Positions 1-64,000 of a stretch of DNA of 64,000 nucleotides are shown in pieces (position 1 is the stretch's first letter; each line of letters opens with the position of its first letter). The notes below the pieces were generated by a model, which did not search any database, was not told the DNA's origin, and was given only the letters and a program-made list of their open reading frames with translations. The position numbers and the translations under genes were made by a program. Where the stretch lies: NCBI RefSeq assembly GCF_902506345.1, contig NZ_LR733413.1, positions 1,528,569 to 1,592,568 of the forward strand, written 5' to 3'. This DNA is from Flavobacterium sp. 9R (GTDB taxonomy: Bacteria > Bacteroidota > Bacteroidia > Flavobacteriales > Flavobacteriaceae).

Positions 1-230
1 TTTTTATCAGCATATTCCAAAATCATATTCACAGATTCGGCCTTGGCATTGTCAATAAAACCACACGTATTGATTACGATAATATTTCCTTCATCTGCCT
101 TTGCTTCATGGGTAACTTCTTTTCCGCTTGCACGAAGTTGTCCCATCAAAACCTCGCTATCGTAAATATTTTTTGAACACCCTAAAGTGATGACGTTGAT
201 TTTATTCTTTTTTGTTGATTTTGTTCTCAT
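1..230 (-). CDS. rimO: Ribosomal protein S12 methylthiotransferase RimO, N-terminal part
   Basis: Partial gene: only the first 76 or so codons are inside the window, and the rest runs off the left edge. The translation contains LGCSKN (Cys18) and INTCGFIDNAKAES (Cys56), the first two cysteines of the N-terminal methylthiotransferase (UPF0004) domain. RimO is a radical-SAM enzyme that adds a methylthio group to an aspartate of ribosomal protein S12; the INTCGFI-AKAES pattern favours RimO over MiaB. The radical SAM and TRAM domains lie outside. The ATG at 228-230 is the only plausible start, and a TAnnTTTG-type -7 box lies about 30 bases upstream on the same strand. Confidence 0.9.
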   Translation of the reverse strand, partial: MRTKSTKKNKINVITLGCSKNIYDSEVLMGQLRASGKEVTHEAKADEGNIIVINTCGFIDNAKAESVNMILEYADK

Positions 231-260
231 AGTATAGATTCCCCTTCTTCTAGGAATTGG

Positions 261-268
261 CAAAAATA
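261..268 (-). promoter_or_regulatory. -7 box of the rimO promoter
   Basis: On the minus strand this octamer reads TATTTTTG, an exact match to the Bacteroidota sigma-ABfr -7 consensus TAnnTTTG, about 30 bases before the rimO ATG. The -33 element is weak (a T-rich stretch rather than a clear TTTG). Confidence 0.5.
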
Positions 269-353
269 CGCTTTTTTTTGTTCTGAAAAAGCATTTATTA
301 CACATCACATCCCAATATGCATTGGATTTTATATAAAGTTTTGGAGTGAATTG

Positions 354-455
354 GGAGCAGGAAGAAAAAGGTTTTCTTGGCTTCAAAGACCCGTCATCCG
401 CTATATCTTTGCCTTTTGAAAGAAAAGGCAAAGGATGCCGCTCCTACCGGGGCTA
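354..455 (-). repeat. Intergenic hairpin element, copy 1
   Basis: One of six copies of a roughly 100-nt element. Read on the minus strand it has TAGCCCCG, then AGCGGCATCC, a variable hairpin stem (here GCCTTTTC paired with GAAAAGGC-like sequence), then AAAGATATAGCGGA and CGGG. A tail ends in a CTGCTCC-like motif. It fills most of the gap between rimO and the porin gene. The small open frame crossing it shows no protein features. Conserved flanks with compensated arms suggest a structured RNA or palindromic repeat; see findings. Confidence 0.8.
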
Positions 456-512
456 TAAGGAAGATAGGGCTTTTTTGTTGTCATTTAAAAGAAGGCTCGA
501 TAAAGTAACAGC

Positions 513-546
513 AAAAAAAAGAAGCCGAACTTGGCTTCTTTTTCTA
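513..546 (-). terminator. Rho-independent terminator after the OmpP1-type porin
   Basis: AGAAGCC and GGCTTCT form a short GC-containing stem with a 6-base loop, flanked by A-rich and T-rich runs. It lies just beyond the stop codon of the minus-strand gene ending at 554. The A and T runs on both sides mean it could act in both directions. Confidence 0.75.
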
Positions 547-553
547 TTTCTTT

Positions 554-2056
554 TTATAATTCAAACAGCACCGTCAGAGAAACATTGTTGTTGATAGCAT
601 CTATGCTTGCTGCATTCGTAAGTCCCGTGCTAAAAAAACCTTGTTGGTAATTTCGTTTTGCGTAAGAATAAGCAAGGTCAACTCGTGTTGCTCCAAAATT
701 GTATCCTAAACCTCCAGAATAGCCAGTTAAGTCTCCAATGGTAGTTTTGTTTTTATAAGGGCTTTTTTCCATTCGGTAGCCACCTCTCAAACTCAACGCT
801 TTAATTTTATATTCAGCACCAATTCGTAATTCGCCTGAAGTTTTAAGAGATGCATTCATTTCAGCGTTTAAATCTCTATAATAATCGTCACTTGTAGGTC
901 TAAATTTGACATTATTATAGTCTTTTATAGCGTAATCAATACTTATTAATCCTTTTTTGCCAAACACATAAGCCGCACTTGCAGTAAATTTACTCGGAGT
1001 TTGCAAACGGTAAGGAGCGTAATAATTAGTAATACGTGGATCAATTACATCAGTAGGTAATTCTCCAGAGGTATTGCTACTAACGGAACTTAATCGTTGT
1101 GTTAATTCATCACTCAAATTCATCCAAGTTGGAGATTCATAAGCCGCACCAAATCTTAATTCCTCTGTTGCTTTTACAATAGCACCTATTTGAAAAGAAA
1201 ATCCCGTTCCGTTAGTGTATAAATCATTACTGAAACGCATTCTTGTAATTCGATCTTCGTTTGTTAAAGTGTTATCATTGTCTTCGTAAAATCTAGTTGA
1301 TTGAGTATAATTAGAAAAATGCGAATTAAGGTTAATACCTATATATAGTTTGTCCTTATAGGATGAGGAAAAGTTAAAGGATAACTTTCCGTTGTACCCA
1401 TTGGAGTAAATCGCTTTTTCTTGGTAGTAATTGCCTCCTTCGCGAACATTTGAGGTATAGGCGGTATTACTAGTTGCATTTGAAACAGGATTGATTATAT
1501 ATCCTTGATAACCAAAGAAAGCTTGTTGTTCTGCATAGCTTAATTCAGGATAATTCCCGTTTTCAAGTATGTTCAACGGAATTCCATTAGCATAACTCAA
1601 AAAATAGTTAGCTATAGAATTTGTTGGATTTACTCCTGCAGAAAATTTTGCATTGTCAAAATTGTTGGTATTTTCATAGTTAACCGCAAAGGCAATTTTA
1701 GTCCAGTCGGCATTTCTGTTGTGGTTTTTAAATACAAAAACACCTCCAGCTTGATTCAAGTCAAAAGAATTTTCACTATCGCTAGTTTGGGTTCCAAAAT
1801 AGTTGGAATTATTTTTAGTGCTATAATTGCTTATAGTTAGTCCTAATTGATTGTTGTTGAACACAGCAGAACCTGCTGGATTTACATTGATAGAGGATAA
1901 ATCACCACCCAATGCTCCAAAAGCGCCGCTCATCGATCGGTATCTAGCTGTACCGTTGAGGTTGTCTACAGAATAACGTAAAGCATCCGATATTTCTTGA
2001 GCTTTTGCTGAAGTGTACAAAAAAGCAATAGCGATTACTATATAGGTCTTCTTCAT
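554..2056 (-). CDS. OmpP1/FadL-type outer-membrane transport protein
   Basis: 500 residues with a signal peptide (hydrophobic core, cleavage likely after AKA at residue 19). After it comes the family's N-terminal signature: residues 33-60 include TARYRSMSGAFGALGGDLSS and VNPAGSAVF, matching the small hatch segment with the NPAG motif of FadL/OmpP1/TodX channels. The rest is alternating aromatic/polar beta-strand sequence ending in a hydrophobic-aromatic strand (VSLTVLFEL), as in outer-membrane barrels. Relatives in Bacteroidota are often called hemin receptor, but nothing here supports heme. Substrate is unknown; hydrophobic compounds are the family norm. It is separated by 42 bases from the upstream Gly/Trp lipoprotein gene on the same strand, so co-transcription is possible. 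Confidence 0.8.
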   Translation of the reverse strand: MKKTYIVIAIAFLYTSAKAQEISDALRYSVDNLNGTARYRSMSGAFGALGGDLSSINVNPAGSAVFNNNQLGLTISNYSTKNNSNYFGTQTSDSENSFDLNQAGGVFVFKNHNRNADWTKIAFAVNYENTNNFDNAKFSAGVNPTNSIANYFLSYANGIPLNILENGNYPELSYAEQQAFFGYQGYIINPVSNATSNTAYTSNVREGGNYYQEKAIYSNGYNGKLSFNFSSSYKDKLYIGINLNSHFSNYTQSTRFYEDNDNTLTNEDRITRMRFSNDLYTNGTGFSFQIGAIVKATEELRFGAAYESPTWMNLSDELTQRLSSVSSNTSGELPTDVIDPRITNYYAPYRLQTPSKFTASAAYVFGKKGLISIDYAIKDYNNVKFRPTSDDYYRDLNAEMNASLKTSGELRIGAEYKIKALSLRGGYRMEKSPYKNKTTIGDLTGYSGGLGYNFGATRVDLAYSYAKRNYQQGFFSTGLTNAASIDAINNNVSLTVLFEL

Positions 2057-2098
2057 ATTGGTTAAGTTGTTTGATTGAATAGTTGTTTTAGGAAGTTA

Positions 2099-3091
2099 TT
2101 AACCCCTTCCGCCTCTTCCGCCTCCGCCTGACGATCTCGTTCCACCTCCGCTACTACCTCCTGAGGAACGCATACTTCCACTTGAAGAACTTGGAGAATA
2201 AGATCGACTAGGAGTGTAGCTATTGCTTCTTGTTCTAGAAGAATTAGAAGAATTTGTTGTGTAGTTACTGCTCTCTCTTGAGGTTCTTGTTGGATTGTAG
2301 CTTGAGTTGCTTGATGTTGAGCTGCTGTTTCTTCTAGTGAAAGAATTGTTAGTTGTGTAGCTAGAGTTGCTGTTTCTTCTGAAATCAGTAGTACCTCTTC
2401 TGTAATCTGTACTACTTCTTCTATTATAAGTAGTCATGTTTTGACTGTTACGGCTATTGTAGCTTCTGTTAACGTAGTTTCCATTGGTGTATCCAGAACC
2501 TCTTCTGCTAGCATTGTAGGCATAATTGTTGTATCTGTAACTTGGGTATCCCCAGTATCCGCCAGGATAACCCCACCAGCCACCACCAGGATAACCCCAT
2601 CCCCAACCTAAGCCCCAGCCAGCATTCCAACCCCATCCAGTATTCCAGCCCCATCCAGTATTCCAACCCCAGCCGCCATTCCATCCCCAAGGGTTGTTCC
2701 ATCCCCATCCGGCACCATACCAGTTGTTCCAGCCATTGTCGTTTATGTATATAGTGGTACTTTGTGGATTGCTTCCCCAGCTTGCATAGCCAGTATTTGG
2801 TGCTTGGATACTATCATTAACATCTTCATAATTATTATAGCTTTCTACATCTGTGAAAATTTCTGAAGATGAATTGGTGTTTTGCAATGACCTAAAATAT
2901 TCTTGATATTGATTACCAGAGGTGTTTTGTGATTCATTGTAAACAACTCTCGAAGAATTTGAGCCGTAAACACCGTCTGTTTCGTAATAGGAGCTGTTTT
3001 GGTAAGACCCACACGATGAAATTAGTAAACATAAAAATCCAATAAATGTAAATTGGCTTATATTTCTTGAGAAAAAAACAGTAGTTTTCAT
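2099..3091 (-). CDS. Gly/Trp/Asn-rich surface lipoprotein of unknown function
   Basis: 330 residues. Residues 1-27 are a lipoprotein signal with lipobox LISSC (Cys27). Residues 127-182 are a low-complexity block of GWGWN units with TGWGWN-type hexapeptides, then GYPGG repeats. The C-terminal half is Ser/Asn/Arg/Thr-rich and ends in Gly-Gly-Arg-Gly runs. No enzymatic domain is recognisable. Similar Bacteroidota proteins are sometimes labelled vitellogenin-like, which describes composition only. It diverges from proS and precedes the porin gene. The composition suggests an intrinsically disordered cell-surface or nucleic-acid/glycan-binding protein, but that is inference. Confidence 0.7.
   Translation of the reverse strand: MKTTVFFSRNISQFTFIGFLCLLISSCGSYQNSSYYETDGVYGSNSSRVVYNESQNTSGNQYQEYFRSLQNTNSSSEIFTDVESYNNYEDVNDSIQAPNTGYASWGSNPQSTTIYINDNGWNNWYGAGWGWNNPWGWNGGWGWNTGWGWNTGWGWNAGWGLGWGWGYPGGGWWGYPGGYWGYPSYRYNNYAYNASRRGSGYTNGNYVNRSYNSRNSQNMTTYNRRSSTDYRRGTTDFRRNSNSSYTTNNSFTRRNSSSTSSNSSYNPTRTSRESSNYTTNSSNSSRTRSNSYTPSRSYSPSSSSGSMRSSGGSSGGGTRSSGGGGRGGRG
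2546..2713 (-). repeat. Tandem codon repeat encoding GWGWN hexapeptides
   Basis: Degenerate 18-bp tandem units inside the lipoprotein gene (TCCAGTATTCCA/ACCCCA pattern on the plus strand) encode [TAG]GWGWN repeats followed by GYPGG units. Such tracts can change length by slippage in multiples of 18 bp without breaking the frame. Confidence 0.75.
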
Positions 3092-3112
3092 ATTCTATGG
3101 GATTTTTTATTG

Positions 3113-3140
3113 TTGAACAATACAAAAATAGTTAGTTTTG
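3113..3140 (+). promoter_or_regulatory. Putative proS promoter
   Basis: TTG at 3113-3115, a 17-base spacer and TAGTTTTG at 3133-3140 match the Bacteroidota -33/-7 pattern (TTG and TAnnTTTG). It is about 55 bases upstream of the proS ATG and lies in the divergent gap with the lipoprotein gene. Confidence 0.5.
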
Positions 3141-3194
3141 CCTAACTAATAAGTTAAAAAAAAATAAAACAAAATTTGTGCCAAACTATTTGAT

Positions 3195-4673
3195 ATGAGC
3201 AAGAACCTTACTACAAGAGAAGAAGATTATTCTAAATGGTATAATGAGCTAGTTGTAAAAGCTGATTTAGCCGAGAATTCAGGTGTTAGAGGCTGTATGG
3301 TGATCAAGCCATATGGATATGCTATCTGGGAAAAAATGCAAGCAGAATTAGACCGTATGTTTAAAGAAACGGGACATCAAAATGCTTATTTTCCTTTGTT
3401 TGTTCCGAAAAGTATGTTTGAAGCTGAAGAAAAGAATGCTGAAGGATTTGCGAAAGAATGTGCGATAGTAACTCATTATAGATTAAAAAATGATCCTGAT
3501 AAGCCTGGAAAATTAATGGTGGATCCAAATGCTAAATTAGAAGAGGAGTTAATTGTACGTCCAACTAGTGAGGCAATCATTTGGTCTACTTATAAAGGTT
3601 GGGTACAATCGTATCGAGATTTGCCATTGTTGATTAATCAATGGGCGAATGTAGTGAGATGGGAAATGCGAACTCGTTTGTTTTTAAGAACTGCTGAGTT
3701 TTTGTGGCAAGAAGGACATACTGCTCATGCAACCAAAAAAGAAGCGATTGAAGAATCGGAAAAAATGATGAATGTTTATGCTGATTTCGTTCAAAAATTT
3801 ATGGCTATACCTGTTGTAAAAGGCTTGAAAACAGAAACAGAACGATTCGCAGGTGCTGAAGAAACGTATTGTATCGAAGCTTTGATGCAAGACGGGAAGG
3901 CATTGCAAGCTGGTACATCACATTTTTTAGGTCAAAATTTCGCCAAAGCTTTTGATGTTAAGTTTGCCAATGCAGAAGGTAAGCAAGAATATGTTTGGGG
4001 AACTTCTTGGGGAGTTTCGACCCGATTGATGGGGGCTTTAGTTATGACGCACTCTGATGATAAAGGATTGGTTTTACCTCCTAATTTGGCGCCAATTCAA
4101 GTTGTAATTGTGCCTATATATAAGTCAGAAGAACAATTGCAAGCTATTTCTGCTGCTGTTGCTACTATTTCAGCAGCGTTGCGCAAACTTAATATTAGTG
4201 TTAAGTATGATGATAGAACCACACAGAAACCAGGATTTAAATTTGCAGAGTGGGAATTAAAAGGTGTTCCAGTTCGAATTGCAGTTGGTCCAAAAGATTT
4301 AGAAAATGGAACTTTTGAAGTAGCTCGACGAGATAATTTGTCCAAAGAGGTCGTTGCTGCAGATGGTATTGAAAATTATATTGCTAATTTACTTTCTCAA
4401 ATTCAAACGGATTTATTTAATAATGCGCTATCTTACAGAGAGAGTCATATTACAGAAGTAAATAGTTTTGAGGAATTTAAGTCTGTTTTGGAAGGCAAAG
4501 GAGGGTTCATTTCAGCCCATTGGGACGGAACTGCGGCTACTGAAGAAAAGATAAAAGAATTGACAAAAGCAACCATAAGATGTATTCCTTTGGATAGAGT
4601 AGAGGAGGCGGGAAGCTGTGTGTTTACTGGGAATCCTTCGGTTGGAAGAGTGCTTTTTGCAAAGGCATATTAA
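3195..4673 (+). CDS. proS: Prolyl-tRNA synthetase
   Basis: 492 residues, charging tRNA-Pro with proline in the cytoplasm. The class II core is visible in order: the [20 protein letters not shown] helix and YFPLFVPKS, motif 2 ([20 protein letters not shown] through [14 protein letters not shown], then [10 protein letters not shown]) and motif 3 ([18 protein letters not shown]). An anticodon-binding domain starts near [11 protein letters not shown] and a C-terminal domain ends in FAKAY. The length and the missing roughly 180-residue editing insertion place it in the eukaryote/archaea-like ProS group common in Bacteroidota, unlike the 570-residue E. coli form. ATG at 3195 is preceded by a good promoter candidate. 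Confidence 0.97.
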
Positions 4674-4701
4674 AAAAAATTAATTTTTTTTGCATCAGCT
4701 A

Positions 4702-4731
4702 TTGTGCTTCTCAAAAATAGTTGTATTTTTG
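4702..4731 (+). promoter_or_regulatory. Promoter of the tRNA-Glu pair
   Basis: TTG at 4702-4704, exactly 19 bases, then TATTTTTG at 4724-4731: a near-ideal Bacteroidota promoter about 20 bases upstream of the first tRNA-Glu. It lies after the proS stop, so the tRNA genes probably have their own transcript. Confidence 0.7.
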
Positions 4732-4751
4732 CATCCGCAATACAGAAGCAG

Positions 4752-4823
4752 GGTCCGTTCGTCTATCGGTTAGGACGCCAGGTTTTCATCCTGGTAAGGG
4801 GGGTTCGATTCCCCCACGGACTA
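4752..4823 (+). tRNA. tRNA-Glu (anticodon TTC), copy 1
   Basis: A full cloverleaf can be drawn by hand: acceptor GGTCCGT with ACGGACT (a G-T first pair), D stem GTCT/GGAC, anticodon stem CCAGG/CCTGG around the loop TTTTCAT, T arm GGGGG-TTCGATT-CCCCC, discriminator A. The anticodon TTC reads GAA/GAG. CCA is not encoded. Confidence 0.97.
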
Positions 4824-4870
4824 CAAATTTTGTTTTAAATATAGTTTTCCTGTACTTTAATCAGGAGATT

Positions 4871-4942
4871 GGTCCGTTCGTCTATCGGTTAGGACGCCAG
4901 GTTTTCATCCTGGTAAGGGGGGTTCGATTCCCCCACGGACTA
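4871..4942 (+). tRNA. tRNA-Glu (anticodon TTC), copy 2
   Basis: Identical in sequence to the copy 47 bases upstream, with the same acceptor, anticodon and T arms. The two are probably one transcription unit from the promoter at 4702-4731 and reflect a tandem duplication. Confidence 0.97.
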
Positions 4943-5082
4943 CAAATTTTTATTGAAGTAGTACTAAGATGTAAAAAGACATTTACTTTGTTTTTTTAAT
5001 AGTAAAGCCGGTTTTGGCCAAAATAAGTATTAGCTTCTTTATAGACTTCAAAATAAAATAATAAAGATAAAAAAATAGTACA

Positions 5083-5334
5083 ATGGCAAATCATAAGTCA
5101 GCTTTAAAGAGAATTAGAAGTAACGAAAAGAAAAGAGTGTTAAATAGATACCAACACAAAACTACTCGTAATGCTATCAAGGCGTTAAGAATTGCTACAG
5201 ATAAAGTTGATGCTTCAGCTAAATTGTCTGCTGTTATATCTATGATTGATAAATTAGCTAAGAAAAACATCATTCATGATAATAAAGCTTCTAATTTAAA
5301 ATCTAAATTAACGAAACACGTTGCTAAATTGTAA
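5083..5334 (+). CDS. rpsT: 30S ribosomal protein S20
   Basis: 83 residues, strongly basic and helical, starting MANHKSALKRIRSNEKKRVLNR, the classic N-terminus of S20, which binds 16S rRNA in the small subunit. Length matches the family. It stands alone between the tRNA-Glu pair and a terminator shared with the convergent response regulator. Confidence 0.97.
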   Translation: MANHKSALKRIRSNEKKRVLNRYQHKTTRNAIKALRIATDKVDASAKLSAVISMIDKLAKKNIIHDNKASNLKSKLTKHVAKL

Positions 5335-5356
5335 TAAACATTTAGTATTTGATATA

Positions 5357-5389
5357 TAAAAAAAGCTCCTTTTTAGGAGCTTTTTTTGT
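5357..5389. terminator. Bidirectional terminator between rpsT and the response regulator
   Basis: AAAAAGCTCCT and AGGAGCTTTTT form a perfect stem with a 3-4 base T loop. A runs on one side and T runs on the other serve both rpsT (plus) and the response regulator (minus, stop at 5397). Confidence 0.9.
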
Positions 5390-5396
5390 TTTGTAT

Positions 5397-5798
5397 TTAT
5401 CTGAATTTTTCTGTAATATACTCTAACATTCCTACGGTAATTGGCTTTGGTAAAAAATCAGCGACTATTTTATAGGTTTTTGCTTTAGCTAAATCTTGTG
5501 GGTCGATAGTGGAGGATAGAATAATTACTTTCGTATTGTTAAAAGCGGCATATTCAGGTTGGGTAAATCGTTCTAAGAATTCCCATCCTCCCATTACTGG
5601 CATATTTAGGTCTAAGAAAATAAACTCTGGTTTTGAACTTAATGATTGGTTTTTGTTGAGTTCATTGTACATTTTTAGCGCTTCTTCTCCATTCAATGCG
5701 GTTAAAATCTCTTTTGCGAAAGAGGTTTTAGATATGATTTTTTTACTAATCATTAACGAAATAGGGTCGTCATCTATGCAAAAAATGGTGTTGTACAT
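5397..5798 (-). CDS. Single-domain (CheY-like) response regulator
   Basis: 133 residues, a receiver domain only. Acidic pocket DDD at 9-11, phospho-acceptor Asp63 in FLDLNMPVMGG, switch Ser95/Ser96 in ILSST, and Lys118 in LPKP. There is no output domain, so it must act by protein contact or phosphotransfer. Its ATG lies 10 bases after the stop of the PAS histidine kinase, so kinase and regulator are one operon and presumably a cognate pair. The target is unknown. Confidence 0.92.
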   Translation of the reverse strand: MYNTIFCIDDDPISLMISKKIISKTSFAKEILTALNGEEALKMYNELNKNQSLSSKPEFIFLDLNMPVMGGWEFLERFTQPEYAAFNNTKVIILSSTIDPQDLAKAKTYKIVADFLPKPITVGMLEYITEKFR

Positions 5799-5808
5799 CT
5801 TCTTTTGT

Positions 5809-7512
5809 TTAAAAGGTTAAGGTGAATTCTGTCCCCTTGTTTACTTCGCTTTCAATGCTTATTGTGCCGCCTAATGATTCTATTTGAGATTTTACTAAAT
5901 AGAGTCCTAATCCTTTGCTATCAGGATAATCATGGAATCTTTGATATAAACCAAAAATATGTTCTGAATTTCGTTTAAGGTCAATTCCTATACCATTGTC
6001 TTTAAATTTTAATATGGTCGAATTGTTTATTTTTTTAATTGTAATTGAAATTTTTAACTTTTTTGTTTCCGATTTGTATTTAATAGAATTCGTTAACAAG
6101 TTGATCAAAATGCTTTCAAGGTACGCTTTATTGGTGTAAATTGTATCTGCTTCGTCAAAATTTAGTTTGAGTATGGGTTTTGATTGCTCAATTTGAAATT
6201 TGAGTTGACTAAAAACATGTTCTACAACTTCATTGATTGTTACGTTTTCTTTTTGAATGGATATTTTGTCTTTGATTACGATGATTTTTACTAAATCATT
6301 TATAGTTTCGTTTAAAAGATGTGTCGATTTTTTAAAACCATTAATTATTTCTAGTAGTTCAGAGTCGTTAATAGGGATGTCTTCGATTAAATTTAAAAGC
6401 CCTATAAGATTTGACAATGGAGCTCTAAGATTATGAGAGGTTATGTATGAAAATTGTTTTAAATCCTTATTGTTTTGTGTTAATTCTCGAATTAGTTGCT
6501 CTTTTTCCTTTTCTTGTTTTCTTTCCTCGGTTACATCTTTTTGAATAGAAATCCAATGGGAGAGTTCGTTGTCTGAGTTATAAATTGGAATCATAGAAAA
6601 GCGCACCCAATATTCTTCTTTATTCTTCTTTTTGGTTAAAGTTTCTATCTGACATTCTCTTTTTTCTTCAATTGCAGCAATGAATTTTTCATATTCATGA
6701 CTATCTAGCTCTTCAGTATTGAAGGGGTTGAATGGTTTTGATAATACTTTTTTCGACTTGTAGCCAGTCATGGCGCAAAAAGCATTGTTTACATATATTA
6801 TATTTGGGAATGTTTCGCTGTTGGAATCTGATTTGGTAATTACAACTGCATCTTTGGTTTGTGTTACAACGGTTTCTAATAATTTAAGATTTTCTTCTTC
6901 CTTTTTTTGTTTGGTTATGTCTTGAATGGCTCCAATCATTCTAAGTGCTCTCCCTTTTTTGTCTTTTAATAGAAAGCCTCTATCTAGTACATATTTATAG
7001 GTGTTGTCAGCACATCTAAAACGGTATTGGTCTTGCCATTTTTCTGATTTTTGTTCAATAAATGAATAGAGTTTTACCGACATTTTTATACTGTCTTCAG
7101 GATGAATTTTATCGAACCACCACGCAGAATTATTGCCAACCTCTTCCTGTGTGTAGCCAAAAATAGTTTCAATTCCTTTGTTCCAAGTTATTGTATCATC
7201 TTGTATTTTCCAGTCCCAAATAGTGTCACTAGTGGCTTTTGATACAATATCGTATTTCTCGTTAGATTCTTTTATTTCGTTATTGTTGGATTTTATTTTT
7301 TCTAAAATTCTACTATTGCGTTTTTCGTTTTTGGATAAAATATATCGAAATAATAAACCTACAAATAAGATAAAAATAACATCTTTGATAAGGTTGTAAT
7401 AGTAAGGATTTTCAAGTTGAAGATTGTTTGAGAATTTATGCCAAAGTATGGCCATGAATATGGAGAAAAGAATGAAAATACTAATTATTTGGTTGGTTTT
7501 ACTTCTCATCAA
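5809..7512 (-). CDS. PAS-domain sensor histidine kinase, membrane-bound
   Basis: 567 residues. Two hydrophobic segments (about 9-24 and 43-59) with only a short loop between them suggest a membrane anchor rather than a large periplasmic sensor. Then come PAS 1 (about 86-200, ending RMIGAIQDITKQKKEEE), PAS 2 (about 208-330, ending WISIQKDVTEERKQ) and a dimerisation domain with phospho-acceptor His360 in SHNLRAPL. The C-terminal ATPase domain has ILINLLTNSIKY (N box), DNGIGID and GLGLYLVKSQ. The signal is not evident, and no heme or flavin motif is obvious in the PAS domains. It is upstream of, and 10 bases from, the single-domain response regulator. Confidence 0.92.
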   Translation of the reverse strand: MMRSKTNQIISIFILFSIFMAILWHKFSNNLQLENPYYYNLIKDVIFILFVGLLFRYILSKNEKRNSRILEKIKSNNNEIKESNEKYDIVSKATSDTIWDWKIQDDTITWNKGIETIFGYTQEEVGNNSAWWFDKIHPEDSIKMSVKLYSFIEQKSEKWQDQYRFRCADNTYKYVLDRGFLLKDKKGRALRMIGAIQDITKQKKEEENLKLLETVVTQTKDAVVITKSDSNSETFPNIIYVNNAFCAMTGYKSKKVLSKPFNPFNTEELDSHEYEKFIAAIEEKRECQIETLTKKKNKEEYWVRFSMIPIYNSDNELSHWISIQKDVTEERKQEKEKEQLIRELTQNNKDLKQFSYITSHNLRAPLSNLIGLLNLIEDIPINDSELLEIINGFKKSTHLLNETINDLVKIIVIKDKISIQKENVTINEVVEHVFSQLKFQIEQSKPILKLNFDEADTIYTNKAYLESILINLLTNSIKYKSETKKLKISITIKKINNSTILKFKDNGIGIDLKRNSEHIFGLYQRFHDYPDSKGLGLYLVKSQIESLGGTISIESEVNKGTEFTLTF

Positions 7513-7653
7513 TCAAATATAAATAATTTATTTGTTAGAATTTTAAATTTCTGTTATAAAACTTTGTCTCTTAAAATTGATAAATAATGAACTACTTGTT
7601 ATTCATTGTTTTAGGAAACCGTGTTGGAAAGTTTTTTATATGAAAATAAAGTG

Positions 7654-7661
7654 TACCTTTG
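7654..7661 (+). promoter_or_regulatory. -7 box of the typA promoter
   Basis: TACCTTTG, an exact TAnnTTTG match, lies about 20 bases upstream of the typA ATG. The -33 region is T-rich but lacks a clear TTTG at the expected distance. Confidence 0.5.
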
Positions 7662-7680
7662 CAGCCATTAAAAATCACAG

Positions 7681-9477
7681 ATGGAATCTATTAGAAACAT
7701 TGCAATTATTGCCCACGTCGATCACGGTAAAACCACTTTGGTTGATAAAATTATGTATCACTGTCAATTATTTCGTGACAACGAAAATACAGGTGATTTA
7801 ATTCTTGATAACAACGATTTAGAGCGTGAGAGAGGTATTACTATTACTTCTAAAAACGTTTCAGTTCAATATAAAGGAACAAAAATCAATATTATCGATA
7901 CTCCTGGTCACGCCGATTTTGGAGGTGAAGTAGAACGTGTATTGAACATGGCCGATGGTGTATGTTTACTAGTGGATGCTTTTGAAGGTCCAATGCCACA
8001 AACTCGTTTTGTATTACAAAAAGCGATTGACTTAGGTCTAAAGCCTTGTGTAGTTATCAATAAAGTAGATAAAGAAAACTGTACTCCTGAAGAAGTTCAC
8101 GAAAAAGTTTTTGACTTAATGTTTGAATTAGGAGCACAAGAATGGCAATTAGATTTCCCAACAGTATATGGTTCTGCTAAGAACAACTGGATGTCTGATG
8201 ATTGGAAAAATCAAACAGAAAACATCGAGCCTTTGTTGGATATGGTAATTGAAAATGTTCCTGCGCCAAAAGTGTCAGAAGGAAATCCACAAATGTTGAT
8301 TACCTCTCTTGATTTTTCTGCTTTTACAGGTCGTATCGCTATTGGTCGTTTGGAAAGAGGTATTTTGAAAGAAGGGATGCCAATTTCTTTAGTAAAAAGA
8401 GATGGTTCTGTATCTAAATCTAAAATTAAAGAATTACACACTTTTGAAGGTCTTGGACGTAAAAAAGTAGAACAAGTAATTGCTGGAGATATTTGTGCAA
8501 TTGTTGGTGTTGAAGGTTTTGAAATTGGTGATACTATCTCTGATTTTGAAAATCCTGAAGGATTAGCTTCTATTGCAATTGATGAACCTACAATGAGTAT
8601 GTTGTTTACCATTAATGATTCTCCATTCTTTGGTAAAGAAGGTAAATTTGTAACTTCTCGTCATATTAGAGAGCGTTTAACAAAAGAATTAGAAAAAAAC
8701 TTAGCAATGAAATTGGGTGAAACTGATTCAGCTGATAAGTTTATGGTTTTTGGTCGTGGTGTATTGCACTTATCTGTTCTTATTGAAACCATGAGAAGAG
8801 AAGGATACGAATTACAAATTGGTCAACCACAAGTAATCATCAAAGAAATTGATGGTAAAAAATGTGAACCAATTGAAGAGTTAACTATCGACTTACCAGA
8901 AAATCTTTCTGGAAGAGCTGTTGAATTTGTTACTTTGCGTAAAGGTGAAATGCTTTCTATGGAAACTAAAGGAGAGCGTATGATTATTAAATTTAATATT
9001 CCATCTCGTGGTATCATAGGATTACGTAACCAATTGCTTACTGCTACTGCTGGTGAGGCTATTATGGCACACCGTTTTATCGGATATGAGCCTTACAAAG
9101 GTGAAATTGCTGGACGTAACAAAGGTTCATTGATCTCTATGGAAAAAGGAAAAGCTATTCCTTATTCTATCGATAAATTACAAGATCGTGGTAAGTTTTT
9201 CGTTGAGCCAAATGCTGAAATCTACGAAGGACAAGTTATTGGAGAAAACTCTCGTGGAGATGATATGTGTATAAACGTAACTAAAGAGAAAAAACAATCT
9301 AACGTACGTTCTTCTGGAAATGATGATAAAGCTAGAATTATTCCTCCAATTATCTTTTCATTGGAAGAAGCTTTAGAGTACATTCAAAAAGATGAATATG
9401 TTGAGGTTACTCCAAAATCTATTCGTTTGAGAAAAATCTATTTAACAGAAACAGATAGAAAAAGATTTAAAGTTTAA
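7681..9477 (+). CDS. typA: Ribosome-associated GTPase TypA/BipA
   Basis: 598 residues, a translational GTPase of the EF-G family that acts in ribosome assembly and stress response. G1 is [10 protein letters not shown] (residues 10-19), G2 is the RERGITI switch, G3 is [14 protein letters not shown] and G4 is INKVDK. The C-terminal half has [21 protein letters not shown] and the BipA-specific end with [20 protein letters not shown]. Length is normal. Monocistronic, with its own -7 box and a terminator right after it. Confidence 0.97.
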
Positions 9478-9498
9478 TTTTTTTAAATCTCAAAATAG

Positions 9499-9539
9499 TA
9501 AATCCCAAATTCCAAAGTAATGGAGTTTGGGATTTTTTT
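9499..9539 (+). terminator. Terminator of typA
   Basis: AAATCCCAAATTCCA pairs with TGGAGTTTGGGATTT (one mismatch, 6-base loop) and is followed by a T run, 22 bases after the typA stop. Confidence 0.85.
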
Positions 9540-9563
9540 ATGGTGTTTCCCGCAAGAAAAATG

Positions 9564-9637
9564 CGGGTCGGGCTATCCGCTATATCTTTTTAGGGCTAGA
9601 AAAAAGCCCCAAAAAGGATGCCGCTCCTATCCCTAAC
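9564..9637 (-). repeat. Intergenic hairpin element, copy 2
   Basis: On the minus strand it reads GGGATAGGAGCGGCATCC, an inner stem (GGGGC paired with GCCCT plus A/T pairs) and AAAGATATAGCGGATAGCCCG. The inner stem differs completely from the other copies yet still pairs, and the outer pair (GGGAT with TCGGGC-like) is the most divergent. It sits between typA and the DUF2141 gene and lacks the clear CTGCTCC tail. Confidence 0.75.
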
Positions 9638-9659
9638 ACAATATTGATACCATTAGAAA

Positions 9660-10076
9660 TTATAGCTTATCATTCATTTTAATTGTAATTTTTGAGTCAG
9701 CAACAAGAGAAAACTTTGCATCCTCATATTTTGGTGGACCCATAAATCCTTTAGCATTGTTCGAACAAGCTACAGCTTCTTTTGGCATTCCGATGAAGTT
9801 TTTATCCAATTTTCCATTATTGTTTTCGTCGTGATATACCATAACAGTGTATTCGGATTTGGGTAAATCACTAAAAACAACAATAGCCGAATTGGATTTG
9901 ATAGTTGAAGAAGTGGTTTTAAAAACACTTTTTAAAAACTTTCCTTTCGAGTTGTAGACTTCGACGGTAAGTTTTCCGGTATTGTTTTTTATACCTGTGA
10001 CAGTAGCAGTAAGACTTGTGTTTTGAGAAAAAGCCATACTGCAAACGAATAAAAAGAGGATGATGAATCGGTACAT
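9660..10076 (-). CDS. Exported DUF2141-family protein
   Basis: 138 residues with a signal peptide ending near AFSQ (residue 18). The body has the DUF2141 pattern: LTVEVYNSKGKFLKS, YTVMVYHDENNNGKLDKNFIG and MPKEAVACSNNAKGFMGPPKYEDAKF. Members are small exported beta-sandwich proteins of unknown role. It is the last gene of the minus-strand run led by the glycoside hydrolases, 38 bases after the GH92 stop, but no functional link to sugar use is established. Confidence 0.85.
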   Translation of the reverse strand: MYRFIILFLFVCSMAFSQNTSLTATVTGIKNNTGKLTVEVYNSKGKFLKSVFKTTSSTIKSNSAIVVFSDLPKSEYTVMVYHDENNNGKLDKNFIGMPKEAVACSNNAKGFMGPPKYEDAKFSLVADSKITIKMNDKL

Positions 10077-10114
10077 TTTATGGATAATTATAGATTTGTT
10101 TATGAAAAGCTTTT

Positions 10115-12247
10115 TTATTCAAAAGTTAAATTTCCCCCATTCATTATTTGAGAATAGGAAATGGAATTCTTCGTGCTATTTTTTTCATTTAGTTTTATTG
10201 TATACTTTGAATTTCCAGATGATACAACGATTAGTTTTTTGTTGTCTTTTAAATGCAAAGTTGCCTTTTTTACTTGTGGCATCCCGAAAACAAATTCACC
10301 TGTTGCTGGATTTACAGGGTAAAAACCTAGTGTCGTTAATATGTACCAAGCGCTCATTTGACCACAATCATCATTACCTGTGATTCCATTTGGAGTGTTG
10401 TTGTAAAACTGATTATAAATCTGAGTGATTAATTTTCTTCCTTTTTCGGGTTCGTTTGAAAAAGCATACAAATACGAAATATGATGGCTTGGTTCATTGC
10501 CATGGGCGTATTGACCAATCATTCCTTCTTGACCAAGATGTTTGTTGTCTTTTTCTCCACTAAGAGTAAAAAAAGTATTCAATTGTTTGGTAAACTGTTC
10601 TTTTCCTCCTAATAATTGGGTAAGACCTACTACGTCATGTTGAGTAGAAGCCCAAGAGTATTGCCACGCATTAGCTTCGGTATAATCACCTGGATTGTTC
10701 ATAGGGGAGGTCGGTTTCAAAGGTTCAAATGGCGTTCTCCAATTTCCATTCGTTTCTTTTCCTCGCATCAAGCCTGTGTTTTTATCAAATAGGTTTTTAT
10801 AGTAGGAGGCTCTTTTGTAATAGGTTTCGGCAACTGCTTTATTGCCTAATTTCTCAGCTAATAATGCCACACAGTAATCGTCATAGCCACTTTCTAATGT
10901 GCGTGAAACAGCTTCGTTATCTATTTTATCAAAAGGATAATAGCCATATGTATTGTATAAATCCCAGTCGTTATTTGGATGGTTTTTGTTGGTTGTTTCA
11001 ATCATAGCTTGCAGAGCTTCATTGGCATCAAATCCTTTGAATCCTTTATTGTAAGCATCGGTTATTATTGGAATGGCATGATTGCCAATCATACAATTGT
11101 TCTCTTGTCCCCAATCGGTCCAAATTGGTAAATAACCAGCAGCTTTATGATGCAAAAGCATAGTGTTTATAAAACCATTCACGCGTTCAGGCACCAAGAT
11201 AGTATACAAAGGGTTGGCTGCTCTATAAGTATCCCACAAGGATAGCGTAGAGTAGTATTCTCCATTGGGGGCTTTTGCTATTTTATCATCTGCACCTCGA
11301 TATTGACCATCAACATCAGCAATGTTGGAGGGTTGTGTAAATAAATGGTACAAAGAAGTATAAAATATTTGCTTTTGTTTTAGAGGTGCTTCAATTTCAA
11401 TTTTAGACAAATAGTCGTTCCATTTTTCTTTGGCATTAGCCACCGTTTGTTCAAAATCCCAATGAGGTAATTCTGTTTTTAAATTGTTTTTGGCTCCTTC
11501 AATACTTACAGTCGAAAAGGCAATTTTGGCTTGTAGTGTCTTGTTTTTTAGCTCAAAATCAAGAATGTATCGAGGCGCTTTTTCTTTAGGTTTTTTGGGA
11601 AGTTCTGTTGCATTCAAAAATGAAGTATCAAAAGTGAGCGTGAAGAAGTATTTTCGTTCCACCCAGTTTTTGTTATGACAATAACCCGAAATAGTGTTGT
11701 TGTTTTCAATGCTAACTTTACTATCTAAAACCAAAGAATCGGTCAAAAAGCGCAACCCGTGTTGAATGTCAACTAATAATTTTGCCTTGTTTGTTGGGTA
11801 GACAAACTGATTAAAAGCAACTCGTTCAGTAGCGGTAAGGTTAACTTTTATACTGTCATTTAAGGTGACAGAATAAGTACCTGGGCTAGCTTTTTCAGTT
11901 TTTTTGTTATAACCCGTTTTGAAATTTTCGCCTTTGTTTTCTACAAAAGGAAGCAATAGTACATCCCCTAAATCATTAATTCCGGTTCCACTCAAATGGG
12001 TTTGGGAAAAGCCTAGAATTTCAGGATTCTTGTATTGATAGCCTGAGGTGTAATCCCAACCTATATCTACATTATCTGGACTTGGCTGTACCATTCCAAA
12101 AGGCAAACAGGCTCCCGGAAAAGTATGACCTGTTCCATCGGTTCCAATAAAAGGGTTGACAAATTGAGTAAAATCAGTCGCTTCTTCCTTTTTTGAACAC
12201 CCTTGAAATAATACGATAGCAAACAGAATTAGTAGTGCCTTTTTCAT
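10115..12247 (-). CDS. GH92 alpha-mannosidase, lipoprotein
   Basis: 710 residues. The lipobox LFQGC (Cys16) anchors it to a membrane; Bacteroidota GH92 enzymes are calcium-dependent exo-acting alpha-mannosidases on glycans such as N-glycans and yeast mannan. Family marks: VNPFIGTDGTGHTFPGA near the N-terminus, SLWDTYRAANPL, HGNEPSHH (proposed acid Glu585) and GNDDCGQMSAWYIL at about 624-637. Length is typical. It lies 94 bases downstream of the esterase, last of the hydrolases in the AraC-flanked cluster. Linkage specificity (1,2, 1,3 or others) cannot be read from sequence. Confidence 0.93.
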   Translation of the reverse strand: MKKALLILFAIVLFQGCSKKEEATDFTQFVNPFIGTDGTGHTFPGACLPFGMVQPSPDNVDIGWDYTSGYQYKNPEILGFSQTHLSGTGINDLGDVLLLPFVENKGENFKTGYNKKTEKASPGTYSVTLNDSIKVNLTATERVAFNQFVYPTNKAKLLVDIQHGLRFLTDSLVLDSKVSIENNNTISGYCHNKNWVERKYFFTLTFDTSFLNATELPKKPKEKAPRYILDFELKNKTLQAKIAFSTVSIEGAKNNLKTELPHWDFEQTVANAKEKWNDYLSKIEIEAPLKQKQIFYTSLYHLFTQPSNIADVDGQYRGADDKIAKAPNGEYYSTLSLWDTYRAANPLYTILVPERVNGFINTMLLHHKAAGYLPIWTDWGQENNCMIGNHAIPIITDAYNKGFKGFDANEALQAMIETTNKNHPNNDWDLYNTYGYYPFDKIDNEAVSRTLESGYDDYCVALLAEKLGNKAVAETYYKRASYYKNLFDKNTGLMRGKETNGNWRTPFEPLKPTSPMNNPGDYTEANAWQYSWASTQHDVVGLTQLLGGKEQFTKQLNTFFTLSGEKDNKHLGQEGMIGQYAHGNEPSHHISYLYAFSNEPEKGRKLITQIYNQFYNNTPNGITGNDDCGQMSAWYILTTLGFYPVNPATGEFVFGMPQVKKATLHLKDNKKLIVVSSGNSKYTIKLNEKNSTKNSISYSQIMNGGNLTFE

Positions 12248-12341
12248 ATATGAAAATTTTATTTGTTAGAGGTCATATATGGTATCGCCTTTTACTTATC
12301 GGTGTTTGTTTGCAACAAACTTGTTGTCAGTGGCGATTTCA

Positions 12342-13262
12342 TTATTCATTTTTTAACAGAAACAATAGTGGGATATCCAATCGCTTCGCCCAAGCTACTT
12401 CCGAATGGTTTTCTCCGGGTAAGAATTTGGTTTCCCAGTTTTTGTTGGTAAAACCTTTGGCTTTCATCACAACATCTACTTTTTGTTGTAGCGGTGGGTA
12501 AAGTGCATCCAAGGTTTGGTCGCCATAATCAAAGTAGATTTTATGGTTTTTAGGATTGGGAAGCTTCTTTTTGAGGTAATCTACAAAGGCATTTGGAATT
12601 GGATTATTGTCTGAAGAAAAAGTGCCTGGCCAATGTGTAGATAAACAGGCGGCACCTCCAAAAACTTTTGGATATTCACAAATAGCATACATCGAAATGA
12701 GTCCACCCATACTTGAGCCAGCAACAAAAGTATTTTTTTGGTCCTTTTTTGTAGAGAATGTCTTGTCGATAAAGGGTTTTACCTCGGTAACTAAAAACTG
12801 AAGGTACAAATCAGAATACGGTTTAAAAATGTCCTTGGTTCTACCTGCTTTTTGTAATTGAGCTGTTACGGTGTCTCTTTGAATTTGGGTCAAACTTTCA
12901 TAAGGCTTCTGAGGGAAATATTCTGGGTGGCGTTTTGGGCCGTTGTTCCAAATGCCTACGACAATAAATTTTTGAGTTTTCCTTTCGGCAATTAATTTTC
13001 CTGCCACTTCATCTATTTCCCAAGCTTGTTTGTTCCAAGTACTTTGTGCATCGTATAACGCTTGACCATCATGCATATACAAAACGGCATATTTTTCTTT
13101 CTCAGAATAGCCATCGGGCAGCCAAACATCAATGTTTCGGGCATCAATTAGTTTTGATTTGAAATTTTCAAAACGCTGTACTTTGCCTGAAGTGACTTGT
13201 ACTTGTGCTGTTGCGGCAAACATTAAAAAGAGAACCAAGAAAATGGTGAGCTGTTTTTTCAT
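12342..13262 (-). CDS. Exported alpha/beta-hydrolase esterase (Esterase D / PF00756-like)
   Basis: 306 residues with a signal peptide ending AATAQ (residue 20). It has an alpha/beta-hydrolase core of the Esterase-D superfamily: LYMHDGQALYD at about 61-71, nucleophile Ser184 in GSSMGGL, and a C-terminal His in GENHSEVAW. Such proteins next to glycoside hydrolases often remove acyl or feruloyl decorations from glycans; the substrate here is unknown. It starts 7 bases after the GH13 stop, so translation is probably coupled. Confidence 0.88.
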   Translation of the reverse strand: MKKQLTIFLVLFLMFAATAQVQVTSGKVQRFENFKSKLIDARNIDVWLPDGYSEKEKYAVLYMHDGQALYDAQSTWNKQAWEIDEVAGKLIAERKTQKFIVVGIWNNGPKRHPEYFPQKPYESLTQIQRDTVTAQLQKAGRTKDIFKPYSDLYLQFLVTEVKPFIDKTFSTKKDQKNTFVAGSSMGGLISMYAICEYPKVFGGAACLSTHWPGTFSSDNNPIPNAFVDYLKKKLPNPKNHKIYFDYGDQTLDALYPPLQQKVDVVMKAKGFTNKNWETKFLPGENHSEVAWAKRLDIPLLFLLKNE

Positions 13263-13269
13263 TGCTATG

Positions 13270-15105
13270 CTATTTAATTTCTAGAATCAAGGCCGATTTT
13301 GGGTCTACTTCTAGTGTTCCATTCACATTTATTTCTTTACCTCTTAGTGCTTCTTTTGCATTGAAATTGGAAGGAATCATGTCTTGATAGGTTTTCATAT
13401 CCAATGTGATTTTTTTATCGTTTTTATTCAAAATCACCATTATTTTTTGAGTATCGTTGTATCGGAAATAGACGTAAGCGTCATTTTTTTCGGGAGCATA
13501 ATGTTTGAATTTTCCATTGTGAATAGCGGTGGCTGTTTTTCTCCAATTGAAAAGATGGGTAAAGAATTTTTGTGCCTCTACTTCTTCACTAGTTAGTCCT
13601 TTTCCAGTAACAGCATTTTTGGAATCTCCTTCCCAACCACCATAAAAATCGACCCTTCTGAACCCATCATTACCTGGTTTTTCTTGTCTGTACAATAATT
13701 CAGTGCCATAATACATTTGCGGAATTCCTCGCATAGTTGCATATAAGGTCATGGCTAATTTCCAATGGTCCAGATTGTGTTGTAATCTAGTATATATACG
13801 ATCCATATCGTGATTGTCTGGGAAAATCAGCAAATTATTGGGGTTCGGAAATTGGTAATCTTGTCCCAAACCTCTGTATATTTCTTTCCATGTTGATTCC
13901 CAATCATTTTTATTGTTCAAGGCTTTTACCAAATTATCGGTTAGAGCAAAATCCATTAAGGATGGCAAGTAACATTGGTATCCATCTACATTTTTTTTGT
14001 CTTTTTGCCAATAAGCAGCGATTTCTGTGACATGTGTCATTTCTTCACCTACGATATTAAAGTTGGGATACTCTTCTAGAATGGTTTTGGTCCATTTGGC
14101 CAAGAAATCTTTATCAGCATACGAAAAGGTGTCTTCTCTAAATCCAGAAAGCCCAGCATATTCTACCCACCAAATGGTATTTTGAATTAAATAACTCGCC
14201 ATCAATGGATTTTTTTGGTTTAAATCGGGCATAGTGGAATCAAACCATCCATCGGTATACCCTTTTTTATCTTGTTCAGTGGCATAAGGGTCCAAAAGTG
14301 TCGATTTCAAGTGATTGGTTCTTGTTTTGGTATCTGGAACATTAACCCAATCCTTCATTGGCATGTCTTTGATAAAATAATATTCTAAGCCACAATGATT
14401 TAAAACAACATCCCAAATCAAGCCTATGTTTCTTTTTTTAGCTTCTTGTACAAGTCTTTTAAAATCTTCATTGGTGCCGTAGCGAGGGTCAATTTTATAA
14501 AAATCAGTAGCAGCATAACCGTGATATGAATACTTTGGCATATTGTTTTCTGCAAGCGGCGTATTCCAAATTTGAGTATAACCAAGCGATTGAATGTAAT
14601 CTAAGTTGATAATAATTCCTTGAATGTCACCACCGTGTCTTCCGCTTTCGTCAGCGCGATTGGCTTTTTCTAAACTACCTGACAGGTTATCGTTTTTGGG
14701 ATTACCATTTGCAAAACGATCGGGCATGATTAAGAGTATAGCATCTTTTGGAGAGAAACTGGCTCGGTTCGCACTATTGTTTTCTCTTGCTAATAAAGGA
14801 AAATCTTTGGTAATGATGGTTTTTCCATTCTTCTTAAAGTCAATTTTAGCTTTTCCAACTTTAGTATCGGGAGCTATGTTTATCGTCACAAAAAGATAGT
14901 TGCGATTTTCGACTTTTTCCGTTTTTACAATATTCAAACCACTGTATGTTGTACTAGGTTCTAAATCTTGAATATTATCTCCGTAGACCAATAAAGTGAT
15001 TTGATTGAGTTTCATTCCCACCCACCAATTTGCTGGCTCAATGCGTTGGATCTGTGCTTGAAAGGTAGTGGTGATAAGGATAAATAGAAAGGCTATTTTT
15101 TTCAT
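13270..15105 (-). CDS. GH13 alpha-amylase family enzyme (cyclomaltodextrinase/neopullulanase-like), exported
   Basis: 611 residues. Signal peptide (about 1-17), an N-terminal beta-sandwich like the cyclomaltodextrinase N domain (PANWWVGMKLNQITLLVYG, about 24-110), then the GH13 barrel. Conserved regions: DVVLNH (232-237), nucleophile Asp325 in GFREDTFSY, acid/base Glu354 in IVGEEM, and FPDNHD with Asp433. It cleaves alpha-1,4 (possibly 1,6) glucosidic bonds; the substrate is likely maltodextrin, pullulan or cyclodextrin. The active site is complete. Twelve bases separate it from the GH127 stop, so it belongs to the same operon. Confidence 0.93.
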   Translation of the reverse strand: MKKIAFLFILITTTFQAQIQRIEPANWWVGMKLNQITLLVYGDNIQDLEPSTTYSGLNIVKTEKVENRNYLFVTINIAPDTKVGKAKIDFKKNGKTIITKDFPLLARENNSANRASFSPKDAILLIMPDRFANGNPKNDNLSGSLEKANRADESGRHGGDIQGIIINLDYIQSLGYTQIWNTPLAENNMPKYSYHGYAATDFYKIDPRYGTNEDFKRLVQEAKKRNIGLIWDVVLNHCGLEYYFIKDMPMKDWVNVPDTKTRTNHLKSTLLDPYATEQDKKGYTDGWFDSTMPDLNQKNPLMASYLIQNTIWWVEYAGLSGFREDTFSYADKDFLAKWTKTILEEYPNFNIVGEEMTHVTEIAAYWQKDKKNVDGYQCYLPSLMDFALTDNLVKALNNKNDWESTWKEIYRGLGQDYQFPNPNNLLIFPDNHDMDRIYTRLQHNLDHWKLAMTLYATMRGIPQMYYGTELLYRQEKPGNDGFRRVDFYGGWEGDSKNAVTGKGLTSEEVEAQKFFTHLFNWRKTATAIHNGKFKHYAPEKNDAYVYFRYNDTQKIMVILNKNDKKITLDMKTYQDMIPSNFNAKEALRGKEINVNGTLEVDPKSALILEIK

Positions 15106-15117
15106 AAATGCAATTTT

Positions 15118-17025
15118 TTAAAAGGAAACTTGTCTTAAAATGGTTTTTCCAAAAGGAATAAGAGTCACTTTTTCAGTGGTTTGGGTACTGTTGTTTTTTA
15201 AAGTTACCTCTATTTTACCATTTTTAAATTTAGCATTATTTTCCTCAATAAAGGAGTAACTTAACTTTTCTTTAGGAGCATATTCTACATCATAAAAACC
15301 AGTTTTGTACTGTCTCCCTTTTATTTCTTCGGCTTGAATGGGTAGCGCAAAAACTTGAGCGCCATAGGTGAAATATTTTTCGTTGTTGTCGTCCTTTTTG
15401 ACAATGATTGCTGCTTCGAATTCTAGCGTAATCTCCTCTTTTTGTTTATTGTTTTCTTCAAAAAGTACAAATCCGTGAATCTCTTTGTATGGCTTTGATG
15501 CGATTATTTTAGTTGCCCAATTAGGTTTTCTGATTTTTAGATTAAATTTTGCCTTTTTGGGATTAGTTATCCTAAATGTAAACTGGTTTTCAAATGGATA
15601 TTGGGTGATCTCTTCAATTTGAACGGGTTTGTTTTCTATGGTTGATTTTACAGTTGAAGGACCAAGTAAGCTGGCAACAAGTGTATTATTATCTTCCAAT
15701 AACCACGATTTTTCTAGGAAATAAGGTGTAATTCTACCAGCATTTGGATTACAACAAACTGCTACATCTTGATGCGCTGGTGAGTATTTGTATCGGGTTT
15801 GTTTTCTATCGGGTTCAGTTTCTCCATTTTTAGTACCCATCATTTCAAAGGAGTTATCAGTCTTAAGATACGCTATGCAGGAATGTTTTGGATCTCGACT
15901 CCCTTGTGCAGCATTATAAAATATAGTTTCAATTTCATCTCCGAGTTTTGCTTCTCCATTTTTTTGTAGCAAGACGCTATAGCTGTCCAAAAGTTCGTGA
16001 ATAGAGCAATATTCATAACCTGTATGTGTTGCATTGGCTTTTCTTTCAGCTATCCATTCATCACCTATTGGTCCTCCTGTGGAGGTGGTAACTTCTCTGA
16101 TGCGTTGTAAAAACAAAATAAGAGCTTGTTCCATTTCAGGATTGTTTTTGGCATAAGTAGCCACAATAAGAGGGCGTAAATGTTCAAATGTATGAACGCC
16201 GTGCGACTGCAGTTTGTAATTTGGATTTAAAATGTTTTGTAATTGTGCATCTTTTTCAGATTGATAGGTTTTTGAGTAATCCAAGTACAAGAACAATGCA
16301 TAATCTAGGTATTTTTGTTCTTTGGTGATTTGGTACATTTTGTCTAAAACATCTGTAAATGTTAAGCCGTGAGAGACTCCACCATTGAATTTTTCCCCTG
16401 AACTAAACGGACTTGACGCGTTTATGGGATAATTTTGCATTACGTTATCGACAGCTTTTACCAAAGATTTCCAAACTTTAGGATCTTTGGAATAGTCATA
16501 ATAGGCTAATAAACCGCGATACAAAGTGGCTTTGGCCCATAATTCTCCGTTTTCTGAATTGAACTTGTAACGTAGTTCAGGATCGTAGATTCCAAGATAG
16601 CCATCAGCATCTTGTGTGGCTAAGATTTCGTTAATATGTTTTTTTACTTTTTGTAAAGCCTTGGTATCATTCAGCAAAATGGCATTTCTAATGTAGCCAT
16701 CCCACCAATTGGATTGCGTCTCACTATTCCACCATTTGTATTGATCATCTCCTTCGGCATCTCCCTCTTTTTGATTGCCCAAATCTTTTGCTTTGCTGTG
16801 TTTTTGCAATCTGCCTTTTCCGTATATGGGATCATTAATCAAATCGGGAACTAATTCATCAAGATGACCAACGAAACCTTGCATATCTTTTTCCATTTGA
16901 TTTTTTATCCAGCCCGAAGGTGTAATGCTTCCAAAAGGAAGTGCCGTGTAATGTTCCTGTTTTTTTTGTTGTGCATTCATAGTGCTAAAAAATAATAAGG
17001 CAATAAGAATATAATAGTTTTTCAT
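15118..17025 (-). CDS. GH127-like beta-L-arabinofuranosidase, exported
   Basis: 635 residues from the ATG at 17025. A start 69 bases further upstream is open but would bury the clear signal peptide MKNYYILIALLFFSTMNAQ, so the inner ATG is chosen. Family marks: GWIKNQMEKDMQGFVGHLDEL at the N-terminus, QSNWWDGYIRNAILL, and two motifs matching the zinc/cysteine active site of GH127 (Glu-x-Cys in GYEYCSIHELL and Cys-Cys in VAVCCNPN). The family removes beta-L-arabinofuranose from plant glycans, although many DUF1680 relatives have other specificities. It is first in the operon and divergent from the AraC regulator. Confidence 0.85.
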   Translation of the reverse strand: MKNYYILIALLFFSTMNAQQKKQEHYTALPFGSITPSGWIKNQMEKDMQGFVGHLDELVPDLINDPIYGKGRLQKHSKAKDLGNQKEGDAEGDDQYKWWNSETQSNWWDGYIRNAILLNDTKALQKVKKHINEILATQDADGYLGIYDPELRYKFNSENGELWAKATLYRGLLAYYDYSKDPKVWKSLVKAVDNVMQNYPINASSPFSSGEKFNGGVSHGLTFTDVLDKMYQITKEQKYLDYALFLYLDYSKTYQSEKDAQLQNILNPNYKLQSHGVHTFEHLRPLIVATYAKNNPEMEQALILFLQRIREVTTSTGGPIGDEWIAERKANATHTGYEYCSIHELLDSYSVLLQKNGEAKLGDEIETIFYNAAQGSRDPKHSCIAYLKTDNSFEMMGTKNGETEPDRKQTRYKYSPAHQDVAVCCNPNAGRITPYFLEKSWLLEDNNTLVASLLGPSTVKSTIENKPVQIEEITQYPFENQFTFRITNPKKAKFNLKIRKPNWATKIIASKPYKEIHGFVLFEENNKQKEEITLEFEAAIIVKKDDNNEKYFTYGAQVFALPIQAEEIKGRQYKTGFYDVEYAPKEKLSYSFIEENNAKFKNGKIEVTLKNNSTQTTEKVTLIPFGKTILRQVSF

Positions 17026-17199
17026 AATCTTGAATTTGATGTTTTTGAAGCAATAAATTTTACTTTTTGAGATAAAAAATACTAGATTTATCAAAATTAG
17101 TGGAATAAAAGGTTTGTAATTAATCCTATTTCATTCAATTATGATACTATATTGAATTTATGTGATTATATTTGATGTGTAAATGAATGGTATTGTGTT

Positions 17200-18045
17200 A
17201 TGAAGCCAATTTTAGAACAAATTAGATTGCAGCAACCCAATGCTACTTTTTATAGCTATCGTTTTGAAGTTCCCTTTTTTGAATTCAAATGGCATTATCA
17301 TCCCGAATATGAATTGACTTATATTGTCAAAGGCAATGGATTTCGATTAGTAGGGAATAGCTATGCATCTTTTACGGATGGGGATTTGGTTTTGATTGGT
17401 CCTAATTTGCCTCATACTTGGGTAGGAAAATCTAAAGATGATACATTATTTGAAGCAGTTGTGTTACAGTTTTCTTCCTCATTTATAGCTTCTTTTTTAG
17501 GTTTTGAAGAGAGTGATGCTTTGCAAAAAATATTGAATACCGCTCAAAAAGGACTTTTTTTTACTTCTGCTAACGAGGAAATTAAAAGTTTGATGATTCA
17601 ACTTACGGAGGCCAACGGTTTTGATCGTATTCTTTCTTTTTTGTCAGTAATGAACCAATTGAGTACTATGGAATCTTTTCCATTGGCAACAGAAAATTTT
17701 GTGTCCTTACATTCTTTAGAAACAGAAAAGAGAATTAATAAAGTTTGTGGTTATTTGGAACAAAACCTTACCACTAAAATTACTTTGAGTGAGTTGGCGA
17801 ATTTGATTTCACTTTCGGAAAGTAATTTTTGTAAGTTCTTTAAAAAAGCTACAGGTAAAACTTTCTCAGATTATTTGAATGATATTCGGATACAAGAAAG
17901 TTGCCAAATTTTATTGAAAACAGATTTGGATATCAATCAGATTGCTATGCAATGCGGCTATGAGTCTTTGAGTTATTTCAACCGAATATTTTTAAAGAAA
18001 AAAGGTTTGACGCCGAGACAATTCAGACAGTCAAACCTTTTATGA
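17200..18045 (+). CDS. AraC-family transcriptional regulator
   Basis: 281 residues. N-terminal cupin sensor (FKWHYHPEYELTYIVKGNGFRLVGN, DLVLIGPNLPHTW) and C-terminal double helix-turn-helix (about 178-281: KITLSELANLISLSESNFCKFFKKATG and IAMQCGYESLSYFNRIFLKKKGLTPRQFRQ). It diverges from GH127 with a 174-base gap and is the obvious candidate to control the GH127-GH13-esterase-GH92 operon in response to a sugar. Its last 14 or so codons overlap an inverted repeat that terminates the convergent T9SS gene, and that same segment is copied at 20845. Confidence 0.93.
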   Translation: MKPILEQIRLQQPNATFYSYRFEVPFFEFKWHYHPEYELTYIVKGNGFRLVGNSYASFTDGDLVLIGPNLPHTWVGKSKDDTLFEAVVLQFSSSFIASFLGFEESDALQKILNTAQKGLFFTSANEEIKSLMIQLTEANGFDRILSFLSVMNQLSTMESFPLATENFVSLHSLETEKRINKVCGYLEQNLTTKITLSELANLISLSESNFCKFFKKATGKTFSDYLNDIRIQESCQILLKTDLDINQIAMQCGYESLSYFNRIFLKKKGLTPRQFRQSNLL

Positions 18046-18301
18046 ACTAGCGTTTCAGTGCAAAATGGCCTTTAATTTCTCTACCATCTTCTAATACGAC
18101 TGTGTACCAATAGTCATCTGAGGGAAGAGCTTGACCATTAAAGGTTCCGTCCCAACCATTACTGTTAGGGAAAATTTGTTTGAGCAATTTACCATATCGA
18201 TCAAAAATACGAATCACTGATTTTGAGTTGGCGGCAGTATTGGTTCCTTTAACATTCCAGTAATCGTTGTATCCATCTCCGTTTGGGGTGAAGAATTTGG
18301 G
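17999..18301. repeat. Direct repeat unit A (AraC 3' end, terminator, T9SS C-terminal domain)
   Basis: About 300 bp nearly identical to 20845-21147 at a constant offset of 2846 bases; I count roughly ten substitutions. It spans the last codons of the AraC gene, an inverted repeat and about 80 codons of the type B sorting domain of the minus-strand gene. Confidence 0.92.
18001..18040 (-). terminator. Hairpin inside the AraC 3' end, terminator of the 926-residue T9SS gene
   Basis: AAAGGTTTGAC and GTCAAACCTTT are an 11-bp inverted repeat with an 18-base loop. On the minus strand the stem is followed by TTTTTTCTTT, a usable termination tract just past the T9SS gene stop. It lies inside the AraC coding end on the opposite strand. 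Confidence 0.65.
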
Positions 18302-20827
18302 GAAGTTTATTATTATAATTTCTTTTTTTACACTTCCACATCCATCTAAATTTTCTATGATTAATTCGTGAATACCGCCAGGAACATTTTGAAAAAATGG
18401 AGTATTTTGAAAAGGTAATATGTTTCCTCCTTCAAGTTGTATACTGTAGCGGTATTTTTGAGGGTCATTTAAAGTCACAACTACATTATTCGAATTTTCA
18501 GTTTCATCAATCGTGATGTTATCAATTTTTGCTAATGAAGAATAGAGTACTTCATAAGTAATTGTTGATGAACAGCCAGATAAATTAGTTAAAGTTAACG
18601 TATAAATGCCAGTTTTTTTTGTTTCTATTGTTGGGGAGGTTTCTTTAGTTGACCATAGATAACTATAGTTATTAGCTTCATTCAAATTTACTATTCCAGT
18701 ACCTAAAGCCACCAGATTAGGATTATTTTTGCATATATATACTGTTTCGCTGGCTTTTATTTTTGGAACAGCCATTGTACTAATTGTAATCTTTCCCGAT
18801 CCATAACATTTTGAATCATTTTCAGCTCTAATGAATAATGTTGTATTTGTTGATAGAAAATCACCATTTAATGGATTGGTTCTAAGTTGAAAATCTTTGT
18901 TATTTTGATATAAAAAGAGAACAACACTAGCAGGAAGATTTAATTCTTTTTTTATATGTTCCTTGATGTTATTTATATTAAAGTTTGCTTTATCCTCAGA
19001 TAAAGTACAGGAATAGAAGGGAGAGGGAAGGAGTTCAATGTTTTTGTCAACATGTAAAATGATACTACCAAGGCTGTAACAGTTTGAATTGGGTTGTGTT
19101 ACTTTTGCAATTAGTATTTCATCTTGCTGTGTATTTTTATAGTCGTTTGGAAGAGCATTTATATTTTGAGAATCGGCTATTGCTTCAGTCGTCGAATGAT
19201 AAAAATAAACTTCGTAGTCATTATTATTTAGAGTTAATTCATAGTTTGCAGAAGATAAGCTAAATGTAGTTTTTTCATCCTCAGGGAATTCATCATTACT
19301 ATCACATTCTGCTAATACAATTGGTTTTGCCGAGATAATTGGTGATTCGTATATAGTAACTTTTTTTTCTAATGGCTCTCTTTGTTCACCATTTATTATT
19401 TTAGTTAGCTTCACATTATAAACCCCTGCATTTTTATAAATATGATAGGCATTAGTATCAGAGGAAGTCGATCCGTCTCCAAAATCCCAAATGACTTGAT
19501 CTACTTTTTCATTTGTATTAAAATAAAAAAGGGTGTTATCTCCAAAGCAGTTGAATTCATAGTTGAAAGAGTAAAGAAATAATGAAGTGATAAATGGAGG
19601 TAACCCCAATCTTACTCTTGTTGGAACTTTTAAGCTTATGGCATCTTGTATGTAATTGCAATTTGATCCATCGGCTTCAGGATTATTTATCACGGATAGT
19701 TTATCATAGCTATCGGTTAAAATAGGATACCCTGAGCGATAAATTTTTTCGTCAATTCCTAATTGAAGGGCACCTGCAACATAGGATGAGTTTATAATAG
19801 CTTTTTTTGAATTAACAATGTTTGAACTTTTTAGATCAAATTGGTACAATGTGCTCCCAAGTACTACTCCTTGTGCATCAAAATTGTTGGTTGTTATATA
19901 TAATTTTTTTGATTTAGCTGAAAACTCAACACCATAAGGATTTATATTACTTATTAGTGTAATGTTGTTGTTTATTTGCCCAGTTGTTGAATCGAAGTCA
20001 TATAAAACAACATTGCCTGTGTCTCTCTTTATTTCACCTTTTGGTCCAGTTTCATTAGTGTTTTTGATAGAAGAATTGGCTATTGCAATTTTTTTTCCAT
20101 TGGGAGAGGCTTTTAAATATCCAATAGCATTAGTTATATAACCTCCAGTTGGGACTAGGTTTGTTGTGCTTTTTATTGGGTTTTTAATAACTCCTGATGC
20201 ACTAATTTTAAAGGCATAAAAATTATTTTTGAAATGTGTAACAATCCAAAAGGATTCTCCATCTCCATGTTGAACTGCTGTGATTTTTTCGGAGCATTTA
20301 TATTTTACTTCTTCAGGATCATTTACATTATAAGTGATTAAAGGAATGTTTTTTTCTGAAATTACAATATCTCCATTACCATTGTCTAGTCTGGTATCAA
20401 CCAAAGAATAATTTAATCCATTGTTGGGAGGATCTTCATCGTTCAATGTAGTATCGTCTGTGTTTTTTGGATTCGGTTCGTCAACGGTAAAAATGTAATA
20501 TTGAAACTTATTTTTTGGCTTTGGAATAATGATAGCGGATTGCGTACTAGATCTATGTCCTAATAACCCATTCCCATTAGGCATGACTTGATGTTGCTTG
20601 TTGTATACTAAAGAGCCATCAGTGTAAAAAAGAATGTTTCCATTATTATCTGAAATGGAAGTGCATCCTTCATTTGTAAACAACTTTCCATTAGTAATAG
20701 AAACGGGTGAGCCTGAATTAAAATCAATTCCAGCAAAATTTCCAAAATACCAAACCGCCGCCTCTTTTTGAGCAAATGTAGTTTGGTTAACGAGTAACAA
20801 TAGAAAGATTATATATTTTATTTTCAT
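18047..20827 (-). CDS. Large secreted protein with PKD domain and type B T9SS sorting domain
   Basis: 926 residues. Signal peptide ending TFAQ (residue 20). Residues about 22-430 have repeated beta-propeller-like strands (AVWYFGNFAGIDFNSG, NNGNILFYTDGSLVYNKQ), as in WD40-like N-terminal regions of Bacteroidota surface proteins. A PKD domain follows (VIWDFGDGSTSSDTNAYHIY, about 445-495), then several beta-sandwich repeats. The last roughly 80 residues (FTPNGDGYNDYWNVKG to IKGHFALKR) are the gliding-motility-associated C-terminal sorting domain. Function is unknown; surface adhesion or gliding-related roles are typical guesses. Its final 80 residues are identical to those of the next protein. 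Confidence 0.88.
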   Translation of the reverse strand: MKIKYIIFLLLLVNQTTFAQKEAAVWYFGNFAGIDFNSGSPVSITNGKLFTNEGCTSISDNNGNILFYTDGSLVYNKQHQVMPNGNGLLGHRSSTQSAIIIPKPKNKFQYYIFTVDEPNPKNTDDTTLNDEDPPNNGLNYSLVDTRLDNGNGDIVISEKNIPLITYNVNDPEEVKYKCSEKITAVQHGDGESFWIVTHFKNNFYAFKISASGVIKNPIKSTTNLVPTGGYITNAIGYLKASPNGKKIAIANSSIKNTNETGPKGEIKRDTGNVVLYDFDSTTGQINNNITLISNINPYGVEFSAKSKKLYITTNNFDAQGVVLGSTLYQFDLKSSNIVNSKKAIINSSYVAGALQLGIDEKIYRSGYPILTDSYDKLSVINNPEADGSNCNYIQDAISLKVPTRVRLGLPPFITSLFLYSFNYEFNCFGDNTLFYFNTNEKVDQVIWDFGDGSTSSDTNAYHIYKNAGVYNVKLTKIINGEQREPLEKKVTIYESPIISAKPIVLAECDSNDEFPEDEKTTFSLSSANYELTLNNNDYEVYFYHSTTEAIADSQNINALPNDYKNTQQDEILIAKVTQPNSNCYSLGSIILHVDKNIELLPSPFYSCTLSEDKANFNINNIKEHIKKELNLPASVVLFLYQNNKDFQLRTNPLNGDFLSTNTTLFIRAENDSKCYGSGKITISTMAVPKIKASETVYICKNNPNLVALGTGIVNLNEANNYSYLWSTKETSPTIETKKTGIYTLTLTNLSGCSSTITYEVLYSSLAKIDNITIDETENSNNVVVTLNDPQKYRYSIQLEGGNILPFQNTPFFQNVPGGIHELIIENLDGCGSVKKEIIIINFPKFFTPNGDGYNDYWNVKGTNTAANSKSVIRIFDRYGKLLKQIFPNSNGWDGTFNGQALPSDDYWYTVVLEDGREIKGHFALKR

Positions 20828-20844
20828 AATTTATTAAAGATAGT

Positions 20845-21147
20845 AAAAAGGTTTGACGCCTAGACAATTCAGACAGTCAAACCTTTTATGAACTAGCGTT
20901 TCAGTGCAAAATGGCCTTTAATTTCTCGACCATCTTCGAGTACGACTGTGTACCAATAATCATCTGAGGGAAGAGCTTGACCATTAAAGGTTCCGTCCCA
21001 ACCATTACTGTTAGGGAAAATTTGTTTGAGTAATTTACCGTATCGATCAAAAATACGAATCACAGATTTTGAGTTGGCGGCAGTATTGGTTCCTTTTACG
21101 TTCCAGTAATCGTTGTATCCATCTCCGTTTGGGGTGAAGTATTTGGG
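20845..21147. repeat. Direct repeat unit B (AraC tail remnant, terminator, T9SS C-terminal domain)
   Basis: Second copy of the segment at 17999-18301. It carries an orphan, still in-frame copy of the last 13 or so AraC codons (GLTPRQFRQSNLL and stop) with no AraC gene attached, the same hairpin, and the sorting-domain codons of the 1673-residue protein. Confidence 0.92.
20847..20886 (-). terminator. Duplicated hairpin terminator of the 1673-residue T9SS gene
   Basis: Same 11-bp inverted repeat as at 18001-18040, just downstream of the minus-strand stop at 20893. Here it lies outside any gene. Confidence 0.65.
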
Positions 21148-24100
21148 AGCACCTACAACAGCGACTTCTTTGCTCACAATTCCACATCCATTTTTATCAT
21201 TTACATAGATTGTGTGAATTCCAGAAGGAATGTTTTCAAACACATTCGAAGAAATAAAAGGACCTGTAGCATCATCCAAACTGTATTCATAATCTCCTTG
21301 GCCACTAACATTGATTGTAACTTTGTTTACATCGGTCAAATCAACAATTTCAACAGATTCGATTTTGGCAATGTCGGAGGCGGTTACTTTTATTGTTCTT
21401 GTTCTACTACATCCTTGTGCTGTTGCTACTTCAACAGTATAAATTCCCTCGCTAGTAACATCTAAAGTGTAACCAGTTTGTCCTGATAGTACAGCTCCGT
21501 CTTTTTTCCAAATATAGGTGTAATTTGATATTGGACTTCCATCATTAATTCCAGCGTTGAGTTGTACCGAGAAGGTCGGTAAATTTGTACATACCAAGGC
21601 ATCTTCAGATCCATCGGTATTCAAATTAATATTTGGCAATGGATTTACCACAAAGGAGAGTAAGGTTTCTTCAATGCAGGTTGTGTTTTTTGGGTTTTCA
21701 ACTGTTGCTCTAACATTTTGAGTAGCGGTTGTAAAAGGATTAGGCAACGGACTTGGCAATGTATTATTGTTAGCATCAAAATAGCGAACGATCATTCCAG
21801 TTTGCCCATTTAATAATTGGCTTTCTATAGTGCTGGTATCAAACGTATTTAGTCCATCGGTATCACTCGGGTTGGCATCATCACAAGCAGCAGGAATAGT
21901 TACTGCATTGGCTACGGGATGAAAATCTACGATAAATTTGATGGTTGTTTCGTCATAACAAGGAACACCATTGTTTGTGTTAGTAATGGTATTGGTCACT
22001 CGAGCTTTTATGGTTTGTGATTTAGTCGAAAAATTGGATGGAAACGGACTAGGCAACGGATTGTTGTTCTCATCAAAATAGGTAACCGCAACGTTGGTTT
22101 GTCCTTTTAATAGATCAGCTTGTAAGGTGGCCGTATTGAATGTGAAAATACCATCATTGCTAATTTCATCACATTCTTTGTAATCTATAATTGGATTTGC
22201 AACAGGTAATTTTTCAACGGTTAGTGTTACATAATTTCCTAAACCAAAGCAAGCGTTGTCTAGATTAGAATCCACTCTTACATAAATAGGGTGTTGATTT
22301 GCTATGGTATTTCTATAAGATGTAGTATTTGTGATTTCGTTAGTTTCAGCTAAAGCATCAGCTTGTGTAGGGAAATATTTTATAGTGTAAGCTGTAGATG
22401 GGGAAGGTAACAATGCTTGAATATCATTAGTAACGCTACTAAAATTAAAGGCGGCTATTCCGTCTTTATCGTCGTTTGCAGCATCCACATAATCATCACA
22501 AACCGTAAAATTACGTTGAAAAGTTGCTGGAATTTGTGTAGCAGAAACGATTAATTTTATCTCACTTGTATTAAAGCATCCATTGGCGTTTTCAACTCTT
22601 GTCCAAACGCTTCCTATACCACTGGTATATTTGGTTGGGTCAGCAATTTTTGTTGCCGCATCATTGTTTGTAGCTCCAGCAGCAGTTTTGAAATAGGTAA
22701 ACGTTTCGTTTAGATAATTTGTACTAATGAAACTATTTTTTTCGGTGAGATTAAAATCAGAGATACCGTCAATGTTATCATCACATTGTTTCAACGTGAT
22801 ACTTGAAGCGACAGTTGGTAGTGCTAATGTGGTTAATATTGCCGCTGTAGAAGTTAATCCACAAGAGTTTCCTACTCTGTTTAATTGCACACGATAGCTG
22901 TAGCCATTCATAACCACTGAAATAGCATTGACTTGTAGTGTTTTAGTTGTAACGCCAGCATAGTTTGCGTTATTTGCTAGTGCGGTCCAAATTGTTCCAT
23001 CAGTACTCATTTCCCATTGAAAACTGTCTGCATTAGAGACTACGTCAAAAGTTGTACTTTGCAATAAACATTGTGATTTGTTGCTAGGCTGTGTAGTAAT
23101 GGCAATGGGAGCTCCAATAGTATAATTGGCATTTGGAGTAGTATATCCAGTACCCGATGTAACAATCCCTTTGTCATTTACAGTGACTGGACTATTTCCT
23201 AATAATCCATCTGCGTCAGCATCCTGGAACCCAGCTTCGATGACGTCTTTACAACCATCATCATCGCTATCTAATTCAAAATAGTTGAAATTACCATCTG
23301 CATCAGAATCCGCTATGGTATACTTTAATTTTCCACTATCTGGGCTGGTTTCTAAACTGTCTAATAAACCATTCAAGCCAACATTTCCTTCTACTTTGCC
23401 ATCTTTGTTAGCATCGGAGGCGTTGTGACCTGCTTCATCAAGGTCAAAAATACCATCATTGTCGCTATCAAGGTCTAAGTAGTCATATCCAGTGTAACTA
23501 ATAGTTGCATCAGTATCAAAATTAATGGGTTGTAATCCAGGTTCAAAGGCATCATCCAAACCGTCTTTATTGGTATCTATACCAGAGAATGATTTGAATC
23601 CTTTTCCTTGTGCTTCAATACTATCAGGAATTCCATCATTGTCGCTATCAATGTCTAATGCGTTCGCAATACCATCTGCATCAGAGTCATTTTCTATATT
23701 TTGGCCTAGCATAAATGCTGCACGATTGCTAGTTGTTTCCGAAAGGTTGTAATGTTTAAATGTTAAGGCTGTAATTTTGTATCCTTGAATTTTGAAGCGT
23801 GCACCACCTTGGGGAATAGGTGTAGTGCTTTTAAATCGAAAACGAATTTCAAAAGAAGTAAATTCTTTTACACCACTTTCGTAAATTCCATCAAAATTCG
23901 TATCAATTAAGACATCATCGAATGGATTGGTAATAGTCAGCGTCTGATTCGTTGGTGCACTAACTACGAAATCTCCATCCCCATTGGCTAAATCTCCAAC
24001 AGGTGTAGTTTGAGAAGTGCCATCAATTATGTATTGAAAAGTAATGGTTTCAGGTTTTTTGAAGGTCAAAGTATAGCTATTTGGAGTGTTTTTAACTGCA

Positions 24101-25914
24101 GGTACTTCAGAAACAAATCCATAAAAAGGATAACCAGAAATCGTTCCTGGGCCTGTAATAGTTCCATCATAATCACTTGATGCTAAAGGTGTACTTTGGT
24201 TAAGCAACGTAGTATTGCTTTCGGTATTGTTTAAGATGCCGTCATTGTCCCAGTCAATATCAATGTTGTTGTTGGTACCATCATTGTCATCGTCTTTGGC
24301 ACAATCGCTAACAGGGATTTTATCCGAAAAGACATCACTCAAGCAACCAGAAATACTTCCTCTAACTTGATAATAACCAGGAGTAGTAGGGGTGTAGGTG
24401 TTGGTAGTAGCCAACGGAATAGCTACATCATCTTTGTACCATTGAAACGTATCATAAGCCGATAAACTACTAATTTTTAAAACAACATTAGGAATGCAAG
24501 ATGAGGTTCCAACAGCAATTTTATCCGATACAATCTCTGGTTTTACATCAAAACCAGAATAGTAACCTCCATAGGTTGCTGCTCCATTTGTAGCAAAATA
24601 AGAAACATACACTTGTTTGGTCGATTTTACAGCTATGTTTCCGTTTAGTCCAGAAACAGTGTATTTTACAAAGTTTGGATTTCCAGTGATAGTTTGAGGA
24701 CTGCTTCCAATTGGACTGTTATTAATTAAAACGGTCGCCCCAGTTTCAGTAATTATATTCAATCCACCATCATAAAAAATATTTCCAATTTCTTGAATAT
24801 TAGGAATATTATCCACCACGTTTGGTGTAGAACAATTCAAAGGCGGAACAAAAAACATATTTTGATTGGCTGGCGAAGCTGTTCCTCCAATACTTTGATA
24901 AGCAAATACTTTTTCAGAAGTGGTCACAAACATACTGCCATTGATAAAATTGGTACCATCAATCGCTACATACTCTCCTTTGTTCAAGGTTGCAAAAGGA
25001 GCTGTACCACCGTTAAGGAATATTTTGGTTTGGTCTGTATGTGCTACTAGTAAAACTCGCTCTAATTCGTCCGTTCCTTCTCCTTTGGCAAAAATGTACT
25101 CGGTTCCTGTGCGTTCAATGGGTACAATTTGATCAAATCCTACATCACGTCCTATTGGATTTCCAGCGCCGTTAACCACTGTACTGTTACTTCCACAAAA
25201 CGAACCCGCGTTAACTGCCACCGCCTTATCTGATTCGACCAAGGCGCCAATCATTTTCGCACTATTTGAAGGTATACCCCCAGAACTATTGTTTTCTAAG
25301 GCCAAAACATAGCTTTCATTTTTGTTTAGCGTCACCGTTATTGGCCCATTAATCACGGTACCATCTGTCAAAATAGTTCCGATTGGCAAATTTGAGATCG
25401 TAACTTTTGTTCCGTTCTCAGTAGCTAAAATAGAAGCAAAATTCAATAAAGTAGTATCAAAAAGAGGATTCAACATCGCTCCCAAACGGAATGTTTTGCC
25501 CAAAGCACTATTCCCTTTTGAAACCATACCACCCGCGTGATTATAAGCATTAGAAGTGGTTCTTGCGGCATTTACACGAATATTGGCATACACCAAATCC
25601 TCAGCTTCAATTACATATCCTTTGTTTTGTACTTTTCCAATTACAGTTTTCGGAGTAAACAATTGCGTAAAATCTCCTGTGCCAATAAAATAGCGATACG
25701 GATTCAAATTATTTACCACACCTGAAATCACATTGCCACCATTCTCAATGATTTTAAAAGGAACATTTGTAGTATTTGGAGTAGAAATATAAATGTAATG
25801 ATCTTCTACCACACCCGATTGCGCGGTAATAGGCGGTAAGTAATGCGTTTTACTAAACTGTGCTTGTGAGGTAACAACAAAAAATAGAAAAATAAAGGAA
25901 AAAAGGTTCTTCAT
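20893..25914 (-). CDS. Giant secreted protein: IgGFc-binding-like domain, TSP3-type calcium repeats, type B T9SS sorting domain
   Basis: 1673 residues. Signal peptide ending SQAQ (about 19). Residues about 20-470 resemble the IgGFc-binding (PF17517-type) domain: VEDHYIYISTPNTTNVPFKI, ENGTKVTISNLP, GSFCGSNSTVV, DQIVPIERTGTEYIFAKGEG. An Ig-like repeat follows. Then come several Asp-rich thrombospondin type-3 calcium-binding runs (DDDNDGTNNNIDIDWDNDG at about 540-560, DSDADGIANALDIDSDNDG, DLDSDNDGIFDLDEAGH). A row of beta-sandwich repeats, each starting with a CDD/ECD motif, leads to the C-terminal sorting domain ending HFALKR. Exported by the type IX system and presumably displayed at the surface; ligand unknown. 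Confidence 0.88.
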   Translation of the reverse strand: MKNLFSFIFLFFVVTSQAQFSKTHYLPPITAQSGVVEDHYIYISTPNTTNVPFKIIENGGNVISGVVNNLNPYRYFIGTGDFTQLFTPKTVIGKVQNKGYVIEAEDLVYANIRVNAARTTSNAYNHAGGMVSKGNSALGKTFRLGAMLNPLFDTTLLNFASILATENGTKVTISNLPIGTILTDGTVINGPITVTLNKNESYVLALENNSSGGIPSNSAKMIGALVESDKAVAVNAGSFCGSNSTVVNGAGNPIGRDVGFDQIVPIERTGTEYIFAKGEGTDELERVLLVAHTDQTKIFLNGGTAPFATLNKGEYVAIDGTNFINGSMFVTTSEKVFAYQSIGGTASPANQNMFFVPPLNCSTPNVVDNIPNIQEIGNIFYDGGLNIITETGATVLINNSPIGSSPQTITGNPNFVKYTVSGLNGNIAVKSTKQVYVSYFATNGAATYGGYYSGFDVKPEIVSDKIAVGTSSCIPNVVLKISSLSAYDTFQWYKDDVAIPLATTNTYTPTTPGYYQVRGSISGCLSDVFSDKIPVSDCAKDDDNDGTNNNIDIDWDNDGILNNTESNTTLLNQSTPLASSDYDGTITGPGTISGYPFYGFVSEVPAVKNTPNSYTLTFKKPETITFQYIIDGTSQTTPVGDLANGDGDFVVSAPTNQTLTITNPFDDVLIDTNFDGIYESGVKEFTSFEIRFRFKSTTPIPQGGARFKIQGYKITALTFKHYNLSETTSNRAAFMLGQNIENDSDADGIANALDIDSDNDGIPDSIEAQGKGFKSFSGIDTNKDGLDDAFEPGLQPINFDTDATISYTGYDYLDLDSDNDGIFDLDEAGHNASDANKDGKVEGNVGLNGLLDSLETSPDSGKLKYTIADSDADGNFNYFELDSDDDGCKDVIEAGFQDADADGLLGNSPVTVNDKGIVTSGTGYTTPNANYTIGAPIAITTQPSNKSQCLLQSTTFDVVSNADSFQWEMSTDGTIWTALANNANYAGVTTKTLQVNAISVVMNGYSYRVQLNRVGNSCGLTSTAAILTTLALPTVASSITLKQCDDNIDGISDFNLTEKNSFISTNYLNETFTYFKTAAGATNNDAATKIADPTKYTSGIGSVWTRVENANGCFNTSEIKLIVSATQIPATFQRNFTVCDDYVDAANDDKDGIAAFNFSSVTNDIQALLPSPSTAYTIKYFPTQADALAETNEITNTTSYRNTIANQHPIYVRVDSNLDNACFGLGNYVTLTVEKLPVANPIIDYKECDEISNDGIFTFNTATLQADLLKGQTNVAVTYFDENNNPLPSPFPSNFSTKSQTIKARVTNTITNTNNGVPCYDETTIKFIVDFHPVANAVTIPAACDDANPSDTDGLNTFDTSTIESQLLNGQTGMIVRYFDANNNTLPSPLPNPFTTATQNVRATVENPKNTTCIEETLLSFVVNPLPNINLNTDGSEDALVCTNLPTFSVQLNAGINDGSPISNYTYIWKKDGAVLSGQTGYTLDVTSEGIYTVEVATAQGCSRTRTIKVTASDIAKIESVEIVDLTDVNKVTINVSGQGDYEYSLDDATGPFISSNVFENIPSGIHTIYVNDKNGCGIVSKEVAVVGAPKYFTPNGDGYNDYWNVKGTNTAANSKSVIRIFDRYGKLLKQIFPNSNGWDGTFNGQALPSDDYWYTVVLEDGREIKGHFALKR

Positions 25915-25963
25915 AGGGTAGTTAAAAACAATGGTTTATGGTTTGCCAAATTGTATTTTTTTT

Positions 25964-26068
25964 AGAAGCAGTAACAATCGGCTTTATTAGGTAACATCGT
26001 CCCGTTATCCGCTGTATCTTTTCCTTTTTAAAGAAAAAAGAAAAAGGATGCCGCTACTACCGGGGCTA
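25964..26068 (-). repeat. Intergenic hairpin element, copy 3
   Basis: Minus-strand TAGCCCCGGTAGTAGCGGCATCC, an A/T-rich inner stem (TTTTTCTTTTTTC with GAAAAAG-like pairing) and AAAGATACAGCGGATAACGGGAC, plus the degenerate tail to 25964 (TGTTACTGCTTC). It occupies the first part of the 346-base gap between the two T9SS genes. The remainder of that gap (26069-26261) is AT-rich with nothing recognisable. Confidence 0.8.
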
Positions 26069-26261
26069 AAAACTAAGACATCGATTACTTGGTTATCACC
26101 AATACAATTGATTTTTAGATTTTAAAACCAAAAATAGGTTTAATAAGTGGATTAAAAAAGAGTACTAAAAAGAATTATTTATAAGTTTTTATGCAAACTC
26201 AAGGCATCTTTTTTTATGTTTTTTGCACGAAAAGCAATTTTTTTATAAAAGAGTGAAGAAA

Positions 26262-28586
26262 TTATCGTTTTAAACTAAAATGTCCTTTGATGATTTTACC
26301 ATCGGAAAAGATAAGTTGAAACCAATAATCATCCGAAGGCAAAAGTGCCCCATTAAAGGTACCGTTCCAGGAATCACCTGCAGTAGTTAATTCCTTAAGT
26401 AGTTTTCCATATCGGTCAAAAATTACGATTCTCGATTGTGGCAAAGTGTTTAAATTATTGATTTTCCAAGTATCATTAAAACCATCACCATTTGGGGTAA
26501 AAAAACGAGGATAGTCCAATACATAAATCAAATCACTAGTAGTGATACCACACCCATTTTTATCTCGGATACTAATGGTGTAACTACCGGGAGCTACATT
26601 GGTAAAAGTAGTGTTGTCTTGATAGCTTGTACCATCTAACGAAAATTCATAGTTTCCTATCCCTTTAGAATTTATTGTAATGTTATTTTTATTCCCAGCA
26701 AAATCTTTTACCACCGCACTCTCATAGATTGCTTTTTCAGAAGCTTTCACTATAAAAGTCTTTGTTTTTTTGCAACCTTTATCGTTAGTCACGACTACCG
26801 TGTAAGTGCCTACTTGTAGTACTGTAATTGCTGCAGTAGTAGCGCCAGTATTCCATTGGTAACTAGAAAAACCCGAATCTACACTCAGATTTAAGTTGCT
26901 TCCCGTACATAAAAAGGTAGTTTCTTCTTCAAAATTGATCGGATCAAAAGTGTTGACCACCAAGGTAACTGGTGTTATACCGTAACAATCTAAACCGTTT
27001 TTAATTCGAGCATAAATCGTTTGTTGCAAAGCTTGAGTATTGGTAAAAACAGGGCCTATTTTGTTCTTTTCTGCCAAAGCATCAGCAAGGGAAAGGTAGT
27101 ACTCTACTGCCAAACCTGTGGGCAAACCATTTAATAGCAGTGGTGTTACAAGTGTTGCTAAATCAAACCTATACAATCCATCTTGCGTATCATCTTCGTC
27201 ACAAACAGCAATCGGATTTGGACTTGGAACAACTGTGGTAGCCGTACTCAACGTAACTGTTGCAATTTTAGAACAACCGAAGTTAGAGCTAGCCTTCACA
27301 TAAAGTATTTGATTTGGACTCGTATTATTGAAACTCGTTAAATTAGTTATAGCATTGGTCGAATTCTGAGCGTCAGTAAGGTTGCTGTGCCAAGAAGTTT
27401 TTGTAATGTTTGCATCATTGCTTTTTATGTTGGTGTCAGTGGTACTTAAATCATAAATGGTTAAACCATCTGCATCAATATCACATTGCACTACACTGCT
27501 GTTATTCAGAATCAAATCTGATGTGTACTCTATTTTAATTTCTTCAGAAATAATACAAGTTGGCGAAAATGCCACGTCTACTCTATAAGTTCCTGCTGAG
27601 GTAACTTGGTATGTTGGTTGATTTGCGCCTGTGATTCTTACTCCATTTCTAAACCATTCAAAAGAATTTGTTGCGGGTAAATTAGTGTTTAAAAGCAGTT
27701 GTCCTCCAAAACAAATCGGATTGTTGGTTGCCAACAAGCGATCCGGACCCAAATCGATTTTAGAGTTAAAACTTCCTGCTTCGATAAAAACTGCTGAGTC
27801 AAAAACTTCTTCTCGATCATCGGCAACTACTAATTTGATGTGATAGGTTTTTCCCGCTGTAACCTTGGTTTCGGCGGTCAATACTTTGGTTTGTCCAGCA
27901 TAATTAATAGGACTATTAGAAGCATTATAACCATTGAAAAAGTTTTCGTTAATCGCAGGACAACCCGGTCTAACTCCGTTACTAGTATTAACTGGATTGA
28001 TTAATGGGTGGACAATTTGGGATGAAACAGGAGTTGTAGTTCCTGGTAAAACAGCTAAATTTTTGTATGGGGTAGTACTTCCTTTCTCTTTAATTAAAAA
28101 AGCAAATCCATCGGAGAACTCACAAGGAAAGTAAGATTGATATTCATTAGAAGCAAACAAATAATTAAAACTTACATAATCCGTTAATGGCACAAAGTCA
28201 AATTCAATAACAGAAGCATTAATGCTCGAAATGCCAAGGACTGCATCTAAGTCTGCATCACCACCCCAATTTCTTGAACCACCACCTCTCTGATTATCGA
28301 TGTAGGGACCAGGAACATTAGAACTGCTCGAAGTACTTAAAAATATCCCTTGTTTAAAAGGGAAAGAAGTGCCATTAAAATCAAAAAAACCTAAACTTTT
28401 TCTACTAGGCGTAAAGTTGTCGCCTGATTCACTAAAATCCGAAACTTGGGCACAAGAACTATTGACCAATACTTTTTCAACTAAATATTGGGTGCTAAAC
28501 GTATCATCAACTTTAATATATTGTGCTTTTGCTTTTTGAAAATAACAAAAAAAAGCTAGTAAAAAAAGTAAGGATTTAATCTTCAT
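26262..28586 (-). CDS. Secreted choice-of-anchor-L protein with type B T9SS sorting domain
   Basis: 774 residues. Signal peptide ending AKAQ (about 22). Residues about 30-275 match the choice-of-anchor L pattern: LVEKVLVNSSCAQVSDF, FPFKQGIFLSTSSSSNVPGP, ASVIEFDFVPLTDYVSFNYLFASNEY, then FSDGFAFLI and VVADDREEVFDSAVFIEAGSF. Three to four beta-sandwich repeats follow, then the C-terminal sorting domain (FFTPNGDGFNDTWKINN to HFSLKR). That domain is of the same class as its two neighbours' but clearly diverged. The start is 15 bases after the ABC permease stop on the same strand, so it may be read from the exporter transcript. Confidence 0.88.
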   Translation of the reverse strand: MKIKSLLFLLAFFCYFQKAKAQYIKVDDTFSTQYLVEKVLVNSSCAQVSDFSESGDNFTPSRKSLGFFDFNGTSFPFKQGIFLSTSSSSNVPGPYIDNQRGGGSRNWGGDADLDAVLGISSINASVIEFDFVPLTDYVSFNYLFASNEYQSYFPCEFSDGFAFLIKEKGSTTPYKNLAVLPGTTTPVSSQIVHPLINPVNTSNGVRPGCPAINENFFNGYNASNSPINYAGQTKVLTAETKVTAGKTYHIKLVVADDREEVFDSAVFIEAGSFNSKIDLGPDRLLATNNPICFGGQLLLNTNLPATNSFEWFRNGVRITGANQPTYQVTSAGTYRVDVAFSPTCIISEEIKIEYTSDLILNNSSVVQCDIDADGLTIYDLSTTDTNIKSNDANITKTSWHSNLTDAQNSTNAITNLTSFNNTSPNQILYVKASSNFGCSKIATVTLSTATTVVPSPNPIAVCDEDDTQDGLYRFDLATLVTPLLLNGLPTGLAVEYYLSLADALAEKNKIGPVFTNTQALQQTIYARIKNGLDCYGITPVTLVVNTFDPINFEEETTFLCTGSNLNLSVDSGFSSYQWNTGATTAAITVLQVGTYTVVVTNDKGCKKTKTFIVKASEKAIYESAVVKDFAGNKNNITINSKGIGNYEFSLDGTSYQDNTTFTNVAPGSYTISIRDKNGCGITTSDLIYVLDYPRFFTPNGDGFNDTWKINNLNTLPQSRIVIFDRYGKLLKELTTAGDSWNGTFNGALLPSDDYWFQLIFSDGKIIKGHFSLKR

Positions 28587-28601
28587 AGTACAGCAAATAT
28601 A

Positions 28602-29438
28602 CTATAAATCACGCTTTTTTAAGATTTTGTAAGACAATAAATTAAGAATACAAACCCAAGCCAACACAATGAGAATAGTTGTAAAAGCTACTCCATAGTC
28701 TTTGGTGTTTTCAACGCCAATTTGACTTCCAATGATTTTTACTAACGATAATCTTGAAAAAGGTTCTACAATCAAATTCGACATGGATTCTAGTGGGAAA
28801 AATTGGGTAATATATCCCGCAATTGGGCTATCAGGAAAGATTTTGAAAGTTAAAATACCATTTGCGATTCCTTCAGCAATGGATAAAACCAATAAAAATC
28901 CTATAGCAAATGCAGAACGTTTTACTAAAATTCCAAGGAACAAACACAAAGAAAAGAATCCGGTTAGTTTTACAAAAAAGGCAAGGACGTATTCTAAATC
29001 AGAGAAAATGATGCTCGCCTCAGTGTACGAGGAGAAGCATAACCCCAAAATTAAACTCATTACAAAAACAAATACTGTCGAGGCTAAAGCAAAAGCAACT
29101 ACAGTTAAAAATTTAGAAAGTACCAGTTCTTTTTTGCTCATTCCGTCGATGAGGTTTTGTTTCAGCGTGCCATAACTGTACTCATTGGCCATCATCGAAA
29201 CAATGACGATCGCCAAAAAGAATTTTAAGATGGCCGCGATATAGGTATTAAAATGCCAAATAAATGGAAAGTTGAAAATTCCCATCTCGGCCAAATGAAA
29301 CTTGAATACACCCAAATCAAATTTGATGGATGCAATTAAGGCAATGAAGGAAAGTAATATGAAATAAGTAAGCGTAAGGACTCTACTGGCTTTGTTGAGC
29401 CAGATTTTTTGTAATTCTATAGAGAGTAATCGTTTCAT
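28602..29438 (-). CDS. ABC-2 type transporter permease
   Basis: 278 residues with six predicted hydrophobic segments. The N-terminus MKRLLSIELQKIWLNKASR is typical of ABC-2 permeases, followed by IVSMMANEYSYGTLKQNLIDGMSKKELVLSKF, the hallmark cytoplasmic loop (EYxxGTxxxxLxxG). It pairs with the ATP-binding protein encoded 36 bases upstream. The substrate is not evident; related systems export antibiotics, lantibiotics or unknown molecules. Confidence 0.92.
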   Translation of the reverse strand: MKRLLSIELQKIWLNKASRVLTLTYFILLSFIALIASIKFDLGVFKFHLAEMGIFNFPFIWHFNTYIAAILKFFLAIVIVSMMANEYSYGTLKQNLIDGMSKKELVLSKFLTVVAFALASTVFVFVMSLILGLCFSSYTEASIIFSDLEYVLAFFVKLTGFFSLCLFLGILVKRSAFAIGFLLVLSIAEGIANGILTFKIFPDSPIAGYITQFFPLESMSNLIVEPFSRLSLVKIIGSQIGVENTKDYGVAFTTILIVLAWVCILNLLSYKILKKRDL

Positions 29439-29474
29439 AATATATTTTTTTGGGAAGGTTAAGAGATAAAAAAA

Positions 29475-30368
29475 CTATTTTTTGGTTAATTCTAAGAATT
29501 GCTCCTCCAAACTGTTTTTTCGTTTGACTAAATGGTTTAGCGCAATGCCATTTTGAAACAAATACTGATTCAAGTCCGAAGCTTTCAAGTCAGTTTTTAG
29601 ATAGACTAATACTTTGTTTTCTTCTGCAGCAATTTTATCCACTGCTGGATGTGTAGCGAGTACAGTTTTAAGTGTACTATTGTCATCTGCTTCAAGTTCA
29701 AAAAAGCCTTCATTGGCAGCCATTCCGTCTACCAAACCTGCGTACAAAATTTCTCCTTTTCTCAAAACTACTACGTGCGAACATACTTTTTCTACTTCAT
29801 CCAAAAGATGCGAAGCCAAAAGGATAGTGGTTCCTAAACTAGCTACTTTTTTTATGATGTCCCGAATTTGGTGAATTCCTTGTGGGTCGAGACCATTAGT
29901 GGGTTCGTCTAAAATTAAAATTTCGGGGTCGTTGAGTAAAGCTGAGGCAATGGCCAAACGTTGTTTCATCCCTAAAGAAAACGTACTGAATTTACTGTCT
30001 TTTCTCTCGATAAGTCCAACCAGTTCTAACTTTTCTTCTATTTTAGAATAATTGATGTTTTTAATTTTGCAAACCAGTTTGAGATTTTCGTATGCTGTCA
30101 TATACGGATAAAAATTAGGACGCTCGATAATTGCTCCTACTTTTTTTAAGGCTTCATGTGTTTCTAGTGCTCCATCAAACCATTGGTATTCTCCTGAAGT
30201 AGCATTTACTACGTTGAGTGTAATTCCTAGTGTGGTTGATTTTCCACTTCCGTTAGGTCCTAAGATTCCGTAAACATTCCCTTTTTTGATTTCGAAAGAA
30301 ACGTTTTTTAACGCTTGGATTCTTCCGTAGCGTTTGTTGAGGTTTTTGATGGTTAGTATCGTTTCCAA
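29475..30368 (-). CDS. ABC transporter ATP-binding protein
   Basis: 297 residues. Walker A GPNGSGKST (about 38-46), signature FSLGMKQRLAIASALL, Walker B ILILDEPTNGLDP, and switch His in LLASHLLDEVEK. The C-terminal about 75 residues are the usual DrrA/CcmA-type extension. It energises the ABC-2 permease downstream. Upstream is a divergent kinase-like gene with a 95-base gap. Confidence 0.95.
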   Translation of the reverse strand: METILTIKNLNKRYGRIQALKNVSFEIKKGNVYGILGPNGSGKSTTLGITLNVVNATSGEYQWFDGALETHEALKKVGAIIERPNFYPYMTAYENLKLVCKIKNINYSKIEEKLELVGLIERKDSKFSTFSLGMKQRLAIASALLNDPEILILDEPTNGLDPQGIHQIRDIIKKVASLGTTILLASHLLDEVEKVCSHVVVLRKGEILYAGLVDGMAANEGFFELEADDNSTLKTVLATHPAVDKIAAEENKVLVYLKTDLKASDLNQYLFQNGIALNHLVKRKNSLEEQFLELTKK

Positions 30369-30463
30369 GTTTTTAGTTATTTAGTTTTATGTAGGACGAG
30401 TCAAATTGTAATTTGTTACTATTAAAATAGAAAATACTGTAAATTTGTAGAAAACATAGACCT

Positions 30464-31528
30464 ATGAGCGAGCCATTAATGGTTTTTAAAAAACCGTCCT
30501 ACCCAATAAACAAACCTTTAATGGAATACTTAGAACGATTTGAACGCATTTCTAAAGTTCCTATTTTTTATGATGATTTGTTGCGTTTTTCGGGTTCTAT
30601 AAATGTATATGACAAAAATAACAATGACACCCTTTGGATTAGAGTGTATTATAACGAATTTGAACGCAAAGAAATTGATTTGACCTTGATGAAAATCTAT
30701 TCTTTACTTCATTCTGATGGTAATTTGAATATCATCAAATTCCTTAATGTCGATTCCATTGATTATTGCACTTTTGGAAATTCGAAACCTTTTCGAGTGA
30801 AAGTGAGAAACATTCTTAATGATAACTACACCCATTTTTATATCAAAAAAGCCGATGCCTCTAGGGTGTATGGTTTAGAGTTTGAACACATTTTATCACC
30901 AGACAAAATCAATTTTTTGGTCTATAATGATACTTTGGTCGAGGAACACATTATGGGAATTCCTGGTGATGTGTTTATGAAAACGATTTTAAAAGATTGT
31001 ACCGAAATGGCCAAAGCTCAAATTGCCAAAGAGTTCGTAAAATTCAATGAAAGATGTATGATTCGTCTTTTGGGAGACATGCGTGCTTATAATTATGTGA
31101 TTGTACCCACACATGATTTTGATCAAGTAGTGTATAAAATTCGCGCAATAGATTTTGATCAACAGTGTTATGAAGGGAATTTTAAAGTCTATCGTCCTCA
31201 GTTTTTTAAAGAAAATTATCCAATGATTTTGTTGGTAAAAGACAAGCTTCAAGAAAGTTCTATAGAACAATATAAAAAGGAAGAGCGCTCTGCAATGGCC
31301 AAGAGAATCCAATCTTCTGAAAATAGAATAAAAAGATTAGTACAAATTATGTCTGGTGAAACTTTGGCTCCAGTTGAGCATTTGAACCAATTAAAAATGG
31401 AGTTGTATAATTACACTCATGATTTGAACTTCAAAAATGCAAAATCAATGGGGGGTATTATGACGGCGGCCTTTGATTTTATTACTCGCAATTTTAAAAA
31501 CATGAATAGTATGCGAGCTGGCTTTTAA
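30464..31528 (+). CDS. Conserved protein of unknown function with a kinase-like layout
   Basis: 354 residues, no signal peptide, soluble, charged. I do not recognise a named family. The middle has the ordered landmarks of a protein-kinase/aminoglycoside-phosphotransferase fold: Lys128/Lys129 in FYIKKA, Glu139/Glu141 in YGLEFEHIL, a hinge-like [11 protein letters not shown] (160-168), [13 protein letters not shown] (Asp205, Asn210) resembling the catalytic loop HGDLHxxN, and AIDFDQ (Asp230) resembling the metal-binding DFG/DFD. The C-terminal roughly 90 residues are helical ([24 protein letters not shown]). Kinase identity is inference from spacing; the phospho-acceptor is unknown. Neighbours: divergent ABC transporter, co-directional MFS exporter 35 bases downstream. 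Confidence 0.6.
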
Positions 31529-31563
31529 ATGCTATTTTTACCTTTTTAATTCTATCTTTTTTT

Positions 31564-32778
31564 ATGAAGACCACACCCAATAATGCCTTACTGTTTATTT
31601 TTATTACTGTTTTAGTTGATGTTATTGGTCTTGGAATTATTATTCCGATTGTGCCAAAATTAATTGAAAATTTAACGGGTCTTGGCATCAACGAAGCTTC
31701 TAAATATGGAGGTTGGTTGTTGTTTTCTTTTGCCATGATGCAATTTATTTTCTCTCCAATTTTAGGAGGATTAAGTGATCGATTTGGACGACGTCCTATC
31801 TTATTACTTTCCCTTTTTGGATTGGGTTTAGATTATATTTTTCACGCCTTTGCTCCTACAATTGCTTGGCTTTTTGTGGGCAGAATTATTGCGGGAATTA
31901 TGGGAGCGAGTTTTAGTACGGCTACTGCTTACATTGCAGATATTAGTACACCAGAAAAAAGAGCACAGAATTTTGGACTAATTGGAGCCGCTTTTGGTTT
32001 GGGATTTATTATTGGTCCTGTAATAGGTGGAATAAGTAGTAAATGGGGAACTAATGTTCCTTTTTTGATTGCTGCTGGACTTACACTATTGAACGTAATC
32101 TACGGTTATTTTGTTTTGCCTGAATCCTTGTCAAAAGACAATCGTAGGGCTTTTGATTGGAAACGTGCAAATCCTATAAGTTCGTTACAAAATTTAAAGA
32201 AGTATCCAGTGGTTTCAGGTTTGGTGATTTCTTTGGTTTTAACATTTATTGCTTCTCATGCCGTACAATCCAATTGGTCGTTTTATACCATTTATAAATT
32301 CAATTGGACTCCTGAAATTGTTGGATATTCGCTTGCTGTTGTTGGAGTTTTAGTCGCTTTTGTACAAGGATTTTTGATTCGAAAAATCATTCCGCGTTTG
32401 GGACAAGTCAAATCCATTTATTTAGGAATGTCTTTTTCCGCTCTTGGGTTATTGCTTTTCGGATTAGCATCAGAAAGCTGGATGATGTTTGCTTTCCTGA
32501 TTCCTTATTGTTTGGGAGGAATTGCTGGACCAAGTATACAAGGCGTTATTTCGAGCCAAGTACCCGCCAATGAGCAAGGAGAATTGCAAGGTGCACTTAC
32601 GAGCTTAATGAGTTTGTGTGGCGTTTTTGGTCCTTTGCTCATGACTAATTTGTTCGCTTTTGCTACAGCCAAAAATAGTCCGTTTCATGTACCAGGCGCT
32701 CCTTTTTTTCTCGCGTCTTTTCTTACTTTGGTAAGCTTTTTTCTATCTTATAGAGTATTATCTAAAGAATTTAAGTAA
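31564..32778 (+). CDS. MFS exporter of the tetracycline-resistance (TCR/Tet) type
   Basis: 404 residues with about 12 hydrophobic segments. It starts with [19 protein letters not shown], the DHA1/TCR signature, followed by motif [13 protein letters not shown] (about 64-75), and TM5 has the motif C-like [10 protein letters not shown]. Proton-coupled drug/metabolite efflux is the family role. Substrate is not predictable, and calling it a tetracycline pump would be over-reading. It follows the kinase-like gene by 35 bases. Confidence 0.88.
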
Positions 32779-32937
32779 TAAATAGTACAAGTTGTTTTTT
32801 AGTTTAAGTATTTATTTTTTGTTATTATGTTGAATTAAAGATGTTTATGATTTATTTTTTGTAAATTTAATTGAGTTTAGTTTCTTAATTCAATTTTTTT
32901 CGGCAATAGATAATTTTATAAACCTAATTCAAGCACA

Positions 32938-33882
32938 ATGAAAAATAAATTAATAATAGTACTAGTTTATAGTCTTAGTTATTTTGCTTCTGCACAAGAT
33001 GTGACTCCACCGTTGGATAGTTTTTTACTAATGGTTGGCCAAAAGGACTTAATGTTAAATGACGGTACTGCTATGACTAATGATTTTGGTTATGCACGAA
33101 AAAGCAGAACAGAACGCGACGTTCCTTGGTTTGTCGATAGATTTAAAGCGAGTGCTGGTTTCTATGAAGCACTTAATAATACTAACATTCAATTGGGAAG
33201 TACTACAAAATCAATTGGAACAGATGTTGATTTTGAAAACGATTTGGGTCTGTCAAAATATTCTCCTACTTTTTTAGTTGGCTTAGAATGGCGTTCAACA
33301 AGTCGTTCAAAGTTTGTACTCAATTATTACAATCTTCGCAGAAGTTCCGACTATAAATTAAAAAAAGAAATTGAATTTGGAGATAATACCTATGCTGTAG
33401 ATGCAAAAGTCCATGCTTTTTTTAATACTGCGATTTATCGATTTTCTTATGGATATGCTATTTTGAGTAAGCCTAGTTATGAATTAGGCTTGTCAATAGG
33501 AACTCATGTAGTAGGAGCAAAAGCTGGAATCGAATTAGAAAATGGTAATATTTCCGTTGCAAGTAGTGATGATTTCGGATTTACAGCTCCGCTACCTGAT
33601 TTTGGGTTATGGGGTGGATATGCTTTTAGTGAAAGATTTTCTTTTACAGGAGAGCTTAATTATTTTGCATTAAAAATTAATGATGTTAAAGGGTCAATTA
33701 TCGGTTTTGACGCCGCTTTTTCTTATAGAGTGCTTCCACGATTTGATATTGCTACTGGATTGACAGGTTTTAATTTTAAAGTTGAAGCTGAAAAAAAACG
33801 ATTAATGGGGGATTTTCGATGGGGAAATAATGGTATTTTTTTGAAAGCTTCATATTCTTTTGGAAATAATAAATGGCATTGA
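32938..33882 (+). CDS. Outer-membrane beta-barrel protein of unknown function
   Basis: 314 residues. Signal peptide ending ASAQ (residue 19). The rest is alternating beta-strand sequence with aromatic ends (PTFLVGLEWRSTSRSKFVLNYYNLRR, YELGLSIGTHVVG, FSFTGELNYFALKI) and a C-terminal strand ending FLKASYSFGNNKWH, so an 8-12 strand barrel is likely. No substrate motif is seen. It is preceded by a 159-base AT-rich gap and convergent with the acyl-CoA dehydrogenase gene. Confidence 0.75.
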   Translation: MKNKLIIVLVYSLSYFASAQDVTPPLDSFLLMVGQKDLMLNDGTAMTNDFGYARKSRTERDVPWFVDRFKASAGFYEALNNTNIQLGSTTKSIGTDVDFENDLGLSKYSPTFLVGLEWRSTSRSKFVLNYYNLRRSSDYKLKKEIEFGDNTYAVDAKVHAFFNTAIYRFSYGYAILSKPSYELGLSIGTHVVGAKAGIELENGNISVASSDDFGFTAPLPDFGLWGGYAFSERFSFTGELNYFALKINDVKGSIIGFDAAFSYRVLPRFDIATGLTGFNFKVEAEKKRLMGDFRWGNNGIFLKASYSFGNNKWH

Positions 33883-33893
33883 ATTTTGTAAAT

Positions 33894-33930
33894 AAAAAAG
33901 CCGACTTGTACCACACAAGCCGACTTTTTT
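33894..33930 (-). terminator. Terminator of the beta-oxidation operon
   Basis: On the minus strand the transcript folds as AAAAAAGTCGGCTTGT with ACAAGTCGGCTTTTTT, all paired with two G-U wobbles. On the plus strand those two positions become C-A mismatches, so the hairpin is much stronger for the minus-strand operon ending at 33958 than for the plus-strand barrel gene. Confidence 0.8.
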
Positions 33931-33957
33931 AAACAAATAAAAACTAAAAAAAAAATC

Positions 33958-35748
33958 TTAGAAACAGTAAGCGTTTTCAGCTACTAGTTTTGATGTAATA
34001 ATTTCTCTTAAACCTACCACATTTGGCATGTTTGTATATTTAGTATAACGACGAAGTCCCATTAACATCATGCGTTGTTCATCACCTTCAGCAAAAGATA
34101 CGATTCCTTCTTTTCCTTTTTGAGTAATGATGTCAACTGCTTTGTATAAGTACAATTGAGCCATAGCGATTTGTTCTTTTACAGCAGCTTCACCTTTCGT
34201 TTTAGCTAATTTTTCTGTTCTCAAAATGGTACTTTCAGCCATGTAGATTTCGATAAGGATATCTGCAGCAGCCATTAGCAATTGTTGGTGACCGTCTAAG
34301 TCTGGACCGTATTTTTGAACCGCTCCACCAGCAACCATCAAGAAAGCTTTTTTCAATTTGCCAATCATTTCTTTTTCTTCAGCAAATAATTCAGAATAAT
34401 CAGGCGTTTCGAAAGATGGAATTCCCATTAATTCTGCTTGCACTTCAGAAGCTGGTCCTAACAAATCTACGTGTCCTTTCATGGCTTTTTTAACCAACAT
34501 ACCTACTGATAACATACGGTTAATTTCGTTGGTACCTTCATAGATACGTGCGATACGAGCATCTCTCCAAGCACTTTCCATAGGAGTGTCTTCAGAGAAT
34601 CCCATTCCACCAAAAATTTGAATTCCTTCATCAGAACAGTTTTGAACGTCTTCAGAAACGGCTACTTTCAAGATAGAACATTCGATAGCATATTCTTCAA
34701 CCCCTTTTAATTCTGCTTCTTGATGCGTAGATCCTGCAGCTTCACGTTCTGCGATTCTGTCTTCGATATCTTTAGCAGCACGGTATGAAGCACTTTCACC
34801 AGCGTAGCATGATGTAGCCATTTCAGCTAATTTAGAACGGATAGCTCCAAATTGAGAAATAGGAGTGTTGAATTGAATTCTTTCATTAGAATAGTTTACT
34901 GCACCAGAGATAACTCTTCTTTGTGCATCCAAACAAGCTGCTGCCAATTTGATACGTCCTACGTTCAAGGCGTTCATTGCAATTTTGAATCCGTTTCCTC
35001 TTTCAGACAACATGTTTTCTACAGGAACTTTGGTTTCATTAAAGAATACCTGACGAGTAGAAGAAGCACGAATTCCTAATTTATGTTCTTCTTCATTCAT
35101 AGAAATTCCGTTAGCTGGATCGTTTTCTACGATGAAACCTGTAATGTTTTTGTCATCACCAATTCTAGCGAAAACAATGAAAAGCGAACAAAATCCTGCG
35201 TTTGAAATCCACATTTTTTGTCCTGTGATTGTGTAATATTTTCCATCTTCAGATAAAACTGCTTTTGTTTTTCCTGAGTTAGCATCTGATCCAGCTCCTG
35301 GCTCAGTCAAACAATACGCACCAAACCACTCACCTGAAGCCAATTTTGGAACATACTTTAATTTTTGTTCTTCTGTTCCATACAATGTTATTGGCATTGT
35401 TCCAATACCTGTGTGTGCTCCAAATGCAGTTGAAAATGATCCAGTAGCTCCAGAGATATAGTCACAAACCAACATAGTCGATACGAATCCCATTCCTAAA
35501 CCACCGTAAGCTTCTGGAACAGCTACGCCAAGTAAACCTAGTTCACCTGCTTTACGCATAGTTTCTTCGGTGTAAGCGTAATCTTTTTTCTCAAAGCGAT
35601 CTTTGTGCGCCCATAATTCTTTGTCTACGAACTCTTTTACAGAGTCACGCATCATTAACTGCTCTTCATTAAAATCTTCTGGTGTGAAAATATCTTCACA
35701 TTTTGTTTCTTTTACGATGAATTGACCACCTCTTGTTTTATTGCTCAT
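33958..35748 (-). CDS. fadE: Acyl-CoA dehydrogenase (long, FadE-type)
   Basis: 596 residues, FAD-dependent first step of beta-oxidation, forming the trans-2-enoyl-CoA. Core motifs: GSFSTAFGAHTGIGTMPI, CLTEPGAGSDANSGKT, GQKMWISNAGFC, and the active-site loop RIYEGTNEINRM with the base Glu. A C-terminal extension of about 150 residues makes it longer than short-chain enzymes, like the VLCAD group and B. subtilis FadE. It is the last gene of the marR-HAD/ECH-thiolase-FadE run. A 155-base gap before it holds no gene. Confidence 0.95.
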   Translation of the reverse strand: MSNKTRGGQFIVKETKCEDIFTPEDFNEEQLMMRDSVKEFVDKELWAHKDRFEKKDYAYTEETMRKAGELGLLGVAVPEAYGGLGMGFVSTMLVCDYISGATGSFSTAFGAHTGIGTMPITLYGTEEQKLKYVPKLASGEWFGAYCLTEPGAGSDANSGKTKAVLSEDGKYYTITGQKMWISNAGFCSLFIVFARIGDDKNITGFIVENDPANGISMNEEEHKLGIRASSTRQVFFNETKVPVENMLSERGNGFKIAMNALNVGRIKLAAACLDAQRRVISGAVNYSNERIQFNTPISQFGAIRSKLAEMATSCYAGESASYRAAKDIEDRIAEREAAGSTHQEAELKGVEEYAIECSILKVAVSEDVQNCSDEGIQIFGGMGFSEDTPMESAWRDARIARIYEGTNEINRMLSVGMLVKKAMKGHVDLLGPASEVQAELMGIPSFETPDYSELFAEEKEMIGKLKKAFLMVAGGAVQKYGPDLDGHQQLLMAAADILIEIYMAESTILRTEKLAKTKGEAAVKEQIAMAQLYLYKAVDIITQKGKEGIVSFAEGDEQRMMLMGLRRYTKYTNMPNVVGLREIITSKLVAENAYCF

Positions 35749-35903
35749 AGTAGCCCCCTAACCCAAGCACCCAAACCACGAATGTAGAGTAAGCTTTATG
35801 GGAATTCCTACTAGGGGTAAGTAGGGTATAAATTGTTAAACTATTTTTTTTTTAATTGAATGCATTAAATTAATTCCTACATAGAGGAAGGGATAGAGGG
35901 CTT

Positions 35904-37085
35904 TTACACCAACTCGAAAATCCCCGCACTTCCTTGTCCTGTACCTACGCACATAGAAACAATTCCGTATTTGTTGCCTCTGCGTTTCATTTCGTCGAAT
36001 AATTGAACCGAAAGTTTAGCACCTGTACAACCTAGAGGGTGACCTAAAGCAATAGCTCCACCATTCACGTTGATGATTTCAGGATTTAAGTTGAGTTCTC
36101 TAGTTACTGCTAAAGCTTGAGAAGCAAAAGCCTCATTTAGCTCAATCAAATCGATGTCATTTAGTGTCAATCCGGCTTGTTTTAAGGCTTTTGGAATCGC
36201 TTTTACTGGACCAATTCCCATAATTCTTGGTTCTACACCTGCAGAAGCAAAGTTTACCAAACGAGCAATCGGCTGAATGTTTAATTCTTTTACCATTTCT
36301 TCGCTCATCACCAAAACGAAAGCAGCACCATCACTCATTTGAGAAGAGTTACCAGCAGTTACACTTCCATCGGCAGCAAAAACAGGACGCAAACCTGCCA
36401 AAGCTTCCAATGAAGTACCAGCTCTAGGTCCTTCATCTTTAGTTACTACATACGATTTGGTTTCTTTTTTACCATTTTCATTGATAAAAGTTTGCTCAAC
36501 TGTAATTGGTACAATTTGGTTGTCAAATTTTCCTTCTGCTTGGGCTTTTAAGGCTTTATTGTGCGATTGAAAAGCAAACTCATCTTGGTCAGCACGAGAA
36601 ATGTTGAATTGTTTCGCCACCGCTTCTGATGTTAATCCCATTCCCCAGTAGTAATCTTCGTGACCAGCTGCAGCCACTTTGTAATCTGGTGTTGGTTTGT
36701 AACCTCCCATTGGAATATAACTCATACTTTCTGCTCCACCGGCAATAATGCAATGCGCCATTCCTGATTGGATTTTGGCAGTCGCCATCCCGATAGTTTC
36801 TAATCCAGAGGCACAGTATCTGTTTACGGTTACACCTGGTACATCATTCACTTTTAATCCCATTAAAGAAATCAAACGTCCGACATTTAGACCTTGCTCA
36901 GCCTCTGGCATAGCATTTCCAACCATTACGTCATCAATACGGGTTTTGTCAAAATCAGGCAACTCATTCATCATATATTGAATGGTTTCTGCTGCTAATT
37001 CATCAGGGCGTTTGAATCTAAAAACTCCCTTTGGTGCTTTTCCTACGGCTGTACGATAAGCTTTTACTATATATGCTGTTTTCAT
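35904..37085 (-). CDS. fadA: Acetyl-CoA C-acyltransferase (thiolase)
   Basis: 393 residues. Nucleophile Cys in NRYCASGLETIGMA (about 88), then NGGAIALGHPLGCTGAK (catalytic His) and SMCVGTGQGSAGIFE (second Cys). It cleaves 3-ketoacyl-CoA with CoA in the last step of beta-oxidation. Length is typical. It lies 77 bases after the multifunctional HAD/ECH gene, with which it would form the beta-oxidation complex. Confidence 0.95.
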   Translation of the reverse strand: MKTAYIVKAYRTAVGKAPKGVFRFKRPDELAAETIQYMMNELPDFDKTRIDDVMVGNAMPEAEQGLNVGRLISLMGLKVNDVPGVTVNRYCASGLETIGMATAKIQSGMAHCIIAGGAESMSYIPMGGYKPTPDYKVAAAGHEDYYWGMGLTSEAVAKQFNISRADQDEFAFQSHNKALKAQAEGKFDNQIVPITVEQTFINENGKKETKSYVVTKDEGPRAGTSLEALAGLRPVFAADGSVTAGNSSQMSDGAAFVLVMSEEMVKELNIQPIARLVNFASAGVEPRIMGIGPVKAIPKALKQAGLTLNDIDLIELNEAFASQALAVTRELNLNPEIINVNGGAIALGHPLGCTGAKLSVQLFDEMKRRGNKYGIVSMCVGTGQGSAGIFELV

Positions 37086-37162
37086 ATTTTTATTTTTAAG
37101 AGTAGAGAATCTAGAGAATAGAAATAGACTTTAACTTACATCTCTATTCTATTTTCTATTTT

Positions 37163-39553
37163 CTAATTACGAAGTGGTTTCCCTTTAGTTAACATAAATT
37201 GAATTCTCTCCAATGTCTTTCTTTCTGTACAAAGAGATAAGAAAGCTTCTCTTTCGATATCCAATAAGTATTGTTCAGATACTAAGGTCGCTTCAGATAA
37301 GTCACCACCAGCCATAACATAAGCCAGTTTGTTGGCAATTTTCTTGTCGTGTTCAGAGATGTATTTACCAGCTTGCATTTGGTCAGTTCCAACTAAGAAC
37401 ATTCCCAAGGCTTGTTTTCCTAATACTTTTACATCTTTTCTGCGAATAGGTTGCGTGTAACCAGCTTCGGCCATCAATAAAGCATGTTTTTTAGCCTCAG
37501 CAATCTGACGATCTTTGTTGACTACCACTATGTCTTTACCATGTTGTAAAATACCTAAGTCAAAAGCTTCATAAGCAGATGTAGATACTTTGGCCATAGC
37601 CACTGTTAAGAAATACTCTTGAAGTACATTCAATTCTACGTCGTTTTTACGGAACAAATCAGACGCTCTCAACGCCATTTCTTTTGATCCACCACCGCCA
37701 GGAATTACACCTACACCAAATTCTACTAATCCAATGTACGATTCAGCTGCTGCTACAACTTTGTCAGCATGTAAACTCATTTCGCAACCACCACCTAATG
37801 TCATACCGTGTGGTGCAACTACTACTGGAATTCCAGAGTAACGTACACGCATCATAGTATCTTGGAACATTTTGATCGCCATGTTCAATTCGTCGTATTC
37901 TTGTTCAACAGCCATCATAAAGATCATTCCAATATTGGCTCCAACAGAAAAGTTTGCTGCTTGATTTCCAATTACTAAACCTTGGTATTCTTTTTCGGCT
38001 AGATCGATTGCTTTGTTAATGCCTTGCAATACATCGCCACCAATAGTATTCATTTTAGATTGGAATTCTAGGTTTAAGATACCATCTCCCAAATCTTGAA
38101 TAATGGCGCCACTGTTGCTCCAAACTTTTTTAGTTTCGCGTATGTTGTTCAAGATGATGAATGCATCTTGACCAGGAACTTTTGTTTGTGATTTTGTAGG
38201 AACATTGTAGAAATAAGTAGCCCCTTCTTTCACAGTATAAAAACTTGTGTTTCCAGCAGCAATCATTTCGGTAACCCAAGCAGCAGGTGCTAAACCTTCA
38301 GCTTGCATAATTTCAATTCCTTTTTCAACACCTATGGCATCCCAAATTTCGAATGGTCCATTTTCCCATCCAAAACCTGCTTTCATAGCGTCGTCAATTT
38401 TGTATAATTCGTCAGATATTTCAGGAATTCTGTTCGAAACATAAGCAAACATTCCAGCAAAACTTTTTCTGTAGAATTCACCCGCTTTGTCTTTTCCTTT
38501 TACTAAAACTTTAAATCTATTAATCGGTTTGTCAATTGTTTTTGTCAATTCCAAAGTAGCAAAAGAAGCTCTTTTTGCAGCACGATATTCTAAAGTGTCT
38601 AAGTCTAAAGATAAAATTTCTTTGCCTTCTTTTTTGTAGAAACCTTGCCCTGTTTTACTTCCCAACCATTTGTTTTCCATCATTTTGTTAACGAAATCGG
38701 GTAGTTTGAACAACTCGTGTTGCTCATCAGTTGGACAGTTTTCGTAGATTCCGTTGGCTACGTGTACCAAAGTATCTAGTCCTACAACGTCAACTGTTCT
38801 GAAGGTAGCCGATTTTGGACGACCAATAACTGGTCCTGTCAATTTATCTACTTCTTCTATAGTTAATCCTAGTTCTTTTACTAAGTGAAACAAACTTTGG
38901 ATGCCGTAGATACCGATTCTGTTTCCGATAAAAGCTGGAGTATCTTTGGCTACTACCGAAGTTTTTCCTAAGAATTTCTCACCATATCCTGTTAAGAAAT
39001 CCAATACTTCAGTAGAAGTTTGTGGGCCAGGAATGATTTCGAATAATTTTAAGTAACGTGCAGGGTTAAAAAAGTGAGTGCCACAGAAGTGTTTTTGGAA
39101 ATCTTCGCTACGACCTTCACTCATAAAGTGAATCGGAATACCAGAAGTATTTGAGGTTACCAAAGTTCCAGGTTTTCTGAATTTTTCAATTTGTTCGAAA
39201 ACCAATTTTTTGATGTCTAAACGCTCAACAACTACCTCGATAATCCAATCTACACCTGCAATTTTCGCCATATCATCTGTAGTGTTTCCAGTACTGATAC
39301 GGTTTGCGAATTTTTGATTGTAAATAGGAGAGGGCTTTGATTTTAAAGCGGTAGCTAAACTATCATTTACCAATCGGTTTCTCACGATTTTGCTTTCGAG
39401 AGTTAATCCTTTTTTGGCTTCTGCATCCGTCAATTCTCTTGGAACAATGTCCAAAAGTAAGACTTCAACACCAATGTTGGCAAAATGGCAAGCAATTCCA
39501 GATCCCATAATTCCAGATCCAATTACTGCGACTTTTTTAATTGTGCGTTTCAT
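37163..39553 (-). CDS. fadN: 3-hydroxyacyl-CoA dehydrogenase / enoyl-CoA hydratase (FadN-type)
   Basis: 796 residues with the dehydrogenase first and the hydratase last, the FadN order, not the E. coli FadB order. N-terminus: Rossmann GSGIMGSGIACHFANIGVEV (12-31), then HFFNPARYLKLFEIIPG and KDTPAFIGNRIG. C-terminus (about 500-700): crotonase fold with GGGCEMSLHADKVVAAAESYIGLVEFGVGVIPGGGG, oxyanion-hole residues present. It hydrates the enoyl-CoA and oxidises the 3-hydroxyacyl-CoA. The next genes are thiolase and acyl-CoA dehydrogenase, the same order as the fadN-fadA-fadE operon of Bacillus subtilis. Confidence 0.92.
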   Translation of the reverse strand: MKRTIKKVAVIGSGIMGSGIACHFANIGVEVLLLDIVPRELTDAEAKKGLTLESKIVRNRLVNDSLATALKSKPSPIYNQKFANRISTGNTTDDMAKIAGVDWIIEVVVERLDIKKLVFEQIEKFRKPGTLVTSNTSGIPIHFMSEGRSEDFQKHFCGTHFFNPARYLKLFEIIPGPQTSTEVLDFLTGYGEKFLGKTSVVAKDTPAFIGNRIGIYGIQSLFHLVKELGLTIEEVDKLTGPVIGRPKSATFRTVDVVGLDTLVHVANGIYENCPTDEQHELFKLPDFVNKMMENKWLGSKTGQGFYKKEGKEILSLDLDTLEYRAAKRASFATLELTKTIDKPINRFKVLVKGKDKAGEFYRKSFAGMFAYVSNRIPEISDELYKIDDAMKAGFGWENGPFEIWDAIGVEKGIEIMQAEGLAPAAWVTEMIAAGNTSFYTVKEGATYFYNVPTKSQTKVPGQDAFIILNNIRETKKVWSNSGAIIQDLGDGILNLEFQSKMNTIGGDVLQGINKAIDLAEKEYQGLVIGNQAANFSVGANIGMIFMMAVEQEYDELNMAIKMFQDTMMRVRYSGIPVVVAPHGMTLGGGCEMSLHADKVVAAAESYIGLVEFGVGVIPGGGGSKEMALRASDLFRKNDVELNVLQEYFLTVAMAKVSTSAYEAFDLGILQHGKDIVVVNKDRQIAEAKKHALLMAEAGYTQPIRRKDVKVLGKQALGMFLVGTDQMQAGKYISEHDKKIANKLAYVMAGGDLSEATLVSEQYLLDIEREAFLSLCTERKTLERIQFMLTKGKPLRN

Positions 39554-39619
39554 ACTTAGTTACTATTTATTTTTTTTTATTTTGTTTTTTGATTGAGGTG
39601 TAGCTTTTTAAGCAGTGAG

Positions 39620-40111
39620 TTACTGTTCAGTGTTTTCATTCATTACTATTGTGCCTGCATTGGATTCATTTTCAGTAGTTGTGAAAATGCTCTTTTCAAG
39701 AATCAATTCGTTGATGATTTCTGCGACCTCCATAAAGTGAGCTAATTTTTCTTCTGAAATATGTTGTTTTACTGTTTCATTAAACTTTAGCACTGTATTT
39801 TTTGAAAGCTCTCTTTTCTCTTTTCCAAAAGGAGTTAGATATAGTAAAACCCCTCTGCCGTCGTCTGGATTTTTCTTTCTGAAGATTAATCCCTTTTCTT
39901 CCATCGTTTTCAAGGTTCTGGTCAAACTCGTGGCTTCCATTCCCATTCTAGGACCTAAAGCAGTCGATGGTGTTCCATCTTCTTTATCAATACTCAAAAG
40001 GGCAAATCCAGTTGCCATTGTTGCATCATATTTAGCTGCTTCTTCATTGTACATTCTAGAAACGGCTTGCCAAGTTGCTCTTAAAACATAATCAATTGTT
40101 TTGTCTTTCAT
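39620..40111 (-). CDS. MarR-family regulator of the beta-oxidation operon
   Basis: 163 residues, winged-helix MarR: an N-terminal dimer helix, then ALGPRMGMEATSLTRTLKTMEEKGLIFRKKNPDDGRGVLLYLTPFGKEKR, which is the recognition helix and wing with the DDGR motif. The C-terminus (about 135-163) is a non-conserved acidic tail. It is 66 bases upstream of fadN, first in the operon, so autoregulated repression relieved by an acyl-CoA is the natural model; this is inference. Confidence 0.9.
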   Translation of the reverse strand: MKDKTIDYVLRATWQAVSRMYNEEAAKYDATMATGFALLSIDKEDGTPSTALGPRMGMEATSLTRTLKTMEEKGLIFRKKNPDDGRGVLLYLTPFGKEKRELSKNTVLKFNETVKQHISEEKLAHFMEVAEIINELILEKSIFTTTENESNAGTIVMNENTEQ

Positions 40112-40184
40112 AGTTTACTATATCGATTTCAAATATATATAAAAAATACTATGCACGCATATTATTTTTTAATTTTTTTTATAA

Positions 40185-40218
40185 AAATAAAAAAACTCCA
40201 TTGTTTTTCAGGAGTTTA
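40185..40218 (-). terminator. Second terminator-like hairpin between the acyl-CoA ligase and marR
   Basis: On the minus strand ACTCC-(10-base loop)-GGAGT is followed by TTTTTTTATTTTT. It lies about 125 bases past the first terminator (40341-40374) with no gene between them. Confidence 0.55.
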
Positions 40219-40340
40219 TGGTGTTGTTAAATTATTTTTTTTGCCAATACATTATGATTTTGCTAACAAAAAGAAGTGAGTTTGAAAAATAGAGAAATTT
40301 ACAAAAATGTTTTCGAAAAATATCCCAAAACCTATCTCAC

Positions 40341-40374
40341 AAAAAAAGTCCTGAACAATAAATTCAGGACTTTT
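40341..40374 (-). terminator. Terminator of the acyl-CoA ligase gene
   Basis: AAAAGTCCTGAA and TTCAGGACTTTT form a 12-bp perfect stem with a 7-base loop, 23 bases beyond the ligase stop, with a T run on the minus strand. Confidence 0.88.
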
Positions 40375-40396
40375 CGTTTTTTATAAAATCATCTAT

Positions 40397-42178
40397 TTAT
40401 GATTGACCATAAATCTTCTCATAAAGTGGTTTGTACATTTCTAGTACAATTTTACGTTTTAGTTTTAGGGTAGGAGTAAGTTGTCCTCCATCAATAGACC
40501 AAACATCTGGTGTTAATTCAAAACGTTTGATTTTTTCCCAATTTCCAAATTTAGCATTCAAGTGGTCTACTTCTTCTTGAATACGCGCAATTACTTTTGG
40601 ATTAGAAATGATTTCTTGATTGGTTTGACCCACTTCAATTCCGTGTAGTTTTTCCCATTCTTTGATGAATTCAAAACTTGGCTGAATAAAAGCAGCTGGC
40701 ATTTTTTCGCCATCACCAATCACCATAATTTGTTCAATAAAACGAGATTGTTTCATTGTATTCTCAATCAATTGTGGAGCAATGTATTTTCCACCAGAAG
40801 TTTTGAACATTTCTTTTTTACGGTCCGTGATTTTCAAGAAACCTTCAGCATCGATATTACCAATGTCTCCAGTATGGAAATAGCCATTAGCCAAAGCTTC
40901 ATTTGTTTTTTCTTCATCTTTGTAGTAGCCCATCATTACGTTTGGACCTTTGCAAAGAATCTCACCATCTTCAGCAATTTTTACTTCTACACCGTTGATT
41001 AGTTTTCCTACTGTCCCTACTTTGAAGCCTTTATTTCTCATATCGTTTACAGAAATAACAGGCGAAGTTTCAGTCAGACCATATCCTTCCATCACAGGAA
41101 TTTCTGCCGCGGCAAACACTCTTGATAAACGTGGTTGCAAAGCAGCACTTCCTGAAACCATTAAGTCTAGATTACCACCCAAACCTTCTTTCCATTTACT
41201 AAAAATCAGTTTTCGGGCTATTTTTAATTGGAATTCATACCAGAATCCGTTGGCTCCATAAGGTTCGTAACGCAATCCTAAATTGATAGCCCAAAAGAAC
41301 AAGGCTTTTTTAATACCCGTTAGTTCAGCTCCCTTAGCATAAATTTTATCGTATACTTTTTCTAACAAACGAGGAACAGCTGTAATTACGTTTGGACGTA
41401 CTTCCTTGATATTGTCGCTAATTTTTTCAATCGATTCTCCAAAATACACCGAAACACCATAATATTGGTACAAGTACAAAATCATACGTTCAAAAATATG
41501 GCAAATAGGCAAGAAGCTTAAAGCCGTATTTTTTCCGGGTTCAAACGGAATTCTAGGCGCGCTATTCAATACATTAGAAACAATATTTTGATGCGAAAGC
41601 ATAACTCCTTTAGGTTTTCCAGTGGTTCCAGAGGTATAAATAATGGTAGCCAACTCTTGAGCCGTCACATTATTTTTGCGGTCTTCTACAACATCTTGAT
41701 TGCTAGTATCTGCTCCAAGAGTCAATAGCGAAGACCAATTTTCGCAACCTTCAATTTCATTAAAAGAATACACTCCTTTCAAAGCCGGAACATTGGCTTG
41801 AATGTTTTTTACTTTATTGTAGACTTCAATATCCGAAACAAAGCAGTATGACGAACCAGAGTGGTTCAAAATGTATTCGTAGTCTTCTTCTCCAATAGTT
41901 GGGTAAATAGGCACGGTTTGGGCTCCGGTTTGGAGCACACCAATATCCATAATATGCCATTCGGTTCTATTATTGGAGGATATAATGGCAATTTTATCGT
42001 TTTTTTGAATGCCCATTCTAATCAAAGCCCTAGAAATAGTATTCGATTGTGCAATGTACTCTTCGGTTGAAGTTTTGTTCCAAACTCCATTTTGCTTAGT
42101 CACCAAAGCATCGGGAATTGAGTTGAATTTCTCTAATTGATAGTAAGGAAAATCAAATAGGCGTGTGATATTTACCAT
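40397..42178 (-). CDS. fadD: Long-chain fatty-acid--CoA ligase (AMP-forming)
   Basis: 593 residues. ANL-superfamily motifs: IIYTSGTTGKPKGVMLSHQN (P-loop), GYGLTETSPVIS, YFHTGDIGNIDAEGFLKITDRKKEMFKTSGGKYIAP (hinge and Asp), and a C-terminal Lys in TPTLKLKRKIV. It activates fatty acids to acyl-CoA before beta-oxidation and resembles the 'FAA1-like' long-chain ligases of Bacteroidota. A strong terminator separates it from marR, so it is probably a separate unit within the same functional locus. Confidence 0.93.
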   Translation of the reverse strand: MVNITRLFDFPYYQLEKFNSIPDALVTKQNGVWNKTSTEEYIAQSNTISRALIRMGIQKNDKIAIISSNNRTEWHIMDIGVLQTGAQTVPIYPTIGEEDYEYILNHSGSSYCFVSDIEVYNKVKNIQANVPALKGVYSFNEIEGCENWSSLLTLGADTSNQDVVEDRKNNVTAQELATIIYTSGTTGKPKGVMLSHQNIVSNVLNSAPRIPFEPGKNTALSFLPICHIFERMILYLYQYYGVSVYFGESIEKISDNIKEVRPNVITAVPRLLEKVYDKIYAKGAELTGIKKALFFWAINLGLRYEPYGANGFWYEFQLKIARKLIFSKWKEGLGGNLDLMVSGSAALQPRLSRVFAAAEIPVMEGYGLTETSPVISVNDMRNKGFKVGTVGKLINGVEVKIAEDGEILCKGPNVMMGYYKDEEKTNEALANGYFHTGDIGNIDAEGFLKITDRKKEMFKTSGGKYIAPQLIENTMKQSRFIEQIMVIGDGEKMPAAFIQPSFEFIKEWEKLHGIEVGQTNQEIISNPKVIARIQEEVDHLNAKFGNWEKIKRFELTPDVWSIDGGQLTPTLKLKRKIVLEMYKPLYEKIYGQS

Positions 42179-42386
42179 TATAAATGAATTGAATTTTTCG
42201 CAAATTAAATAAAAAATGCTAACATTTTTAGGTTTTTAAAAACTAATTATTATTCTGAATACTAATTAGTTGGTATTCAGCGAAATCGATTTCTTGAAAT
42301 TGATAAATTTGTGTTAAAAACGATTACTTAGGCGTTTTATGCTGAAAACAAATCCTCAAACAAAAGACCTTCAGTGAGTTGACTTT

Positions 42387-42827
42387 TTACCTTTTTAACT
42401 CTTCTTCTGTAAACTCCTTAAAGCGCTCACCCGCAATAAACATCTTCATTTTATTAAAATGAATAGTAAACGACTGGTAAGTCCATTCTTCTTCGTGAGC
42501 CTTCGCTTTTTTATACCAAAACGAATAGGCTGCGCTATCAAATCCTTCTTTAAAAATCGGAATTCCAGATTCAGAACATTCTATACCCCAAACAATCGGT
42601 TCTTTTACCAAATCCTCATTTTGCATCATTCCAGTTCCGTCGGCATTAAGAACGGTTATAGGCTCAACTTGTTTTTGCAACGCATAAAGTCCAGCAATAG
42701 GATAATTGATAATGGTAGTTATGTAGTGTTCGGTGTTTTGATTCTTAATTTTTGTCGTTTTGATTTGAGCAAAAGTGGCACTAGCACTCATCAAAAGTGC
42801 CGTAAGCCATAAAGATTTTTTTTTCAT
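42387..42827 (-). CDS. Small exported protein of unknown function
   Basis: 146 residues with a signal peptide ending TFAQ (residue 20). The remainder has alternating strands and charged helices (IVWGIECSESGIPIFKEGF, SFWYKKAKAHEEEWTYQSFTIHFNK) and ends FTEEELKR. One cysteine, no known domain. It sits alone between the acyl-CoA ligase and the intergenic element, on the same strand as purL. I do not recognise it. Confidence 0.6.
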   Translation of the reverse strand: MKKKSLWLTALLMSASATFAQIKTTKIKNQNTEHYITTIINYPIAGLYALQKQVEPITVLNADGTGMMQNEDLVKEPIVWGIECSESGIPIFKEGFDSAAYSFWYKKAKAHEEEWTYQSFTIHFNKMKMFIAGERFKEFTEEELKR

Positions 42828-42909
42828 AAGTAGGTTAGTTTAGTTATTAGGGTAGATTTTGAGCAAGGGGCGTGCTCGGATTAATGTATTATTTTTTTAG
42901 TATTTGTAA

Positions 42910-43011
42910 GGAGCAGCAACAAAAGGTATTCTTGTTGTCACGGGTCCCGCTGTTCGTTATATCTTTCCCGCCGAACCCCGTCGGCAAAGGATGCCACTGC
43001 CATCGGGGCTA
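42910..43011 (-). repeat. Intergenic hairpin element, copy 4
   Basis: Minus-strand TAGCCCCGATGGCAGTGGCATCC, inner stem GCCGACGGGG-TTCGGCGGG (a GC-rich variant unique among the six), AAAGATATAACGAACAGCGGGAC, then the full CTTTTGTTGCTGCTCC tail. It lies between purL and the small exported protein. Confidence 0.8.
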
Positions 43012-43061
43012 TGAGGAATTATGGTTTCTTTTTTGTTGTCATTATCATTTCAACTTTTGAT

Positions 43062-43095
43062 AAAAAAAGCTCATTCCTAGTAGAATGAGCTTTTT
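43062..43095 (-). terminator. Terminator of purL
   Basis: AAAAAGCTCATTC with GAATGAGCTTTTT, 13-bp stem and short loop, 19 bases past the purL stop on the minus strand. Confidence 0.88.
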
Positions 43096-43113
43096 ACAGA
43101 AAGTAAAAAATGT

Positions 43114-46100
43114 TTATTGTTTTTCAATCCATTTTCTAGCGTTTACAAAAGCTTCTAACCAAGGCGAAACTTCATCTTTTTGCCCGTTGTCTGGGTAATG
43201 TGCCCAGTTCCAAGGGAAAATAGAACGCTCAATATGCGGCATCATCACCAAGTGACGACCAGTTGTATCACATAGCATAGCCGTGTTGTAATCGGAACCA
43301 TTTGGGTTAGAAGGATAGCCTTCGTAACCATATTTTGCAACGATATTATAATTCGCTTCTTGTTCTGGTAAATGGAATTTTCCTTCTCCGTGTGACACCC
43401 AAACTCCCAGTGTAGTGCCTTCTAAGCTAGAAAGCATCACCGAGTTGTTTTTTTGCACTTTTACAGAGGTAAAGATACTCTCGTGTTTGTTCGAAGTATT
43501 GTGGTGCATTTTTCCGTGTACTTTATGTTCTGGATTGATTAATTCTAATTCCATCCATAACTGACAACCGTTGCAAATCCCCACAGATAAAGTATCTTCG
43601 CGTTTGAAGAAGTTTTTCAATGCGGTATTGGCTTTTTCGTTGTACAAGAAAGCACCCGCCCAACCTTTGGCAGAGCCTAAAACATCCGAGTTAGAGAAAC
43701 CACCCACAGCACCAATAAACTGAATGTCTTCCAAGGTTTCACGACCTGAAATCAAATCGGTCATATGTACATCTTTCACATCAAAACCAGCCAAGTACAT
43801 TGCGTTTGCCATTTCACGCTCGGAATTACTTCCTTTTTCACGGATAATAGCCGCTTTTGGTCTCTCGACTGCGCTCGAAATGACAGCTGCTTTACCAGTA
43901 AAATGCGCTGGGAATTGATAGTCTAACGGTTGGTTTTTGTAATTTGCATAACGCGCTTCAGCCATTCCGTTGCGAGATTGTTTAGCGTCTAACAAATAAG
44001 AAGTTTTAAACCAAGTATCTCTTGTTTCATTTACATTAAAAGTAAACGTATCTGCATTGTTTTGGATAGTTACCAAATCTCCTTCGGTAACGGTTCCAAT
44101 TTTGAAAATTTCAATATTTTTAGCTGCGAAAAGGGCTTCAATGGCTGCATCGGCTTGGAAAACCACAGCAATATTTTCATTAAATAATGTTTTTACTGTA
44201 TCCGCTTCACCAAGAACGCTCAAGTCATACGTAGCACTTAAGTCTACTTCTGCAAAAGAAAGTTCTAATAAAGTAGTAATCAAACCACCGCTACCTACGT
44301 CGTGGCCCGCTTTGATTTGGCGGTTTTTGATAGCGTCTTGTAGGGTATTGAAAGCTGTTTTAAAATAAGCTGCGTTAGTAATGCTTGGCACATCGGTACC
44401 AACTTTATTCAAAATTTGAGCAAATGATGAACCTCCCAATTTGAAACTATCTTGAGATAAGTTCAAATAGTAAATGTTGCCGCCATTGCGTTGTAAAACA
44501 GGTTCAACAACTTTGGTAATATTGGTACAATTTCCTGCTGCCGAAATAATCACTGTTCCTGGTGCTATTACTTCGTCGTTAGGATATTTTTGTTTCATAG
44601 AAAGCGAATCTTTACCCGTTGGGATATTGATTCCTAATTCGATGGCAAAATCAGAACACGCTTGCACTGCTTCGTACAAACGAGCATCTTCGCCTTCGTT
44701 TTTACAAGCCCACATCCAGTTAGCTGATAAAGAAACCGATTGTAAACCGTCTTTTAGCGGAGCCCAAACGATATTAGAAAGTGCTTCTGCAATAGCGGTT
44801 CTTGTTCCCGCTACAGGGTCAATCAACGAAGCTACTGGCGAGTGACCTACAGTGGTCGCAATTCCTTCTTTGCCTTTAAAATCCAAAGCCATAACTCCCA
44901 CATTGTTTAAAGGTAATTGCAATGGACCAGCACATTGTTGTTTGGCCACGCGACCTCCCACACAACGGTCTACTTTATTCGTTAACCAGTCTTTACAAGC
45001 AACCGCTTCTAATTGCAGTACTTGATTAAGATAGTTCGGGATATTTTCAGTAGTATAATTTAGTTCTGTATAATTTACAGCTACTTTTTTGTCTGTCATT
45101 ATCGTTTTTGGAGAACTTCCAAAGAAATCTTCCAAAGCATAATCCATAGGTTTTACTCCTGTAGTTTTGGATTCAAATGTGAAACGATGGTCGTTAGTTA
45201 CGTCACCTACTTGGTACATTGGAGAACGTTCTCTATCGGCAATGCGTTGTAAGGTGTCGATATCTTTTTCACCAATCACCAATCCCATACGCTCTTGCGA
45301 TTCGTTACCAATAATTTCTTTAGCAGAAAGCGTTGGGTCACCAACTGGAAGTTTATCCAAATCAATCAATCCACCGGTTTCTTCTACTAATTCCGAAAGA
45401 CAGTTGAGGTGTCCACCCGCTCCGTGGTCGTGAATTGATACGATAGGGTTATGGTCGCTTTCTACAAGTCCACGAATTGCATTTGCAGCACGTTTTTGCA
45501 TTTCAGGATTAGAACGTTGTACGGCGTTCAATTCGATTCCAGAGCCAAAAGCACCTGTATCAGCTGAAGAAACCGCTGCACCACCCATTCCAATTCTATA
45601 GTTTTCTCCACCTAAAATAACGATTTTATCGCCAGCGGTAGGTTTCTTTTTTATCGCTTGGTCTAATTTTCCGTAACCAATTCCACCCGCTTGCATAATG
45701 ACTTTGTCGTAGCCAATTTTACGGTTGTTTTCTTCGTGTTCGAAAGTCAAAACAGAACCAGTAATCAACGGTTGTCCAAATTTGTTTCCAAAATCAGAAG
45801 CTCCATTCGAAGCTTTAATCAAAATATCCATTGGTGTTTGGTACAACCAAGGTCTTTCTGCCATTCCTTTTTCCCAAGAATGTTCATTGTTTAATCGAGA
45901 ATACGCAGTCATATAAACCGCTGTTCCTGCTAATGGCAACGAACCTTGTCCTCCAGCTAAACGGTCACGAATTTCTCCTCCAGAACCTGTAGCAGCTCCG
46001 TTGAAAGGCTCCACAGTAGTAGGGAAGTTGTGGGTTTCGGCTTTTAAGGAAAGTACGGCGTCAAATTCTTTTTCTTTGTAGAAATCAGGTTTGTCGGCAC

Positions 46101-46776
46101 TTTTTGGTGCAAATTGGGTCACTTTTGGTCCTTTTACAAAAGCCACATTATCTTTATAGGCAGAAACAATATCGTTTGGATTTGTCTCTGACGTTTTCTT
46201 AATTAATTTGAAAAGGGAAGTCGGCTTTTCTTCACCATCAATTACAAAAGTTCCATTGAAAATTTTGTGACGACAGTGCTCTGAATTCGCTTGCGAGAAC
46301 GCAAAAATCTCAGAGTCGGTTAATTTTCTACCTAATTTAGTCGCTAAATCAGAAAGATACTGTACTTCTTCTGGGCTCAATGCCAAACCTTCAGATTGAT
46401 TATACGCTTCAATATCATCGATTTCCAAAATAGGTTCTGGTTGGATATTGATAGTAAAAATATCTTGATTAAGTTCGCTAAATTTTTGCGAAAGCATAGG
46501 GTCAAAATCCGAAAAATCTTCGGTAACACGTTGAAATTCCTCTATTCTGATGATGCCAGAAATCCCCATATTTTGAGTAATTTCTACTGCGTTGGTACTC
46601 CAAGGTGTAATCATAGTGGCGCGTGGACCAACAAAAAAATCCGACAAGACGGATTTTTCTATTTTAGTGGCATCAGCAAATAGCCAGTTGAGTTTTGAGA
46701 TGTCTTGAGCCGAAATTTCGTTCTGCGTGTGTACGGCAAAAACAGTGTTACTTTGGTTTTCAAAGAAATGAATCAT
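43114..46776 (-). CDS. purL: Phosphoribosylformylglycinamidine synthase (large, fused type)
   Basis: 1220 residues from the ATG at 46776. A start 30 bases upstream is open but adds an implausible MHRNTTNPTT leader. It is the single-chain PurL with the glutamine amidotransferase fused at the C-terminus, as in gamma-proteobacteria and eukaryotes. Core: SEHCRHKIFNGTF, ETHNFPTTVEPFNGAATGSGGEIRD, HDHGAGGHLNC, VGGRVAKQQCAGP. Amidotransferase domain: GSNSEREMA then GICNGCQLWMELELI (nucleophile Cys). It converts FGAR to FGAM with glutamine and ATP in purine synthesis. Monocistronic. Confidence 0.97.
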   Translation of the reverse strand: MIHFFENQSNTVFAVHTQNEISAQDISKLNWLFADATKIEKSVLSDFFVGPRATMITPWSTNAVEITQNMGISGIIRIEEFQRVTEDFSDFDPMLSQKFSELNQDIFTINIQPEPILEIDDIEAYNQSEGLALSPEEVQYLSDLATKLGRKLTDSEIFAFSQANSEHCRHKIFNGTFVIDGEEKPTSLFKLIKKTSETNPNDIVSAYKDNVAFVKGPKVTQFAPKSADKPDFYKEKEFDAVLSLKAETHNFPTTVEPFNGAATGSGGEIRDRLAGGQGSLPLAGTAVYMTAYSRLNNEHSWEKGMAERPWLYQTPMDILIKASNGASDFGNKFGQPLITGSVLTFEHEENNRKIGYDKVIMQAGGIGYGKLDQAIKKKPTAGDKIVILGGENYRIGMGGAAVSSADTGAFGSGIELNAVQRSNPEMQKRAANAIRGLVESDHNPIVSIHDHGAGGHLNCLSELVEETGGLIDLDKLPVGDPTLSAKEIIGNESQERMGLVIGEKDIDTLQRIADRERSPMYQVGDVTNDHRFTFESKTTGVKPMDYALEDFFGSSPKTIMTDKKVAVNYTELNYTTENIPNYLNQVLQLEAVACKDWLTNKVDRCVGGRVAKQQCAGPLQLPLNNVGVMALDFKGKEGIATTVGHSPVASLIDPVAGTRTAIAEALSNIVWAPLKDGLQSVSLSANWMWACKNEGEDARLYEAVQACSDFAIELGINIPTGKDSLSMKQKYPNDEVIAPGTVIISAAGNCTNITKVVEPVLQRNGGNIYYLNLSQDSFKLGGSSFAQILNKVGTDVPSITNAAYFKTAFNTLQDAIKNRQIKAGHDVGSGGLITTLLELSFAEVDLSATYDLSVLGEADTVKTLFNENIAVVFQADAAIEALFAAKNIEIFKIGTVTEGDLVTIQNNADTFTFNVNETRDTWFKTSYLLDAKQSRNGMAEARYANYKNQPLDYQFPAHFTGKAAVISSAVERPKAAIIREKGSNSEREMANAMYLAGFDVKDVHMTDLISGRETLEDIQFIGAVGGFSNSDVLGSAKGWAGAFLYNEKANTALKNFFKREDTLSVGICNGCQLWMELELINPEHKVHGKMHHNTSNKHESIFTSVKVQKNNSVMLSSLEGTTLGVWVSHGEGKFHLPEQEANYNIVAKYGYEGYPSNPNGSDYNTAMLCDTTGRHLVMMPHIERSIFPWNWAHYPDNGQKDEVSPWLEAFVNARKWIEKQ

Positions 46777-46825
46777 TGTTGTAGGGTTTGTTGTATTGCG
46801 GTGCAAATTTAGTTAATTAAGGCCT

Positions 46826-46853
46826 AAAAAAAAAGCGGCAATTGCTGCCGCTT
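46826..46853 (-). terminator. Terminator of the endonuclease I gene
   Basis: AAGCGGCA and TGCCGCTT form an 8-bp stem with a 5-base loop. On the minus strand it is followed by a T9 run, 25 bases after the nuclease stop and just upstream of purL. Confidence 0.85.
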
Positions 46854-46877
46854 CAAATAAAATTATTTTATCGTTAT

Positions 46878-48647
46878 CTAATTTACAATTAGCTTTTTGG
46901 TTGTTGATTTTCCTTCCTTTGTTACGGTAACCAAATAAAATCCTTTTTGAAGATTATTTACAGCCGCTGCAGCTGTGTTATTGTATTCTTTTTCAAAAAC
47001 TTTTTGTCCCGAAACTGAAAATATGATAACGTCGTGTTTGTCGTTAGCATTTTCAAAATTGATTTTTACCGTTCCATTAGAAGGATTAGGATAAATCGCA
47101 AAACTTTCTTTTTCTAATTCATCCACTGTAAGTATTGTGTTGCAACTCCAAGACAGGTCATCAAATCGTACTCGATTAGAAGTAGAGCTATTTCCAGTTA
47201 TGCTGATTACTACGTTTCCAGTTACATTAATTCCAGAAATAGTTGTTGTAGTTGAAGTAGCACTATAGGGAATTGTTCCTACTTCAGTTCCATTTACGTT
47301 GAGTTTAAATGTTCCTGCCGTTCCAGTAAAAATAAGTTGAGTAGTAACCGTTAAATCTTTGATTCCATTAGCCACAGAAGAGGACGTAAGTGAACCATTT
47401 CTGATAGTGATTGCTCTAGAATTTAAAGTTTGGTCGGTTCTTGCATCGGTTGCCGTCCAAGTGATTCCTGCATTAGTCCAGGTTTGAGTGGCATAAGAAG
47501 TAGCATTGGCGGGAATGGTTTGAAAATCTTCAGAAGCACAAGCGGTTGTTCCAGCGGCAGGCGCTTTCGTAGTTCCAGTTACAGAAGCACTCGCTACAGA
47601 AGAATTTCTATCAGCGTCTCTAGCAATTAAATAAAAGGTATAAGTTGTCTCAGCTGCTAAACCAGTGATGGTTGTGGTTACCCCAGTTACTGAAGTTTTT
47701 AAAGTACCATTTACATATACATCATAGCCTGTAACTCCCACATTATCTGTTGAAGCAGTCCAAGTTAAAGTTGCAGAATTGGTCGTAGTTTCGGTTACTA
47801 CTAGATTAGTTGGAGCAGTTGGAGCTTCAGTATCAACGGTACCTGATTTCCAAATTTCGGTTACATAGGTTGGGTTGTCAATGAAGGGATTTCTATTGTT
47901 TTGTCTGGCATATATGGCGTTGTTTCTTGCAATTTCCCTTGCGCTTACGGGGTCTTGATTATGCCAAGCTAATAATTGATTTAAAAAAGCAGTGGTAAAA
48001 ACTTGATTGCTGGTATTGTTGAACATTGCATAGTTGTAGCCCGCTACTGTATTTTCATAACGGGTAGCAAAATAAAAATACATTCTAGCAATATCTCCTT
48101 TGAATTCATCGATGGGCTCAAAAACAAGTCCACTATAACCTGCTGTTGTGCTTGTTCCCAGTTTGCTTCCATTTAAGGTAGTTTGTGAAGGCGTTACAAC
48201 TACAGAATGCGGATAGTTAGAACGGATTCCGTTAACTTTTCCATCGGTTGGCGTAATGAAATGCGCATCAGAAACCATTGGTGAAAGCTCATTAAAAACG
48301 GATTGCGGAATAATGTGTTCTCTGTTATAACAATCACCTTCGTTGGTATAATTTCCACATCTTTGAGTAGCTGCAATGCTGTAGTTATAAGGGTCTGTTC
48401 CTGCAGGATTTTCAGAATACATATCTAAAACGGAACCGTCTTTTTCGAAAAAATTGTCAATATCAGAAGTTTGATAGGTGACATATAACCCTGCATAATC
48501 AATAACAGTATGGTCTTTAATAATGTTGTATAATTGAGTTTTTAGCGTGTAGCCTGTACCCGTTGCGGTCGAATAGTATCCAGCTGGAGCTTGGGCAAAA
48601 CTCACTGAAAAGAGTACTACTAATAGTAGGGAGTAGATTTGTTTCAT
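46878..48647 (-). CDS. Secreted endonuclease I with fibronectin III domain and type A T9SS tail
   Basis: 589 residues. Signal peptide ending SFAQ (19). Residues about 25-270 are an endonuclease I (EndA/NucM) domain with the Mg-binding NREHIIPQSVF and MVSDAHFITPTDGKVNGIRSNYPH. Then a fibronectin III domain (TAPTNLVVTETTTNSATLTW, about 276-360), a beta-sandwich region, and a type A T9SS tail (FAIYPNPSNGTVKINFEN to KKLIVN, about 520-589). It degrades extracellular DNA/RNA, likely for nutrients. It is flanked by its own terminator. Confidence 0.92.
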   Translation of the reverse strand: MKQIYSLLLVVLFSVSFAQAPAGYYSTATGTGYTLKTQLYNIIKDHTVIDYAGLYVTYQTSDIDNFFEKDGSVLDMYSENPAGTDPYNYSIAATQRCGNYTNEGDCYNREHIIPQSVFNELSPMVSDAHFITPTDGKVNGIRSNYPHSVVVTPSQTTLNGSKLGTSTTAGYSGLVFEPIDEFKGDIARMYFYFATRYENTVAGYNYAMFNNTSNQVFTTAFLNQLLAWHNQDPVSAREIARNNAIYARQNNRNPFIDNPTYVTEIWKSGTVDTEAPTAPTNLVVTETTTNSATLTWTASTDNVGVTGYDVYVNGTLKTSVTGVTTTITGLAAETTYTFYLIARDADRNSSVASASVTGTTKAPAAGTTACASEDFQTIPANATSYATQTWTNAGITWTATDARTDQTLNSRAITIRNGSLTSSSVANGIKDLTVTTQLIFTGTAGTFKLNVNGTEVGTIPYSATSTTTTISGINVTGNVVISITGNSSTSNRVRFDDLSWSCNTILTVDELEKESFAIYPNPSNGTVKINFENANDKHDVIIFSVSGQKVFEKEYNNTAAAAVNNLQKGFYLVTVTKEGKSTTKKLIVN

Positions 48648-48758
48648 AATTTGAAATTTGATTAAAAAATTCCAACAAACTTACTTCACATCCTTAGCTA
48701 CTATGTAATCAAATCATTAAATAAATGCTATTTTTCTTATAGAAGGTTTTTTGCTATT

Positions 48759-50288
48759 TTATTTTTTCGGAAACGCTTTGCTTTGATAAGCACCCAAATC
48801 AGGAGGCAAGGTTCTGCTTGTTCCTAAAATGTCCAATGGAATTAAATAACTAGTATTCCCTTTGGCAAAAGCCGCCGAAGTATTGTCAATGTTGAGTTGG
48901 TTCTGATTTACTTTGAAAAATTTAGGATCTTTGTTTAAAATTATCCCACTGTAGTGTGTAGCATCCGTCTCAAATTGGTACAAAGGGTCATTTGTAAATG
49001 AATTACTGCTATTGTTGAATTTAAGCAAACAATGATTGAATTGATAATTGAAAATCGAAGTAGCTTTTTTATTCAACAACATTTCATTGGAATAAGAACC
49101 GTAGATGATACAGTTATTAAAAGTAGCTTGCGTCAAATCTTTAGACTCAGGAACGGCGCCAGTAATAAAATTGCTGACCAAAACTGCGACTTGTGAAGAA
49201 CTGTTCCAATTGTTATTGAAAGTAGAATGTGTAAAATGATAGTCTCCACCATACAAACAAGCTAAACTCGCTACACCTGCATTGTTTATTACTATATTTT
49301 CGCCTACTATTTTCCCAGTTTGAGCTAGAATGCCGTAGTTGCTAGAATTATAGATTTGAGTATTTTTTAGTTGTACTGTTGTTCCATCGTTATTTTGAAT
49401 CAAAAGTCCGATGGTTGCATTTTTTAAAGTCAAATGGTTGATGCGGTTATTGGTGCTTCCGTTGGTCAGCCATAACGCTCCCCATTGTCCTGCAACATCA
49501 GAAAATCCGGGCTCTAAACGATCGCCTTCAAAAACGACTTCATTTTCTAAAGCTTTTGTGGTCGAGGTGGTTCCGTTGATTTGAATACTTCCTTGATTGG
49601 CTACAATCAATCCAGAATTAGCGTGAAAATGCACTCGAGCACCTGCATCAAAAACTGCTGTTTTTCCAGAAGGAACTGCGGCATAACCATAAATCACATA
49701 GGGTTTTGTTTTGGTAAAATGCAACTCATTGCCATTGATTGGGTCATTTTCGTCCAAATAAAAACCTTCGACTTTTTCGCTTCCAATAGGTAGAGTTTCA
49801 GTCGTGCCATCTGCGAATCGCTGTGGATAAAGAAAAATAACATCTTGTATTAAAGTAACCAATTCAACCGTTTGCAAATTGGCACCACTATCAAATTGAA
49901 TTTTATCCGTATACAAAAAATCAGTAGGGTTAGCATCAGCGATACTTGCTGTGGTTTCTATGAAAATATATAAGCTATCTTTGGCTAGCAACGTAATGTC
50001 TTTGAAGATTTTACCTGCTGTTCCTTGCTGTCCGTCTACGGTCATTCTGTATTTCGAATTGAGTCCTTTTTCAAATTGAATAATCGGAATATTGATGTCG
50101 TTTTTACTTTTATTGTAGACTTTTAGTTGGTACGTACTTGAACCAATGTTGGTAAAAACCGTGTCTAAATACACCGTATCCTTAGAAAATTTCAAATCAC
50201 CTGTGCTAGCCACAGTTTCAAAATCAGCTCGGCAAGAAGCCAGAAGCAGTATAATTCCAAGAATAAATACGGTAGCAATGGAGCGCAT
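48759..50288 (-). CDS. Lipoprotein with a right-handed beta-helix
   Basis: 509 residues. Lipobox LLASC (Cys19). A beta-sandwich-like N-terminal part (SKDTVYLDTVFTNIGSSTYQLKVYNKS) is followed by a run of short strands of the parallel-beta-helix type (GIL-, INHLTLKNATIGLLIQNNDGTTVQLKNTQIYNSSNYGILAQTG, HSTFNNNW), about 200-450. C-terminus GTSRTLPPDLGAYQSKAF resembles the DIGAYE end of pectate-lyase-like/choice-of-anchor-Q repeats. Likely surface-exposed; no catalytic set is visible. Function unknown. Confidence 0.75.
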   Translation of the reverse strand: MRSIATVFILGIILLLASCRADFETVASTGDLKFSKDTVYLDTVFTNIGSSTYQLKVYNKSKNDINIPIIQFEKGLNSKYRMTVDGQQGTAGKIFKDITLLAKDSLYIFIETTASIADANPTDFLYTDKIQFDSGANLQTVELVTLIQDVIFLYPQRFADGTTETLPIGSEKVEGFYLDENDPINGNELHFTKTKPYVIYGYAAVPSGKTAVFDAGARVHFHANSGLIVANQGSIQINGTTSTTKALENEVVFEGDRLEPGFSDVAGQWGALWLTNGSTNNRINHLTLKNATIGLLIQNNDGTTVQLKNTQIYNSSNYGILAQTGKIVGENIVINNAGVASLACLYGGDYHFTHSTFNNNWNSSSQVAVLVSNFITGAVPESKDLTQATFNNCIIYGSYSNEMLLNKKATSIFNYQFNHCLLKFNNSSNSFTNDPLYQFETDATHYSGIILNKDPKFFKVNQNQLNIDNTSAAFAKGNTSYLIPLDILGTSRTLPPDLGAYQSKAFPKK

Positions 50289-50411
50289 TTCTTATTTTTT
50301 TTTTGGTAAAAATAACGATTAATTAGAATATGCCATCGCAAATCCTACAAATTTGATGGTTATGGCTGTTGCCTTTAAATCTAGTCAATTATACTAAAAA
50401 ACAGTGATTGG

Positions 50412-50443
50412 TTTGTACTGACCAATTAGTTCGCTTATTTTTA
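50412..50443 (+). promoter_or_regulatory. Putative promoter of the hotdog/isochorismate synthase operon
   Basis: TTTG at 50412-50415, a 20-base spacer, and TATTTTTA at 50436-50443 (7 of 8 to TAnnTTTG). ATG follows 18 bases later. Confidence 0.5.
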
Positions 50444-50460
50444 CGGGAAATATACTGACA

Positions 50461-50886
50461 ATGGAAATAGACAAAGAAAAAATGCTCCAATTTTGCAATG
50501 ACTTTTCGAAGAATACGTTGATGGAGACCTTAAATATAGAATATATAGATGCTGGCGAAGGTTTTTTGGTGGCCAAAATGCCAGTCAATTCCACAGTACA
50601 TCAGCCTATGGGATTGTTGCACGGTGGTGCTTCAGTGGCTTTGGCAGAAAGCGTTGGGAGTGCGGCTTCCCACTTTTTTATCAATCCTAAAGAGCAAGAA
50701 GTTCGCGGGATTGAAATCTCGGCCAATCATCTAAAAAGCATACGCGAAGGAGTAGTTTTCGGCACCGCCAAAATTATTCATAAAGGTAAAACCGTACATT
50801 TATGGGAAATAAAAATCACCGACGAAGCCGGAAATTTGATTTCCTTATGTAAATTGACCAATATGGTTTTGCAAAAAAAGCCTTAA
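50461..50886 (+). CDS. Hotdog-fold thioesterase (PaaI/MenI-like)
   Basis: 141 residues. The hotdog helix signature HQPMGLLHGGASVALAESVGSAASH (about 43-67) has the HGG(A) motif and the catalytic Glu; then GIEISANHLKSIREG and the second-half strand GTAKIIHKGKTVHLWEIKITDE. Hydrolyses an acyl-CoA. Its place 27 bases upstream of isochorismate synthase suggests DHNA-CoA hydrolysis in menaquinone synthesis (MenI), but a general PaaI-type role cannot be excluded. Same strand and tight spacing, so an operon. Confidence 0.85.
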   Translation: MEIDKEKMLQFCNDFSKNTLMETLNIEYIDAGEGFLVAKMPVNSTVHQPMGLLHGGASVALAESVGSAASHFFINPKEQEVRGIEISANHLKSIREGVVFGTAKIIHKGKTVHLWEIKITDEAGNLISLCKLTNMVLQKKP

Positions 50887-50913
50887 TTATTTACGAACCA
50901 TAAAATTGCGGTT

Positions 50914-52014
50914 ATGATTGATTTTTTTATAAAAGTACAGCAGCAAATTGCCTTAAACTTACCTTTCGTTATCTATCACAAACCTAATAAGAGTAAGTTA
51001 ATAGGCTTTTTTCAAAAAAATGACCACTTGTTTTTCGTAGATGATTTTAAAGAAAGTGGATTTGTTTTTTCACCTTTCAATGGGAATCAGATGATTTTGA
51101 TTCCACTCAAGGAGTCTGTTAAATGGGAAACGATTGTGCCAACCGTTGACTTTGAAGAAACAAAAGGTACTTCTTCAGATGAAAATCAGGAGGCGAAAAA
51201 TCATTTTTTAGCACTAATTGAAAAAGGAGTCGAAACGATTAAAAAAGGAATTTTTGATAAAGTAGTTTTGTCTCGACAAGAAGAAGTTAATGTATCTAAT
51301 TTTGATGTTGTTACTACTTTCGAAAAATTAATTGCTTTGTATCCTACTGCTTTTACGTATTGTTGGTTTCATCCCAAAATAGGGCTTTGGATGGGGGCTA
51401 CACCTGAACGATTGTTGAAAGCGAACAAATCTAAGTTTTACACCACTGCTTTGGCTGGAACGCAAATTTTTGACCCTAAAAAACGAACGGCAGTTTGGGG
51501 AAATAAGGAACAAAAAGAGCAACAATATGTTACGGATTCTATTTTAGATAGTCTTAAAAACCATACTTCTGAGATTGTACTTTCGAGTCCTTACACAATT
51601 CAAGCAGGAAAGTTACTACATATCAACACAGATATCGAAGGCGTACTAAAACGAAGTTCGAGTTTGAAAGAAGTGGTTTCGGTTTTGCATCCAACTCCCG
51701 CCGTTTGCGGATTACCCAAGCAGCAAGCCAAAGATTTTATTTTGGCTAATGAAGGCTATGACCGTAGTTATTATACTGGTTTTTTGGGTGAGCTAAATGT
51801 AAAAGGAGATTATTTGAATAAACCAAAATCTCATTTATTTGTAAATTTGCGTTGTATGCAAATTAAGCAAAGTGAAGACAAATCCGATACAGCAAAAGCG
51901 TATTTATATATGGGTTGCGGCATTACTTTAGAAAGTATTCCAGAGAAAGAATGGGAGGAAAGTGTCAACAAATCGATGACGATGAAAAGGGTCTTAGACA
52001 AAATGGAACAATAG
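50914..52014 (+). CDS. menF: Isochorismate synthase (MenF/EntC type)
   Basis: 366 residues. Chorismate-binding domain: KGIFDKVVLSRQEEVNV, ALAGTQIFDPKKRTAVWGNKEQKEQQYV, HPTPAVCGLPKQQAKDFIL, YYTGFLGELN, VNLRCMQI. It converts chorismate to isochorismate, the entry to menaquinone (or a catechol siderophore). With a hotdog thioesterase and no siderophore genes, menaquinone is the better guess. menD and menB are not in the window. The N-terminal about 80 residues are less conserved, as usual. Confidence 0.9.
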   Translation: MIDFFIKVQQQIALNLPFVIYHKPNKSKLIGFFQKNDHLFFVDDFKESGFVFSPFNGNQMILIPLKESVKWETIVPTVDFEETKGTSSDENQEAKNHFLALIEKGVETIKKGIFDKVVLSRQEEVNVSNFDVVTTFEKLIALYPTAFTYCWFHPKIGLWMGATPERLLKANKSKFYTTALAGTQIFDPKKRTAVWGNKEQKEQQYVTDSILDSLKNHTSEIVLSSPYTIQAGKLLHINTDIEGVLKRSSSLKEVVSVLHPTPAVCGLPKQQAKDFILANEGYDRSYYTGFLGELNVKGDYLNKPKSHLFVNLRCMQIKQSEDKSDTAKAYLYMGCGITLESIPEKEWEESVNKSMTMKRVLDKMEQ

Positions 52015-52022
52015 CTTGATGA

Positions 52023-52126
52023 GGAGCAGCAACAAAAGGCTTCTTAGCCAGTAATAGTCCCGCTGTCCGTTATATCTTTGCCTTTCTAAAGAAAAAAGGC
52101 AAAGGATGCCACTTCCATCGGGGCTA
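52023..52126 (-). repeat. Intergenic hairpin element, copy 5
   Basis: The best-preserved full-length copy. Minus-strand TAGCCCCGATGGAAGTGGCATCC, inner stem GCCTTTTTTCTTTAGAAAGGC, AAAGATATAACGGACAGCGGGAC, and a tail GGCTAAGAAGCC, itself a small hairpin, ending TTTTGTTGCTGCTCC. It lies between menF and bshB1. Confidence 0.85.
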
Positions 52127-52241
52127 GAGAGCAACAAAGTGATTTTTTGGGTTCCGTTTTGTGAGTCGTTATTTGGGTAAAAGAGAAAATTTTAATCATA
52201 CAAAGTCAACAACAGTCTTAGCTGTTTAATTTTTTAAATAT

Positions 52242-52958
52242 ATGAAACTAGATATATTAGCTTTTGGTGCCCATCCAGACGACGTAGAGTTGGGCTGCGC
52301 AGGCACTATTTTAAAAGAAGTCGCTTTAGGAAAAAAAGTAGGCATCGTAGATTTGACAAGAGGGGAGTTGGGCACACGTGGTTCAGCCGAAATTAGAGAC
52401 AAAGAAGCCGCAGCTGCTGCTGCAATTTTAGGAGTTTCAGTACGCGAGAATTTAGCGTTTCGAGATGGCTTTTTTGTAAATGACGAAGCACACCAACTCG
52501 AAATCATAAAAATGATTCGCAAATACCAACCCGAAATCGTGTTGTGTAATGCTGTTGATGACCGTCATATCGACCATCCCAAAGGAAGCCAACTGGTTTC
52601 GGATGCGTGTTTTTTATCAGGATTGATTCGGATTGCGACCAGTTTAGATGGCGAAGGACAAAAAGCGTGGCGTCCCAAAGTAGTATACCATTATATGCAA
52701 TGGAAAAACATTGTGCCAGATTTCGTAGTCGATATTACGGGTTATGTGGAGCAAAAAACAGCGGCTATTTTGGCCTATAGTTCTCAGTTTTACGACCCCA
52801 ATTCTAAAGAACCCGAATCACCGATTTCGAGTAAAAACTTTTTGGAAAGCTTGAATTATCGTTCCCGAGATTTAGGACGTTTAACAGGACTCGAACACGC
52901 CGAAGGTTTTACTGCCGAAAGGTATTTGGCTGTCAATAGCTTAAGTGATTTGAAGTAA
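52242..52958 (+). CDS. bshB1: Bacillithiol biosynthesis deacetylase BshB1
   Basis: 238 residues, LmbE-like PIG-L zinc deacetylase. Zinc motif HPDD (11-14) in FGAHPDDVELGCAGT, TRGELGTRGSAEIRDKEA (36-55), and DDRHIDHPKG (106-115). The C-terminal EHAEGFTAERYLAVNSL matches BshB1 rather than the general LmbE group. It removes acetate from GlcNAc-malate to give GlcN-malate in bacillithiol synthesis, common in Bacteroidota. Other bsh genes are not in the window. Confidence 0.92.
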   Translation: MKLDILAFGAHPDDVELGCAGTILKEVALGKKVGIVDLTRGELGTRGSAEIRDKEAAAAAAILGVSVRENLAFRDGFFVNDEAHQLEIIKMIRKYQPEIVLCNAVDDRHIDHPKGSQLVSDACFLSGLIRIATSLDGEGQKAWRPKVVYHYMQWKNIVPDFVVDITGYVEQKTAAILAYSSQFYDPNSKEPESPISSKNFLESLNYRSRDLGRLTGLEHAEGFTAERYLAVNSLSDLK

Positions 52959-52985
52959 AATTCTAGTATTTTTTTTGAAAAAATC

Positions 52986-53016
52986 TTTGCAGAAGCAAAC
53001 AATTGTTCTATATTTG
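52986..53016 (+). promoter_or_regulatory. tRNA-His promoter
   Basis: TTTG at 52986-52989, exactly 19 bases, TATATTTG at 53009-53016: a perfect match to the Bacteroidota promoter consensus, 17 bases upstream of the tRNA. Confidence 0.75.
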
Positions 53017-53033
53017 CAACCGCTAAGCAAAAT

Positions 53034-53108
53034 GGTGGTTGTAGCTCAGCTGGTTAGAGTAGCGGTTTGTGGTGCCGCGGGTCGCCGGTTCGAACCCGGT
53101 CAGCCACC
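53034..53108 (+). tRNA. tRNA-His (anticodon GTG)
   Basis: Cloverleaf by hand: extra G at -1 opposite discriminator C73 (the His identity pair), acceptor GTGGTTG with CAGCCAC, D stem GCTC/GAGT, anticodon stem GCGGT/GCCGC around TTGTGGT, T arm GCCGG-TTCGAAC-CCGGT. Anticodon GTG reads CAC/CAT. The genomic bases CCA overlap the mature end (CCACCCA). Confidence 0.97.
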
Positions 53109-53115
53109 CAAAATA

Positions 53116-53147
53116 AAAAGCCTTGAAGAAATTCAAGGCTTTTTTTG
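53116..53147 (+). terminator. Terminator of the tRNA-His transcript
   Basis: AAAAGCCTTGAA and TTCAAGGCTTTT, a 12-bp stem with a 4-base loop and a following T run. Confidence 0.9.
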
Positions 53148-53188
53148 TGGTTTGTAGTGAAGGCTTTGCTTTTAGGGAAGTGTTTTTT

Positions 53189-53362
53189 AGTATTTCCTCA
53201 AATTTATTTGCCTCCAGATTTATCTGGAGGAATTAAATTAGCATTGGGTCCAAATTGGCTTTAGCTAAAATTATTATAGATTTTGGCTAAAGCCGAATAA
53301 GAAACTCATTTTAATGAATGGGCTAAAGCCCATTCCTATTGAAACTTTGCAAATAAATAGCA
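53189..53362. repeat. Triple-hairpin repeat, unit 1
   Basis: About 172 bp, tandem with the unit at 53386. It contains three self-complementary motifs in order: CCTCCAGATTTATCTGGAGG, GGCTTTAGC...GCTAAAGCC (about 25 bases between the arms), and ATGGGCTAAAGCCCAT. No coding frame explains the conservation. Confidence 0.9.
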
Positions 53363-53385
53363 TTCTAAATTGGATTAGTAGAGTG

Positions 53386-53558
53386 TTATTTTCTCATATT
53401 TAATTGCCTCCAGATTTATCTGGAGGAATTCAATTAGCATTTGCTCCAAATTGGCTTTAGCCGAAATTATTATAGATTTTGGCTAAAGCCGAATAAGAAA
53501 CTCACTTTAATGAATGGGCTAAAGCCCATTCCTATTGAAAAATTTCAAATAAATAGCA
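53386..53558. repeat. Triple-hairpin repeat, unit 2
   Basis: Near-identical second unit with the same three inverted repeats, separated from unit 1 by about 23 bases. Differences are scattered single bases, and the GGCTTTAGC arm has become GGCTTTAGCC, which pairs better. Confidence 0.9.
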
Positions 53559-53559
53559 G

Positions 53560-53671
53560 GGAGACATTTGCCCCTAAAGAATTACAAATCGAAACTATAA
53601 TCGCGGCAGGTCGGAGATATTCTAACAACTGGTTCAACGAATTAGTCAGTCTTTGTGAAGTGGATAATTAA
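53560..53671 (+). other. Possible gene fragment after the repeats
   Basis: The open frame running out of the repeat ends with about 36 codons outside it, including FAPKELQIETIIAAGRR and YSNNWFNELVSLCEVDN. The composition looks protein-like, but there is no start codon of its own and no recognised family. It may be the 3' stub of a gene displaced by the repeats, or chance. Confidence 0.25.
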
Positions 53672-53684
53672 AATATCGTTTTAA

Positions 53685-54101
53685 TTATCCAATTACTCTT
53701 TTGTCTTTTGCAACAAATTTAGCAAAAGCTAATAATGCCCCTGTTATCATTATATTCCTGAAAAAGTTCACCATTTCTAATTCTTTTTCTCTTGCTAAAT
53801 CAGCAGTCATATTTTCACTTCCTAATTCATTTCCCATTGCTCTAGGTAAATGAACCAAAACAGCCATTAAAATAACATACAAAGCCATTAGAGAATAAGC
53901 TAATTTGTCGTATTTGCCAATAACAGCACTTATAATAAACAATAGAATACACACCAAAGTGAAGTAGTTCCAAAAAAGTGGAAATGGAATGTAGTCAGGC
54001 ACAAATGAAGCCCCAACATCAGGTTTGCCAAGGTGCAAGCCCACGTAAAGTAAAAAAGAGATTGGAAAAATGTATTTTCCTAAATTTAAAATCTTGTCCA
54101 T
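53685..54101 (-). CDS. Small integral membrane protein (possibly DoxX-like)
   Basis: 138 residues, four hydrophobic segments (about 11-24, 43-60, 68-86, 112-128), no signal peptide. DoxX-like small four-helix membrane proteins have this topology, but no diagnostic motif is clear. It lies 11 bases after the YciI-like gene on the same strand, so it is probably co-transcribed with it. Confidence 0.6.
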   Translation of the reverse strand: MDKILNLGKYIFPISFLLYVGLHLGKPDVGASFVPDYIPFPLFWNYFTLVCILLFIISAVIGKYDKLAYSLMALYVILMAVLVHLPRAMGNELGSENMTADLAREKELEMVNFFRNIMITGALLAFAKFVAKDKRVIG

Positions 54102-54112
54102 TGTAATGAGGT

Positions 54113-54466
54113 TTAATTTGTTGGAAACGGTATAAGTGGTCTTATTTCTACCGAACTGTTTGGATATTTAAAAATTGGGCAAGTCTTACTCCATTCTTGC
54201 ACTTCTTCTAAATTGTCAGATTTACAGATTAAAAAACCTGAAACCAAAACACTATCTGATTCTTTGTGAGGACCAACTTTAACGATATTGTTAGTTACAA
54301 TTGAGGCGTCATAATGAACTGGCGCTGTATGAACCAATTTTCCTTGCATTGCGATATTGCCAATCCAAGATTGCCATTTGGGCATATCTTCGGCCATATC
54401 TTGTGAAGTTGCCAAGTACCCATTGTCGGCACTTGCGTTTCGAAATAATAATAAATACTCTGTCAT
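54113..54466 (-). CDS. YciI/DGPF-domain protein
   Basis: 117 residues. The ferredoxin-like YciI fold is suggested by MTEYLLLFRNASADNGY at the start, PKWQSWIGNIAMQGKLVHTAPVHYD, VSGFLICKSDNLEEVQEWSKTCPIF and VEIRPLIPFPTN at the end. Members are cytoplasmic and of mostly unknown function, often near sigma factors or regulators. Transcribed with the membrane protein downstream and 78 bases from the Crp-like gene upstream. Confidence 0.8.
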   Translation of the reverse strand: MTEYLLLFRNASADNGYLATSQDMAEDMPKWQSWIGNIAMQGKLVHTAPVHYDASIVTNNIVKVGPHKESDSVLVSGFLICKSDNLEEVQEWSKTCPIFKYPNSSVEIRPLIPFPTN

Positions 54467-54544
54467 TTTTTGAAAGTTTAATTGTTAATAATGATTCAAA
54501 TTTCAGCAATTAAACTTCCGTGAATGATGACAAAAGTCGATGTT

Positions 54545-55114
54545 TTATAATTTGGTTTTAAGTCGGCTAAAAACGTCTTTGTTGATGCCTAAATAGGAAG
54601 CAATTAGTTTGCTTGAAAGTCTTGTCATTAGCAAAGGGCGGTATTCCATTAACCACTTTATCCTTTCCAATGCTGTCAAAGCAACAAAAGTGTTAATGCG
54701 ATAAACGGAGTTCGCATAAGATGCTTCAAGGATTTGTTTGTAAACTTTGTCAAACTGCGGAACGGTCTCCATCATTGTTTGAAACGATTGTCTGTCAATT
54801 GCAAAAAGTTCACAGGGCTCAACTGTTCTAATATTTTCTGTTGCAGGCTTGCCGCTTCCAAAACTTAAAAGTTCAGAACACCAATTGTCTTCAATTACAA
54901 TGTCCCTAGTGGTTTCGTTGAAGTCTTTGTCGTAAACATAAATCTGCAAACATCCTTTGGCAATAAAGTAAACGTATTGACAAGGTTCGCCTTGTTGTAA
55001 AAGCTGCTCGTTTCTTTTCGTTTTAATGTGTTTGAAAGAAGAAAGAACCTTGTCTAAATTGGCAATGTCGTTTCCAAGCCTGCTAGTTATATGGTTGCGT
55101 AAAACTTCTATCAT
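54545..55114 (-). CDS. Crp/Fnr-family transcriptional regulator
   Basis: 189 residues. Cyclic-nucleotide-binding-type beta-barrel (RNEQLLQQGEPCQYVYFIAKGCLQIYVYD, about 34-120) and a short C-terminal helix-turn-helix (LSSKLIASYLGINKDVFSRLKTKL, about 165-189). The effector-binding Arg-Ser pair is not obvious, so cAMP binding is doubtful. It ends soon after the recognition helix, as in Bacteroidota relatives. Likely regulates the downstream YciI/membrane-protein pair. Confidence 0.88.
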   Translation of the reverse strand: MIEVLRNHITSRLGNDIANLDKVLSSFKHIKTKRNEQLLQQGEPCQYVYFIAKGCLQIYVYDKDFNETTRDIVIEDNWCSELLSFGSGKPATENIRTVEPCELFAIDRQSFQTMMETVPQFDKVYKQILEASYANSVYRINTFVALTALERIKWLMEYRPLLMTRLSSKLIASYLGINKDVFSRLKTKL

Positions 55115-55240
55115 TTCTTGTTTCTCTTTTTATGTTTGAAAGGTGGTTAGTTGCATAGAGGCAGTAAACTTTCTCTCAATACAACTAGAAGGTTCGTTTC
55201 GCTTTGTTTTTTCTCTCAAATCATCAAAAATGTTTCCTTT

Positions 55241-55345
55241 TAGCCCCGACAGCAGCGGCATCCTTTGCTTTTTTTCTTTAGAAAAGCAAAGATATAGCGG
55301 ATGGCAGGACCTATGCTGGCAAAAAAGCCTGTTTTTCCTGCTCCT
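55241..55345 (+). repeat. Intergenic hairpin element, copy 6 (opposite orientation)
   Basis: The only copy on the plus strand: TAGCCCCGACAGCAGCGGCATCC, inner stem TTTGCTTTT/AAAAGCAAA, GATATAGCGGATGGCAGGACC, then a CAAAAAAGCC-GTTTTTCCTGCTCC tail. It sits between the Crp-like gene and the M28 peptidase gene. Confidence 0.82.
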
Positions 55346-55355
55346 TAGGAGGCAA

Positions 55356-56369
55356 CTATTGTAAAGGTTTGTCTACTACGATGCGTTCGGGTCTGTTGGC
55401 CAATTCCCAAGCCATAGCAAAGGCCAATTGGGTTCTTTTGGCTAGGGCATCAAACTCGATTTTACTGACTTCATCGGTTTTTTTATGGTAGTCTTCGTGT
55501 ACGCCATTGAACAAAAATACCGACGGAATGCCATTTTTGGCGAAGTTGTAATGGTCGGAACGCTCATAAAAATGATTGGGATCCTTCTTGTCGTTGTATT
55601 TGAAATCCAAATCCAATTTGGTGTATTTTTCGTTGGCTGCCACAGTGATTTCGTGTAGTTGACTCGACAATCTATCGGCACCAATGACATAAACGTAATT
55701 GTTGGTTTTGGGATGGTCGAAATCGCGACGTCCAATCATGTCAATATTGATGTCGGCAATGGTATTTTTTAAAGGAAATAATGGGTTTTTGGCATAATAA
55801 CGAGAACCGTGCAAGCCGTGTTCTTCGCCTGTTACATGCAAAATTAAGATGGAACGTTTAGGCCCGTGACCTTGTTTTTTTGCCAGTTGAAAGGCTTGTG
55901 CGATTTCTAAAAGTGCCACGGTTCCTGAGCCATCGTCGTCGGCACCGTTGTAAACGTCACCATTTTTAACGCCAACATGGTCGTAATGGGCAGAAATGAC
56001 CAAGATTTCCTCTGGTTTTTCAGTCCCCTTGATGAATGCCCAAATGTTTTCGGAATCATTGAGTTTTGATCCGTAACGGGTGTTCATGAACTCGGCGGGT
56101 ACTTTTTGGTAATAGTCGGTAGCACCATCGGGAAACGAAATGCCATTTTTTTTGTATTGTTCGATGAGATAACGACCGGCTTTTTTTTGGCCTTCGGTTC
56201 CTGTGTCACGTCCTTCCATTTCGTCGGATGCCACGATAGTCAGGTGTTTTTTTAGGTCGGTTTGGGTAATGGTAGCCAGGTATTTTTGTATAGGAGCTGC
56301 TTTGGTTTTGTTTTGTGCCGTACATGAAAGGCAAACAAGTACAGCGCATACTAGTGCTTTTTGAATCAT
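55356..56369 (-). CDS. M28-family zinc peptidase, lipoprotein
   Basis: 337 residues. Lipobox VCLSC (Cys16). Zinc ligands in the family order: ISAHYDHVGVKNGDVYNGADDDGSG (His, Asp), VTGEEHGLHGSRYY (Glu-Glu), then DIDMIGR and the C-terminal YERSDHYNF His. Exported aminopeptidase releasing N-terminal amino acids from peptides. It is a separate gene, 218 bases from the dienelactone-hydrolase-like gene upstream. Confidence 0.9.
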   Translation of the reverse strand: MIQKALVCAVLVCLSCTAQNKTKAAPIQKYLATITQTDLKKHLTIVASDEMEGRDTGTEGQKKAGRYLIEQYKKNGISFPDGATDYYQKVPAEFMNTRYGSKLNDSENIWAFIKGTEKPEEILVISAHYDHVGVKNGDVYNGADDDGSGTVALLEIAQAFQLAKKQGHGPKRSILILHVTGEEHGLHGSRYYAKNPLFPLKNTIADINIDMIGRRDFDHPKTNNYVYVIGADRLSSQLHEITVAANEKYTKLDLDFKYNDKKDPNHFYERSDHYNFAKNGIPSVFLFNGVHEDYHKKTDEVSKIEFDALAKRTQLAFAMAWELANRPERIVVDKPLQ

Positions 56370-56454
56370 TTTTTAAGGATTTTATTTAACGCAAATTCAA
56401 ATTATTTTAGGGGATGTAGTGGGTTAGTATGGCCACTAATGCATTAATTTAATT

Positions 56455-56514
56455 AACCGCAAATTCGCAAATTATTTTTTCGTTGGTATAGTTTCAATTT
56501 GCAAATTTGCGGTT
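56455..56514. repeat. Inverted repeat AACCGCAAATT...AATTTGCGGTT
   Basis: AACCGCAAATTCGCAAATT at 56455-56473 is the near-exact complement of AATTTGCAAATTTGCGGTT at 56496-56514 (one mismatch), with a 22-base loop. Shortened copies of the same motif lie at 56389-56400 and 56569-56580. Confidence 0.85.
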
Positions 56515-56587
56515 GTTTTTCTATAGCTTTAGAGTGAATTTTTTTGCTTTGAATTTCTATCAATTTTCGAATTTGCGGTTAACTTTT

Positions 56588-57361
56588 TTATTTTTTTAAA
56601 ATTTCGTTTAAGAAAAGTTGCATGTGTTCGAAGGAACGTTTTGCAGCTTTTTCATTGTAAGCAGCTCCTTTGGAGTTGTCGTTTCCTGCGTTTGGATCGG
56701 TAAAGGAGTGCACGGCATTGGCATAATAAATCATTTCCCAATCGGCTTTGGCATCGCGCATTTCTTGTTGAAAGGCTGCAATTTCTTCTTTGGGTACAAA
56801 GGGATCATCGGCACCGTGACAAGCTAAAACTTTAGCTTGGATTGGAGCAGTGGCACGGGCTGCATCTTTACCTAAGCCGCCGTGAAAGGATACCACTCCT
56901 TTGATGTTCATATTGCCTCTTGCAGCTTCTAAAGCGCCTGTTCCTCCAAAGCAAAAACCAATAACGGCAATATTATCAGCATTAGCGCCAGATTGAATGA
57001 GTTGTGCCAAGGCTAGGCTAATTCTTTTTTGATACAAATCGGTGTTCTTTTTGTAATAACCTGCATTTTTCCCAGCTTCGGTATTGTCTTTTGGGTAGTT
57101 TCCTTCGCCGTAAATATCAGCAATAAAGGCGTGGTACCCTAGATTTGATAATTCGATAGCGGTTTGTTTGGAATGGTCATCAATACCTTTCCACGCGGGA
57201 AGAATCAGGATTCCTGGTTTTTGGCTGCTTTTTTTCTTGGGTTGAATAGCAAAGCCGTTTAGTTTTTGATTGCCATCTTGATAAGAAATGGCTTTTAATT
57301 GGGCATTACTTGATAGACTACAAAATAGTAGCGTTAAGAATAGGACAGTTATATTTCTCAT
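56588..57361 (-). CDS. Exported dienelactone-hydrolase family protein
   Basis: 257 residues from the ATG at 57361. A start 18 bases upstream is open but dilutes the signal peptide MRNITVLFLTLLFCSLSSNAQ. Alpha/beta hydrolase with Cys nucleophile in VIGFCFGGTGALEAARG (about 134-150), acid in LACHGADDPFVP, and His in NAVHSFTDPNAG. Family members hydrolyse lactones or esters, but exported Bacteroidota versions have unknown substrates. It stands alone, with AT-rich inverted repeats downstream. Confidence 0.88.
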   Translation of the reverse strand: MRNITVLFLTLLFCSLSSNAQLKAISYQDGNQKLNGFAIQPKKKSSQKPGILILPAWKGIDDHSKQTAIELSNLGYHAFIADIYGEGNYPKDNTEAGKNAGYYKKNTDLYQKRISLALAQLIQSGANADNIAVIGFCFGGTGALEAARGNMNIKGVVSFHGGLGKDAARATAPIQAKVLACHGADDPFVPKEEIAAFQQEMRDAKADWEMIYYANAVHSFTDPNAGNDNSKGAAYNEKAAKRSFEHMQLFLNEILKK

Positions 57362-57397
57362 AGGGTTAGTTTTTAACAAATATCAGTAATATTACTC

Positions 57398-57432
57398 AAA
57401 AAAAATACCCTCGTGAAAAATTTACGAGGGCA
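57398..57432 (-). terminator. Terminator of the Lrp-S51-acylase run
   Basis: On the minus strand TGCCCTCGT pairs with ACGAGGGTA around a loop of about 10 bases and is followed by a T8 run, 20 bases past the acylase stop. Confidence 0.85.
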
Positions 57433-57451
57433 TTTGAATTATCGATTGGGA

Positions 57452-59653
57452 TTACTCACCAGGATGATAGGTTTTCTCAGCATTTTTTTGGACGTCATCT
57501 TTGTAGAATAAAACGTCTTTGAATTGAGCGTTTTGATACATTTTGGCTTGGTCAAAAAAGTGTTTCGAGTTAGGGTCTCCTGAATTTCCTCCTGCCAATA
57601 AAGACTTGGCTTTTATTTTTGGACCAAATTCAACCGCGCAAATAAAGCTGTTACCGTTGTAACCATAGCGTTTTTTGCTGTTGTTTTGATACGAACTTTT
57701 GAAAGCAGGTAAACTTCCCCACAATACAGAAGCGGTGCCCATAGCTAAGCTTTCTTGGTTGTCGTCATAGGTTAAATCTATGTCTCCCGATGGACGTTGA
57801 AAACGGTTAATGTCTCCCCACGGAATTTCCCATTTTCCAAATTTAGTTCGCAGTTCTTGTATAACTTCTCGCAATTGTGGTAACATATCATCAATGCCAG
57901 CAGTTTTGGCAAACTCGGACATATTCTCTACTTGGTCTTTTTCACCTTCGTCAATGTAGACTTTTTGCAAAATTGGATTCAATTTGAACGCCCATTCATT
58001 GGCCAAGGTAGTCGCCACAGAATTTACATTCGAATAATAATTCCAATTTTTCAACACTTGAATAGGAGCTTCTAAATCTTTGAATTTGGGTTCTTGGGCT
58101 TGAGCGTCTTTTTCAAAATTGGCAATCAAAGCAGGAAGTAACACTTCAAAAGCTGATAATTTGGTGTCGTAACCATCTGCAATCAAATTGTCTAAGGTGT
58201 ATTTTTTGTCTTGGCTAAAAATACGAACGGCATTGATTCCTCTAAAGTTTTCCCCGTCAGGCGCCATATAAGGCAAATAGTTGGATTCTTTTGGGCTGTT
58301 GTTACCTGCTACAGAATAGGGCGTGGAGTTGCAATTTTGGAGCCATCCGTTACTAGGGTTGTACAAATGCACGATTTCAGATACTGGATGCAAACCTTTC
58401 CATTGGGTTTTGGATGTGGTTCCATCGACTACTTTTGCCCAATTGAGGCTTTTGTCGCGCATCGGAATAAAGTTCCCGTGCCAATAGGCAATGTTCCCTT
58501 TGTTGTCTGCATACACAGTATTGTTAGACGTGTTGGCTTTTAAATCCATCGCTTTTTGATAGTCCTTGAAATCCTTTGATTTGGTTCTCACCCAACTTTG
58601 GACCAAACTTTCCATATTGCGGTTTTTGGATTTCAAGCTGATCCATTTTCCGTCTCGCTTAGCCATAATCGGACCGTGAATCGTAAAATACGTCTTGATG
58701 GTTTTGGAGGCCAATTGTCCTTTATCTAAATATTTAAGAACGATATTTTTTTCTTTTACTGGCAATAATTTTCCATCGTATTCATAAAAAAGTTTACCTT
58801 TTTGCTCAACTATTTTTTCTGCATACATATCGGCTACATCTACATTCGAAGACGTATGCATCCAGCCACAGTTTTCATTAAAACCTTGGTAAATAAAAAA
58901 TTGTCCCCAAGTCACGGCTCCGTAGGCATTCAATCCTTCTTGGCTGCTGATTTGGATTTCGGGTCTGAAATAAAAAGTTGTGTGTGGATTGATGTACAAA
59001 AGCGCATTTCCCGAAGTTGATTTTGAAGGTGCAATGGCAAATCCATTAGAACCCGTTTGTACATTTACATCTCGTTCTACATAAGCTACTTTGTCGTTAT
59101 TGCCAGAGTAAAAAGCTTTCAATTCACCAGTAGTTAAGTCGGCGGTGCTAATCGCGCCAATACTGCCGTCGGTCCAAAGCAAAGGAAACCAAGGTTCAAA
59201 ACGAGTCAGCAATAATGGTTTTACTTCAGGATGCTTGTACAAGTAATAGTTGATGGCATCGGCATAACTGTTCATTAATTTTTTGAGCCAAGGCGCCGCT
59301 TTTTTGTAATCGGCTTTGGCTTCTTCAGCGTCAATAAGTAAACGGGTTTCTAAATCGTTGTACAAAACGCCAGCGCCTTTTACTTCGGCCAAACGTCCTA
59401 ACTTATCGATATAGTTCATTTCGACACGCTTAAAGTCGTCTTCGCATTGCGCGTACAACATACCAAAAACGGCATCAGCATCGGTCTTGCCGTATACGTG
59501 AGCAATGCCCCAATTGTCTCTGATGATGGTGACTTGTTTGGCTTGTTGCTCCATTCGTTTTATTTCTGAAGCAGTTAATTGTTGTGCCCAAATCGAAGTC
59601 ATTGGACTCAATAGTAGCATCCAAACAATCGCCCAATAGTGTTGTGTTTTCAT
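57452..59653 (-). CDS. Exported penicillin-acylase family (Ntn-hydrolase) enzyme
   Basis: 733 residues from the ATG at 59653; the longer frame adds ten residues that overlap the upstream gene. Signal peptide ending IWAQ (24). N-terminal nucleophile Ser202 in QTGSNGFAIAPSKS after an alpha chain and spacer, the penicillin-acylase/AHL-acylase/aculeacin-acylase pattern. Later NPHTTFYFRPEIQISS and GNIAYWHGNFIPMR. It cleaves an amide bond of an unknown acyl- or peptidyl-substrate outside the cytoplasm. ATG lies one base after the stop of the upstream S51 gene, so translation is coupled. Confidence 0.9.
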   Translation of the reverse strand: MKTQHYWAIVWMLLLSPMTSIWAQQLTASEIKRMEQQAKQVTIIRDNWGIAHVYGKTDADAVFGMLYAQCEDDFKRVEMNYIDKLGRLAEVKGAGVLYNDLETRLLIDAEEAKADYKKAAPWLKKLMNSYADAINYYLYKHPEVKPLLLTRFEPWFPLLWTDGSIGAISTADLTTGELKAFYSGNNDKVAYVERDVNVQTGSNGFAIAPSKSTSGNALLYINPHTTFYFRPEIQISSQEGLNAYGAVTWGQFFIYQGFNENCGWMHTSSNVDVADMYAEKIVEQKGKLFYEYDGKLLPVKEKNIVLKYLDKGQLASKTIKTYFTIHGPIMAKRDGKWISLKSKNRNMESLVQSWVRTKSKDFKDYQKAMDLKANTSNNTVYADNKGNIAYWHGNFIPMRDKSLNWAKVVDGTTSKTQWKGLHPVSEIVHLYNPSNGWLQNCNSTPYSVAGNNSPKESNYLPYMAPDGENFRGINAVRIFSQDKKYTLDNLIADGYDTKLSAFEVLLPALIANFEKDAQAQEPKFKDLEAPIQVLKNWNYYSNVNSVATTLANEWAFKLNPILQKVYIDEGEKDQVENMSEFAKTAGIDDMLPQLREVIQELRTKFGKWEIPWGDINRFQRPSGDIDLTYDDNQESLAMGTASVLWGSLPAFKSSYQNNSKKRYGYNGNSFICAVEFGPKIKAKSLLAGGNSGDPNSKHFFDQAKMYQNAQFKDVLFYKDDVQKNAEKTYHPGE

Positions 59654-59654
59654 T

Positions 59655-60509
59655 TTATTGAATATTAAATTTTTGACCTTCAATCAAAACGCTCATCTCT
59701 AAAGATTTGATGCTAACGAGATGATTCTTTGGAGCTTTCTTGATTTCTTTAGGATTTTTAACCACGATGACTTCGCTTTCGCCTACGACTTCTATGTTTT
59801 TGTCTCTCACGACAATGCCGGTACTTTCGTCAATTCCAATTCCAACGTGATTTGGAAAATCGACTAAGCCTGTCAGTAAGCGATTGTAACGACTTCTTTT
59901 TAGAAAATGCTGGTCAATAATTACGTTTTTTACTAAGCCCAAACCTGAGTTGATTTCAAGATTGTCATAACGGATATTATCAAAAGTTTCGGTGTATTTG
60001 GTTTCTAATTTTTGGTTGCCAGTAATCATATTTTCGCACATCACAGCTGCACCAGCACTAGTTCCTGCAATAGTACTGCCGTTTTGATGCGCTTTGTGAA
60101 TGGCATCATAAATCGGAGTTCCGCGAACTACTCCCATAAAACGGGTTTGATCTCCACCGCTTATGAAGATGAGTTTGGCTTTTTGAAGCGAATCGGTAAG
60201 AACTTTATTTTGACTGCTGGTTTTGTCAAAATTGAGCATCACGATAGGATGTGGGGTTAATTTACTTAATTGTTTTTTGAAATAAATATAGGCACTATCA
60301 GGTTCTTCACTGGACATTGGAAGCACTACAATAAAATCTTTGGTTTTTAAATCAGCTACTTTTAGCATTTGATTCATCAATACATCAGAGCGTTTTCCGC
60401 CACCAATGATGAATAATTTTCCTTTGTTTTTTTGAGCTTCAACTATAGTGGTTGATAGTAAAAGTAGGGTAATAAAAAGCTGGTTTAGTCTTACTTTTGG
60501 CAATTGCAT
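59655..60509 (-). CDS. Exported cyanophycinase-family (S51) protein 1
   Basis: 284 residues. Signal peptide ending VEAQ (26). S51 landmarks: GKLFIIGGGKRSD, LIFISGGDQTRFMGVVRGTP (112-132), nucleophile Ser151 in AGTSAGAAVM, and IIDQHFLKRSRYNRLL with His201, closest to true cyanophycinases, which hydrolyse the Asp-Arg backbone polymer to beta-Asp-Arg. Substrate is unproven. It starts 54 bases after the second S51 gene and is directly followed by the acylase. Confidence 0.85.
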   Translation of the reverse strand: MQLPKVRLNQLFITLLLLSTTIVEAQKNKGKLFIIGGGKRSDVLMNQMLKVADLKTKDFIVVLPMSSEEPDSAYIYFKKQLSKLTPHPIVMLNFDKTSSQNKVLTDSLQKAKLIFISGGDQTRFMGVVRGTPIYDAIHKAHQNGSTIAGTSAGAAVMCENMITGNQKLETKYTETFDNIRYDNLEINSGLGLVKNVIIDQHFLKRSRYNRLLTGLVDFPNHVGIGIDESTGIVVRDKNIEVVGESEVIVVKNPKEIKKAPKNHLVSIKSLEMSVLIEGQKFNIQ

Positions 60510-60563
60510 AATAAATGGTATTAATAGTGAAAAAGTATTCAGAATGGGTTGATGTTACTTCGT

Positions 60564-61658
60564 TTATTCTATAGAAAGAACACCATCAGTAACATACATA
60601 TTTTTAGAAGTTCCGCCAGAAATAGTGCTCCAATTGGTCAAATCAAAAGAACCATTTCCAGTTTCTTTACCTGTGATTAAGTAGGCTTGAATGGCTTTTT
60701 TATTGTTTATCCAATTGAGCTTGCTGCCTGCTACACATTTCTCAGGTTTTTCACTACTAGCTTTCAAAAAATAAGCAAAACCAGTTCCATAAACTACCGC
60801 TTTGCCGTTTTCGTCAATACAAACGGCTGTTTCTTCTTGCACTCCAATACCTTTGGGTTGTTGCCAGTTAAATTCAGTAGCTAAACGTGCTAGAAAAGTG
60901 ATTTGTCTGCCTTTTCTATCAGGGTTGTTATAATGGGTGTCGGTAATTGTATTTTTAAGAAAAGGATTGTTGATAAAATCACTTTTTGCTAAAGTCATTT
61001 TTAAGTCAAAAGGATTCAATAAAGCTTCCTCAGAAGTAATAGTATTGTTTTCAGCGGTAAAAACGGCTTCACCCATAATGGCGCAACCTGCGCTAGTTCC
61101 TCCAACGGGTACTTTTTTTACATTAATTAGGTAATTAAGCGCCTCTTCAACGGGAGTGTTTCTCCAAAAGCGAATATAATTGGCTTGATCTCCACCAGCA
61201 ATGAATAGCATTTCAGCTTCTTTGATACGTTCAGCTACTTTTGGATTGTTGGCAAGTTCGGCACTGTTTATAAGTAAGGTTTCAACAGAATTTACTTGGC
61301 GGATGCCATTTACTTTTACTAAATCGTATAAGTATTGATTGTAACCTGTTGCCCCTGATGCTCTAATGATTACTACATCTCCTCCGATGCTTTTGTTGAT
61401 CATCCATTTCATTGCACTGTCTACATCAGTAGAACCTCCCATTAAAACTGTCCCAGCACTAGTCGTTACTGTAACATCTTTTGGGTCTCCCACGATTCCT
61501 ATCGAAGAGGGGATAGGAGTGTAGGTAGTAGGGGTTGGAGTTGGTTTTTCGGATTCGTTAGAATCACTACTACAAGCCAGTAAACTGAATGATAAAAGAA
61601 AAGAAGAAGCTAGTAAAACGCCATTTTTGGTTGGTTTGGTTAGAAAATCAGGGAACAT
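60564..61658 (-). CDS. Cyanophycinase-like (S51) lipoprotein 2
   Basis: 364 residues. Lipobox LLAC (Cys29), then a Pro/Thr-rich linker (about 36-52). S51 core: IGGDVVIIRASGATGYNQYL, AGGDQANYIRFWRNTPVEEA, nucleophile Ser189 in GGTSAGCAIM, and DTHYNNPDRKGRQITFLARL with His242. The DTHY variant in place of DQHF, and a C-terminal extension ending GTSKNMYVTDGVLSIE, separate it from protein 1. It starts 11 bases after the Lrp gene, so the regulator and the peptidase are one transcript. Confidence 0.82.
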   Translation of the reverse strand: MFPDFLTKPTKNGVLLASSFLLSFSLLACSSDSNESEKPTPTPTTYTPIPSSIGIVGDPKDVTVTTSAGTVLMGGSTDVDSAMKWMINKSIGGDVVIIRASGATGYNQYLYDLVKVNGIRQVNSVETLLINSAELANNPKVAERIKEAEMLFIAGGDQANYIRFWRNTPVEEALNYLINVKKVPVGGTSAGCAIMGEAVFTAENNTITSEEALLNPFDLKMTLAKSDFINNPFLKNTITDTHYNNPDRKGRQITFLARLATEFNWQQPKGIGVQEETAVCIDENGKAVVYGTGFAYFLKASSEKPEKCVAGSKLNWINNKKAIQAYLITGKETGNGSFDLTNWSTISGGTSKNMYVTDGVLSIE

Positions 61659-61669
61659 TATTTAGTGGT

Positions 61670-62122
61670 TTATAAGGTTACATTGCGCTTAAAGGCACAA
61701 CCTAACTCGATTATAGAATCGGTTTTGGCTATACCCGGAATGTTATCTATTTTTTCATACAGCAATTTTCTCATATGTTCGTGATCTTTTGCAATCAACT
61801 TTATATATAAGGTGAAGGAGCCGGTAATAAAATAACATTCGGTTATTTCTGGAATTTCTTTCAATTCGTCAATAACTCTTTTTGAATCGGCATCTTTATT
61901 TAAGGTAATACCGGTAAAAGCACCCCAGTCATAACCAATTTTTTTCTCGTTAATTACAGGTTTGATTCCAGTAATTACACCTTGGTCAATTAATCGGTTG
62001 ATTCGTTGATGCACCATCGTATTCGAAATTTTGAGACTAGTGGCAATAGCAGAAAAAGCCATTCTACCATCTTTCTCTAATTCCTTAATAATATTGATGT
62101 CAAATTCGTCTAATACTTCCAT
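61670..62122 (-). CDS. Lrp/AsnC-family transcriptional regulator
   Basis: 150 residues. N-terminal helix-turn-helix (FDINIIKELEKDGRMAFSAIATSLKISNTMVHQRINRLIDQGVI) and C-terminal RAM effector domain (ITECYFITGSFTLYIKLIAKDHEHMRKLLYEKI). It diverges from rocD with a 244-base AT-rich gap and heads the run of S51 genes. An amino acid (arginine or ornithine being the obvious candidates) probably controls it; that is inference from neighbours. Confidence 0.93.
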   Translation of the reverse strand: MEVLDEFDINIIKELEKDGRMAFSAIATSLKISNTMVHQRINRLIDQGVITGIKPVINEKKIGYDWGAFTGITLNKDADSKRVIDELKEIPEITECYFITGSFTLYIKLIAKDHEHMRKLLYEKIDNIPGIAKTDSIIELGCAFKRNVTL

Positions 62123-62328
62123 TTTTAAATGTATTTTTAAGTTAAAATCACTTTTTATTTCATTTATAAAAGTAATTATTTTTATTTCATTTCAAAATTA
62201 AAGTATTAATTCGATTTCAAAAATAACAAAATGACTTTAATAAGTGCAAAAAAAACAAAAAAATATTTTTTTAAAGAAAAAAATGAGTCAAAATTTACTT
62301 TTTTTAGAAATATTTAAATTAATTATAT

Positions 62329-62336
62329 TACTTTTG
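62329..62336 (+). promoter_or_regulatory. -7 box of the rocD promoter
   Basis: TACTTTTG, an exact TAnnTTTG match, 30 bases upstream of the rocD ATG, preceded by a very AT-rich stretch with T-rich -33 sequence. The whole 62123-62366 gap is suited to Lrp wrapping, but no single site can be called. Confidence 0.55.
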
Positions 62337-62366
62337 TCTCATAAATATTAATTAAAGACCTATAAA

Positions 62367-63650
62367 ATGATACATACAGAACAAATTCTCTCTTCAAAAT
62401 CCGAAGTTTTGATTTCAAAAGAAGACCAATACGGCGCACATAATTATCATCCGTTACCGGTAGTTTTAGAGCGAGGGGAAGGAGTTTATGTCTGGGATGT
62501 TGATGGGAAAAAATACTTTGATTTTCTTTCTGCTTATTCAGCCGTGAATCAAGGACATTGTCATCCAAAAATTGTTGGAGCAATGGTAGAGCAAGCTCAA
62601 AAGTTGACCTTAACTTCTCGTGCTTTTCACAATGATAAATTAGGCGTATTCGAAGAATATATTACTGATTATTTTGGCTTTGATAAAGTTTTACCAATGA
62701 ATACTGGAGCTGAAGCGGTAGAAACTGCTTTAAAATTATGCCGTAAATGGGCGTATGAAGTGAAAGGTATTCCAGAAAATCAAGCACAAGTGATTGTTTG
62801 CGAAAATAATTTCCACGGTAGAACTACTACTATTATTTCTTTTTCTAATGATGAAGGAGCGCGTAAAAGTTTTGGTCCATTCACCGAAGGTTTTATCAGG
62901 ATTCCATATGATGATATTGATGCATTAGAAAAAGCGTTACAATCTTCGCCAAATATTGCTGGATTTTTAGTGGAACCTATCCAAGGTGAAGCTGGAGTTT
63001 ATGTTCCATCAGAAGGTTATTTGGCTAAAGCTAAAGCACTTTGTGAAGCGCATAATGCACTTTTTATTGCTGATGAGGTACAAACTGGAATTGCTCGTAC
63101 CGGTCGTTTATTGGCTACTTGCGGGAATTGTTCTTGTGAAAAAGGTTGTGAGAAAACACCTGAAGTAAAACCAGATATTCTTATTCTAGGGAAAGCCATT
63201 TCTGGTGGCGTTTATCCAGTATCGGCAGTTTTGGCCAATAATGAGATTATGAATGTGATCAAACCAGGGCAACACGGATCTACTTTTGGTGGAAATCCAG
63301 TGGCTGCTGCTGTCGCTATTGCTGCTTTGGAAGTGATAAAAGATGAGAATTTGGCTGCTAACGCAGATCGCTTAGGAAACATACTAAGACAAGGTTTAAA
63401 TGATATAGCTGCCAGAAATCCATTAATTGCTTTGGTGAGAGGAAAAGGTTTGTTGAATGCTATTGTCATCAACAGCGATGAAGATTCTGATTTGGCTTGG
63501 GATATTTGTTTGCGTTTTAGAGATTATGGTTTGTTAGCCAAACCAACTCACGGAAACAAAATTCGTTTTGCACCACCATTGGTAATTACCGAAGAGCAAA
63601 TTCAAGAGTGTTTAGCGATTATTGAAAAAGCGTTAAATGACTTTATCTAG
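62367..63650 (+). CDS. rocD: Ornithine aminotransferase
   Basis: 427 residues, PLP-dependent class III aminotransferase converting ornithine to glutamate-5-semialdehyde. N-terminus [32 protein letters not shown] is diagnostic; then [38 protein letters not shown] and PLP Lys276 in [11 protein letters not shown]. It is slightly longer than usual because of an insertion with four cysteines (252, 255, 257, 261: [11 protein letters not shown]) just before the lysine segment. It is 8 bases upstream of the arginase gene. Confidence 0.95.
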
Positions 63651-63658
63651 GAAGTTGT

Positions 63659-64000
63659 ATGAAGCCTATCAAATTAATTAAAAATAGATCGGATATCGGA
63701 GCGGGAACTCGCGGCTCTGATTTAGGAGTAGATGCTATTGAAATTGCAGCTATCAATCAAGGAAGTGATTATTTTAACCAGTTTCCTTTTGAAGATATTA
63801 AAACGCACAACGAGTCGATTTATGATAAAGATCGAAGTACAGTAGCTAAGCGTATTGAGCACGTTGTGGAGCAATGTATTCGTGTAAATAACTCGATTCA
63901 GAAAAACTTGAAAGATTATTTTCCTATTGTACTTTCAGGAGATCACTCCTCGGCTTTAGGAACGATTAGTGGCATAAAATCTGCATTTCCAGAACAAAAT
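63659..64000 (+). CDS. rocF: Arginase, N-terminal part
   Basis: Partial: the first 114 codons lie in the window and the gene continues off the right edge. Translation IKLIKNRSDIGAGTRGSDLG... resembles Bacteroidota arginases; the first metal ligand His lies in VLSGDHSSALG (about 95-105), and the second metal motif lies outside. It hydrolyses arginine to ornithine and urea, feeding rocD. The ATG at 63659 follows the rocD stop by 8 bases. Confidence 0.9.
   Translation, partial: MKPIKLIKNRSDIGAGTRGSDLGVDAIEIAAINQGSDYFNQFPFEDIKTHNESIYDKDRSTVAKRIEHVVEQCIRVNNSIQKNLKDYFPIVLSGDHSSALGTISGIKSAFPEQN

Follow-up and report, generated by a model that had tools for sequence, protein, structure and literature searches.

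A conserved Flavobacterium locus joining a predicted exported cyanophycinase to an S45 acylase and a SusC-SusD importer

Introduction

Cyanophycin is an arginine-aspartate nitrogen store of many cyanobacteria. To our knowledge, the organisms that consume it after lysis are poorly known.

Clusters assigned to cyanophycin scavenging encode a cyanophycinase and an isoaspartyl dipeptidase without cphA1 (Sharon and Schmeing 2023, PMC10206079). For Firmicutes and Bacteroidota, that work describes these dipeptidases as still undiscovered, a statement made of cphA1-bearing genomes. In the excerpted account of Citromicrobium, a TonB-dependent transporter stands beside the cyanophycinase (PMC3400609).

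The locus described here was found in Flavobacterium sp. 9R; the window is the whole stretch of 64,000 nucleotides that was analysed. Like the scavenging clusters of PMC10206079, the locus groups a cyanophycinase with a transporter, SusC-SusD (SusCD), and with an enzyme that is a candidate amide hydrolase, and the genome has no cphA over the cut-off. It differs from them in that an S45 acylase takes the place of IaaA or IadA, the transporter is of the SusCD kind, and arginase, rocD and lrp are attached. With Citromicrobium it shares the idea of TonB-linked uptake together with a cyanophycinase; however, Citromicrobium is a proteobacterium, and SusD, the acylase and rocD go unmentioned in the excerpted account (PMC3400609). 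Among the matches listed from the open-licence PMC literature, no description of the gene set was found (cyanophycinase with acylase, SusCD and arginase/RocD). One literature match joining a cyanophycinase and a penicillin acylase concerns oligopeptide synthesis.

Results

Organization of the locus

Checking of the open reading frames placed the genes for the acylase, two S51 proteins (S51b and S51a) and Lrp on the minus strand of the window, and those for RocD and arginase on the plus strand. The intergenic gaps are 1 base (acylase/S51b), 54 bases (S51b/S51a), 11 bases (S51a/Lrp) and 8 bases (RocD/arginase). These gaps, the terminator, the two S51 proteins, the S45 acylase, Lrp, RocD and the arginase had been listed in the initial annotation, and all were confirmed.

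Right behind the acylase gene, CCCTCGTAAATTTTTCACGAGGG-TATTTTTTTT on the minus strand reads as a clear intrinsic terminator (57408..57430). The hairpin was also reported by the terminator scan, on the plus strand only; over the whole region, terminator-like sites are fewer than in shuffled sequences (5 versus 8.5). The minus-strand run had been taken to end at this terminator. The terminator stands, but the conserved block continues past it, with a dienelactone-hydrolase-family protein (56588..57379, minus strand; PF01738, 142.3 bits), exported as judged by eye, and an M28-family peptidase (55356..56369, minus strand; PF04389, 135.2 bits), likely a lipoprotein by the same judgement. A gene of the former type lies downstream in 65 of the 67 scored loci, and an M28 peptidase in all 67. 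F. succinicans LMG 10402 has the same arrangement without the dienelactone-hydrolase gene. Since the arrangement is kept in this genome and largely in many further Flavobacterium genomes, it is not due to chance. A scan of genome contigs gave one locus.

S51 proteins

S51b (59655..60509, minus strand; 284 residues) scores 177.5 bits against the cyanophycinase model TIGR02069, passing the cut-off of 126.6, and 41.7 bits against the PepE model. Its solved relatives are the cyanophycinases 7uqv and 3en0. The residues listed for CphB are Ser132, His174, Glu, Gln101, Asp172, Gln173, Arg178, Arg180 and Arg183 (PMC3235067). S51b has the complete set, with Gln121, Ser151, Asp-Gln-His201, three arginines and Glu228, so that all listed catalytic and substrate residues are common to S51b and CphB (3en0, 7uqw). 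The same set was found in 49 of the 49 acylase-adjacent S51b proteins scored, and by eye in a fiftieth (G339). Family score and residues thus agree with the assignment of S51b as a CphB-type cyanophycinase, and hydrolysis of cyanophycin to beta-Asp-Arg is predicted. Unlike CphB, S51b is likely exported, having a signal peptide as judged by eye.

S51a (60564..61658, minus strand; 364 residues) is an S51 lipoprotein with a lipobox, LLAC, recognized by eye. It scores 41 bits against Peptidase_S51 (PF03575), where S51b reaches 78, and 70.8 bits against TIGR02069, under the cut-off, which is one for cyanophycinase at large. Compared with the reference residues of CphE of Pseudomonas (PMC3235067), Gln158, Ser189, Asp-Thr-His242 and Glu275 match the Gln136, Ser, Thr-His and Glu equivalents. 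As in CphE, threonine stands in place of glutamine before the catalytic histidine, the Ser-His spacing is 53, and there is an export signal. Unlike CphE, S51a has the lipobox, scores below the TIGR02069 cut-off and has a His-Glu spacing of 33 instead of 27. The CphE triad Arg228/Arg230/Arg233 is not complete, as Pro246 replaces Arg228 to give Pro-Arg-Arg. Of the 120 best-listed homologues, 89 have this version and 31 have Arg-Arg-Arg. The dN/dS of S51a to F. succinicans is 0.08. Both S51 proteins had been proposed to be of the cyanophycinase type: S51b fits, whereas S51a falls short on the cut-off and shows CphE features with one arginine missing.

Digestion had been placed outside the cell. 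The signal peptides of S51b and the acylase, judged by eye, are plain, so the periplasm is a likelier place for both than the medium; S51a carries its lipobox. A further S51 protein with a T9SS tail is encoded elsewhere in the genome, and this would be the likely secreted enzyme.

S45 acylase

The acylase (57452..59653, minus strand; 733 residues, exported as judged by eye from its signal peptide) belongs to the penicillin/cephalosporin acylase family of S45 Ntn-hydrolases (Penicil_amidase PF01804, 377.7 bits), and its nucleophile is Ser202. Its start was taken as the ATG at 59653; the longest reading frame, from a TTG at 59683, would overlap S51b. Among solved structures, its relatives are cephalosporin/glutaryl-7-ACA acylase (160 bits) and D-succinylase (81 bits). 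The score of 75.7 bits against the model of the bifunctional AHL acylase PvdQ (NF051460) is below the cut-off of 950.

With glutaryl-7-ACA/cephalosporin acylase (1keh) and D-succinylase (7eby) the acylase shares the family, the nucleophilic serine and the equivalents of His23 and Asn244. Ser202, His224 and Asn442 are invariant in an alignment of 84 rows from the genus and 5 from other genera. Unlike 1keh, it has Tyr255 at Argb57, Pro231 at Tyrb33 and Asn668 at Glub455. In the alignment with 1keh it thus lacks Argb57/Tyrb33, which, with the numbering and pocket roles of 1keh (including Glub455) that we assume, form the acyl-carboxylate pocket. Arg230, beside Pro231, is invariant in the 89 aligned rows.

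Conserved unit and importer

Conservation of the gene set had been proposed as a check, and linkage is conserved among Flavobacterium genomes. Close orthologues of S51b number 51 among 398 genomes of the genus; 49 directly precede an acylase gene, mostly with gaps of 1-2 bases, and the two others both adjoin SusCD. The S51 pair plus acylase, singled out in the initial annotation, is present but rare: of 84 acylase loci, 3 have it (G000, G208, which is F. succinicans, and G168). The conserved unit is S51b-acylase. An adjacent S51b is lacking in 34 of the 84 acylase loci. For the order, a thin draw of 158 genomes gave acylase matches (E to 1e-60) in 10 and S51b matches (E to 1e-25) in 8.

A SusC-SusD pair lies just outside the window, next to the arginase gene. 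SusCD is present in 36 of 42 scored loci with S51b and in 1 of 25 without (Fisher 1.3e-11 over the 67 loci, the rows being related); in tree-independent pairs, 6 change in the same direction and 0 in the opposite one (median p 0.03). SusCD is missing from the other 6 loci with S51b. In three relocated modules it stays with S51b-acylase, and no lrp or rocD lies in the stretch retrieved. As a partner of S51b, SusCD is second only to the acylase. The nearest solved relative of the importer among the matches listed is a SusC homologue with unnamed cargo, ahead of the peptide importer RagA; the sequence does not fix the cargo.

The relocated modules adjoin genes of the M14, M20, SSF, beta-lactamase/amidohydrolase or alanine-racemase types, neighbours that fit a broader use of peptides. 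A second, long M28-type peptidase gene precedes S51b in 11 loci.

Arginine enzymes and control region

RocD (62367..63650, plus strand; 427 residues) is an ornithine aminotransferase of aminotransferase class III, at 641.9 bits against TIGR01885 (cut-off 378.4). The arginase gene (63659..64000, plus strand) runs beyond the window, which holds the first 114 of 318 residues; it is complete in the genome (L002 9659-10615). Its score against TIGR01229, 218.1 bits, is just below the cut-off of 227.6. It is called an arginase because this is by far the best family (the next scores 69.7 bits) and because its solved relatives among the matches listed are arginases. Both arginine enzymes proposed earlier are thus real by family match. 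The link to arginine is less firm than it appears, as arginase is near only 27 of the 67 scored loci, independently of S51b (14 of 42 loci that have S51b and 13 of 25 that lack it; Fisher p 0.20). The strong claim of arginase as a core partner was dropped, because arginase does not follow S51b.

The Lrp/AsnC-family regulator has 150 residues (61670..62122, minus strand; PF01037, 62.4 bits; PF13412, 48.9 bits); 76 of 84 loci have its gene upstream of the acylase. Alignment of 67 of the 73 lrp-rocD intergenic regions revealed conserved dyads in the divergent control region (62123..62366): ACAAAAGTA, AATTTTGACT, AAAGTCATTTT and TACTTTTAT. From these dyads, co-regulation of the divergent units, as previously proposed, is suggested. 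The half-site AAAGTCAWTTT (at most one mismatch) was found upstream of susC in 5 of 25 cases, versus a mean of 2.6 and a largest value of 6 in 30 base shuffles. It is not enriched there, and Lrp control of the importer found no support. In the window the motif occurs 25 times versus 15.1 expected, above all 100 shuffles; the sites are scattered throughout, so single sites mean little.

Cyanophycin synthetase, isoaspartyl dipeptidases and a sister locus

No cyanophycin synthetase (cphA) over the family cut-off was found in the genome, the best match scoring 118.5 bits versus 850. The polymer would therefore come from outside, in line with the external substrate first proposed.

No isoaspartyl dipeptidase (IaaA/IadA) is encoded in the cluster in the window. 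The only PF01112 protein of the genome is encoded outside the cluster; it has 365 residues and, as judged by eye, a twin-Arg-like signal. The IadA model scores below its cut-off. That model passes in 1 of 50 genomes, that of the closest relative, F. succinicans (G208). PF01112 was searched in 45 of the 49 S51b-acylase genomes, the least complete (G104, G247, G335 and G391) being left out. There was no match in 9, a fit from the start of the model in 9, and in 27 only a protein fitting from position 28-31 on.

A sister locus is present in 11 Flavobacterium genomes. All 11 have SusCD, a beta-aspartyl-peptidase-type protein (PF01112), a DcuC-type permease and an S51 protein of the S51a/T9 type; 8 have an S51b relative, and 8 have arginine-deiminase-like/CtlX genes (arginine/citrulline hydrolases). 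This locus fits the scavenging-cluster kind (PMC10206079).

Discussion

The locus is somewhat likely to be an island by which cyanophycin released by other organisms, or a closely similar Asp-Arg polymer, is scavenged as a nutrient. The polymer would be trimmed by surface-bound S51a and by the S51 paralogue with the T9SS tail, and SusC-SusD would import soluble pieces. Periplasmic S51b, as an exo-cyanophycinase of the CphB type, would cut these to beta-Asp-Arg dipeptides. Arginine would be freed by a partner, for which the acylase, the M28 peptidase and the exported asparaginase-2-type enzyme of the genome are candidates. Arginase and RocD would convert arginine to ornithine and then to glutamate semialdehyde, and Lrp, encoded divergently from rocD, would likely sense the amino acid released. 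This reading is favoured by the score and residues of S51b, its place before the acylase, its company with SusCD, the sister locus and the absence of a cphA match over the cut-off. Against it weigh the acylase loci lacking an adjacent S51b, the independence of arginase, the six S51b loci without SusCD, the missing arginine of S51a, an importer whose nearest solved relative has no named cargo, the peptide-type neighbours of the relocated modules and the lack of half-site enrichment upstream of susC.

A bolder proposal, which we regard as doubtful, is that in the acylase Bacteroidota have a missing beta-Asp-Arg dipeptidase. The enzyme would be a periplasmic amidase, coupled translationally to S51b and fed by its own SusCD. 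It would belong to a family other than IaaA, IadA and the M14-type cyanophycin dipeptide hydrolase. By analogy with its solved relatives, which cleave glutaryl or succinyl amides, it would cleave the 2-aminosuccinyl-arginine bond. At no alignment position could acylases with S51b be told apart, by the criterion applied, from those without, which counts against this role.

The hydrolases could also serve general scavenging of peptides and N-acyl amino acids, with the exported acylase, M28 and S51b jointly stripping a range of peptides or of amino acids bearing acyl groups; S51b would then cut Asp-containing peptides, cyanophycin being at most one substrate. This is consistent with acylase-M28-lrp-rocD staying without S51b in 25 of 67 scored loci, with the long M28-type peptidase before S51b in 11 loci and with the M14/M20 peptidases of the relocated modules. 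Likewise, five genomes of other genera have acylase relatives at 48-50% identity and no S51b match genome-wide at E 1e-25. The reading is nevertheless rather unlikely, given the complete CphB residue set in every S51b scored and the preference of S51b for the cyanophycinase over the PepE model.

Ordinary arginine/ornithine catabolism by Lrp, RocD and arginase might instead lie beside unrelated exported hydrolases, their adjacency reflecting shared Lrp control of nitrogen scavenging. The independence of arginase from S51b and the three modules without lrp or rocD in the stretch retrieved point that way, whereas lrp upstream of the acylase in most loci, the conserved lrp-rocD dyads and the sister locus, where S51 enzymes again occur with arginine/citrulline hydrolases (8 of 11 genomes), make it quite improbable. 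S51 peptidases can confer resistance to peptidyl-nucleotide (microcin C-like) antibiotics, according to the excerpted text of PMC9239234. The same text has the toxic payload freed inside the cell, whereas S51b is likely exported, has cyanophycinase-type residues and is linked both to arginine enzymes and to an importer of the outer membrane; such a defensive function is extremely unlikely.

The survey of the locus separates the fellow travellers of S51b, the acylase and SusCD, from arginase, which does not travel with it. For the preferred reading, cyanophycin scavenging, the locus offers a compact, conserved and testable candidate set of importer, cyanophycinase, acylase and M28 peptidase.

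Organization of the locus and its closest relative

Re-reading of the sequence bore out the coordinates, gaps and terminator of the initial annotation. Family searches identified an S45 acylase (57452–59653, minus strand), two S51 proteins, S51b (59655–60509, minus strand) and S51a (60564–61658, minus strand), an Lrp/AsnC regulator (61670–62122, minus strand), an ornithine aminotransferase (rocD, 62367–63650, plus strand) and an arginase. The latter starts at 63659 on the plus strand and runs beyond the window end; its full length, taken from the genome sequence (3.58 Mb, 99.94% complete), is 318 residues. A family scan placed susD and susC beyond the window end, convergent with the arginase gene. 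Among named genomes one matching locus was found, in Flavobacterium succinicans LMG 10402, with the same gene order but no dienelactone-hydrolase gene. The DNA of surveyed genome G208 is identical to that of this strain, so that the two count as a single witness.

SusD and SusC (11047–15461 of L002, the stretch just past the window end) share 53% and 71% amino acid identity with those of F. succinicans (L004), with dS of 2.0 and 1.4, versus 0.20–0.38 for the adjoining rocD, arginase, S51a, S51b, acylase and M28 genes. The SusCD alleles look as if swapped in place. The lrp gene has a dS of 1.66 to F. succinicans, with 84% nucleotide and 95% amino acid identity, where its neighbours have 0.2–0.4, as if by recombination.

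The S51 proteins

S51b passes the cyanophycinase equivalog cut-off of 126.6 bits with 177.5, and its PepE score is 41.7. PMC3235067 lists as critical for CphB the residues Gln101, Asp172, Gln173, Arg178, Arg180 and Arg183, in addition to the catalytic Ser132, His and Glu. All of these are retained in S51b of the window and in 49 of the 49 acylase-adjacent S51b proteins scored by script. The 50th (G339), read by eye, also retains them, with GSSAG replacing GTSAG.

S51a reaches 70.8 bits, below the same cut-off, and displays by eye an N-terminal lipobox (LLAC). Compared with extracellular CphE of Pseudomonas, as presented in that source, S51a has the same Ser–His distance of 53, Asp-Thr-His where CphE has Thr223-His224, and Pro246 where CphE carries Arg228. 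Among the best 120 S51a homologues listed, this position is Pro in 89 and Arg in 31. S51a is under purifying selection, as its dN/dS is 0.08 to F. succinicans and 0.11 to G168.

The genome encodes two more S51 proteins. One (859 residues; 9043–11622 of L018) contains fn3, two GEVED and a T9SS sorting domain, is likely secreted, and has an S51 part 51% identical to S51a; the other (235 residues) is PepE-like by eye. The T9SS-type S51 gene of G046 (L059) has an internal TGA.

Conservation in the genus

In 398 Flavobacterium genomes, matches were found to the acylase in 82 (E to 1e-90), to S51b in 75 (E to 1e-25) and to S51a in 39 (E to 1e-60); 51 have a close S51b orthologue (identity at least 65%). 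The 84 annotated acylase loci comprise those of 81 of the 82 genomes (the fragmented G131 was left out), a second copy from each of two genomes, and the locus of G506, which came from a search of the order. Of these loci, 76 have lrp upstream of the acylase and 50 have S51b immediately before it, with gaps of −29 to 11 bases, mostly 1 or 2. The acylase adjoins 49 of the 51 close S51b orthologues; the other two (G070, G110) adjoin SusC-SusD.

Scoring covered the 67 loci with rocD, lrp and more than 8 kb upstream of the acylase, the other 17 being truncated or without lrp-rocD. The acylase is followed by an M28 peptidase in all 67 and by a DLH-type gene in 65. SusC-SusD accompanies 36 of 42 loci with S51b versus 1 of 25 without (Fisher 1.3e-11, a value inflated by relatedness). 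On a quick acylase tree, S51b requires a minimum of 14 changes and SusCD 10; independent pairs under the usual pairing gave 6 in the same direction, 0 opposite and 3 without difference (median p 0.03). Three related genomes have S51b-acylase at a site separate from lrp-rocD, with SusCD and an M14-family protein opposite. This association, the independent pairs and the relocated modules suggest a functional core of S51b, SusCD and the acylase. Of the gene set whose conservation the initial annotation had proposed to survey, the S51b-acylase pair held, while S51a is in only 3 of the 84 loci, a count restricted to acylase loci, and arginase is nearby in 27 of the 67 scored loci without tracking S51b (14/42 with, 13/25 without; p 0.20). 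A protein search returned further S51a orthologues (65–74% identity), with surroundings mostly outside the survey.

Relocated S51b modules include an M14-family protein in L110, L193 and L194 and a beta-lactamase/amidohydrolase fusion in L207; L110 and L194 contain SSF and M20 genes as well, and L110 also a GNAT and two alanine-racemase-type genes. Eleven loci, all with S51b, encode a protein of 487–517 residues between lrp and S51b; in L108 (6906–8387), the one scanned for families, it is an M28 peptidase.

The acylase and beta-Asp-Arg

Ser202, His224 and Asn442 of the acylase are invariant in 89 aligned rows. Of solved proteins, the acylase is closest to cephalosporin/glutaryl-7-ACA acylases and next to D-succinylase, whose names mark them as acting on short dicarboxylic-acid amides. 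As beta-aspartyl is an aminosuccinyl group, beta-Asp-Arg would, by analogy, be a chemically plausible substrate. That the acylase is the beta-Asp-Arg hydrolase partner of S51b nonetheless appears unlikely. Its coupling to S51b argues for this role, as does the lack of a PF01112 protein in 9 of 45 S51b-acylase genomes and the passing of the IadA cut-off by only 1 of 50 genomes. That one genome, however, is F. succinicans, the closest relative, and IaaA-like and AGA-like proteins occur in 9 and 27 of the 45. The carboxylate-binding Arg of glutaryl acylases is replaced by Tyr255 here, which also speaks against the role, though nearby Arg230 is invariant in the aligned rows. So do the 34 of 84 loci without adjacent S51b, the absence among aligned rows of any acylase residue tracking S51b, and the five genomes from other genera that carry acylase relatives (48–50% identity) but gave no match to S51b at E 1e-25.

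The lrp-rocD intergenic region

Dyads in the lrp-rocD gap are conserved in 67 aligned regions; the outer pair is ACAAAAGTA/TACTTTTAT and the inner one AATTTTGACT/AAAGTCATTTT. Read toward rocD, the left outer dyad resembles a Bacteroidetes −7 box. The arrangement is as expected for a putative multi-site Lrp operator and fits control in both directions, of rocD and of the lrp-S51-acylase unit. No sign of the motif was found in the regions upstream of susC. An inverted half-site pair inside the S51a coding sequence (60975–61001) is probably due to chance.

A sister locus and overall interpretation

A different S51 cluster occurs in 11 genomes (G006, G030, G054, G063, G094, G151, G184, G217, G230, G358 and G520). 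All 11 clusters encode SusC-SusD, a DcuC-family permease, an Asparaginase_2 protein of beta-aspartyl-peptidase type with no evident signal, and an S51 protein 47–49% identical to the T9SS-type paralogue and 43–46% to S51a; the two checked have Pro at the Pro246 position. Eight have an S51b relative (45–48% identity), and eight arginine-deiminase-like and CtlX-type proteins, broken in G230 by a run of N. In the representative scanned for families (L053), CtlX is above its cut-off and the best named model for the permease, a basic amino acid antiporter, is below. The sister locus resembles the probable cyanophycin-scavenging clusters described in PMC10206079, which by analogy supports a role in cyanophycin use for the exported S51 pairs of Flavobacterium.

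Published work describes a TonB transporter beside a cyanophycinase in Citromicrobium (PMC3400609), expression of cphA, the cyanophycin synthetase gene, in F. psychrophilum (PMC9723704) and cyanophycin genes in a Dyadobacter (PMC11573002). Further related papers are PMC12661447 and PMC9239234, the latter reportedly on S51 peptidases and resistance to peptidyl-nucleotide (microcin C-like) antibiotics. The initial observation of this gene arrangement was well-founded. As judged from sequence, the locus is best explained as a putative new version of cyanophycin scavenging, in which S51b, the S45 acylase and SusCD would be set on an Lrp-RocD(-arginase) module.
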